Source: an uncultured Pelagibacteraceae bacterium (GTDB taxonomy: Bacteria; Pseudomonadota; Alphaproteobacteria; Pelagibacterales; Pelagibacteraceae). Taken from it: a stretch of DNA of 35,367 nt. The notes under the pieces are model-generated. The model searched no databases and was not told where the DNA came from. It worked only from the letters and a program-made list of their open reading frames with translations. A program made the position numbers and the translations under genes. Below are positions 1-35,367 of this stretch, one piece after another. The stretch lies in contig CACGLI010000008.1 of NCBI GenBank assembly GCA_902573865.1, forward strand, positions 1 through 35,367, written 5' to 3'. Each line of letters starts with the position of its first letter. Positions within the stretch are counted from its first letter, which is position 1.

Positions 1-1
1 A

Positions 2-1102
2 TCATCACTTAGTATACGGGAAAAAATTCTTTCTTTAGATTTTATTTTAGTTTTTTCAATTCTAATACTAGGTTTAATGAGTATGTTCGCAATGTATTCA
101 ACGGATGGAGGAGAATTTAAATACCATACAAAAAGTCACATAATTAGATTTTGCGTTTTCTTTACTATGTTTTTAATCTTATCTTTTTTTCAAATAAGGT
201 TTTGGTACAAGACAAGCACACTGTTTTATATTATAATATTTTTACTTTTATTGGGCGTTAAATATTTTGGTTTAACTTCTTCCGGATCACAAAGGTGGCT
301 TAATTTATATTTTATGAATTTACAACCATCTGAACTAATGAAAGTTGCTTTGATTTTGTTTTTATCAAAATATTATCACCGAATATCAACTACTGATGTC
401 AATCGAGTAAAACATTTGTTTTTACCTATTGTTGTTCTTGTTGCACCCGTTTTACTAGTTGTAACGCAGCCTGATCTAGGAACTTCGATATTAATAGCAA
501 TTGGAGGAGTGGTAGTTGCATGGCTTGCAGGGGTGAGAGTTAAATTTTTTACTTATGCAACAATACTTTTTGTCTCTTTAATGCCAATCGCCATTTCTTT
601 TTTGAAACCTTATCAAAAAGCTAGAATCCTAACTTTCCTTAATCCTGATCGTGATCCTCTGGGAGCAGGATATCAAATAATTCAATCGAAAATTGCAATA
701 GGTTCTGGCGGAATATTTGGAAAAGGTTTTTTAAACGGTTCACAAAGTTATTTAGATTATTTACCTGAGAAACATACAGATTTCATATTTACCTTATTTT
801 CAGAAGAATTCGGATTTATAGGATCAATTTCAATTTTAGCTTTATACAGTCTGATTATTTATAGAATAGTTCAAATTGGAAATGTCACTAGAAGTAGTTT
901 TGGAAAACTTTATTGTTATTCTTTCGCCACTGCTTTTTTTGTCTATGTTGCTGTAAATATGGGCATGGTTTTAGGCTTACTACCAATAGTGGGAGCTCCT
1001 CTTCCAATAATGTCATATGGTGGCTCATCAATGATGGCCATGATGATTGCGCTTGGAATAGCAATGTCCTGCAAGATATATAAAGATACTCCTGTAAATT
1101 AA
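2..1102 (+). CDS. rodA: Peptidoglycan glycosyltransferase RodA (SEDS family), 5'-truncated by window edge
   Basis: RodA polymerises lipid II into glycan strands for lateral wall growth, working with PBP2 in the inner membrane. The frame stays open from the ATG at 77 back to base 2 (codons reading SSLSIREKILSLDF), so the gene starts before the window; the ATG at 77 lies inside the first membrane segment and is not the true start. About 366 residues are visible, close to full family length. Typical SEDS features are the loop motif PDLGTS and the C-terminal GLLPIVGAPLPIMSYGGSS block, with about ten hydrophobic segments. FtsW is the main alternative, but the LPIVGAPLPIMSYGGSS form and the neighbouring bactofilin favour RodA. 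Confidence 0.9.
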   Translation, partial: SSLSIREKILSLDFILVFSILILGLMSMFAMYSTDGGEFKYHTKSHIIRFCVFFTMFLILSFFQIRFWYKTSTLFYIIIFLLLLGVKYFGLTSSGSQRWLNLYFMNLQPSELMKVALILFLSKYYHRISTTDVNRVKHLFLPIVVLVAPVLLVVTQPDLGTSILIAIGGVVVAWLAGVRVKFFTYATILFVSLMPIAISFLKPYQKARILTFLNPDRDPLGAGYQIIQSKIAIGSGGIFGKGFLNGSQSYLDYLPEKHTDFIFTLFSEEFGFIGSISILALYSLIIYRIVQIGNVTRSSFGKLYCYSFATAFFVYVAVNMGMVLGLLPIVGAPLPIMSYGGSSMMAMMIALGIAMSCKIYKDTPVN

Positions 1103-1187
1103 TCATTTAAATTAAAACCAAAATGGCCAAAAAAAACTAAATTAAAGCTTGATATGTTGCTAATCAGATGATCTAATCAAATTATAA

Positions 1188-1643
1188 ATGTTTGGAGATA
1201 AAAAAAAATTATTAAACGACTCTGAGAGATCTCTCATAAGTGAGACAGTTAGTATTGATGGAACTGTAAATAGTTCAGGCGCTATTGATATTGCCGGGCT
1301 GATAAAAGGACCTGTATTTTCAAAAGAGCTTGTAGTCAAAGAGACTGGGTCGGTCTCAGGATCAATTGAAGCAGACCAAGTAGAAGTTTACGGTCATATT
1401 GATGGAAAAATATCTGCTGAGAATGTAGTTATAGGGAACACAGGAGTTGTTAAGGGTGATATTGAATTTTCAAATAATTTAAGAACAGAAAATGGAGCTG
1501 ATATAGAGGGCTACATCAAAAAAATGCCTTCAAAATCAAAATCAGCAGGTGATTTTTTATTTTCAAAGACAAAAGACGAGAAAAAGAAGAAAAACGGAAA
1601 ACCAGAGCAAGTTGTAAATAAAGAATCAGAAGCTCTAATATAA
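1188..1643 (+). CDS. Bactofilin (polymer-forming cytoskeletal protein)
   Basis: Bactofilins polymerise without nucleotide into membrane-associated filaments that place cell-wall enzymes. The 151-residue protein has a short charged N terminus, then a core (about residues 20-112) of regularly spaced V/I/G residues such as VSIDGTVNSSGAIDIAG, VEVYGHIDGKISAENVVIG and GVVKGDIE, the pattern of the DUF583 right-handed beta-helix. It ends in a Lys/Glu-rich disordered tail. It lies 85 bp after rodA on the same strand, which fits a morphogenesis role. The ATG has no clear Shine-Dalgarno sequence (upstream is A/T only), so initiation may be weak or unusual. Family assignment is firm; the role in this small curved cell type is inference. 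Confidence 0.85.
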   Translation: MFGDKKKLLNDSERSLISETVSIDGTVNSSGAIDIAGLIKGPVFSKELVVKETGSVSGSIEADQVEVYGHIDGKISAENVVIGNTGVVKGDIEFSNNLRTENGADIEGYIKKMPSKSKSAGDFLFSKTKDEKKKKNGKPEQVVNKESEALI

Positions 1644-1689
1644 TCTACCGCACTATAAATCCTAGAGACATTAGCATATACTACTTTAA

Positions 1690-2937
1690 ATGAGTGGATA
1701 TAAATGTAAATCTGTTGGTATAGTTGGTGCAGGCATTCAGGGAGTTTGTGCTGGACTTCATATTCAAAAAAAAGGAATACCAGTAACAATATTTGACAAA
1801 CAGGAGCCTGGCATGATGGCTTCCTATGGAAATGCTGGTCACTTTTCACCTTACGCAGTTCTACAGTTAAATCGACCTGACATAATATTTGATGTTCCAA
1901 AAATGCTTTTAAGTTCCTATGGACCTCTGGCACTTAAATGGAACTATATTCCAAAGATGTTACCTTGGATTCTTAAATATTTTAAATCATCAACAAAAAA
2001 AAATATGATGCATACTGCAAAGTATATGCATCAGATATTAAATTTATCTCTTGATGCTTATGACGATATGTTTAAAGAAATTGATACTACTAATTTGGTT
2101 GAGAGAAAAGGAATCATATATGTTTGGACCAATAAAAATAAAAAAAGCAGAGAATTAGAAATTAAAGTAAGAGAAGAGCTCGGCGTTAAGCAAAAGATTA
2201 TTAGCAAAGAAGAAATTTTAGATTTAGAGCCAAATTTAAATCCGGTTTTTGATGCTGGCGCATATTATGACTATGCATATCATGCCAGAGATCCTCATGG
2301 AATTTTGAAAAAATTATTTGAATTATTTGTAAAAAAAGGTGGTCAGTTTCAAAAATGTGAAGTGAAAGATATCAGACAAACTAGCCACAATAGTTCTGAA
2401 ATTATAACACCAGAAAAAAAGTATAATTTCGAAAAGATCGTATTGGCTTGTGGAGCATTTTCAAAATATTTTACTGATAAGCTTGGTGAGAATATTCCTT
2501 TAGATACTGAAAGAGGATACCATGTGCATTTTGAGTCGATGGAACATTTGATTTCTAGACCTGTTATTTTTTTAGATAGAGGTTTCGGAATGACACCAAT
2601 GAACCAAGGTTTAAGAGCAGTAGGAACTGTTGAGCTGGGGGGGTTAAAAAATCCCATATCCAAAAAAAGAATAGAGTATATTGTAAAATGCGCGAAAGAA
2701 CTGCTTCCTCAATTAAAAGAACATAAAGATGAATGGTTAGGATTTAGACCCACACTACCTGATTTTTTACCTGTGATTGGACCCTCTTCTAAGTTTAAAA
2801 ATATCATTTATTCTTTTGGCCACCAACATCTCGGATGGACTTTAGGTGCAATCACTGGAAAAATTGTATCTGGTATTATTTCAGGAGAGAATACAAATTT
2901 AGATTTACAACCATATAGTTCTAAAAGATTTAACTAG
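1690..2937 (+). CDS. FAD-dependent D-amino acid dehydrogenase / DAO-family oxidoreductase (DadA-like)
   Basis: Predicted flavoprotein that oxidatively deaminates an amino acid to a 2-oxo acid. The 415-residue protein opens with the dinucleotide-binding fold GIVGAGIQGVCAGLHIQKKG (about residues 10-29), then the DAO-family segment with SYGNAGHFSPYAV. The C-terminal half has WLGFRPTLPDFLPVIGPS and the FAD-contacting GHQHLGWTLGAITGKI. This matches the DadA-like branch of the glycine/D-amino acid oxidase superfamily. It is followed 7 bp later by an EamA transporter and then a hydroxyacid dehydrogenase, suggesting a small catabolic or exchange operon. Substrate cannot be told from sequence; L-2-hydroxyglutarate oxidase (LhgO) was considered but its pattern is not what I see. 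Confidence 0.8.
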   Translation: MSGYKCKSVGIVGAGIQGVCAGLHIQKKGIPVTIFDKQEPGMMASYGNAGHFSPYAVLQLNRPDIIFDVPKMLLSSYGPLALKWNYIPKMLPWILKYFKSSTKKNMMHTAKYMHQILNLSLDAYDDMFKEIDTTNLVERKGIIYVWTNKNKKSRELEIKVREELGVKQKIISKEEILDLEPNLNPVFDAGAYYDYAYHARDPHGILKKLFELFVKKGGQFQKCEVKDIRQTSHNSSEIITPEKKYNFEKIVLACGAFSKYFTDKLGENIPLDTERGYHVHFESMEHLISRPVIFLDRGFGMTPMNQGLRAVGTVELGGLKNPISKKRIEYIVKCAKELLPQLKEHKDEWLGFRPTLPDFLPVIGPSSKFKNIIYSFGHQHLGWTLGAITGKIVSGIISGENTNLDLQPYSSKRFN

Positions 2938-2944
2938 GATTTTT

Positions 2945-3835
2945 TTGTCTAAAAATTATTTAGCTTATACTTTTCTTACTTTCGCTGCTCTATTCTGGTC
3001 AGGAAATTTTATTGTTGGAAAATTTGCAACTTTATTTGAAGTTCCGCCACTTACTCTAAATTTTTTAAGATGGGTCATGGTATGGTTCATATTGGTACCC
3101 TTTACTATTAAAGAAATTTTGGCAAAGAAGGATTATATAAAAAAAAACTTTTTTACTATTGGATTAATGGGAATATTGTCAATAAGCACCTTCAACTCAG
3201 TAGTTTATTTTGCCTTAAACTTTACTCAAGTCATAAATGCTGTTTTAATGTTAGCTGCTATTCCTCCAATGATTATTATTTTTTCATCAGTAATGCAAAT
3301 TGAAAAAACAAATATATTTCAACTTTCTGGATTATTTTTATCAATCATTGGAGTTGGAACAATCATTTCTAATGCAGATATTCAAAAAATAATTTCCTTA
3401 AGTTTTAATAAGGGAGATATATGGATGCTAGTTTGTGTTTTGAGTTGGTCATTATATTCAACATTGCTTAAAAAAAATAAATTTGAATTATCTCAATTTT
3501 CTTTAATTCAAATTATGGTTTCTGTAGGATTAATATTTTTAGTCCCACAATTTCTATATGAACAATCAATAGGATTAGAAATTAAAATAAATAAAGCATC
3601 TATTTTTATTTTATTGTATGTAGTCATCTTTCCTGCAATCGCTGCTTATTATTGTTGGCAGAAGGCCATTGAACTAATAGGACCAAATAGATCATCGATG
3701 TTCATTCAGTTAATGCCACTTTTCAGCGCAGTATTGGCAATAATAATTTTTAAAGAAAGATTTCAATTATTTCATTTTATTGGCGCAACTTTTATAATTT
3801 CTGGTATTTATTTATCTAATAGGAAAATTCAATGA
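2945..3835 (+). CDS. EamA/DMT-family inner-membrane transporter
   Basis: Member of the drug/metabolite transporter superfamily, typically exporters of amino acids or other metabolites. The 296-residue protein has ten hydrophobic segments arranged as two EamA repeats, with the N-terminal FAALFWSGNFIVGKFA and the second-half signature around WMLVCVLSWSLYSTLLKK; the end reads FHFIGATFIISGIYLSNR, usual for the family. The start is a TTG 7 bp after the preceding stop, because no ATG lies near the first membrane segment. It overlaps the next gene by 4 bp (ATGA). Context suggests it moves a substrate or product of the flanking oxidoreductases, but the compound is unknown. Confidence 0.85.
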   Translation: MSKNYLAYTFLTFAALFWSGNFIVGKFATLFEVPPLTLNFLRWVMVWFILVPFTIKEILAKKDYIKKNFFTIGLMGILSISTFNSVVYFALNFTQVINAVLMLAAIPPMIIIFSSVMQIEKTNIFQLSGLFLSIIGVGTIISNADIQKIISLSFNKGDIWMLVCVLSWSLYSTLLKKNKFELSQFSLIQIMVSVGLIFLVPQFLYEQSIGLEIKINKASIFILLYVVIFPAIAAYYCWQKAIELIGPNRSSMFIQLMPLFSAVLAIIIFKERFQLFHFIGATFIISGIYLSNRKIQ

Positions 3836-4782
3836 TTAAAGTAGCAGTACTAGATGACTATCAAAATATTTTTAAAGAAATTGTAGATATTGAAAAATTT
3901 AGAGAAAAATATGATTTTAAAATTTTTAATGAAGCATTCAATGATGAGAATGAGGCTATTCTAGCTTTGGAAGAATTTGAAGTATTATTAATAATGAGGG
4001 AGAGAACCCCCATGACAAAAACTTTATTAAATAATTTGCCAAAGCTTAAATACATTATGACATCAGGCATGCGTAATAATTCAATAGATTTTGAAGTTAC
4101 AAAAAAAAGGGGGATAGTGGTTTGTGGAACAGAAATTAATTCAAATCCAACGGCTGAGATTACTTGGGCCTTGATCTTGGGTCTTTTAAGAAATGTTAAA
4201 CAAGAAATTGATAACATGTTTCAAGGTTATTGGCAGAACACAATTGGTTTTGAATTAAAAGGGAAAAGAATAGGTTTGATTGGTCTTGGAAAGATTGGTA
4301 CCCAAGTTGCAAAAGTTGCTAAAGCTTTTAATATGGAAGTATCCGCCTGGAGCGAAAATCTTAACCTAGCACACGCAAATGATCTTGATGTTTTACCAAT
4401 GTCTAAAAATGATTTGTTAAAAACATCAGATATTTTATCAATTCATGTGGTAATGGGTGAAAGATATAAAAATTTAATTACAAAAAAAGAGTTTCAAATT
4501 ATGAAAAAAAATTCAATTTTAATAAATACTTCCAGGGGGCCAATAGTAAACGAGAGTGATTTAATTGAGGCACTTCAAAATGATACAATTGCTGGAGCTG
4601 GTCTTGATGTTTTCGATAAAGAACCTTTACCTCAAGACCATAAACTAAGATTTTTGAATAACGCACTTTTATTTCCTCATATAGGCTATGTCACATTTGA
4701 AAATTATTCAAAATTCTATACTCAAATGATGGAAAACCTGGAATCTTGTCTAAAAAACAAGCCATTAAGGGTATTAATGTAA
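3832..4782 (+). CDS. D-isomer-specific 2-hydroxyacid dehydrogenase
   Basis: NAD(P)-dependent reductase/dehydrogenase interconverting a 2-oxo acid and a D-2-hydroxyacid in the cytoplasm. In 316 residues it shows the Rossmann motif IGLIGLGKIGTQVAK (about residues 145-160), ILINTSRGPIVNESDLIEAL with the catalytic Arg, DVFDKEPLP with the catalytic Glu and HIGY with the catalytic His. It is shorter than PGDH-type SerA and lacks an ACT domain, so phosphoglycerate dehydrogenase for serine synthesis is less likely. Coupled by a 4-bp overlap to the EamA gene. An amino-acid oxidase that yields a 2-oxo acid, followed by this enzyme, could convert an amino acid to a hydroxyacid; that link is inference. 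Confidence 0.85.
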   Translation: MIKVAVLDDYQNIFKEIVDIEKFREKYDFKIFNEAFNDENEAILALEEFEVLLIMRERTPMTKTLLNNLPKLKYIMTSGMRNNSIDFEVTKKRGIVVCGTEINSNPTAEITWALILGLLRNVKQEIDNMFQGYWQNTIGFELKGKRIGLIGLGKIGTQVAKVAKAFNMEVSAWSENLNLAHANDLDVLPMSKNDLLKTSDILSIHVVMGERYKNLITKKEFQIMKKNSILINTSRGPIVNESDLIEALQNDTIAGAGLDVFDKEPLPQDHKLRFLNNALLFPHIGYVTFENYSKFYTQMMENLESCLKNKPLRVLM

Positions 4783-4796
4783 TTTCTTTCAATTTA

Positions 4797-4865
4797 GGGT
4801 TGTTGTTGATAAGCTCAGTATGGGACACTGATTTGTTTTTTTTTTGTAAAAATATGTCACAACCC
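4797..4865 (+). promoter_or_regulatory. Possible structured leader of the lipoprotein gene, with weak terminator-like hairpin
   Basis: A 7-bp inverted repeat (GGGTTGT at 4797-4803, ACAACCC at 4859-4865) closes a roughly 69-nt segment that ends just before the ribosome-binding region of the lipoprotein gene. Inside it, TCAGT (4815-4819) pairs with ACTGA (4827-4831), and a run of ten T residues follows shortly after. It could be a terminator for the upstream operon, a leader structure for the lipoprotein gene, or both. Only the pairing is seen; function is a guess. Confidence 0.35.
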
Positions 4866-4875
4866 CGATGGAAGT

Positions 4876-5220
4876 ATGAAAAAAATTTTAATAAGTTTGG
4901 TTAGTCTTTTATTTTTGAGTGGCTGCATCGAAACAGCCTCACTAATGGCGCCAATGTCAGGTGTAGCGAGCGGTAAAGTAGCTCAGACCACTATTAACTC
5001 TGCAGTTAGCTTCGGAATAAAAAAGAAAACAGGTAAATCACCTGTGGAGCATGCAATTAATCTCGCTGAACAAAATAACAAGCCTACAAAAATTAAGAAA
5101 AAAAAATGTATATCGTTTTTAGAAAATACTTCTCAAGAACTATGCTCTAAATTAGATGATAAATTTGTCAAAATTCAGAGTGCCATAGAAAAAAAATATC
5201 AAATTAAAAGATTAGATTAA
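4876..5220 (+). CDS. Small predicted lipoprotein of unknown function
   Basis: A 114-residue protein with a lipoprotein signal: MKK, a hydrophobic stretch ISLVSLLFL and lipobox LSGC with the acylated Cys at about residue 17. After a small-residue region (SLMAPMSGVASGKVAQ) the rest is very Lys-rich (KIKKKK) and hydrophilic, with two further Cys residues near CISFLENTSQELCSKL that could form a disulfide in the periplasm. I do not recognise a named family. A GGAAG sequence lies immediately before the ATG. It converges on guaC, with only 6 bp between the stop codons. Confidence 0.7.
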   Translation: MKKILISLVSLLFLSGCIETASLMAPMSGVASGKVAQTTINSAVSFGIKKKTGKSPVEHAINLAEQNNKPTKIKKKKCISFLENTSQELCSKLDDKFVKIQSAIEKKYQIKRLD

Positions 5221-5226
5221 GATTTT

Positions 5227-6261
5227 TTATTTGGTAAATGTATCATTAAATTGATTTGATACTCTAACAAAAGTTGTACATTTACTAAGTTCTTTTAATG
5301 ATCTCGCGCCAACATAAGTACAACTGCTTCTTACTCCACCCAAGATATTTATAACTGTATCATTAATTTTTCCTCTATATTTTAATAGAACTTCTCTACC
5401 TTCGCTACTTCGATAACCGTTTAAACCACCGTAGTGTCTCTCATTTGCTACCTCAGAACTTGAGCCATAAAATTGAATAAATTTTTCTCCACTCTTCTCT
5501 ATAATATTTCCTTTTCCTTCATCATGACCTGCTAACATTCCACCTAGCATTACAAAATCAGCACCACCTCCAAATCCTTTGGCAACATCGCCAGGGCAAG
5601 TACAGCCACCATCTGCAATTATATGTGCTCCTAATCCATGCGCAGCATCTGCACACTCAATTACTGCACTTAGTTGAGGATAGCCAACTCCTGTTTGAAT
5701 TCTTGTAGTGCATACACTTCCAGGTCCTATCCCAACTTTTACAATATCTGCACCACTTAATATTAATTCTTGTGTCATATCTGCAGTAACAACATTGCCA
5801 GCAATTATTGTCTTTGTAGGATATTTATCTCTTACAGATTTTACAAATTTACTAAAATGTTCTGAATAACCATTAGCTACATCAATACAAATAAATTGAA
5901 AAAAACTACACTCTTTAAGTATCTCTGAAACTCGATTAAAATCGTCTTCTCGTGTTCCCATACTCAAGACTATATTTTTAAAAATGTTTTTTACTTTTTT
6001 ATCAGACTTAATCATTTTTAAGTCGTGTTGTTTTGTTAAACATGTAATCATTTCGAATTCGGATAATTTTTCTGCAATTCCTAATTCACCTACACCGTCC
6101 ATATTTGCGGCCATTATAGGAATTCCAGACCACTCGTGATTACTATATTTAAATTTGTAAGTTCTTTTAAGATTGACGTCTTTTCTACTTTGTAAAGTAC
6201 TTCTTTTAGGTCTAAACAAAACGTCAGAATAATCTAATTTTATATCTTCTTCTATTCTCAT
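5227..6261 (-). CDS. guaC: GMP reductase
   Basis: GuaC reduces GMP to IMP with NADPH and releases ammonia, returning guanine nucleotides to the purine pool. The 344 residues match the usual length of bacterial GuaC (about 346) and form one TIM barrel without the CBS domains of IMP dehydrogenase. Motifs: MAANMDGVG near residue 50-58, catalytic-loop [11 protein letters not shown] with the Cys at about residue 184, [15 protein letters not shown], and [13 protein letters not shown]. Transcribed from the same strand as metY but separated from it by a 146-bp gap with a hairpin and a DnaA-box-like sequence. IMP dehydrogenase is the only close alternative; length and the GHDE segment argue for GuaC. 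Confidence 0.93.
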
Positions 6262-6320
6262 TGAAATTTTATAATTTCTTTAATCTTATAATCATTTAAA
6301 ATTCCCACAAACTAAATGTC

Positions 6321-6329
6321 TGTGGATAA
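6321..6329 (-). promoter_or_regulatory. Consensus DnaA-box sequence upstream of guaC
   Basis: The minus strand reads TTATCCACA, a perfect match to the bacterial DnaA-box consensus, about 60 bp upstream of the guaC start codon. CCACA at 6304-6308 and TGTGG at 6321-6325 also form a short inverted repeat. One box by itself is not an origin and could occur by chance in AT-rich DNA; a regulatory role at guaC is possible. Confidence 0.35.
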
Positions 6330-6378
6330 TTGGAAATAATTTTATTGTAATCAGTATATTTTTTTTTGTTATTTATCT

Positions 6379-6399
6379 GCCCCACCGAAAAGGTGGGGC
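6379..6399 (-). terminator. Strong hairpin after metY without a U tract
   Basis: GCCCCACC (6379-6386) and GGTGGGGC (6392-6399) form an 8-bp GC-rich stem with a 5-nt loop, 8 bp beyond the metY stop codon. In the metY direction it is followed by AGATAAATAAC and not by a T run, so it is not a canonical intrinsic terminator. It may act as a 3'-end stabiliser or a Rho-linked or processed end. Confidence 0.5.
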
Positions 6400-6407
6400 T
6401 AGATTAG

Positions 6408-7700
6408 TTAAGCCGCCAAAGCTTGTTTTATATCTGTAACAATATCGTCTGGATGTTCTATACCAATAGATAATCTTACATATCCAGGTGTTACACCTGC
6501 AGCTAACATTTCTTTTTCTGTAAGCTGACTATGCGTTGTGGTTGCTGGGTGAATAGCTAAACTTCTAGCATCACCAATATTTGCAACATGATAAAGCATT
6601 TTTAAGTTATCAATGAACTTAGCTCCTGCTTCTTTAGTTCCAAGATCCATACCAATTAAAGATCCGTACCCACCTTGCATATATTTTTTAGCTCTATCTC
6701 TAATTTCACCTTGATAATTAGTTGGATAAATAACCTTTTTAACTTTTTTGTGACCATCTAAGAAATTAACAACTTTTTCTGCATTGCTACAATGTTGCTT
6801 CATTCTTAAAGCTACAGTTTCCAAACCCTGAATGATTTGAAAAGCATTAAATGGACTTAAAGGAGCACCTAAGTCTCTCAATAAAACCACTCTTGCTCTG
6901 ATAACAAATGGAATATTAGCTCCAGTTAGTTGTGGGACTGCATCTGCCCAAACTGCGCCATGATAACTTTGATCTGGCTCATTTAATAGAGGTTGTCTTT
7001 TTCTATCTTTGATCCAATCAAAATTTCCTCCGTCTACAATTATTCCTCCAATGGAAGTACCATGACCGCCAATATATTTTGTCAAAGAGTGCATTACTAT
7101 TGCAGCTCCATGAGCTAAAGGTTTACATATCACAGGCGAAGCTGTGTTATCGATAATTAAAGGAATACCTTTTTTTCTACCGATATCTGCAACTTCTTTA
7201 ATTGGAAAAACACGTAGATAAGGATTAGGAAGAGTCTCACCGTAGTAAGCTCTTGTTTTATCATCAGTCACTTTTTCAAAGTTTTTAGGATCCGCAGGAT
7301 CTGCGAATCTAACTTCAATACCTTGTTGTCTTAAAGTATTTTTAAACAAGTTAACTGTACCCCCATATAAATCAGTCGAAGCTACTATATTATCCCCAGC
7401 TTGTGCTAAGTTTTGTATACACATTGCTGAAGCTGCTTGACCCGATCCCACTGCACATGCTGCCACACCACCTTCAAGCGCTGCAACTCTTTTTTCTAGC
7501 ACATCTACAGTTGGGTTCATGATACGTGTGTAAATGTTACCAAACTCTTTAAGACCAAATAAATTTGCAGCATGTTCTGCATTTTTAAATTGGTAAGAAG
7601 TTGTTTGGTAAATTGGAACTGCTACTGCTGTAGTAGTAGGATCAGCTCTGTAATCACTACCATGTAAGCCAATAGTCTCAGGATGTTTAAAATCAGTCAT
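6408..7700 (-). CDS. metY: O-acetylhomoserine (thiol)-lyase
   Basis: PLP enzyme that makes homocysteine from O-acetylhomoserine and sulfide, and may also make methionine with methanethiol. The 430 residues are full length for the Cys/Met-metabolism PLP family. Visible are VAVPIYQTTSYQF, the SGQAA segment, LIIDNTASPV with the PLP-contacting Asp, and MHSLTKYIGGHG with the Schiff-base Lys at about residue 208. The long mid-region insert (around QPLLNEPDQSYHGAVW) is typical of MetY rather than MetB or MetZ. The ATG at 7700 follows AAGGGGG at a 7-nt distance. Its leader carries a SAM-II riboswitch and terminator, so expression should fall when S-adenosylmethionine is plentiful. SAR11 bacteria are known to need reduced sulfur, which makes this a key assimilation step. 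Confidence 0.95.
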   Translation of the reverse strand: MTDFKHPETIGLHGSDYRADPTTTAVAVPIYQTTSYQFKNAEHAANLFGLKEFGNIYTRIMNPTVDVLEKRVAALEGGVAACAVGSGQAASAMCIQNLAQAGDNIVASTDLYGGTVNLFKNTLRQQGIEVRFADPADPKNFEKVTDDKTRAYYGETLPNPYLRVFPIKEVADIGRKKGIPLIIDNTASPVICKPLAHGAAIVMHSLTKYIGGHGTSIGGIIVDGGNFDWIKDRKRQPLLNEPDQSYHGAVWADAVPQLTGANIPFVIRARVVLLRDLGAPLSPFNAFQIIQGLETVALRMKQHCSNAEKVVNFLDGHKKVKKVIYPTNYQGEIRDRAKKYMQGGYGSLIGMDLGTKEAGAKFIDNLKMLYHVANIGDARSLAIHPATTTHSQLTEKEMLAAGVTPGYVRLSIGIEHPDDIVTDIKQALAA

Positions 7701-7740
7701 TGATTTTCCCCCTTACGGTTTCTCTTATCGTTTCGTTCAT
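7693..7740 (-). CDS. Candidate leader ORF 2, 15 codons, overlapping the metY start
   Basis: ATG at 7740 encodes MNETIRETVRGKIND and stops at TGA 7695-7693, out of frame, 5 bases past the start of the metY ATG. A GGAG lies 5 nt before this ATG, a good Shine-Dalgarno sequence. The start overlaps the stop of a second small ORF upstream (ATGA). The arrangement suggests translational coupling into metY, with the metY ribosome-binding site (AAGGGGG) inside this ORF. No similarity to known attenuator peptides is obvious, and there is no Met-rich run beyond the start Met. Whether it is translated is unknown. Confidence 0.35.
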   Translation of the reverse strand: MNETIRETVRGKIND

Positions 7741-7797
7741 TTTTTCTCCGTCCTTCTGGAGAAGAATGAACGAGATTTAATTCTGTTCATCTTCTCC
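7735..7797 (-). promoter_or_regulatory. Alternative hairpins at the two leader start sites
   Basis: One 14-nt strand (minus strand, 7771-7758, GTTCATTCTTCTCC) is complementary both to the ribosome site and start of leader ORF 1 (7797-7785, GGAGAAGATGAAC, one bulge) and to those of leader ORF 2 (7749-7735, GGAGAAAAAATGAAC). Only one pairing can form at a time. The downstream version has 8+6 bp and an 8-nt loop; the upstream version has a 13-nt loop. Each hides a Shine-Dalgarno sequence, so translating ORF 1 would open the site of ORF 2. Pairing is seen directly; the switch is inferred. Confidence 0.5.
7737..7790 (-). CDS. Candidate leader ORF 1, 17 codons, upstream of metY
   Basis: ATG at 7790 encodes MNRIKSRSFFSRRTEKK, a very basic peptide, ending at TGA 7739-7737, which overlaps the ATG of leader ORF 2. 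AAGGAG (minus strand, 7799-7794) lies 3 nt before the ATG, a strong motif at short spacing. This motif is also the 3' end of the putative second riboswitch. If a SAM-V-type element blocks this site, the ORF could pass that control on to metY by coupled re-initiation. This is inference; the ORF could also be non-functional. Confidence 0.35.
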   Translation of the reverse strand: MNRIKSRSFFSRRTEKK

Positions 7798-7850
7798 TTT
7801 TTAGTACTTCGGCAATTGCCAGGTGTACAATATGGTTCAAATACCCGGTT
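7791..7850 (-). promoter_or_regulatory. Second structured leader segment, possible SAM-V riboswitch
   Basis: Between the terminator and the first leader ATG, the minus strand has TTGTAC, then a small stem GGC-AATT-GCC, GAAGTAC, and TAAAAAGGAG running into the Shine-Dalgarno sequence. GTAC pairs with GTAC around the small stem. From memory, SAM-V elements end in a similar AAGUCCURAAAAGG stretch, occlude the ribosome-binding site, and occur in tandem behind SAM-II before metY in Pelagibacter. The long P1 stem I would expect is not clear here, so the class assignment is tentative and rests partly on context. Confidence 0.42.
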
Positions 7851-7867
7851 TAGTTTTAGATTGTTCC

Positions 7868-7897
7868 AAAAAAAAACCACCGGCTAAAGCGGTGGTC
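7868..7897 (-). terminator. Intrinsic terminator in the metY leader, downstream of SAM-II
   Basis: On the minus strand ACCACCG and CGGTGGT form a perfect 7-bp stem with loop CTTTAGC, followed by nine T residues. It sits before the gene, so it is a regulatory attenuator. Nine bases spanning loop and stem (CGCTTTAGC, 7891-7883) are complementary to GCTAAAGCG (7918-7910) in the SAM-II 3' strand, giving a ready antiterminator when SAM is absent. Confidence 0.9.
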
Positions 7898-7908
7898 GTT
7901 AGACTTAT

Positions 7909-7961
7909 GCGCTTTAGCTGGATTTATTAAGCGCCCGCAAGTTGCTATAACTCAGCGCTTA
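7909..7961 (-). ncRNA. SAM-II riboswitch aptamer controlling metY
   Basis: On the minus strand the segment has stem AAGCGC (7960-7955) with GCGCTT (P1), the loop GAGTTATAGCAACTTGCG, then AATAAAT and AGCTAAAG. These match the SAM-II (metA-type) core I know: GCGCUGA, UUGC before the 3' P1 strand, the GAUAAAU-like linker, and the pseudoknot strand AGCUAAA. Location (directly after a promoter, before metY) and a downstream terminator fit a SAM-repressed transcription switch: with SAM the pseudoknot hides GCUAAA and the terminator forms. Confidence 0.88.
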
Positions 7962-7964
7962 TGA

Positions 7965-7994
7965 TTTATAGCAAGAAATTTAGGATTTTGTCAA
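7965..7994 (-). promoter_or_regulatory. Strong sigma-70-type promoter for the metY leader
   Basis: On the minus strand TTGACA (7994-7989), an 18-bp spacer and TATAAA (7970-7965), preceded by TGC as an extended -10. Initiation about 7 nt downstream would start the RNA right at the 5' strand of SAM-II P1, so the aptamer would be the very first thing transcribed. The -35 lies 7 bp beyond the gshB stop codon. Confidence 0.8.
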
Positions 7995-8001
7995 TATTCA
8001 A

Positions 8002-8919
8002 TTAAACATTATTCCAAAACAATTTAGCAAGGTTTATTCCTGACAAATCTTTATACGCAACTAGTCCAGTAGGGCTAGTGACATTTATATCGCCTATTAA
8101 TTTCTCTTGTACAAAATCTACCCCTGCAAAATATATATTATTTTTAACTAACAATTTTCCTATTGCTGTACTAGCCTTTATTTCTTTATTTGTCAGTTTT
8201 GTTAATTTTGCCTTAGCTCCTTTGCTCATGTTGGATAAGATACTTCCTTTTTTTGGTACTCTAGAAATAGCGCCAACAATCTTGCCTTTAATTATAAAAA
8301 CCCTTTTATCGCCTTTATAAACTCCGGGTAAAAACTTTTGAAAAAATAAATGATTATGAGCTTTTAGTAATTTTTTTATTTTATAAGCATTAAAAGTTTT
8401 TAATAAAAATACATTATTTCCACTAAAACCATTAATAGGTTTGGCTACAATAGTCTTATGTATTTTAAAAAAACTTCTGATTTCTTTAAGATTTTCACTA
8501 ATTAAAGTTGGAGGCATGTACCTCATCAAATTAATAGAAAATAGTTTTTCAGATATATTTCTAACTGCAGAAGGATGATTAATTATCTTAACCTTTTTAG
8601 AAATGTGGTTAAGTAAGAATGTTGTATACAAATATCGATTATCAAAGGGAGGATCATTTCTGATTAGAATGACCTTTGATTTTTCTAAATTAAAATTAAT
8701 AGTCTTGTACAGAGTGTAAAATTTCTTTTTTCCATCATTGATCTTTATCTGCTTACAAAAAGCTATGACTTTTCCATTTAAAAAACTTAAATTTTCTGGC
8801 TCAAAATAATATATTTTATAACCTCTTTTTTGCGCCTCAGCTGCTAAAAGTATTGTCGTATCTGTTTTAATATTTACCTTTTTAAGATTAGAACCCTGAA
8901 TAGCTAAAATTTTCTTCAT
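8002..8919 (-). CDS. gshB: Glutathione synthetase
   Basis: ATP-grasp ligase joining gamma-glutamylcysteine and glycine to glutathione. At 305 residues it is slightly shorter than the usual 315. Characteristic features: IRNDPPFDNRYLYTTFLL (about residues 86-103), NHPSAVRNISEKL, the ATP-binding VAKPINGFSGNNVFLL, and DINVTSPTGLVAY near the C terminus with the metal- and nucleotide-binding Asn. The start lies inside the end of gshA (32-bp overlap), giving tight coupling and a 1:1 pathway arrangement. No terminator is apparent after it; the metY promoter begins 8 bp downstream. Confidence 0.92.
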   Translation of the reverse strand: MKKILAIQGSNLKKVNIKTDTTILLAAEAQKRGYKIYYFEPENLSFLNGKVIAFCKQIKINDGKKKFYTLYKTINFNLEKSKVILIRNDPPFDNRYLYTTFLLNHISKKVKIINHPSAVRNISEKLFSINLMRYMPPTLISENLKEIRSFFKIHKTIVAKPINGFSGNNVFLLKTFNAYKIKKLLKAHNHLFFQKFLPGVYKGDKRVFIIKGKIVGAISRVPKKGSILSNMSKGAKAKLTKLTNKEIKASTAIGKLLVKNNIYFAGVDFVQEKLIGDINVTSPTGLVAYKDLSGINLAKLFWNNV

Positions 8920-10231
8920 GATTTACCAAAAAGTTTAAGTTTTTTGTTTTATTAAATTGTTCAATCAGCATTTCTGCTCTTGTTTTTTTATTCTCAATTA
9001 TTTCTTCTATATGTTTTAAATAAATTATTTCATTTTTACCACTTTTGTTCATTTCGTTTCTTTTTTCTAAACCCTTTTTAGACAGATCTAAAAAAATTCT
9101 TCCCCAATCCATAAGTTTTTTATTATTTAGCAATGTATTTAATCCTTGTTTAGGTGCGTTGAAATATGCCTCCATAACTTCTTCTTTTTTCCAATTCTTT
9201 ATAATCTCATAAGTCTCCTCTAAAGATCCATAAATTAATCCAGTAAAGAAAGCAGGTCCGTTACAAATGCATCCAAAGTTACAGGTATCTAATGATCTAA
9301 ATTCTATTACTTGTTTTAACCTTACTTCAGTAAAAATAGTTCCCAAATGATTTTCAAAATCTTTTAATGTTGGTTTAACTCCTTTTAAAAAACTTAAATT
9401 TCCGTTTAAGTAGTCATTAAATGTTTGTCCATTTGGAGAATGATATTTTCCATCTCTTTTGAGAAATAAAATCGGATAATCAATTGCATGATCAATATAT
9501 TTTTCAAAATTTAATGGCTCAAAAGTAATTGGCATTATTCCACCTCTATTAGTTTCTTGCCAAACCCTTCCTCTGTAAGATAAATAGCCTGAGAGTTTAT
9601 TTTCTGAAAAGGGCGAATTAGCAAATAAAGCAATCGTTAGAGGTACTAAGTAATTACCAATCTTAAATTTTTTTTCAAAATCTTTTTCAGAAATATAATC
9701 ATAATTGATTTGAATACCTGCAGTTTTATACATCATGTCTAAACTAAGTTTTCCACCTTTTGGCATTTCATCAGTCATAATTTTGTAACGTTCTTTTGGA
9801 CTTTTAGGTATATCAGCTAACTTGTTAAATGGATCATAAGCTATTGAGGAAGTAGTAATATTGACTGATTTAAAAATTTCTTTAAGTTCGTTGAAATGAT
9901 TACTATTCTCAGAGCAAACAGAGTGAATATTTTTAAAAGGTGCACCCGATAATTCATATTGAAATCCAGGTTCAGTAGTAATTTTTTGATTTTTCCTTTT
10001 TAACCCTATTAACTTATTTCCCTCTAATTGAGGTTCCCAACCCTTATTTTTTAAAATTTCAAATACATTTTTAATTTTTTCATAATCAATTCTCTTAAGA
10101 TCATTTTTATTAAAGATAAACTTTTCATGCTCAACACCAATTCTAAGATGGTTATCTTTTTTTATTCCGTCAGTGAGATATTGAATTAGTTGTTTTTTAT
10201 TTTCAATTAATAGGGAAGATTTTTTACTCAA
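8888..10231 (-). CDS. gshA: Glutamate-cysteine ligase (GCS2 / plant-alphaproteobacterial type)
   Basis: First enzyme of glutathione synthesis, forming gamma-glutamylcysteine with ATP. The 447 residues fit the alphaproteobacterial/plant class, unlike the 518-residue E. coli type. Motifs: RIGVEHEKFIF at about residue 31-41 (active-site Glu residues), MYKTAGIQINYDY, GGIMPITFEPLNFEKY, and EVRLKQVIEFRSLDTC. It overlaps the upstream VOC gene by 8 bp and the downstream gshB by 32 bp, so the three genes form one transcription unit read from about 10.6 kb. Confidence 0.92.
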   Translation of the reverse strand: MSKKSSLLIENKKQLIQYLTDGIKKDNHLRIGVEHEKFIFNKNDLKRIDYEKIKNVFEILKNKGWEPQLEGNKLIGLKRKNQKITTEPGFQYELSGAPFKNIHSVCSENSNHFNELKEIFKSVNITTSSIAYDPFNKLADIPKSPKERYKIMTDEMPKGGKLSLDMMYKTAGIQINYDYISEKDFEKKFKIGNYLVPLTIALFANSPFSENKLSGYLSYRGRVWQETNRGGIMPITFEPLNFEKYIDHAIDYPILFLKRDGKYHSPNGQTFNDYLNGNLSFLKGVKPTLKDFENHLGTIFTEVRLKQVIEFRSLDTCNFGCICNGPAFFTGLIYGSLEETYEIIKNWKKEEVMEAYFNAPKQGLNTLLNNKKLMDWGRIFLDLSKKGLEKRNEMNKSGKNEIIYLKHIEEIIENKKTRAEMLIEQFNKTKNLNFLVNHEENFSYSGF

Positions 10232-10622
10232 ATGTTTTTAACTCTAAGACATTTCCATTTGGATCTTCGATAAAAAATGTATTTTGTTCGAATCTAGTAC
10301 CCTCAAACCTTGTATAAGGTTTATCGATATAATTTATTTTATTTGCCTCGATATTTTCTTTAATTTTTTTAAAAACATCTTTTTTTAAATGAACACCAAA
10401 GTGTGGCACTGGAACTTGACCCATATCTACATTATGCCTTTCTCTAGGAAGTTTCATAGATGTTTGATGTAAAGTTAGCTCGTTACCCCAAAAATCGATG
10501 TCAACCCACTTGCCGTCTTCTCGATTTCCAGTTTTACATCCTAAAATATCAGTATAAAAAGCTTCGGCTTTTTTTAGGTCCCCAGCGGGAATAGCGAGAT
10601 GAAAAGAATTACTCATACGCAT
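10224..10622 (-). CDS. VOC-superfamily protein (glyoxalase/extradiol-dioxygenase fold) in the glutathione operon
   Basis: A 132-residue single-domain-pair VOC protein. It starts [26 protein letters not shown]-like, carries [12 protein letters not shown] and [10 protein letters not shown] in the middle, and ends [15 protein letters not shown], giving His, His and Glu candidates for a metal site. The pattern resembles the COG3565-type predicted dioxygenases rather than classic lactoylglutathione lyase. As first gene of an operon with gshA and gshB it may act on a glutathione conjugate; substrate unknown. The start could be the ATG at 10622 or the one 6 bp later (MSNSF), which fits the family N terminus better. 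Confidence 0.8.
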
Positions 10623-10671
10623 TTTTATATATTCTTCTTTAAATTTTTCAAGTAGGCATTATATACATCCT

Positions 10672-11247
10672 ATGAAAGATTATTTAGAATCTATAAAAAA
10701 AAGAGATCCTGCGGCAAAATCTTTACTGAGTATCATTCTCACATATCCAGGGGTTAAAGCGGTTTTCTTTCATCATATATCTAATTTTTTTTACAAAGCT
10801 GGATTTGATTTAATAGCAAGAATTGTTTCACAAACAATAAGATTTTTTACAGGTGTGGAAATTCATCCCGGAGCCAAGATTGGTAAAAATTTATTTATTG
10901 ATCATGGTATGGGAGTAGTAATCGGCGAAACTTCTGAAATTGGAAACAATGTTACTATATATCATTCTGTGACTTTAGGCGGAAGCTCTCCTAGTATAGA
11001 CAGCGAAAGACAAAGACATGAAAAAAGACACCCAACGATCGGGAATGATGTTGTGATTGGTTCTGGTGCTCAAATAATTGGGCCAATTAAAGTTGGTAAC
11101 AATGCAAGAATTGCCGCTAATGCAGTTGTGGTAAAAGATGTTCCAGAAAATGCAACGATGGTTGGCATCCCTGCTAAAGCAGTCAAGTTAGAAAACAAAG
11201 GTAGCTTCAGACCTTACGGTGTGGATGACAAAGTAAAAGATGAGTAA
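10672..11247 (+). CDS. cysE: Serine O-acetyltransferase
   Basis: Makes O-acetylserine from serine and acetyl-CoA, the carbon acceptor for sulfide in cysteine synthesis. The 191 residues are the short form, with a helical N-terminal region followed by a left-handed beta-helix of hexapeptide repeats. Motifs: [25 protein letters not shown] with catalytic His/Asp, [29 protein letters not shown], and the terminal VGIPAKAVK. It overlaps msrB by 8 bp. Divergent from the VOC-gshA-gshB unit across only 49 bp, where a TATATA sequence (about 10659-10664) may serve as -10. Confidence 0.93.
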
Positions 11248-11617
11248 AGATTGGGACCCAAATTTAACACCTGAACAAAATTATATTTTAAAACAAGAAG
11301 GAACAGAGTCTCCGGGAAGCAGCCCATTAAATCATGAAAAGCGAGAGGGTTCATATCATTGTGTTGGATGCGGGATAAAATTATTTGAGTCATCTACTAA
11401 ATATGAAAGTGGCACAGGTTGGCCATCTTTTTTTGACTCTGTCCCTGATGTTTTTGAGGTCAAAACTGATATGAATATTGGATATCCTAGGACGGAGTAT
11501 CATTGTAAAAAATGTGGCGGTCATCACGGCCACCTATTTAATGATGGACCAAAACCATCCGGTAAAAGATACTGCAACAACGGCTTATGTTTAGTTTTTA
11601 AGCCAAAAAAGATATAG
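11240..11617 (+). CDS. msrB: Peptide methionine (R)-S-oxide reductase
   Basis: Repairs methionine-R-sulfoxide in proteins. In 125 residues it has both zinc-binding CxxC pairs (CVGCG and CKKCG), the core GTGWPSF, the YPRTEYHC strand, [18 protein letters not shown] with the catalytic Cys in RYCNN, and a C-terminal CLVFKP. The usual RYCxNSxxL reads RYCNNGLCL here, adding a nearby Cys that could serve as resolving residue. Reading starts inside the cysE end, so the two are co-translated. No secretion signal, so cytoplasmic. Confidence 0.92.
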
Positions 11618-11678
11618 AAGTTGTTCACACAACTATTAAGTTTTTGAATACAACCAAATAAATAAATAACTTTAGATA

Positions 11679-11706
11679 TTATGGTAAATAGACCCAGATA
11701 CCATAA
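11679..11706. repeat. Perfect 8-bp inverted repeat upstream of the phosphatase gene
   Basis: TTATGGTA (11679-11686) and TACCATAA (11699-11706) are separated by 12 nt and lie 28 bp before the ATG of the following gene. It could be an operator or a leader hairpin. Just after msrB, AGTTGT/ACAACT (about 11619-11634) forms another weak hairpin followed by a short T run. Confidence 0.4.
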
Positions 11707-11733
11707 ATTTGTTAGGTTATCATTTAGGCCACC

Positions 11734-12306
11734 ATGAAAGGCAAACATACTTCCCTTAATTTTTTATTCATTTTTATATCAACTTTTCTTTTATTATTTC
11801 CTTCTACCAAAGCCTCAGAAATAATTTGGCAAGATCTTTCAAAAGGAGATAGAATTATTTTAATAAGACACTCTATAGCCCCTGGTGGTGGGGATCCTGT
11901 TGGGTTTAACCTCCAAGATTGCAAAACACAAAGAAATTTAAGTAAAGAAGGGATAGATCAATCTAAGAGAATAGGTGAGATTTTTAAAAAGAAAAACATT
12001 CCAATTGATCAAGTTTTATCAAGTGAGTGGTGCAGATGCAAAGATACCGCTCATTTCGCATTCCAAAATTTCAAAACTTTTTCTGCACTTAATTCAACAT
12101 TTTCTGCTCCTTATAACAAGAATCAAGATAAACAAATTAAAGATTTAAAAATGTTCATAAATCAGTGGAACAGTAATAAAAAAAATTTAGTTTTAATAAC
12201 TCACTACAGTATAATCACAGCTATTACGGATGCCGTGCCCAGCTCAGGAGAAATAGTAGTGACAGATAAAAATTTCCGTGTTATTAGCACTATAAGAACC
12301 GATTAA
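11734..12306 (+). CDS. Secreted histidine-phosphatase-superfamily protein
   Basis: A 190-residue protein with an N-terminal signal segment (basic start, then FLFIFISTFLLLFPSTKAS), predicting periplasmic location. The mature part has LIRHSIAPGGGDPVGF, a variant of the RHG phosphohistidine motif with Ser in place of Gly, then RNLSKEGIDQSKRIGEIF, VLSSEWCRCKDTAHFAF and LITHYSIITAITD holding the second His. All core catalytic residues (Arg-His early, Arg mid, His late) seem present. This is the branch of histidine phosphatases often annotated as secreted phosphoglycerate-mutase-like. Substrate unknown; a role in releasing phosphate from organic esters is possible. Three Cys (one in DCKTQ and two in WCRC) may form a disulfide. 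Confidence 0.8.
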   Translation: MKGKHTSLNFLFIFISTFLLLFPSTKASEIIWQDLSKGDRIILIRHSIAPGGGDPVGFNLQDCKTQRNLSKEGIDQSKRIGEIFKKKNIPIDQVLSSEWCRCKDTAHFAFQNFKTFSALNSTFSAPYNKNQDKQIKDLKMFINQWNSNKKNLVLITHYSIITAITDAVPSSGEIVVTDKNFRVISTIRTD

Positions 12307-12644
12307 AAAAATACATAATAAACGATAAATAAGATTAAACAATATTCAAATCCAGTCTTAATTTTATTTAATCTATCTTCGCCAATTTTAAGTTTTAAAT
12401 AACTTGATAAAAAATAAAAACTTAAATGTACAATTAAGACAGATATTGCGATACCTATCAATGTGGCCTTAAAGGAAAAGTTTTTAATTCCAAAATAGCA
12501 AGCTAATAAGAATGTTATCCAAGAAATTTTAGAAATGAATATTTTGAATAATAAAGCAGTTTTTTTGCTAAATATGGATTGAGTTTTTATAAAGGAGTAG
12601 GACCATATTAAACCTAGAATAAAACCTAAATATTTTATAATCAT
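12303..12644 (-). CDS. Small integral membrane protein of unknown function
   Basis: A 113-residue protein with about four hydrophobic segments (YLGFILGLIWSYSF, ISWITFLLACYFGI, ATLIGIAISVLIVHLSFYFL, and the C-terminal CLILFIVYYVFF) and short basic loops. I do not recognise a family. It converges on the phosphatase with a 4-bp overlap of ends, and its ATG is only 22 bp from the divergent ccdA start, so it may share a regulatory region with ccdA. Confidence 0.6.
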   Translation of the reverse strand: MIIKYLGFILGLIWSYSFIKTQSIFSKKTALLFKIFISKISWITFLLACYFGIKNFSFKATLIGIAISVLIVHLSFYFLSSYLKLKIGEDRLNKIKTGFEYCLILFIVYYVFF

Positions 12645-12647
12645 TTT

Positions 12648-12660
12648 ATGATATTATCAT
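12648..12660. promoter_or_regulatory. Dyad between divergent starts (small membrane protein / ccdA)
   Basis: ATGATA-T-TATCAT, a perfect dyad with 6-bp arms, fills most of the 22-bp gap between two divergent start codons. It may be an operator or simply AT-rich DNA. Confidence 0.25.
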
Positions 12661-12666
12661 TTAATT

Positions 12667-13380
12667 ATGTTTATAAAATCTATATTTGCGTTCGGAGCGG
12701 GTTTCATAAGTTTTCTAACACCATGCGTGTTACCTATTATCCCTGGTTATATATCTTACATAACTGGAAAACCTTTAGAGGAAATTGAGAAAAATAAAAA
12801 AAGTGTTCTTATTAAAACAATTACTTTTTCATGTGGTTTTTCAATAGTATTTATAACATTAGGAGCTGCAGCATCCGCGCTAGGGAACATTTTACTATTT
12901 TTTTCACAACAACTTAGAATAGTTGCAGGTGTAATAATTGTTATTTTTGCTTTAAATTTTTTAGGATTATTAAATTTTAATTTTTTAAATAGCGAAAAGA
13001 GATTTCAAACTGGTAATTTTAAAGATAATTTAATATTTCCTCTACTAGTAGGCGGTGCATTCGCTTTTGGTTGGACTCCCTGTATTGGGCCGATTTTGGG
13101 ATCAATTATTACATTATCAGCATCTGAAGCAACCATTTCTAAAGGAATAATATTATTATCTTTCTATTCATTAGGTTTAGCTATCCCATTTATATTATCA
13201 GGTTATTATATGAGTGTTTTTTTAAATTCTAAAAAAAGTTTCTCAAAATATTACGGAGTAATCACAAAAGGGGGAGGGTTAGTCCTTTTGCTAACTGGAA
13301 TTCTTATAATTACAAATCAAATTCAAGTTATAAGTTATTATATTTTGACTACCTTTCCATTTCTTACTAAACTTGGATAA
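12667..13380 (+). CDS. ccdA: Cytochrome c biogenesis / thiol-disulfide transmembrane protein CcdA
   Basis: CcdA (DsbD membrane domain) carries electrons from cytoplasmic thioredoxin across the inner membrane to reduce periplasmic thiols, needed for cytochrome c maturation. The 237 residues have six hydrophobic segments and the two conserved Cys contexts: FISFLTPCVLPIIPGYISYITG in helix 1 and FAFGWTPCIGPILGSI in the helix-4 region. Length and absence of periplasmic domains indicate CcdA rather than full DsbD. Cytochrome c' at 34.3 kb is a possible client. Confidence 0.92.
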   Translation: MFIKSIFAFGAGFISFLTPCVLPIIPGYISYITGKPLEEIEKNKKSVLIKTITFSCGFSIVFITLGAAASALGNILLFFSQQLRIVAGVIIVIFALNFLGLLNFNFLNSEKRFQTGNFKDNLIFPLLVGGAFAFGWTPCIGPILGSIITLSASEATISKGIILLSFYSLGLAIPFILSGYYMSVFLNSKKSFSKYYGVITKGGGLVLLLTGILIITNQIQVISYYILTTFPFLTKLG

Positions 13381-13384
13381 TCAT

Positions 13385-14281
13385 ATGATAAGTGTTCTAG
13401 GAATATTTGTAGCAGATATAAGTTTTTCAGGACCAAAAATTCCATCGACTGGCGAAACAATTTTAGGCACAAAATATAATATTGGACCAGGTGGCAAAGG
13501 ATGTAATCAAGCTATTGCAATCGCAAGACTTGGAGGTGAGTTAAATTTTTTATCTAAGATTGGCAAAGATGATTATGGCAAATTAGCTCTAAAAACTCTA
13601 ATAAAAAATAAAATTAAAACTGATCATATAATTCAAGATGAGAGTCTTCAAACAGGAGTTGCTGGGATTTTTGTTGACAAAAGTTCAGGAAAAAATGCCA
13701 TTAATGTAATAACAGGAGCTCCTTCGACGCTCACCTTAAACGAAATAAAAGATAACTTAAATATTATTAAAAAATCAAAAATATTTCTTACACAATTAGA
13801 AATTCCAAAAGATGTAACCTTGCATTGTTTAAAAACTGCAAAAGAAAATAATATTTTAACTATTCTTAACCCAGCTCCAGCCTCAGATTTACCACAGGAA
13901 TTTTTTAATTATATTGATTATTTTACACCAAATGAGACAGAGGCAGAATTTTTTACAGGTTTAAAAATTACAAATGAAAATGAAGCCAAAGAAGCTTCAA
14001 AAAAAATTATTAATATGGGAGTAAAAAAAGTAATTATTACACTTGGCGATAAAGGTTTATTTTACTCTGATGGAAAAGAGGAAATTTATTTAAAAGCTAC
14101 TTCTGTACAGGCTATTGATACAACAGGAGCAGGTGATGCTTTTAATGGTGGTTTGGCTTTTGGTTTATCTAAAAATAAACCTATTAAAGAATGTCTTGAA
14201 CTTGCTAACAAAGTAGCTGGTTTATCTACAACAAAACTAGGGGCAGGAGACTCAATGCCTTTTTTAAAAGAAGTTAATTAA
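13385..14281 (+). CDS. rbsK: Ribokinase (PfkB family)
   Basis: Phosphorylates ribose to ribose-5-phosphate. The protein (298 residues from the ATG at 13385) begins MISVLGIFVADISFSG and shows PGGKGCNQAIAIARLGG (PfkB signature 1), ILNPAPASDLP, FTPNETEAEFFTG, VIITLGDKG and DTTGAGDAFNGGLAFGL (signature 2 with the catalytic Asp). A TTG at 13373 would add four residues and overlap ccdA, but it has no ribosome-binding site, whereas GGAT lies 8 nt before this ATG. Other PfkB sugar kinases are possible; the NPAPA and NxxE elements favour ribokinase. It ends 4 bp inside grxC, tail to tail. Confidence 0.85.
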   Translation: MISVLGIFVADISFSGPKIPSTGETILGTKYNIGPGGKGCNQAIAIARLGGELNFLSKIGKDDYGKLALKTLIKNKIKTDHIIQDESLQTGVAGIFVDKSSGKNAINVITGAPSTLTLNEIKDNLNIIKKSKIFLTQLEIPKDVTLHCLKTAKENNILTILNPAPASDLPQEFFNYIDYFTPNETEAEFFTGLKITNENEAKEASKKIINMGVKKVIITLGDKGLFYSDGKEEIYLKATSVQAIDTTGAGDAFNGGLAFGLSKNKPIKECLELANKVAGLSTTKLGAGDSMPFLKEVN

Positions 14282-14532
14282 GCAAGTAATTTATCAAGCT
14301 CGCCATTTCTATTAGCTTCTTGCAGTTGATCATTTCCACCTATGTAGTGATCACCTATAAAGATTTGAGGAATAGTTCGTGCTCCATTAGTTCTTTGAAG
14401 CATTTCTTTAGCTTTTGCTGGCTCTTTCCAAATATCAAATTCCTCTATTTCAACATTTTTACTTTTTAATAAAGCTTTAGCAGCACCACAATAGGGACAT
14501 GGATTACCAGAATACATTGTTACTTTTTTCAT
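14278..14532 (-). CDS. grxC: Glutaredoxin 3 (GrxC)
   Basis: Small dithiol glutaredoxin, reduced by glutathione, that reduces protein disulfides. In 84 residues: VTMYSGNPCPYCGAAKALL with the CPYC active site (Cys at about 12 and 15), ARTIPQIFIGDHYIGG with the cis-Pro and the GG glutathione-binding turn. Length is standard. Convergent with rbsK (4-bp overlap) and 2 bp after the DUF2805 gene, so probably co-transcribed with it. It fits the glutathione-synthesis genes 5 kb away. Confidence 0.94.
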   Translation of the reverse strand: MKKVTMYSGNPCPYCGAAKALLKSKNVEIEEFDIWKEPAKAKEMLQRTNGARTIPQIFIGDHYIGGNDQLQEANRNGELDKLLA

Positions 14533-14534
14533 GA

Positions 14535-14831
14535 TTAATATATATCATTTATTTTAATTTTTTCCCTTAGCATTTTACGCCCATGTTTAAATTTTTTTCT
14601 ATGTTTGATGCTTGTATTATGCACTCTTTTTCTCCAAAGTCTAAATGCCGAGGGTTTTAAATTCTTTCGCATAATTTTAATAACATCTGACTCATTATTC
14701 CCAGTTTTTTCTTTAATTTCTTCAAAAGTAATCCTATCAGCCCATGCAGCCCATATTACCCAATTATTATCTTTTTCCTTTGGTTCTGGATTTTTTACTC
14801 TTGTTTGAGGTATTAAACTTTTTTTCTTCAT
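14535..14831 (-). CDS. DUF2805 / TIGR03643-type protein
   Basis: A 98-residue basic protein with the family core VIWAAWADRITFEEIKEKTG (usually WEDRTPFE), then ESDVIKIMRKNLKPSAFRLWRKRV and SIKHRKKF. The helix-turn-helix-like order (FEEIKEKTGNNESDVIKIM) and basic C terminus suggest nucleic-acid binding, but no function is established to my knowledge. It lies directly upstream of grxC (2-bp gap) and is divergent from the LysE gene with 13 bp between start codons. Confidence 0.8.
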   Translation of the reverse strand: MKKKSLIPQTRVKNPEPKEKDNNWVIWAAWADRITFEEIKEKTGNNESDVIKIMRKNLKPSAFRLWRKRVHNTSIKHRKKFKHGRKMLREKIKINDIY

Positions 14832-14844
14832 TAAAATATATATA

Positions 14845-15471
14845 GTGACAAATAAAATGTTTCCAACAGACTATATTATATTTTTACAAATTATTTTATT
14901 TCTTTTTATATCGCCAGGTCCACCAAGAGTAGTAATAGTTTCCCATACATTAAATTATGGATTAAATAGATCTGTCTGGACAGCTTTCGGAGACATATCT
15001 GCAAACACTTTACAAGCTGTTTTAGTTGTTTTTTTGATCGGCTCTTTTTTGAGTGATAATCCTCAGGTTCTTTATTATCTAAAATGGGCAGGTATATTAT
15101 ATATTGTTTATTTAGCCTATGACACATTTTCCTCAAAAATAAAAAACTTTAATTCAAAAGATCAAAATTTAAAATCACCATTATCGTTTTATAAAGACGG
15201 TTTATTAGTAGCTGGTTTAAGTCCAAAAGCACTTTTATTTTTTGGCACAATCTTTCCAACTTTTATAAATTTTAGTTCTAATATCATTTCACAATTTTTA
15301 ATTTTATTAATTACTTATGTGGTTTTAGATTTTTTAACCTTAATGATATACGGATTAGCTGCTGAAAAAATCTCTGTGTGGTTAAGAAGTAAACCAAAGC
15401 TTCTAAATACAATCTCTGCGTGTGTGCTTTTAATTTTAGCGGTTTACATCGCTGCGACACAGAATTTTTAA
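14845..15471 (+). CDS. LysE/RhtB-family exporter
   Basis: Inner-membrane amino-acid or small-metabolite exporter. The 208-residue protein has about six hydrophobic segments, the family start FLFISPGPPRVVIVSHTLNYG (usually PGP-N/D), a conserved Gly-Asp in FGDISANTLQ, and YLKWAGILYIVYLAYDTF. PPR in place of PNx marks a sub-branch different from the second LysE gene at 34.7 kb. The start may be GTG at 14845 or ATG at 14857 (MFPTDY); neither has a strong Shine-Dalgarno sequence. It precedes a large amino-acid ABC import operon. Confidence 0.85.
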   Translation: MTNKMFPTDYIIFLQIILFLFISPGPPRVVIVSHTLNYGLNRSVWTAFGDISANTLQAVLVVFLIGSFLSDNPQVLYYLKWAGILYIVYLAYDTFSSKIKNFNSKDQNLKSPLSFYKDGLLVAGLSPKALLFFGTIFPTFINFSSNIISQFLILLITYVVLDFLTLMIYGLAAEKISVWLRSKPKLLNTISACVLLILAVYIAATQNF

Positions 15472-15484
15472 ACAATTCTAACTG

Positions 15485-15548
15485 TTGTCATTCACCCAAT
15501 TTCTTGTTTAAATAATTTATTAATTAATTAATTAACAGAGAGGAAATA
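15485..15548 (+). promoter_or_regulatory. Promoter and AT-element leader of livK1
   Basis: TTGTCA (15485-15490), a 17-bp spacer and TTAAAT (15508-15513) form a plausible promoter. Downstream at 15521-15537 is the sequence TAATTAATTAATTAACA, then GAGAGGAAATA and the ATG, with AGAGG as ribosome-binding site. The same 17 bases occur before the second livK (31782-31798). Confidence 0.5.
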
Positions 15549-16790
15549 ATGAATAAATTAACAAAACTATTTATTACATTCGTTTCAGCTATAACTTTAA
15601 CACTAGCGTCAATCTCATCATCTTTTGCAAAAGTTGAGGGAGACTACATCGTGTTAGGTTCTGCAATATCTCTTACAGGTAAATACTCTTCAAATGGAGT
15701 TCATACTCAAAATGGTTACAACATGGCCGTTGACAGAATTAACAAAATGGGTGGAGTAGAAGTACAAGGTAAGAAATATAAGTTTGAAATCATTTATTAT
15801 GATGATGAGTCAAACCCAAAAAGAGCCGCTCAGTTAGCTGAAAGACTAATTAAACAAGATGGTGTTCATTACATGCTTGGACCATACAGTTCAGGTTTAA
15901 CGAAAGCCATTGCACCAGTAACCGAGAAATATAAAATTCCTATGGTTGAAGCAAATGGTGCATCTAGATCTTTATTTACAAAAGGATACAAATATTTGTT
16001 TGCGGTGCTATCACCAGCTAACCAATACCTTGAAGTAGCTATCGATTTAGCGGTAGAAAAAAACGGTGGTAAAGGAGTAAGAATTGCTCAAGCATTTGAA
16101 CAAGATGCTTTCTCACAAGACGTGAGACTTGGTATTTTAGATGCAGCAAAAAGAACTGGATCTGAGATCATCATCGATGACAAACTACCAAAAGAACTTA
16201 ACGATATGGCAGCTACACTAGCTAAAGTAAAAGCTACTAAGCCGGATGTACTTGTTGTATCAGGTCACACAAAAGGTGCATTAACTGCAATCAGACAAAT
16301 TTCTGAAATGAAAGTTGATGTTCCTATGTTAGCGATGACACATTGTGATGCTGCGAAACTTTCTAAACAACATGGAAAGAAATCAGAATACGCATTGTGT
16401 GCTTCTCAGTGGCATAAAAATTTATCTTATAAAGATAAGTTTTTTGGTACAGGTAAAAAGTATGACGCAGATTTTAAAAAAGAATTTGGTTATGCACCAC
16501 CTTACCAATCAGCTGAGTCTTCTGCAGCATTATTAGTATTTAAAGATGCGTTCGAAAGAGCAAATTCTTTTGATAGAGATGCAGTAAGAGATGCTCTTAA
16601 GACAACTGAAATGCAAACTTTCTATGGTAACATTAAATTTGGCCCTGGTGGACAAAACACTGCTAAGCCAATGATCTTGTTCCAAGTAAGATGTAAAGGT
16701 GATGATTGTGAGAACAAAGTTGTAGCTCCAACAAAATGGGCTTCAGATAAGTTCTACCATCCAATACCTAAGTGGTCTGAAAGAAGTTAA
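15549..16790 (+). CDS. livK: ABC transporter periplasmic substrate-binding protein, branched-chain amino acid family (system 1)
   Basis: Captures an amino acid or related solute in the periplasm for the LivHMGF-type importer downstream. The 413 residues begin with a Sec signal (LFITFVSAITLTLASISSSFA, cleavage after SFA likely), then the Peripla_BP_6 fold: IVLGSAISLTGKYSSNG, INKMGGVEVQGKKYKFEI, DDESNPKRAAQLAERLI and GPYSSGLTKAIAPV. It is about 45 residues longer than the LivK of system 2, with four Cys (MTHCD, YALCAS, RCKGDDC) able to form disulfides that the other lacks at these places. Binding pocket residues cannot be read as leucine-type with confidence, so the ligand is open. Confidence 0.88.
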   Translation: MNKLTKLFITFVSAITLTLASISSSFAKVEGDYIVLGSAISLTGKYSSNGVHTQNGYNMAVDRINKMGGVEVQGKKYKFEIIYYDDESNPKRAAQLAERLIKQDGVHYMLGPYSSGLTKAIAPVTEKYKIPMVEANGASRSLFTKGYKYLFAVLSPANQYLEVAIDLAVEKNGGKGVRIAQAFEQDAFSQDVRLGILDAAKRTGSEIIIDDKLPKELNDMAATLAKVKATKPDVLVVSGHTKGALTAIRQISEMKVDVPMLAMTHCDAAKLSKQHGKKSEYALCASQWHKNLSYKDKFFGTGKKYDADFKKEFGYAPPYQSAESSAALLVFKDAFERANSFDRDAVRDALKTTEMQTFYGNIKFGPGGQNTAKPMILFQVRCKGDDCENKVVAPTKWASDKFYHPIPKWSERS

Positions 16791-16807
16791 TAACTTCTAA
16801 TTATTTT

Positions 16808-16841
16808 GAAAAGCCCCTAGTTTTCTAGGGGCTTTTCTTTT
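16808..16841 (+). terminator. Strong intrinsic terminator between livK1 and livH1
   Basis: GAAAAGCCCCTAG (16808-16820) and CTAGGGGCTTTTC (16825-16837) form a perfect 13-bp stem with a TTTT loop, followed by TTTTATAAGTTTT. It lies between the binding-protein gene and its permease genes, so it probably limits read-through and keeps permease levels below binding-protein levels. Confidence 0.9.
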
Positions 16842-16858
16842 ATAAGTTTTGAGTTTTT

Positions 16859-17752
16859 ATGGACTTTCTTATTTTTAAAGCTCCAATGTTAATGGTCCAG
16901 GCTTCACTGGATGGTATTCTTTTAGGAATTTTATTTGCACTAATTGCATATGGCATGGCTCTTCAATGGGGAGTAATGAATATAATCAATATTGCTCAAG
17001 GTGATTTAGTAATCCTAGGAGGTTACATAGCTTACACAATGTATCTTGCTGGAATTCACCCAGCTTGGGGAGTCATTGTTTCCCCAATCATAATGTTTTT
17101 TGTCGGTTGGGCACTTTATAAATTAGTGATTAATAAAGTTGTAGATCGAGATTTATTTATATCAATTTTAGCTACTTTTGGTATCGCAATTGTATTTCAA
17201 CAGTTAATGAATTTTATATTTGGAGCAGATGTAGTTGTGGCACAGTCCGAATACGGAACAACAATGTTATTTGATAATTCGGTAACACTTCCTAATTCAA
17301 AAATATTCTCAGCTGTAATAAGTGTTTTATATGCAATAGCTTTAGTTATTTATATGAAAAAATCTAGGCTTGGACGGGCAATAAGAGCTACTGCACAAAA
17401 TGCTAGAGCTGCAAAAATTCTTGGTGTGGACACAGAAAAAGTTTATGCTGCAACTTTTGGTATTAATGCAGCGTTATGTGGAATTGCGGGAGCCTTAATT
17501 TCAATCACTCTAACTCTCCATCCTTATGTGGGACTTCCTTATACAGTTAGATCTTTCATGATAGTAATTGTTGCAGGTTTAGGAAATTTACCAGCAGTAG
17601 CAGTTTCAGGAATGGGTTTAGGACTATTCGAAGAGTTTGCAGATTATATTTTAGGAACAGAATTTAGAATTGGTGCAGTATTTATGCTGCTGGTCTTCAT
17701 TCTAGTTTATAGAAGATTTAAGTTATCAAAGAAGAGGGAATATCTAAAGTAG
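16859..17752 (+). CDS. livH: Branched-chain amino acid-type ABC permease LivH (system 1)
   Basis: One of two channel-forming subunits in the inner membrane. The 297 residues have about eight hydrophobic segments and the LivH signatures GILFALIAYGMALQWGVMNIINIAQGDLVILGGY near the N terminus, RAIRATAQNARAAKILGV (the EAA-like loop contacting the ATPase), and VIVAGLGNLPAVAVSGMGLG. It starts 17 bp after the terminator with a weak ribosome site, and ends exactly where livM begins. Confidence 0.92.
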   Translation: MDFLIFKAPMLMVQASLDGILLGILFALIAYGMALQWGVMNIINIAQGDLVILGGYIAYTMYLAGIHPAWGVIVSPIIMFFVGWALYKLVINKVVDRDLFISILATFGIAIVFQQLMNFIFGADVVVAQSEYGTTMLFDNSVTLPNSKIFSAVISVLYAIALVIYMKKSRLGRAIRATAQNARAAKILGVDTEKVYAATFGINAALCGIAGALISITLTLHPYVGLPYTVRSFMIVIVAGLGNLPAVAVSGMGLGLFEEFADYILGTEFRIGAVFMLLVFILVYRRFKLSKKREYLK

Positions 17753-18817
17753 ATGAACGCAATAAAACAAAAAGATTTAATTTTATACTCTGGCTTAATA
17801 ATATTAGGTTTAGCTGCACCTTATTTATTTTCTGCTTTTAAAGTTCAATTGACATATCTTTGCGTATTAATCGTCTTAGCAATGACTTGGAATTTGCAAG
17901 GTGGAGAAATGGGCTACAATACTTTTGGAAATATTCTTTTTTATGGATTAGGAATGTATTTAACTGCTTCGGTTCAAGTGGGAATGTTTTTCCCGTTGGC
18001 AGAGTGGACGGAAAGTGGTGGTGAAAAAACATTTGTGCATACTACGGCACAATATTTTCAGGGAATAGGTGTCGGTTTATTAGTTTCGGCTATAATACCT
18101 GCGATCATAGCTGGCGCTATAGGCTATGCTATCTTAGGATTAAGAGGACACTACTTTGCAATTTGCACTTTAGGTCTAGGAATAGCGGCCGGTGAAATTG
18201 CTGGAGGTATCGAAATTATCGGAGCAGGTCAGGGCTTCACTACACCACCTTTTCCTGCAGAGATAGTAGACACAGAAGCTAGAGGTAAATTTTTCTACTT
18301 TTTAAGTTTTGCACTTTTAATCGGAACATTTGTTTTTGTTAAATATATTTACGGTTCAAGATTTAGATTAATTTTAAATGCTATACGAGACAACGAAGAC
18401 AAAGCAGAAGCTATGGGTATTCAAACAATGAAATATAAAATTGTTGGCTGGATGGTCTCTGCATTTTTCTGCGGTCTTGCTGGTGGAATTATGGGCGGAC
18501 TAATCGGATATATAGACTCAACTGATGTTGCGTTTGATGGAAGAGAAATGGGAGTGTTCATGGTTCTTATGGCAATTCTTGGTGGTAAAGGTACTTTGTG
18601 GGGACCAGTAATCGGTGCAACTTTATTTCATTTTTTCAAAGAGGGTCTTTGGACTTTGATATTGGGCTGGCAATATGTTGCACTAGGAGTACTAATTGTC
18701 GTAATAGTAATATATTTCCCAGAGGGGTTAATGGGTTGGTTGAGAGAAAAGTATCCTGAAAAATTTGGTGAAGTCATAGATGAAAAAGATCGTAAAGCAC
18801 AGGTGGAATTGAAATGA
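17753..18817 (+). CDS. livM: Branched-chain amino acid-type ABC permease LivM (system 1)
   Basis: Second permease subunit, 354 residues with eight to ten hydrophobic segments. Signatures: CVLIVLAMTWNLQGGEMGYNTFGNILFYGLGMY, LRGHYFAICTLGLGIAAGEI, ILNAIRDNEDKAEAMGIQTMKYK (ATPase-contact loop) and MAILGGKGTLWGPVIGA. The ATG follows the livH stop with no gap. A soluble, charged insert before helix 3 (around EWTESGGEKTF) is a local feature. The C terminus is a hydrophilic tail (GEVIDEKDRKAQVELK). It overlaps livG by 4 bp. Confidence 0.92.
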   Translation: MNAIKQKDLILYSGLIILGLAAPYLFSAFKVQLTYLCVLIVLAMTWNLQGGEMGYNTFGNILFYGLGMYLTASVQVGMFFPLAEWTESGGEKTFVHTTAQYFQGIGVGLLVSAIIPAIIAGAIGYAILGLRGHYFAICTLGLGIAAGEIAGGIEIIGAGQGFTTPPFPAEIVDTEARGKFFYFLSFALLIGTFVFVKYIYGSRFRLILNAIRDNEDKAEAMGIQTMKYKIVGWMVSAFFCGLAGGIMGGLIGYIDSTDVAFDGREMGVFMVLMAILGGKGTLWGPVIGATLFHFFKEGLWTLILGWQYVALGVLIVVIVIYFPEGLMGWLREKYPEKFGEVIDEKDRKAQVELK

Positions 18818-19548
18818 GTATCTTAGAAGTTAAAAATGTAAGTAAATCTTTTGGCGGTGTTCAGGCGAATGTAGATATTTCTGTTTCAGTAGAGCAAGGC
18901 TCTATAGTTGGTTTAATTGGACCAAATGGCTCTGGTAAAACAACTTTATTTAACTCTATTGTAGGAACCCATCCAATAGATCAAGGTTCAATTATTTTCG
19001 ATAATACAGAAGTTTCTGAAATGCCTGTTCCTGCAGTAGCTAAATTGGGTTTGTTAAGAACATTTCAGCAAACAAAAATATACACAAAACTAAACTGCGT
19101 TGAAAATATGTTAATCAGTCACAAGGCTAGTGACTCAGGATTTATTTTTGCGAAAATACCAGCTGAACTTACTGAGAAAGCGGAAAATCTTTTAAACTTT
19201 GTTGGCCTTTATCAAAAAAGAAACTTACGAGCTGGGGATTTGTCTTTTGGACAACAAAAATTATTGGAATTAGCAATGGCACTTATGAATGAACCAAAAA
19301 TGCTTTTACTAGATGAACCCACAGCTGGAATTAATCCAACTTTAATAAACGGAATTATAGATAGGCTAATCAAAATTAATAAAGACTATGGAATTACTTT
19401 ATTGGTTATAGAGCATAATATGAGAGTAATTATGAGTTTAGCTCAAAAAATATTTTGTTTAGCACATGGTAAAATGTTGGCTGAAGGTTCACCTAATCAA
19501 ATTAAAAATGACAAGCGAGTAGTTGACGCTTATTTAGGAGCTCAATAA
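18814..19548 (+). CDS. livG: ABC ATPase LivG (system 1)
   Basis: ATP-hydrolysing subunit of 244 residues. Walker A GLIGPNGSGKTT (about residue 34-45), the Q-loop LLRTFQQTKIY, signature LSFGQQKLLELAMAL, Walker B MLLLDEPTAGINP, and switch His in VIEHNMRVIM. LSFGQ replaces the usual LSGGQ, common in LivG proteins. The C-terminal VVDAYLGAQ is the LivG tail. The stop overlaps the livF ATG (TAATG). Confidence 0.93.
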   Translation: MSILEVKNVSKSFGGVQANVDISVSVEQGSIVGLIGPNGSGKTTLFNSIVGTHPIDQGSIIFDNTEVSEMPVPAVAKLGLLRTFQQTKIYTKLNCVENMLISHKASDSGFIFAKIPAELTEKAENLLNFVGLYQKRNLRAGDLSFGQQKLLELAMALMNEPKMLLLDEPTAGINPTLINGIIDRLIKINKDYGITLLVIEHNMRVIMSLAQKIFCLAHGKMLAEGSPNQIKNDKRVVDAYLGAQ

Positions 19549-20333
19549 TGGCAAATCAATACGATGTTTTAGGAAAAGCGCCTGGATTAGAGGAGCTCAA
19601 TAAATTATCTCCCAACGATGTTCATCTTACAATAAGAGGATTAAACGCTGGTTATGGAAAAATGGAGATACTGCATAATTTTGATTTAACAGTTAGCAAA
19701 GCTCAATCATTATGTTTAATAGGACCTAACGGTGCAGGAAAATCAACTATACTTCACTCTATTTATGGTTTTACAAATATTTTTGATGGAAAAGTTGAAT
19801 TAGATGGAAATGAAATTACTAAACTAACTCCAGCACAAAAATTAAGCAAAGTAGGTATAGCTTATATATTGCAAGATAACTCTGTCTTCCCTGATATGAC
19901 AGTAGAGGAAAATCTTTTAATGGGAGGATATATTAAAGATAAACAAGATGAAGCGTATGAGGAAGCAGAGAGAATTTTTCAAAAATATGAACGATTGAGA
20001 AATAGAAGAAATCAACCTGCAAAAGTTTTGTCTGGTGGAGAGCGAAGATTGTTAGAAATTTCTAGAGCGTTAGTAATGAAACCATCTGTTCTTTTAGTAG
20101 ATGAGCCATCTATAGGACTCGAACCTAAATATATAAATATGGTCTTTGAAATTTTAGAAGATCTTCAAAAAACTGAAAAGAAAACTATCATTCTTGTAGA
20201 ACAAAATGCAAAAAAAGGGTTAGAGTTTGCTGATATTGGATATGTTTTAGTATCAGGACAAACTGCAATTGCTGGAAAAGGTGACGATCTTTTAAAAAAT
20301 CCAGATGTTGGAAGATTATTCCTTGGTGGATGA
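19548..20333 (+). CDS. livF: ABC ATPase LivF (system 1)
   Basis: Second ATPase subunit. Its 261 residues are about 20 longer at the N terminus than system 2 LivF because of a leader (MANQYDVLGKAPGLEELNKL) before the first beta strand. Walker A LIGPNGAGKST, Q-loop AYILQDNSVFP, signature VLSGGERRLLEISRAL, Walker B VLLVDEPSIGLEP, and ILVEQNAKKGLEFAD in place of the His-switch segment, as usual for LivF. It overlaps azlC by 4 bp, so the exporter genes are translated from the same message. Confidence 0.93.
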   Translation: MANQYDVLGKAPGLEELNKLSPNDVHLTIRGLNAGYGKMEILHNFDLTVSKAQSLCLIGPNGAGKSTILHSIYGFTNIFDGKVELDGNEITKLTPAQKLSKVGIAYILQDNSVFPDMTVEENLLMGGYIKDKQDEAYEEAERIFQKYERLRNRRNQPAKVLSGGERRLLEISRALVMKPSVLLVDEPSIGLEPKYINMVFEILEDLQKTEKKTIILVEQNAKKGLEFADIGYVLVSGQTAIAGKGDDLLKNPDVGRLFLGG

Positions 20334-21034
20334 TAAACTCACAAGCTTTCTTTAAAGGCCTCAAATCTTTAAAAGGCGCAAGAAGTCCGGCATTACCTTT
20401 AGCTGCCTGCTTTATAGCCTTGGGAGCTTTACTTAAAGATGCAGGTTTTAATATTCAACAAAGTACAGCATCAAGTTTTTTTACTTACGCGTTACCTGGT
20501 CAATTAGTAATGGCAGAGTCATTGCTTTTAGGCGTATCAATAGTGAATATTTTTTTAGCTGTTTGGTTAGTAAATTTTAGACTGTATCCAATGACAGTTT
20601 CATTATTTCCTTTACTTGAACACAAATCTCAACCTAAATGGAAATATTATTTATCATGTCATTTTCTAGCAGTCTCGTCATGGTTAATCGCAAAAGATTC
20701 GTATAAAAAAATAAATGCTAAATATCGAATTGATTTTTGGATCGGGATAGGAGTCGGAACCTGGTCAACTGCAGTGATTATGACTCTTTTAGGATATCTA
20801 GTTGCAGATTTACTAAACAAAGAGATGTTAATAGGATTTGCGATTGTAAATCCTATTTATTTTTTTTGCATGATGATCGGCGCTATGAAAAATTTATCAG
20901 TTTCAATATCAGTTATTTTAGGAACAGTATTGGGCCCTGTAATATATCTATTTTCAACTGAGTGGTCACTTTTATTTGCTGGTCTTATTGCAGGATCTGT
21001 CGCTTTCATGATTGGAGAAAAAAATGTTAACTAG
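20330..21034 (+). CDS. azlC: AzlC-family branched-chain amino acid exporter large subunit
   Basis: AzlC forms, with AzlD, an inner-membrane efflux system for branched-chain amino acids and analogues. The 234-residue protein has about six to eight hydrophobic segments and matches the family at LPLAACFIALGALLKDAGFN, ALPGQLVMAESLLLG, NFRLYPMTVSLFPLL (usually N-hR-h-h-LM) and FWIGIGVGTWSTAVIMTLLGYL. Overlaps livF by 4 bp and azlD at its 3' end. The combination with an importer in one run of genes is unusual and suggests homeostasis or exchange. Confidence 0.85.
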   Translation: MINSQAFFKGLKSLKGARSPALPLAACFIALGALLKDAGFNIQQSTASSFFTYALPGQLVMAESLLLGVSIVNIFLAVWLVNFRLYPMTVSLFPLLEHKSQPKWKYYLSCHFLAVSSWLIAKDSYKKINAKYRIDFWIGIGVGTWSTAVIMTLLGYLVADLLNKEMLIGFAIVNPIYFFCMMIGAMKNLSVSISVILGTVLGPVIYLFSTEWSLLFAGLIAGSVAFMIGEKNVN

Positions 21035-21350
21035 CAATATTATCATTTTAGCTATTATTGCAACTTCAATTGCAACATACATATCCAGATTTATGGGGGC
21101 ATTGACTTCAGAAAAAGTTAGTGCGGAGTCAAATATTTTTAAGTGGTTTAATTGTGTTGCTTATTCTACTTTAGCTGCCTTACTTGGCAGGATGATAATT
21201 TTTCCGGCTGGAGTTCTTGCGGAGTCCGAATTGATAACTAGGCTAATAGTATTTTTTGTATGTATTGCCATATTTATAATTAGTAAAAAAAATTTAGTTA
21301 TCCCAACAATATTATCTGCTATACTTCTATCAACATTGAATAGCTTATGA
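21024..21350 (+). CDS. azlD: AzlD-family exporter small subunit
   Basis: Small partner of AzlC: 108 residues, four hydrophobic segments, with the family pattern TYISRFMGALTSEK (usually TY-hhR), FNCVAYSTLAALLGRMI and the C-terminal LSAILLSTLNSL. I take the ATG at 21024, with GGAG 6 nt before it; a TTG at 21012 is in frame but lies upstream of that site. It overlaps azlC by 11 bp and glaH by 4 bp. Confidence 0.82.
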   Translation: MLTSNIIILAIIATSIATYISRFMGALTSEKVSAESNIFKWFNCVAYSTLAALLGRMIIFPAGVLAESELITRLIVFFVCIAIFIISKKNLVIPTILSAILLSTLNSL

Positions 21351-22249
21351 GTTTAAAAATTTTAGACCACGAAAAATCTAAACGTATTAAGGTAATTAAA
21401 ATAGAGGAGAAGGAATTAGACAAATTAATCTTTCCTTTTAAAAAACACTCTATTCAATCTTTAGAATACAAACCTTTTTCAAGATTTACCATCGCTAAAG
21501 CTTTAGACGATTGTTTGGAAAAGAAATTGAGTGGAACCTTAAAAGAGGTACTTAATGATAGAGATTCAGGAACTGTGATAGTTGAACCAATTATAAATGA
21601 TAAAAAATTTGATAAAGAATTTTTAGTAAAACTATCTACTTGTTTAGCTTATTTAGTTGGCTTGCCTAATTTCGACTCCATGACTGGTAAATATTATGCT
21701 AGATTTACTGTTAAGCATTCTGACTCAAGTGACTCATATCTAAGAAAAGCTTATAAAAATCTCGATCTTCATACTGACGGGACTTATGTAAAAGAAAAAA
21801 CTGATTGGTTAATTATGACTAAACTTGAAGAAAAAAATGTTTCGGGTGGAGAAAGTGTAATACTTCACCTTGATGACTGGGAATATCTTGATGAATTAAA
21901 CAGTAATCCAATTGGAAAAGAAAATTTTATTTGGGGTTCACCTAAAAGTAAGAATATTGATTATAAGGTAGAGCATCCTGTCTTTTCAAAGGGCCATGAT
22001 GGTAAACCAATTATTTCTTATATTGATCAGTTCCCGGAACCAAAAAACATGGATCAAGGTTTATTCCTTCAGAAACTCTCTGATGCTTTAGAGCAAAGTA
22101 AAAATAAAATAAGCTTTCCATTACCTGTCGGTTCTACTATTTTTTCTAACAATTATTTTTGGTTACACGGTAGAAGAGCATTTAAAGAGCATACTGGGCT
22201 TTCAAGAGAACTTTTAAGAATTAGAGGTACTTTTTTTCAGCCAAATTAG
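21347..22249 (+). CDS. glaH: Glutarate 2-hydroxylase (GlaH/CsiD), Fe(II)/2-oxoglutarate oxygenase
   Basis: In E. coli this enzyme converts glutarate to L-2-hydroxyglutarate with 2-oxoglutarate and oxygen, after lysine breakdown. The match with E. coli CsiD as I recall it is long and clear: QSLEYKPFSRFTIAKALDD, NFDSMTGKYYARFTVK, SDSYLRKAYK, LHTDGTYV, VILHLDDWEYLD, ISYIDQF and NNYFWLHGR. Metal ligands are probably His142, Asp144 and His274, and Arg residues in SRELLRIRG could bind 2-oxoglutarate. At 300 residues it is about 25 shorter than CsiD, mostly at the N terminus. Its ATG overlaps azlD by 4 bp, placing it last in the livHMGF-azlCD run, and a Tct transporter follows. No LhgO gene is seen nearby. 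Confidence 0.88.
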   Translation: MSLKILDHEKSKRIKVIKIEEKELDKLIFPFKKHSIQSLEYKPFSRFTIAKALDDCLEKKLSGTLKEVLNDRDSGTVIVEPIINDKKFDKEFLVKLSTCLAYLVGLPNFDSMTGKYYARFTVKHSDSSDSYLRKAYKNLDLHTDGTYVKEKTDWLIMTKLEEKNVSGGESVILHLDDWEYLDELNSNPIGKENFIWGSPKSKNIDYKVEHPVFSKGHDGKPIISYIDQFPEPKNMDQGLFLQKLSDALEQSKNKISFPLPVGSTIFSNNYFWLHGRRAFKEHTGLSRELLRIRGTFFQPN

Positions 22250-22269
22250 AACTTTCCCAAAATTCTTTC

Positions 22270-22298
22270 GTTGACTCCTAGGCTTAGATTTATTTTAA
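22270..22298 (+). promoter_or_regulatory. Promoter for tctCBA
   Basis: TTGACT (22270-22275), 17-bp spacer and TTTAAT (22293-22298), five of six bases matching at each box. Transcription would start near 22305, leaving a short leader with AGGGGG as ribosome-binding site directly before the tctC ATG. This suggests tctCBA is expressed apart from glaH. Confidence 0.65.
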
Positions 22299-22327
22299 TT
22301 AAGAATAATAAATAAACAGGGGGAATT

Positions 22328-23317
22328 ATGTTTAATAAACTCAAAAAACTAATCAGTATAGTTTTTGCCACTGTTCTTTTTACTTCAATTTCAAGCACAT
22401 CCTTTGCTATTGACAAATTACACTTTGTAATTGGTGGTGGAGCAGGTGGCGGTTGGGATGGAACTGCTAGAGGAACTGGTGAAGCTTTAACTAAAGCTGG
22501 TTTTTTAAAAAGTGCATCATTTGAAAATATGTCAGGTGGTGGTGGAGGAAAAGCTTTATCATATATGATAAATACTAAGCCTTCAGAAACAATTCTTGTT
22601 CAATCAACTCCTTTGGTTCTTAGATCAATAACTAGACACTCTGGTTATGTAGATAAAAAGAATGCGGCTAAAGTAACTTCATATAAAGATGTTGTTCCAA
22701 TAGCTGGAGTTATTGGTGATTATGGTGCAATTGTTGCAGCGAAAAATTCGCCATACAATTCATTTAAGGATGTTGTAAACGCTTATAAAGCTGATCCAAA
22801 GTCTGTAAAAATGGCTGGTGGTTCTGTTAGAGGAAGTATGGACCATTTAATTGGTGCGCTAGCTTTCAAACAAGCAGGTGCTGATCCAAATGCAGTTGTT
22901 TATGTTCCTTACGACGCAGGTGGTAAAGCTTTAGCTGGATTATTATCAGGTGAAACTCAAATTCTTTCAACAGGATTGGGAGAAGTTATGGGCGCAAGAG
23001 ACCAAGTAAAAATTCTTGGTATTACTGCTCCTAAGAGAGTAGCTGATGCCCCAGATGTTCCAACATTAAAAGAGCAAGGCTTTAATGTTCAGTTCGTAAA
23101 CTGGAGAGGTTTTTTTGGACCTCCAGGTATGAGCAATGCTGACAAAAAGAAAATTGCTAAAATGTTAGGTGATGTTCAGAAAACTCCTGAATGGGAAGCA
23201 GTTAGAAAAAGAAATGCTTGGGTAAATATTTACAACCCAGACAAAAAATTTGTTAAGTTCCTTCAGAACCAAACAAAAGAGATGACTGCACTTCTTAAGC
23301 AACTAGGAGTGATCTAA
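22328..23317 (+). CDS. tctC: Tripartite tricarboxylate transporter substrate-binding protein TctC
   Basis: Periplasmic solute receptor for a sodium-coupled TTT transporter taking up tricarboxylates, dicarboxylates or related acids. The 329 residues start with a signal peptide (LISIVFATVLFTSISSTSFA, cut before IDKLHF). Then come FVIGGGAGGGWDGTARGTGEAL, the Bug-family N-terminal loop for the ligand, FENMSGGGGGKALSYM, and VYVPYDAGGKALAGLLSGETQ in the middle, with FFGPPGMS later. The very Gly-rich first loop is typical. Substrate is not readable; the neighbouring glaH makes glutarate a candidate. Confidence 0.9.
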   Translation: MFNKLKKLISIVFATVLFTSISSTSFAIDKLHFVIGGGAGGGWDGTARGTGEALTKAGFLKSASFENMSGGGGGKALSYMINTKPSETILVQSTPLVLRSITRHSGYVDKKNAAKVTSYKDVVPIAGVIGDYGAIVAAKNSPYNSFKDVVNAYKADPKSVKMAGGSVRGSMDHLIGALAFKQAGADPNAVVYVPYDAGGKALAGLLSGETQILSTGLGEVMGARDQVKILGITAPKRVADAPDVPTLKEQGFNVQFVNWRGFFGPPGMSNADKKKIAKMLGDVQKTPEWEAVRKRNAWVNIYNPDKKFVKFLQNQTKEMTALLKQLGVI

Positions 23318-23329
23318 TAAATAATTAGG

Positions 23330-23386
23330 AAAGAGCAGTGAAAATTACACCATCAAAAATAATTTCACTGCTCTTTTTCGTTTTTT
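23330..23386 (+). terminator. Terminator-like hairpin containing the tctB start codon
   Basis: AAAGAGCAGTGAAA (23330-23343) and TTTCACTGCTCTTT (23363-23376) form a perfect 14-bp inverted repeat with a 19-nt loop, followed by TTCGTTTTTT. The GTG start of tctB (23338-23340) is inside the 5' arm, and its ribosome site AGGA abuts the stem. The structure should cut transcription after tctC and also hinder tctB initiation. Confidence 0.75.
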
Positions 23387-23808
23387 CAGGATTTTATCTT
23401 TACTACGCACATCAAATTCAAGTTTTTACTTTTGATGAAAATGCACCATTTAATGCTAAGACTTTTCCAATTTATTTAGGTTATGCAGGACTTATTTTTT
23501 CTGCTCTTTATATTATTTTACCAGAAACAAAACCTACAAATGTTAATCTAAGAATTTTAGATTATAAAAAAACAATTTTATTAGTTGTTCTAATGATTTT
23601 ATATGGAATTTTTATTTTAAGAGCAGGGTACTTTCTTTCTACATCAATTTTTTTAGTTCTTTCATATATTGTGTTAGGTGAAAGAAAATGGTTATGGATA
23701 TTTACATTGTCATTTCCATTTGTGGCAGTTTTTATGTACCTACTCCACGGCCTTCTAAATATTTATCTTCGTGATCCATTTTTAAAATTTATAGGAATAA
23801 TGGGATGA
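23338..23808 (+). CDS. tctB: Tripartite tricarboxylate transporter small membrane subunit TctB
   Basis: TctB (DUF1468 family) is the four-helix membrane partner of TctA. In 156 residues it has hydrophobic segments IISLLFFVFSGFYLYYA, FPIYLGYAGLIFSALYIIL, ILLVVLMILYGIFI and the paired C-terminal helices from GYFLSTSIFLVLSYIVLG onward. The start must be GTG at 23338: an in-frame TAG lies four codons upstream, AGGA is 7 nt before it, and no other start occurs before the first helix. Codons 1-13 lie within the hairpin described at this place. It overlaps tctA by 4 bp. Confidence 0.88.
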   Translation: MKITPSKIISLLFFVFSGFYLYYAHQIQVFTFDENAPFNAKTFPIYLGYAGLIFSALYIILPETKPTNVNLRILDYKKTILLVVLMILYGIFILRAGYFLSTSIFLVLSYIVLGERKWLWIFTLSFPFVAVFMYLLHGLLNIYLRDPFLKFIGIMG

Positions 23809-25310
23809 TTGAGGGAATACTAATTGGATTAGAGACAGCGCTTTCATTTAAAAATTTGATGATGGTAATGATAGGATGTTTCGCAGGTACCATCATCGGC
23901 ATGTTGCCGGGTTTAGGTCCTATGACTGCAATCGCGTTGATGATACCCATAACTTATGGTTTTGAACCATCAACAGGATTAATCTTGATGGCTGGTGTTT
24001 ATTACGGAGCTGTGTTTGGTGGATCTACATCTTCTATACTGATAAACGCTCCAGGAATTCCAGGCACTGTTGCAACATCTTTCGATGGTTATCCAATGGC
24101 TCAACAAGGTAAAGCAGGCAAAGCACTAGCTATAGCAGCATACAGTTCATTTGCGGGGGGAACTATCGCTGCAATTTTTTTACTTATTGCAGCGCCTAGT
24201 CTTTCAAAAGTAAGTTTGGCATTTAGGTCCCCAGATTATTTTGGTTTAATGATATTGGGCCTTACTGCTGTCTCAGCATTTTCAGCGAAAGGACATTTTT
24301 TAAAAGCTATGATGATGGTCGTTTTAGGATTAATGCTTGCAAGTGTCGGACAAGATACTTTATCCGACATCCCAAGATTTACTTTTCAAAATATGAATTT
24401 ATCAGATGGCATAAGCTTTGTTTTAGTTGTAATGGCTACTTTTGCAATGAGCGAAGCTTTAATGATAATATTTAAGGGAAATGACCCATCTAGAGCAGCG
24501 CAACGAATATCTTTATCACAATTAGGCTCAATAAAACTTGACAAAATAGAAACAAAAAAAATGATAAATACAATTCCACGTTCATCTGTTCTTGGTTTTG
24601 TAATTGGTGTACTTCCTGGAGCTGGATCTACTATTGCCTCCTTTTTAGCTTATGGAATGGAAAGAAACTTTGTTAACGATGAAGAAAAACAAAAATTTGG
24701 AAAAGGAAGTGTTAACGGATTAGCAGCCCCAGAAACAGCAAACAACGCAGCGTGTTCAGGTTCATTTGTTCCACTTCTAACCCTAGGCATACCTGGAAGT
24801 GGAACTACAGCTGTAATGCTTGGCGCTTTATTGGGTTTTGGAATACAACCAGGTCCAAGATTATATCAAACTAATCCTGAAATTTTCTGGTCAGTAATAA
24901 TGTCAATGTATATCGGAATGGTTATTTTGTTAATTCTTAACTTGCCATTAATACCTTACATTGCAAGAGTACTGGCAACACCAAGAACATTTTTAATCCC
25001 TTTAATACTATTTTTTTCTGTAACAGGTATATATTTAATGTCTTTCAACAATTTTGATATTTATATGATGATCGGTATAGCTGTAGTAGCAACTGCTCTC
25101 AGACTTTATGATTTTCCAATGCCGCCACTCATTCTAGCTTTTGTTTTGGGAGGATTAATGGAGGAAAATTTAAGAAGATCATTGCTTATAAGTGATGGTT
25201 CTTTCAGTTTTTTATGGGATAGACCACTTACATTTATAATTATGATCACGATTCTCGTTATAGTTGGCTGGCAAATGTACAAATCTTTTATAGGGAAAAA
25301 AAATTCCTAA
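23805..25310 (+). CDS. tctA: Tripartite tricarboxylate transporter large permease TctA
   Basis: Main transport subunit, 501 residues with about twelve hydrophobic segments, driven by an ion gradient. The two inverted half-signatures are present: GCFAGTIIGMLPGLGPMTAIAL near residue 25 and FVIGVLPGAGSTIASFLAYG near residue 262, together with YGAVFGGSTSSILINAPGIPG and GIPGSGTTAVMLGALLGFG. Length is standard. It ends the tctCBA operon; no clear intrinsic terminator follows in the next 140 bp. Confidence 0.94.
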   Translation: MIEGILIGLETALSFKNLMMVMIGCFAGTIIGMLPGLGPMTAIALMIPITYGFEPSTGLILMAGVYYGAVFGGSTSSILINAPGIPGTVATSFDGYPMAQQGKAGKALAIAAYSSFAGGTIAAIFLLIAAPSLSKVSLAFRSPDYFGLMILGLTAVSAFSAKGHFLKAMMMVVLGLMLASVGQDTLSDIPRFTFQNMNLSDGISFVLVVMATFAMSEALMIIFKGNDPSRAAQRISLSQLGSIKLDKIETKKMINTIPRSSVLGFVIGVLPGAGSTIASFLAYGMERNFVNDEEKQKFGKGSVNGLAAPETANNAACSGSFVPLLTLGIPGSGTTAVMLGALLGFGIQPGPRLYQTNPEIFWSVIMSMYIGMVILLILNLPLIPYIARVLATPRTFLIPLILFFSVTGIYLMSFNNFDIYMMIGIAVVATALRLYDFPMPPLILAFVLGGLMEENLRRSLLISDGSFSFLWDRPLTFIIMITILVIVGWQMYKSFIGKKNS

Positions 25311-25452
25311 TGTTGCATTTTTACCACACAAAAAGCGCCATTTTTCATGATTTATCAAGGTATTCTTTAAATTTCAACGAATTTGAAGTATACATATTAT
25401 CACAAAATTGATAAGAGACCATCTAGTTTAAATTTAAACTTAAGGGATAAAA
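25311..25452 (+). promoter_or_regulatory. Gap before the outer-membrane protein gene with 16-bp palindrome
   Basis: This gap holds AGTTTAAATTTAAACT (25425-25440), a perfect 16-bp palindrome directly before the ribosome site AAGGGA of the next gene, and TATTAT (about 25395-25400) as a possible -10. The palindrome could be an operator or a leader hairpin. No coding ORF or clear terminator is seen. Confidence 0.4.
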
Positions 25453-26160
25453 ATGAAAAAAATATTTGCGATATTAACTGCTTTATTTTTTGTAGTTTCA
25501 ACAAACGCCTACGCTAACGGCTGGGGTGTTGGAGTAACTGGTTCTATATTATTTGTGGAAGCAAGTGGTACTGAAGGCGATGGTACCAATACTAATGGTA
25601 CAGAAACAGAGGCATCTACTCGAACTATTGATGTAGATGAAACTTCTTTCGTTGGTTCTGGATTTCTTGAATATGCTTGGGACGCCACGTATGCAGGAGA
25701 TGGTAATGGAATAACGCTAGGGATAAGTTATACTCCAGGTTCAGCTGATGTTTCTGGAGAAAAACATACCAGAACAGACGCAGATGCAGAGGGTACAGGA
25801 GATGATGGATCATCAGATGGTTCAACAACTTATACTGCTGCTGCAGAGGTAAGCGACTACATTAATTATTATGTAGAAATTCCAGTTCGTGGTCCTTTAT
25901 ACATCAAAGGTGGATTATCACAAATTGATGTGACTACACAGGAAACAGGTGGAAGTAACACTGGTACATATCCTAACTCTACACTTGATGGCCTAAACTT
26001 AGGAATAGGTATTAAAGGTGGAAGTGGAAGCGTCTTTTACAAGGCCGCTTACGAGATGACTAATTTTGACGATTACAGTGAGTCATCTTCTACAGGAAAT
26101 ACAGTAACTGCAGATCTAGACACAACAGAATTTAACTTCTCTGTTGGATACAGATTTTAA
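25453..26160 (+). CDS. Predicted outer-membrane beta-barrel protein
   Basis: A 235-residue protein with a signal peptide (MKKIFAILTALFFVVSTNAYA, then NGWGVGVTGS). The mature part alternates polar and aromatic residues in strands such as FLEYAWDATY, ITLGISYTPG, YINYYVEIPV, GSVFYKAAYEMTNF and ends TEFNFSVGYRF, the terminal Phe typical of BAM-inserted barrels. Roughly eight strands fit the length. Two exposed loops are strongly Thr/Asp/Gly/Ser-rich (about residues 36-56 and 98-120), acidic and low in complexity. No named family recognised. Strong ribosome site and terminator suggest high expression. It could be a small porin or a structural barrel. Confidence 0.75.
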   Translation: MKKIFAILTALFFVVSTNAYANGWGVGVTGSILFVEASGTEGDGTNTNGTETEASTRTIDVDETSFVGSGFLEYAWDATYAGDGNGITLGISYTPGSADVSGEKHTRTDADAEGTGDDGSSDGSTTYTAAAEVSDYINYYVEIPVRGPLYIKGGLSQIDVTTQETGGSNTGTYPNSTLDGLNLGIGIKGGSGSVFYKAAYEMTNFDDYSESSSTGNTVTADLDTTEFNFSVGYRF

Positions 26161-26178
26161 TAAACTGTTACAAAAAAA

Positions 26179-27279
26179 TTAAAACCCGTCATAATTTTTT
26201 GACGGGTTTTTTTTTGATACGATCTTTAAAATCACAGGAACAATAAATAATATTATTAATAATCTTATTATGTGATGAAAAGATACAAATTCTGGATCTA
26301 AGTCAAAAAAAATTGCTATAACTGCAACTTCATATATTCCACCAGGGCAATATGATAAAATTAATGAAAAAATATTTTTATCTATTACAAGGCTGGCAAT
26401 ATAAGCTGCTATCAATCCTAATATAACTAGTAAAGAAGTTGCAACCAAACTATGAAAAGCATTTTTACTTATTTCACTAAATGTTTTATCAGCAAATCTA
26501 CACCCAACTGACGATCCCAATATTAAAAGACAATAATCAACAATGTTCGAGGAAAATTGATAACTTGCTATTTCAGTAATTTGTAATATTCCACTAGCAA
26601 CTAAAGTTCCAGATAATAATGCGGCAGGAAATTTTATTTTATCGAACAAATGAATAAGACATATAGAAAAAACTATTAAAGCAAGGAGGTGATATTCATT
26701 CTGGTCACCGAAAACCTGAGGAATGTTATTTCCATTTTCTACATTATAGAAACTATTAACAAAAAAAGGGAAAATTGTTATAATTATAATAAGCCTTATT
26801 AAATGAGCAGTTGCCACATGACTTAAGTCACTTTTTTGGTCCTCTGCTAAAATCATTAATGGTCCTAGCGCTCCGGGCGCCGCAGAAAAAATTGATGTTT
26901 TTTTTTCATAATTTGAGAATTTTTGCAAATACTTTGACACAATAAAAATACTTACCAAAATATAAACAAACATAATTAAAGAGGTAAATGCCCACTCATG
27001 AATTTGTGAAAATAAATCTTTATCAATGTAATTTCCAATGTATAGTCCGAGTAAAATCAATATTGATGCCAATACTAATCGTGGAATTCTAATTTTTAGA
27101 CCCAAAAGGGCGGCTAAAGATGTTGCTAACATTGGACCCAAAAACCAAGCTAAGGGTAATTTTAAAAAATCGGCCAATAATGCACTTGGAAATGAAACAA
27201 CCAAAACAAGCAGAAATTTGATTGAAAAGATTTGTTTAAAATTTTCTTTATTAAAGGGTATAACTTGGTTATTTTGCAT
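26179..27279 (-). CDS. AbrB-family membrane protein (PF05145)
   Basis: Polytopic inner-membrane protein of the family once labelled putative ammonia monooxygenase; function remains uncertain and transporter activity is assumed. The 366 residues carry about ten hydrophobic segments in two AbrB-duplication repeats: LPLAWFLGPMLATSLAALLGL near residue 42 and AAPGALGPLMILAEDQ in the first half, then GSSVGCRFA and SYCPGGIYEVAVIAIFFDLDPEFVSFHHIIRLL in the second. Its ATG is only 5 bp from the divergent ProC-like start codon, and the upstream DNA shows no Shine-Dalgarno sequence. Convergent with the outer-membrane gene. Confidence 0.85.
   Translation of the reverse strand: MQNNQVIPFNKENFKQIFSIKFLLVLVVSFPSALLADFLKLPLAWFLGPMLATSLAALLGLKIRIPRLVLASILILLGLYIGNYIDKDLFSQIHEWAFTSLIMFVYILVSIFIVSKYLQKFSNYEKKTSIFSAAPGALGPLMILAEDQKSDLSHVATAHLIRLIIIITIFPFFVNSFYNVENGNNIPQVFGDQNEYHLLALIVFSICLIHLFDKIKFPAALLSGTLVASGILQITEIASYQFSSNIVDYCLLILGSSVGCRFADKTFSEISKNAFHSLVATSLLVILGLIAAYIASLVIDKNIFSLILSYCPGGIYEVAVIAIFFDLDPEFVSFHHIIRLLIILFIVPVILKIVSKKNPSKNYDGF
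26181..26215. terminator. Bidirectional intrinsic terminator between the barrel gene and the abrB-like gene
   Basis: AAACCCGTC and GACGGGTTT form a 9-bp stem, followed by T residues on the plus side to 26215. On the minus strand the same stem is followed by TTTTAATTTTTTTG, so it can also end the opposing gene. The stem encodes the last codons (DGF and stop) of the minus-strand gene. Confidence 0.85.
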
Positions 27280-27284
27280 TTATC

Positions 27285-28049
27285 ATGAATTTAGGTTTTA
27301 TAGGAACTGGAAAGATTGCTTCTTCGATCATATACGGAATCTTTAAGTCATCTTTAAAGATCAATAAAATATATATATCTTCAAGGAATAGAAATATAGC
27401 AAAAAAACTCAGTATAAAATTTAAAAAGGTAAAAATTTCAAAAAATAATCAAGATATTATCAATCTATCCTCAGTTGTCTTATTATCCGTTACACCTTCT
27501 GTGGGAAAAAAAATTTTAAAGAATCTCAAATTTGATAAGAAAAAAACTATTATCAGTTTGATCTCGACTATTAAATTAAATGATTTAAAAAAAATCACAG
27601 GCGTAAAAAAAGTCTGTAAAGCTATACCTCTCCCATTTGTAGAAAATAGATTGGGTCCAGTAATTGTGAGTCCAAGAAATAAAATTGCAAAAAGGATTTT
27701 TAGTAAACTTGGTCCAGTAATTGAAATAAATAATGAAAAAATTAGCTACAGTTTTTGGTCTACTTCATCAATCATGGCAGCATATTATGAGCTCTTAAAT
27801 TCAACAACTAAATGGTTAATTAGAAAAAAGATTAAACCAAAAATTGCTACCAAATATAGCTCAGAATTATTTTTGGCTTTAAGCAAAGACGCAGTTTTAA
27901 AAAAAGAAATAGGTTTTGATAAACTTGTTGCTGACTCTCAGACACCAGGAGGGTTGAATATGCAAGTCCTTAAAGAATTGAAAAAAGGAAAATTTTATGA
28001 CAAGTTCCTAAAATCTTTGGATAATGTTCACAAAAGGATAAAACATTAA
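27285..28049 (+). CDS. ProC-like NAD(P)-binding reductase (pyrroline-5-carboxylate reductase family)
   Basis: Predicted reductase, 254 residues. The Rossmann motif MNLGFIGTGKIASSIIYG begins at the first Met, so the start is secure. Then VVLLSVTPSVGKKIL (NAD(P)-site strand), KAIPLPFVENRLGPVIV (family PN/P-hh-motif region) and near the C terminus DSQTPGGLNMQVLKEL, which corresponds to the substrate-binding SPGGTT-like segment of P5CR. Very Lys-rich. It may reduce pyrroline-5-carboxylate to proline or a related cyclic imine; sequence divergence keeps this open. The stop overlaps the livH ATG (TAATG), so it is coupled to the second amino-acid importer. Confidence 0.78.
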   Translation: MNLGFIGTGKIASSIIYGIFKSSLKINKIYISSRNRNIAKKLSIKFKKVKISKNNQDIINLSSVVLLSVTPSVGKKILKNLKFDKKKTIISLISTIKLNDLKKITGVKKVCKAIPLPFVENRLGPVIVSPRNKIAKRIFSKLGPVIEINNEKISYSFWSTSSIMAAYYELLNSTTKWLIRKKIKPKIATKYSSELFLALSKDAVLKKEIGFDKLVADSQTPGGLNMQVLKELKKGKFYDKFLKSLDNVHKRIKH

Positions 28050-28960
28050 TGGAATATTTTATTCAACAACTTGTTAACGGCATTACACTTGGCTCGATTT
28101 ATGGTTTAATAGCCATTGGTTACACTATGGTTTATGGAATAATCGGGATGATTAATTTTGCTCACGGTGATATTTTCATGATCGGTGCATTCGTTGCTTT
28201 AATCTCATTCATAATATTTGGTTTAATAGGAGTGGCGCTTCCAATTATTTTACTTTTAGTTTTATTAATCGCGATGTTATTTACAGCTTGCTATGGTTGG
28301 ACTGTAGAGAAACTGGCGTATAAACCATTACGAGGTTCCTTTAGATTAGCACCACTTATCTCAGCTTTAGGAATGTCAATTGTATTGCAAAACTATGTTC
28401 AAGTTGCTCAAGGTGCTAGAGTAAAGCCTATGCAGCCTTTATTCTCTGGTGGACTAGAGTTTTTTAAAAATTCAGAATTTATAGTAACAGTGAGCTACCT
28501 TCAAATTTTTATTGTCATCTTGACAATTATATTAATGGGGATTTTCACATACTTAATTACAAAAACAGATTTAGGTAGAGCTCAAAGAGCATGTGAACAA
28601 GATAGAACCATGACAGCTTTGCTTGGAATTAATGTAGATAGAACAATTTCAATTACATTTATAATCGGTTCCTCGTTAGCATCTGTGGCAGGTATGATGT
28701 TCGTTCTTTATTATGGTGTAATTGATTTTTACATTGGTTTTCTTGCTGGAATAAAAGCCTTTACTGCAGCTGTTCTAGGTGGGATCGGATCGTTGCCTGG
28801 AGCAATGCTAGGGGGTTTATTAATTGGGCTTATTGAAACTATGTGGTCGGGATATGTTTCGATCGAATACAAAGATGTTGCAGCATTCAGTGTTTTAATT
28901 GTTGTTTTAATTTTTTTCCCCACAGGTTTTCTTGGCAAACCAGATATTGAGAAAGTCTGA
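28049..28960 (+). CDS. livH: Branched-chain amino acid ABC permease LivH (system 2)
   Basis: Permease subunit of 303 residues with about eight hydrophobic segments. Signatures: IQQLVNGITLGSIYGLIAIGYTMVYGIIGMINFAHGDIFMIGAF at the start, RAQRACEQDRTMTALLGINVDRTI (ATPase contact) and AFTAAVLGGIGSLPGAMLGGLLIG. Closer to the textbook LivH pattern than system 1 (INFAHGD against INIAQGD). It overlaps the ProC-like gene by 1 bp and livM by 1 bp. Confidence 0.94.
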   Translation: MEYFIQQLVNGITLGSIYGLIAIGYTMVYGIIGMINFAHGDIFMIGAFVALISFIIFGLIGVALPIILLLVLLIAMLFTACYGWTVEKLAYKPLRGSFRLAPLISALGMSIVLQNYVQVAQGARVKPMQPLFSGGLEFFKNSEFIVTVSYLQIFIVILTIILMGIFTYLITKTDLGRAQRACEQDRTMTALLGINVDRTISITFIIGSSLASVAGMMFVLYYGVIDFYIGFLAGIKAFTAAVLGGIGSLPGAMLGGLLIGLIETMWSGYVSIEYKDVAAFSVLIVVLIFFPTGFLGKPDIEKV

Positions 28961-30228
28961 TGGAAAAACAAGATATTATTAAATCTTTTAAAGATAGTTT
29001 ATTTACTGGTTTGATAGCTTTAGCATTATTTGGTCCTATAGTTGGGCTTCGAACTGTATCAAAAGGTGAGGGATTGTTTATAACGCCTCAATGGGGAATT
29101 GTTTTTTTACTTGTGGGTTTATGTATTTTAGGGAGGTTTTTAATAAATATTAATTCTGCAAAAAAAACAGAATTTAAGTTTTTATCCTCTTTTTCCTCAA
29201 AATTTGCACACATTACTGAAGATAAAGCTAAACACTTTGCAATCACTGGAATTTTGTTTGCCGTTGTTTTTCCATTCCTTCCATTTACGGATAGATACTT
29301 CATGGATGTAGCCATAATGATTTTAACTTATATCATGCTTGGATGGGGTCTAAATATTGTAGTAGGTTTAGCGGGTCTTCTTGATTTAGGTTATGTAGCT
29401 TTCTATGCTGTAGGAGCTTACTCTTACGCACTTATCGCAACTACTTTTGGTTGGTCTTTTTGGATTTGTCTACCTTTAGCCGGGGTGTTTGCTGCTTTCT
29501 TCGGAATTTTATTAGGATTTCCAGTTTTAAGATTAAGAGGAGATTATCTTGCAATAGTTACATTAGGATTTGGTGAAATAATAAGAATTATTTTAATCAA
29601 TTGGTATGAAGTAACTAATGGTCCTGATGGAATAACAGGGATTCCAAGACCATCATTTTTTGGATTACCATTCAAAAGATCACCAGATGAAGGCGAGGCG
29701 AGTTTCCATACTTTTTTTGGATTAGAATACTCTACAATGCATAGAATAATATTTCTTTATTACTTAATTTTAGTTTTAGCTTTGATTACTAACTACTTCA
29801 CATTGAAGATAAGAAAACTTCCAGTGGGAAGGGCATGGGAAGCATTAAGGGAAGATGAAATTGCTTGTAAATCTTTAGGTGTAAATCCAACCAATACTAA
29901 ACTAACTGCCTTTGCAATTGGAGCAATGTTTGGGGGATTTGCTGGATCTTTTTTTGCAACTAGACAAGCTTTTATCAGCCCAGAGAGTTTCACTTTTATT
30001 GAGTCAGCAATCATAGTTGCAATTGTAGTATTAGGTGGAATGGGTTCACAAACAGGAGTTGTTCTCGCTTCAATTTTTTTAATAGGGATAACTGAAATTT
30101 TTAGAGATTTGGAACAATTTAGAATGATCGCTTTCGGTGGGGCCATGGTTTTAATTATGGTTTTTAAACCAAAGGGAATTTTAGCTAATAGGAAACCTAC
30201 AATTTTAATGCATGGAGATAAAAAATGA
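28960..30228 (+). CDS. livM: Branched-chain amino acid ABC permease LivM (system 2)
   Basis: Second permease subunit, 422 residues, near E. coli LivM length. Beyond the core it has an N-terminal extension with two or three extra hydrophobic segments (about residues 12-105). Core signatures: MLGWGLNIVVGLAGLLDLGYVAFYAVGAY, LRGDYLAIVTLGFGEIIRIIL, TNGPDGITGIPRPSFFG, REDEIACKSLGVNPTNTK and VLGGMGSQTGVVLA. Overlaps livG by 4 bp. Confidence 0.94.
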   Translation: MEKQDIIKSFKDSLFTGLIALALFGPIVGLRTVSKGEGLFITPQWGIVFLLVGLCILGRFLININSAKKTEFKFLSSFSSKFAHITEDKAKHFAITGILFAVVFPFLPFTDRYFMDVAIMILTYIMLGWGLNIVVGLAGLLDLGYVAFYAVGAYSYALIATTFGWSFWICLPLAGVFAAFFGILLGFPVLRLRGDYLAIVTLGFGEIIRIILINWYEVTNGPDGITGIPRPSFFGLPFKRSPDEGEASFHTFFGLEYSTMHRIIFLYYLILVLALITNYFTLKIRKLPVGRAWEALREDEIACKSLGVNPTNTKLTAFAIGAMFGGFAGSFFATRQAFISPESFTFIESAIIVAIVVLGGMGSQTGVVLASIFLIGITEIFRDLEQFRMIAFGGAMVLIMVFKPKGILANRKPTILMHGDKK

Positions 30229-31016
30229 GTAGTTTATTGTCTGTTGAAAACTTAACGATGAAATTTGGCGGTTTAGTTGCAATAGATGATTTAAGTTTCA
30301 ATGCACAAAATAATCAAATCACTTCGATTATTGGCCCAAACGGAGCCGGCAAGACAACAGTTTTTAATTGCTTAACAGGTTTCTATAAACCCACTACTGG
30401 TCAAATGTACTTACATAAAGATGAAAATAAAGTTTCGTTAAGAAAATATACAGATTTTAAAATTGCTCATGTTGCAAAAGTAGCTAGAACATTCCAGAAT
30501 ATAAGACTCTTTCCAGCTATGTCAGTATTAGAAAATCTACTGGTTGCTCAACATAATGAACTAATGTTTGCCTCAGGGTACTCACTTTACGGCTTACTAA
30601 ATCTAAAATCTTACAGAGAAAAAGAAAAACAAGCGGTTGATAAATCCAAGTACTGGTTAGATATAATTGGATTAACGCATAGAGCCGATGATAATGCAGG
30701 AGATTTACCCTATGGAGATCAAAGAAAATTAGAAATAGTCAGGGCAATGTGTATTGAACCAAAATTATTATGTTTAGATGAGCCAGCCGCCGGATTGAAC
30801 CCAAAAGAGTCTGCTGAATTGAACAAACTTTTAAAATTTATCAAAAATGAAAAAAAAACGGGAATTTTATTAATCGAGCATGATATGAGTGTTGTGATGG
30901 GTATATCAGATCATGTTGTTGTATTAAATTATGGGAAAAAAATATTCGAAGGTACGGCTGATCAAACGAAAAATAGTAAAGAAGTTATCGAAGCTTACTT
31001 GGGAGTTGATGAATAA
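30225..31016 (+). CDS. livG: ABC ATPase LivG (system 2)
   Basis: ATPase subunit of 263 residues with Walker A IIGPNGAGKTTVFNCLTGF, Q-loop ARTFQNIRLFP, signature DLPYGDQRKLEIVRAM, Walker B LLCLDEPAAGLNP and switch His in LLIEHDMSVVMGI; the LivG tail VIEAYLGVDE follows. The insert around LYGLLNLKSYREKEKQ is usual for LivG. The stop shares a base with the livF ATG (TAATG). Confidence 0.94.
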   Translation: MSSLLSVENLTMKFGGLVAIDDLSFNAQNNQITSIIGPNGAGKTTVFNCLTGFYKPTTGQMYLHKDENKVSLRKYTDFKIAHVAKVARTFQNIRLFPAMSVLENLLVAQHNELMFASGYSLYGLLNLKSYREKEKQAVDKSKYWLDIIGLTHRADDNAGDLPYGDQRKLEIVRAMCIEPKLLCLDEPAAGLNPKESAELNKLLKFIKNEKKTGILLIEHDMSVVMGISDHVVVLNYGKKIFEGTADQTKNSKEVIEAYLGVDE

Positions 31017-31735
31017 TGCTCAAAATTACTAATGTAGAAACATTTTATGGTAAAATTCAAGCGCTCAGAGGTGTTGATATAGATGTTAACGATGGAGAAA
31101 TTGTGTCTTTAATTGGTTCTAACGGCGCTGGTAAGTCTACTTTGTTAATGACTATAAGCGGAGTAAATAAAGCTAGAAATGGAAATATAACTTTTAATGG
31201 TGAAAGAATTGAAAATAGAGAACCTCACAAAATTGTTGACCTAGGTATTTGTCAGGTGCCTGAAGGAAGAAGAATATTTTCAAGGTTAACTGTTGAGGAA
31301 AATCTGAGATTGGGAGCTTTTACTAATGAAAAAGGAAAGCACTTCGAAACAGACATAAAAGATGTGTACGATTTATTTCCTGTTTTAAGTGATCGAAAAA
31401 CTCAAAGAGGCGGAACATTATCTGGCGGGGAACAACAAATGCTTGCAATCGGAAGAGCATTAATGAGCAAACCTAAAGTACTTCTTTTAGATGAGCCTTC
31501 TTTAGGTATAGCTCCAAAATTAGTAAATCAAATTTTTGCTTCAATTAAGAATATTAATAAAGAAAAAAATGTTACTATTTTTTTAGTTGAACAAAACGCC
31601 AAAAAAGCTCTAGAATTAGCAGACCGAGCTTATGTTTTAGTAAACGGCAAAGTTACCATAATGGGTTCTGGTCAAGAGTTACTAAAAAACAAAGATATTC
31701 AAGCAGCCTACCTTGAAGGTGGGACAAAAAATTAA
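31016..31735 (+). CDS. livF: ABC ATPase LivF (system 2)
   Basis: ATPase subunit of 239 residues, standard length. Walker A LIGSNGAGKSTLLM, Q-loop VPEGRRIFSRLTVEENL, signature TLSGGEQQMLAIGRAL, Walker B VLLLDEPSLGIAP and FLVEQNAKKALELADRAYVL. Unlike system 1 LivF it has no N-terminal extension. Followed by 76 bp with the livK2 leader. Confidence 0.94.
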   Translation: MLKITNVETFYGKIQALRGVDIDVNDGEIVSLIGSNGAGKSTLLMTISGVNKARNGNITFNGERIENREPHKIVDLGICQVPEGRRIFSRLTVEENLRLGAFTNEKGKHFETDIKDVYDLFPVLSDRKTQRGGTLSGGEQQMLAIGRALMSKPKVLLLDEPSLGIAPKLVNQIFASIKNINKEKNVTIFLVEQNAKKALELADRAYVLVNGKVTIMGSGQELLKNKDIQAAYLEGGTKN

Positions 31736-31811
31736 GTTTTTTTCGTATTTACAAGATCTTATTTAAAGTGTTCAATATAAATAATTAATTAATTAACAAC
31801 AAAGGAAATAT
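31736..31811 (+). promoter_or_regulatory. Leader of livK2 with shared AT element
   Basis: TATAAA (31776-31781) may be a -10 box, but no good -35 is seen at the right distance. At 31782-31798 is TAATTAATTAATTAACA, identical over 17 bases to the livK1 leader, then ACAAAGGAAATAT and the ATG, with AAAGGA as ribosome-binding site. Confidence 0.45.
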
Positions 31812-32915
31812 ATGTTTAGAACATTCAATAAACTTCTTTCATTAATTGCCGGAATATTAATGCTAGCGACAGCTTCAGTAAAAGCTGATGTTGTTGTTGC
31901 TTCTGCTGGACCTATGTCTGGTCAGTACGCTTCATTTGGTGCTCAGTTAAAAGCTGGTGCTGAGATGTGGTTAAAGCACGTTAATAAAAAAGGTGGAATT
32001 AATGGTGAGAAAGTTAAATTAGAAATCGGGGACGATGCTTGCGATCCTAAACAAGCTGTTGCTGTTGCCAACAAATTTGCTGGTCAAGGTGTAGCTTATG
32101 TTGCAGGTCATTTCTGCTCTGGTTCTTCAATTCCAGCTTCTGCGGTTTACAACGAAGAAGGAATTATTCAAGTTTCACCAGCTTCAACAAATCCAGCGTT
32201 AACGGATAAAGGTGGTAAATATACTTTTAGAGTCTGTGGCCGAGATGATCAGCAAGGTGAAGTTGCTGGTAAATTCTTAGCTGAAAACTACAAAGGTAAA
32301 AAAGTAGCTATCCTTCATGATAAAACTGCTTACGGAAAAGGTTTAGCAGACGCGACTAGAAAAAATATGAAGAAAGCTGGCCTTAAAGACGCTATGTACG
32401 AAGCTTATACAGCAGGTGAAAAAGACTATTCTGCTTTAGTTTCAAAACTAAAATCAAATAACATTGATGCAGTATATCTTGGTGGTTACCATACAGAAGG
32501 TGGTTTGATCGTAAGACAAATGAGAGATCAAGGTATGAAAACTAAATTAATCAGCGGTGACGCATTAGTTACAGCTGAGTATTGGGATATCACAGGAAAT
32601 GCAGGCGAAGGTACTTTAATGACTTTCTCTCCAGATCCAAGAAATAACCCTGCTGCTGCAAGTGTTGTAAAAGAATTTAAAGCTGCTGGTATTGAGCCAG
32701 AAGGTTATGTTCTTTATTCATACGCTGCGTTACAAGTATTCGAACAAGCTGCTAATCAAGCTGGAACAAATGATCCTGCTAAAGTTCTTAAAGTTATGAG
32801 AAAAGGTAAGTTTGATACTGTAATCGGATCACTAAGCTTTGACAAAAAAGGTGATGTGAGCTTACCAGGTTATGTATTTTATGAGTGGAGCAAAGGTAAA
32901 TACAAAGAACTGTAA
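31812..32915 (+). CDS. livK: Branched-chain amino acid ABC substrate-binding protein LivK/LivJ type (system 2)
   Basis: Periplasmic receptor of 367 residues with a signal peptide (LLSLIAGILMLATASVKA, cut before DVVVAS). The mature part follows LivJ/LivK closely: ASAGPMSGQYASFGAQLKAGAEMW, NKKGGINGEKVKLEIGDDACDPKQAVAVANK, GHFCSGSSIPAS with the Cys-loop pair (Cys in DDACD and HFCSG), SPASTNPALTDKG, CGRDDQQG and AVYLGGYHTEGGLIVRQM. Ligand contacts with the amino-acid backbone (SSxPAS, STNP) look intact, so leucine/isoleucine/valine or another neutral amino acid is likely. It lies last in the operon, with its own leader and a terminator behind. Confidence 0.93.
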   Translation: MFRTFNKLLSLIAGILMLATASVKADVVVASAGPMSGQYASFGAQLKAGAEMWLKHVNKKGGINGEKVKLEIGDDACDPKQAVAVANKFAGQGVAYVAGHFCSGSSIPASAVYNEEGIIQVSPASTNPALTDKGGKYTFRVCGRDDQQGEVAGKFLAENYKGKKVAILHDKTAYGKGLADATRKNMKKAGLKDAMYEAYTAGEKDYSALVSKLKSNNIDAVYLGGYHTEGGLIVRQMRDQGMKTKLISGDALVTAEYWDITGNAGEGTLMTFSPDPRNNPAAASVVKEFKAAGIEPEGYVLYSYAALQVFEQAANQAGTNDPAKVLKVMRKGKFDTVIGSLSFDKKGDVSLPGYVFYEWSKGKYKEL

Positions 32916-32937
32916 ACCATTTGCTTAGCTAATTTAA

Positions 32938-32961
32938 GAGGGGGCTTAGGCCCCCTTTTTT
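32938..32961 (+). terminator. Intrinsic terminator after livK2
   Basis: AGGGGGC (32939-32945) and GCCCCCT (32950-32956) form a 7-bp GC-rich stem with a TTAG loop followed by six T residues. It lies 23 bp past the livK stop. Confidence 0.9.
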
Positions 32962-32979
32962 ATTTATAGAAAGGAAATT

Positions 32980-33315
32980 ATGGAAATAACTTATGATGAT
33001 TTTAAAAAGGTAAAAATTAAAGTTGGTACTGTCCTAGAGGTAAAAGTAAATGAAAAAGCAAGAAAACCCTCATTAGTGGTTAAGGTAGATTTTGGAAAAG
33101 AGATAGGTATTAAACAATCTTCAGCTCAGATTACCCACTATTACACTCCTGAAAATTTAGTTGGTAAACAAGTGATTGGAGTTTGTAATTTTCCGACAAA
33201 AAATATAGCTGGCGTTGTTTCTGAAGTTTTAGTCCTTGGAGCTATTGAAAAAGACGGAAAAGTTGTCCTAGTGCACCCATCTCAAAAAACTGATAATGGT
33301 TTAGATATTGCTTGA
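32980..33315 (+). CDS. csaA: CsaA-type tRNA-binding-domain protein / chaperone
   Basis: CsaA is a small OB-fold dimer of the EMAP/Trbp111 type reported as secretion chaperone and able to bind tRNA. The 111 residues match closely: VKIKVGTVLEVKVNEKARKPSLVVKVDFGKEIGIKQSSAQIT, YTPENLVGKQVIGVCNFP, IAGVVSEVLVLG and the C-terminal GDxIA-like GLDIA. The ribosome site AAAGGA is 6 nt before the ATG. It precedes a DUF4396 gene with a 1-bp overlap. Confidence 0.9.
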   Translation: MEITYDDFKKVKIKVGTVLEVKVNEKARKPSLVVKVDFGKEIGIKQSSAQITHYYTPENLVGKQVIGVCNFPTKNIAGVVSEVLVLGAIEKDGKVVLVHPSQKTDNGLDIA

Positions 33316-33752
33316 TGAGTTCAGAGACATTTAATTGGAGTTGTAAACACACTTGGTCAAGAAGTGCTAAAAATACATTTTGGTGTTTACTTGGTTGTTC
33401 TATTGGTGATTTTGGAACTATTTTATTTTTTCAATTAACAAAAATTCCTTTTCCTGTTTTGGCAATCATGGTTTTAGCGATAATCAATGGGATTATTACA
33501 AGTATAATTTTAGAAACGATTATCTTATTAAGACAAAATTTTTCTTTAAAGTTAGCTTTTAAAACAGCTGTTGGAATGAGCTTAATTTCAATGGTGAGCA
33601 TGGAAATCGCTATGAATGCTACTGATTATTTTTTAACTGGTGGAGCTATTTTAACTTGGTGGGTTATCCCAATAATGTTAGCTGTAGGATTTGTTACACC
33701 TTGGCCATATAATTACTGGAGATTAAAAAAATTTAATGAGGCTTGTCATTAA
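33315..33752 (+). CDS. DUF4396 small membrane protein
   Basis: A 145-residue membrane protein with about four hydrophobic segments. The N-terminal pattern CKHTWSRSAKNTFWCLLGCSIGDFGTI, with Cys/His and Cys residues at the membrane edge, and ISMVSMEIAMNATDYFLTGG match the DUF4396 family. The closing WWVIPIMLAVGFVTPWPYNYWRLKK is also typical. Function unknown; the Cys/His/Met content is suggestive of metal handling but unproven. The ATG overlaps the csaA stop (TGATG); an in-frame TTG lies one codon earlier. It meets the cytochrome b561 gene tail to tail with a 4-bp overlap. Confidence 0.82.
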   Translation: MSSETFNWSCKHTWSRSAKNTFWCLLGCSIGDFGTILFFQLTKIPFPVLAIMVLAIINGIITSIILETIILLRQNFSLKLAFKTAVGMSLISMVSMEIAMNATDYFLTGGAILTWWVIPIMLAVGFVTPWPYNYWRLKKFNEACH

Positions 33753-34279
33753 GTAATTTTTTTTAAAATTTTATCTTTAAACAATACATGATGAGCGATA
33801 ACAGCTAAAATATGCAGAATTACTAAAGCAATAAGAAGATAGTTTGCATAGATATGAACTTGGTAAAAAGCATCAGCAAGAATAAAATTATCCTTTTTAA
33901 AACCGTAATTAAAAAACAAGAAATTAAGGGTTTCGCCCATATAAAGTTTTTTTAATATTCCAGAAGTTGTTATCATTAATATACTTAAATAAAGTAAAAA
34001 GTGGTTTAATTTTGCTACTAGTGCTTGACCTTTAAAAATATTAATTGATGATGTTGGGTTTGGATTTATAAATTTCCACATTAATCTAAAAAGAGTGATA
34101 TAAAAAATTGTAATACCTACTAAAATATGAACATTTTCAAGCTCAATCCTTTCATCAGAAAACTCCAAACCTACCAAATAAAAACCAAAGGGAATTTGAA
34201 GTATTAACACCAGAAATGTTATCCAGTGAAACAATTTTGCTAGTAGACCATATTCATTTAAACTGTTAAAAAATCTCAT
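33749..34279 (-). CDS. Cytochrome b561 (di-heme membrane cytochrome b)
   Basis: Four-helix inner-membrane cytochrome that shuttles electrons between the quinone pool and periplasmic carriers. From the ATG at 34279 it has 176 residues: LLAKLFHWITFLVLILQIPFG (heme-ligand His), ENVHILVGITIFYITLFRLMWKF with NP after it, LVAKLNHFLLYLSILMITTSG, and QVHIYANYLLIALVILHILAVIAHHVLF. The ligand His residues on helices 1, 2 (or 3) and 4 are present. An in-frame ATG at 34420 would add 47 residues inside the opposing cytochrome c' gene without family similarity, so I reject it. Divergent from cytochrome c' with 18 bp between starts; a redox pair is likely. Confidence 0.88.
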   Translation of the reverse strand: MRFFNSLNEYGLLAKLFHWITFLVLILQIPFGFYLVGLEFSDERIELENVHILVGITIFYITLFRLMWKFINPNPTSSINIFKGQALVAKLNHFLLYLSILMITTSGILKKLYMGETLNFLFFNYGFKKDNFILADAFYQVHIYANYLLIALVILHILAVIAHHVLFKDKILKKIT

Positions 34280-34297
34280 AAGATATTTTATATAATT

Positions 34298-34738
34298 ATG
34301 AAAAAAATAAAAATATTTCTTGTCGCAATTTCCTTTATAATAACGCCTTTTTCCATTGGCGCCCAGAGCGTAGAAGATATAATTAAAGGCAGAAAAGCAA
34401 TGTTTAGTGAAAACTATCAAAATGCTAAAAGAATATCTATTTTGCTTAAATCTGGAAGAATCGATGAAGCGAAACCACTTATGGAGAAAATTTCAAAAAA
34501 TTATATAAAACTTTTAGATTATTTCCCTGAAAATACTAAAGAGGGTTTTAAAACTGAAGCACTGCCAAGTATTTGGGAAAATAAAAAAGAATTTAATGAT
34601 CTTATGAAAAAGGCGTCCGATGATATGATAAAACTAGCCGAGGCTATTGACACTGCTGAAGATCTTAGAGCGATTCAAAAAAAATTAATGTGGAGTAATT
34701 GTTCTGCCTGCCATAGTAAATTTAGAGCACCACATTAA
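34298..34738 (+). CDS. Cytochrome c' family protein (periplasmic)
   Basis: A 146-residue protein with signal peptide (IKIFLVAISFIITPFSIGA, cut before QSVEDI). The mature four-helix-bundle pattern has RKAMFSENYQNAK, LPSIWENKKEFNDLMKKASDDM and the heme-binding site CSACHSKFR near the C terminus, the place typical of cytochrome c'. Cytochromes c' bind NO or CO and may take electrons from a cytochrome b561, which is encoded divergently here. Maturation would need the Ccm pathway, with CcdA at 12.7 kb supplying reducing power. The 5' codons overlap no other gene if the b561 start is at 34279. Confidence 0.9.
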   Translation: MKKIKIFLVAISFIITPFSIGAQSVEDIIKGRKAMFSENYQNAKRISILLKSGRIDEAKPLMEKISKNYIKLLDYFPENTKEGFKTEALPSIWENKKEFNDLMKKASDDMIKLAEAIDTAEDLRAIQKKLMWSNCSACHSKFRAPH

Positions 34739-34744
34739 AATTTA

Positions 34745-35332
34745 ATGCAACTTTTACCATTAATTCTATTTGGTATCGCAACAGCTTTTTCACCAGGACC
34801 AAATAATATCATGACATCATATACAGCTTTTAATTTTGGTTTTAGAAAAGCAATTCCAACTATGCTCGGTGTTATTGTTGGATGGACACTTTTAATTATT
34901 CTTTTACAATTAACATCTGCAGCTGTTTTTCAAAAGTATGAATTTATTCAAACCACAATTAAAATTTTAGGATCAATTTATTTGATATACATGGCTTATA
35001 AATTATCGTTTGCAGGTCAAAAAAAAGATAAAAAAATAGATCCTAAACCAGTTACTTTTCTTAATACTTTTTGGTTTCAATTCATTAACCCTAAAAGTAT
35101 TATCGTAGGCTTAACTTCGATTTCATTGTTTATTGATACACAAAACAATTATTTAAGAGACTCTATAATTTTAACATCAGTTTGGTTTTTCATGGCTGTT
35201 GGAAGTCAAACAGCTTGGTGTTTAATGGGAAAATACATGAGAAAATTCGCCACAAGTGATAAATTTATAAAGAATTTTAATTATACAATGTCTTTTTTAC
35301 TTATCGTTTGTGTAATTTTGTTCTATGTATAG
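34745..35332 (+). CDS. LysE-family exporter (second copy type)
   Basis: Inner-membrane exporter of 195 residues with six hydrophobic segments. It starts LLPLILFGIATAFSPGPNNIMTSYTAFNFGFRKAIPTMLGVIVG, the canonical SPGPN form, and later has ILGSIYLIYMAYKLSF and FQFINPKSIIVGLTSISLF (the conserved N-PK). This differs from the 14.8-kb member, which has SPGPPR, so the two probably move different substrates. It follows cytochrome c' by 6 bp. The last 35 bases of the window show nothing further. Confidence 0.9.
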   Translation: MQLLPLILFGIATAFSPGPNNIMTSYTAFNFGFRKAIPTMLGVIVGWTLLIILLQLTSAAVFQKYEFIQTTIKILGSIYLIYMAYKLSFAGQKKDKKIDPKPVTFLNTFWFQFINPKSIIVGLTSISLFIDTQNNYLRDSIILTSVWFFMAVGSQTAWCLMGKYMRKFATSDKFIKNFNYTMSFLLIVCVILFYV

Positions 35333-35367
35333 CTCATGAAATTTAATAGTAAAAATTCTTTTAAATC

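Follow-up and report, generated by a model that had tools for sequence, protein, structure and literature searches.

A family-wide hairpin at the tctC–tctB junction of SAR11 encloses the tctB start codon and keeps the anatomy of a terminator

How can one operon in a compact genome deliver a binding protein and its membrane partners in unequal amounts? SAR11 bacteria rank among the most numerous cells of the ocean, depend on binding-protein transporters, and have few regulators. The question is raised here by a stretch of DNA of 35,367 nucleotides that was analysed as a whole (the window; contig C8 of a SAR11-family genome of 846,272 bases, 70% complete). The genes csiD, tctC, tctB, and tctA follow one another in this order, each with Pfam support. 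The tripartite tricarboxylate transporter (TTT) is encoded on the plus strand by tctC (periplasmic binding protein, 22328..23317; PF03401, E 1.5e-19), tctB (small membrane subunit, 23338..23808; PF07331, E 1.8e-14), and tctA (large membrane subunit, 23805..25310; PF01970, E 2.4e-148). The reading frames of tctB and tctA overlap by 4 nt, and 20 bases lie between the tctC stop codon (TAA, 23315-23317, plus strand) and the tctB start. Directly 5' of tctC is a gene assigned by Pfam to the CsiD family (21347-22249). CsiD is presumably a glutarate hydroxylase, and this neighbour hints that the substrate may be a dicarboxylate, for instance glutarate.

The tctC–tctB junction contains an inverted repeat. 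A sequence-only reading had described it as perfect over 14 bp, as including the GTG start and the first 13 codons of tctB, and as followed by a T-rich tract, and all three points are borne out. The 5' arm AAAGAGCAGTGAAA (23330..23343, plus strand) includes the start codon GTG (23338..23340, plus strand), and the 3' arm TTTCACTGCTCTTT (23363..23376, plus strand) contains the codons Ser10-Leu11-Leu12-Phe13, so that positions 23338-23376 are exactly 13 codons. The arms of 14 nt are 100% complementary and have 19 nt between them. The tract at 23377..23387 (plus strand) reads TTCGTTTTTTC; from its sequence and the T counts in relatives, it is the predicted site of transcript release. Inner TTA/TAA pairs are possible in the apical region (23344..23362, plus strand), and in folds at 20 and 10 °C they cut the loop to 12 nt. 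The length of this region is constant because tctB has 156 codons in all 128 sequences of the alignment described below. A Shine-Dalgarno-like AGGA (23327..23330, plus strand) lies 7 nt 5' of the GTG, and its bases are each paired at a probability of 0.88-0.96 in the predicted fold of the window. The main stem starts 12 nt 3' of the tctC stop. The RNA from 23310 to 23400 is predicted to fold at -21.2 kcal/mol (z = -4.4), a stability reached by 0 of 200 shuffles; the hairpin itself is at -19.1 kcal/mol at 37 °C, and six other SAR11 terminator-like hairpins range from -15.9 to -23.2. Since an in-frame stop is present at 23326-23328, upstream of the GTG, and an upstream in-frame ATG, GTG, or TTG alternative is absent in 126 of the 128 sequences, the GTG is the sole plausible start of tctB.

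The rarity of such a structure was assessed in a genome sample of 415,367 bases, made up of 19 stretches of 20 kb and the window. The tctB repeat is the second-longest of the seven perfect inverted repeats that have arms of 12 nt or more, a loop of 3-30 nt, and 4 or more G/C in each arm; without the G/C filter the count is 4,960, mostly repeats poorer in G/C. Thirteen terminator-like hairpins were found when both strands were scanned for stems of 9 bp or more with a minimum of 3 G/C, a loop of 3-20 nt, and 6 or more T among 8 bases, and only that of tctB has a start codon inside it. The remaining 12 either fall outside the ORFs predicted on their own strand or sit at the ends of such ORFs. By fold energy around the start, tctB ranks 6th of 436 predicted genes, with genes called simply as the longest ORFs. 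A simple terminator scan with loops of 3-8 nt only does not list the tctB hairpin. A second copy of the element was not found in its own genome, where the best other non-overlapping match has just E 0.024.

Relatives were collected from three overlapping sources. TctB is present in 205 of 397 family genomes, and the best 30 of these 205 were taken as loci; the best 80 of 591 loci were taken from named genomes searched with TctA, and 19 usable stretches, hand-picked for spread, were added. The alignment started with 130 sequences including the window. Two were left out, L051 (tctB start missing) and L089 (aligning only from residue 54, with the hairpin visible), and the remaining 128 include duplicates (the window is there twice) and are 117 distinct sequences over tctB. 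A covariance model detects the element in 166 of 397 genomes of the order, and all of those listed belong to the same family; four of the 166 matches are weak (E 1e-5 to 1e-3) and come from genomes not listed with TctB. All 40 same-genus TctB-bearing genomes (handles up to G191) have the element at E <=3.8e-17, as judged by eye. Among the matches listed, TctB identity goes down to 62% with the stem still kept.

Aligning the junction across SAR11 was one of the checks proposed by the sequence-only reading, and the stem is kept in the 128 junctions. Nine core pairs are unbroken in 123 of them, and one pair is broken in the other 5. The bases of the start codon are paired at a probability of ~1.0 in the predicted fold of every junction, and the fold z has a median of -4.2 (range -6.7 to -1.7). 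The tctB start is GTG in 128/128, never ATG.

It might be asked whether chance or the protein alone could produce such a pattern. The first helix of TctB is naturally T- and CT-rich, and stretches resembling LLF or LLFL are present in several of the distant TctB proteins. The codons chosen for these residues speak against this explanation. Codon 11 is CTG in all 128 sequences (117/117 distinct genes), and codon 12 is CTC in 115 and CTT in 13 (104 and 13 of the 117 distinct genes); in all 13 CTT sequences the partner base is A, not G. These are rare synonyms, as CTG makes up 2.7% and CTC 3.0% of Leu codons across the ORFs sampled. Of 70 TctB sites with a conserved amino acid, Leu11 and Leu12 depart most strongly from ordinary codon use, and the other Leu sites of TctB are mixed, mainly TTA or CTT. 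The noncoding 5' arm is also kept across the relatives. Protein constraint alone is ruled out by the frozen rare synonyms. An origin in chance or protein constraint only, which is further opposed by the median z over the 128 junctions and by co-changes between synonymous and noncoding positions, is given a negligible probability.

These co-changes were counted on a tree of tctB minus its first 60 bases, with a midpoint root and one parsimony reconstruction. The three tested pairs together show 9 same-branch partner changes vs. ~0.5 expected. Three belong to codon 2 and codon 9 (Ile9), which changed 10 and 5 times (0.22 expected), four to the third bases of codons 3 and 8 (12 and 5 changes; 0.26 expected), and two to base -5 and the third base of codon 12 (2 and 2 changes; 0.02 expected). 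Unmatched changes number 7 and 2 at codons 2/9 and 8 and 1 at codons 3/8. Two control pairs gave 0 same-branch co-changes (0.26 and 0.52 expected). The outer pair of base -8, the Shine-Dalgarno G, and codon 13 also gave 0 (15 and 4 changes, 0.26 expected), so the stem extension that pairs the Shine-Dalgarno sequence with Phe13 was not counted as support; a C at the Phe13 site goes with the Shine-Dalgarno G in 29 of the 31 distinct cores having C (94 cores in total). Across 47 distinct junctions, 97.7% of cells are paired in a structure derived from the same alignment, a value reached by 0 of 500 shuffles and compared with at most 64.4% in slid versions. Double-changed cells number 29 vs. 9.5 in the shuffles; 26 of the 500 shuffles had at least as many pairs with double changes (three), and 455 had at least as many pair types. 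On these comparative grounds, the pairing of the junction hairpin has demonstrably been maintained by selection across the SAR11 family; the start codon of tctB lies within the stem, and the anatomy of a terminator is retained.

A conserved palindrome might also act in the DNA, bound by a regulator protein. The near-perfect dyad and the invariant core of its half-sites would suit such an operator. The pattern of substitutions suits it poorly. One G.U wobble is found in 31 of the 128 junctions, and it breaks the dyad and not the RNA pairing. In 12 of the 47 distinct junctions the U of the start codon forms a U.G pair, through six separate A-to-G changes at the opposite base, which suits an RNA and not a DNA dyad. 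G-C -> A-U changes of the half-sites occur jointly on two branches, and a position inside an operon would be unusual. Disfavoured by wobbles and co-changes alike, the DNA operator is regarded as very improbable.

The RNA element has several features of an intrinsic terminator. Its stem-loop is stable, with a G+C-containing base of which the part GAGCAGTG is kept, and a T-rich tract directly follows the stem. Immediately after the stem core, 4-5 of five bases are T in 128/128, and at least 6 of 8 are T in 126/128. The loop, at 12 nt with the inner pairs and 19 nt without them, exceeds the usual length of about 3-8 nt; short terminator loops are a habit and not an absolute requirement. The attenuator suggested by the sequence-only reading is supported in its stem and terminator anatomy, which are kept in the 128 junctions, and is weakened by the T tract. 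Phe13 is TTT in 92 and TTC, which interrupts the T run, in 36 of the 128 sequences, against a TTT share of 84% among the Phe codons of the sampled ORFs, so there is no extra synonymous constraint on the tract.

This lack of constraint leaves room for a purely translational role, in which the hairpin would hide the Shine-Dalgarno sequence and the GTG and lower TctB with no real termination. Its opening might depend on ribosomes that complete tctC or on temperature, and the T run would be the Phe codons of the first membrane helix. Start pairing in all 128 predicted folds, which also agrees with the start masking put forward by the earlier reading as far as fold models can tell, is in line with this explanation, as are the GTG that is never ATG and a stem of unrelated sequence in two genomes outside the family (described below) that also pairs a Shine-Dalgarno sequence and a TTG start. 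In the folding model, both the start codon and the ribosome site of tctB are base-paired. The T-rich tail in 126/128 argues the other way. So do eight other SAR11 junctions, at which the hairpin lies before the next start. Translational control without termination is considered unlikely.

These other junctions come from four SAR11 genomes, in which 17 loci of two further binding-protein families were judged by eye. A same-strand ORF starts within about 110 nt downstream at 12 of the 17; not all of these ORFs were checked as permeases. A hairpin between the genes is present at 8 of the 12 (L235, L240, L243-L248), with a clear T run in seven and a short one in L235, and no intergenic hairpin is seen at the other four (L236-L239). 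At the five loci with no ORF in reach, L241, L242, and L250 have a hairpin and L249 and L251 have none. All eight junction hairpins precede the next start codon, so the shared trait is a hairpin after the binding-protein gene and not masking. The frequency of such hairpins fits a role in protein ratio and is consistent with the internal terminators of Clostridia (PMC9045158).

A stable stem right after a binding-protein gene could also protect a 3' end. The full operon would be transcribed and cut, and the hairpin would shield the tctC segment from 3' exonucleases, so that the segments decay differentially. Such selective processing and decay is considered as an alternative in PMC9045158. It overlaps with termination, as terminated ends would be shielded too; a stabiliser would require neither a T tract nor a position within tctB, and this explanation is judged improbable.

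Known classes of RNA were also considered. A known Rfam cis-regulatory RNA or riboswitch was rejected, since no family matches at the tctB hairpin at gathering score (43 sub-threshold matches at E up to 10). In start-masking hairpins and RNA thermometers, the Shine-Dalgarno sequence and the start codon are paired. Unlike RNA thermometers, the tctB stem is very stable and has a T-rich tail, and Lig_thermometer of Rfam is a sub-threshold match (E 0.32). The closest comparison is offered by the ABC importers of cellulolytic Clostridia, in which internal intrinsic terminators set the excess of the binding protein over the translocator (PMC9045158). As there, the tctC–tctB junction has a U-tailed stem-loop directly after the binding-protein gene and before the membrane genes of the same operon, with a long stem, an imperfect U tract, and a predicted excess of binding protein. 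The Clostridia terminators are intergenic, lie in ABC operons, and have been shown to terminate, whereas the SAR11 stem belongs to a secondary (TTT) transporter, lies inside tctB, holds the GTG and 13 tctB codons, covers the start, and would terminate on the strength of its sequence. The hairpin is best described as a putative variant of internal binding-protein terminators and not a proven member.

Work in E. coli is informative about the position within a gene. According to PMC4824070, a terminator remains functional when it is placed within 100 bp of the beginning of a coding region; expression upstream of it drops to about half, which is ascribed to non-stop mRNA, and is restored by silencing the start. 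Termination depends on the distance to the upstream stop codon, being weak just past it and full beyond about 27-30 nt. The reporter resembles tctB in having its terminator 3' of the start codon and no stop before the 3' end. It differs in being engineered with an exposed start, whereas the SAR11 arrangement is natural and conserved, and its start is paired in the stem. With a spacer of 18-35 nt between the tctC stop and the GTG in SAR11, the stem would sit in the range of partly repressed termination (cf. PMC4824070). As to earlier reports, a survey of structured RNAs in 'Candidatus Pelagibacter ubique' targeted long intergenic regions (Meyer et al. 2009, PMC2704228). Its motifs, like the tctB hairpin, are cis-acting SAR11 RNAs found by comparison; a junction of 20 nt would escape it because of this target, and the strings 'tct' and 'tricarboxyl' are absent from its main text. 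Searches of open-licence literature did not find this tctC–tctB junction reported.

The explanation that is favoured, with somewhat better than even confidence, is a leaky internal terminator after tctC that has moved into tctB and whose stem would also hide the tctB ribosome site. RNA polymerase leaving tctC would meet a leaky intrinsic terminator. Most transcripts would stop in the U tract (at about 23377-23387), leaving tctC mRNA, and a minority would continue into tctBA, so that TctC would outnumber TctBA. As the terminator lies within tctB, every terminated mRNA would have a tctB start without a stop codon. With the start and the ribosome site in the stem, ribosomes would be kept off, and non-stop translation of the abundant tctC mRNA would be avoided. 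A ribosome finishing tctC, with the stop 12 nt 5' of the stem, would delay folding of the 5' arm and favour read-through, and it could then start tctB. The hairpin has probably been kept so that TctC greatly exceeds the membrane channel. Several observations weigh against a combined terminator and lock. The loop of 12-19 nt is longer than usual in terminators, and masking of the start should also lower TctB from read-through mRNA. Moreover, Phe13 is TTC in 36 of the 128 sequences, a recognisable Shine-Dalgarno sequence is missing in 53, and many pair changes are unmatched. A bolder proposal is a self-locking terminator, in which termination, access to the start, and arrival of the ribosome would be one coupled switch that sets TctC:TctBA throughout SAR11 and perhaps arose separately, with unrelated stem bases, in a second alphaproteobacterial lineage (L203/L204); it is tentative and rather doubtful.

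The component parts are of known kinds; the nested, putatively start-locking arrangement and its conservation across the SAR11 family were absent from the literature searched. It constitutes a precise, family-wide RNA element bearing on the unequal output of one SAR11 transporter operon, and it indicates how a compact genome can fit a stem resembling a terminator into the gene that follows. Ordinary Leu-Leu-Phe codons are matched by the noncoding 5' arm and then frozen at rare synonyms. If start locking is true, it would explain how an overlap of terminator and gene escapes non-stop messages.

The reach of the element beyond the family was surveyed at 29 distant TctB loci from a phylum sample, with start codons picked by a rough rule and some of them uncertain. 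By eye, no comparable start-masking hairpin with a T tail was seen in this sample. The 27 loci that were scored have z from -3.1 to +1.8, and four of them, at -2 or below, overlap with the weakest SAR11 values. An ancient feature of all TTT operons was rejected, as no comparable hairpin was present in these 27. In two small genomes from another family of the same class, G594 (L189/L203) and G894 (L204), a stem unrelated in sequence covers a purine-rich Shine-Dalgarno sequence and a TTG start of tctB (z = -4.3 and -3.3). They are 2 of 150 genomes in their order. TctB of G594 is 42-44% identical to that of the window, and G894 and G594 share 93%; here the same design may have arisen independently.

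A wider SAR11 class of junctions with the start in a hairpin was also rejected. At the amino-acid permease junction, which has a GTG start, the folds of 28 distinct same-genus sequences are weak and unsteady. In two other genera (L238, L239), the permease GTG lies inside an A/T-rich hairpin, and only these looked similar.

A smaller hairpin is seen at the tctC stop in 42 of 81 distinct spacers vs. 13.9 expected, with a threshold chosen after the spacers had been viewed. The stop codon lies in or beside its 5' arm (e.g., L086, L091, L118). All 42 are in spacers of more than 18 nt (42/69), with 0 in 12 short spacers. The arms differ by lineage and yet still pair, and the stronger form is common with longer spacers. 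A possible weak form (TCTAAT/ATTAGG) occurs in the window at 23313..23329 (plus strand), suggested by its sequence and the family counts. Further downstream, a 235-aa ORF (25453-26160) has a signal-peptide-like start, as judged by eye, and is without a Pfam match. A hairpin at 26181-26210, between this ORF and an AbrB-family gene, has T runs on both sides and is likely a two-way terminator. The window also contains a SAM-V riboswitch at 7791-7855 on the minus strand, with a score of 66 bits.
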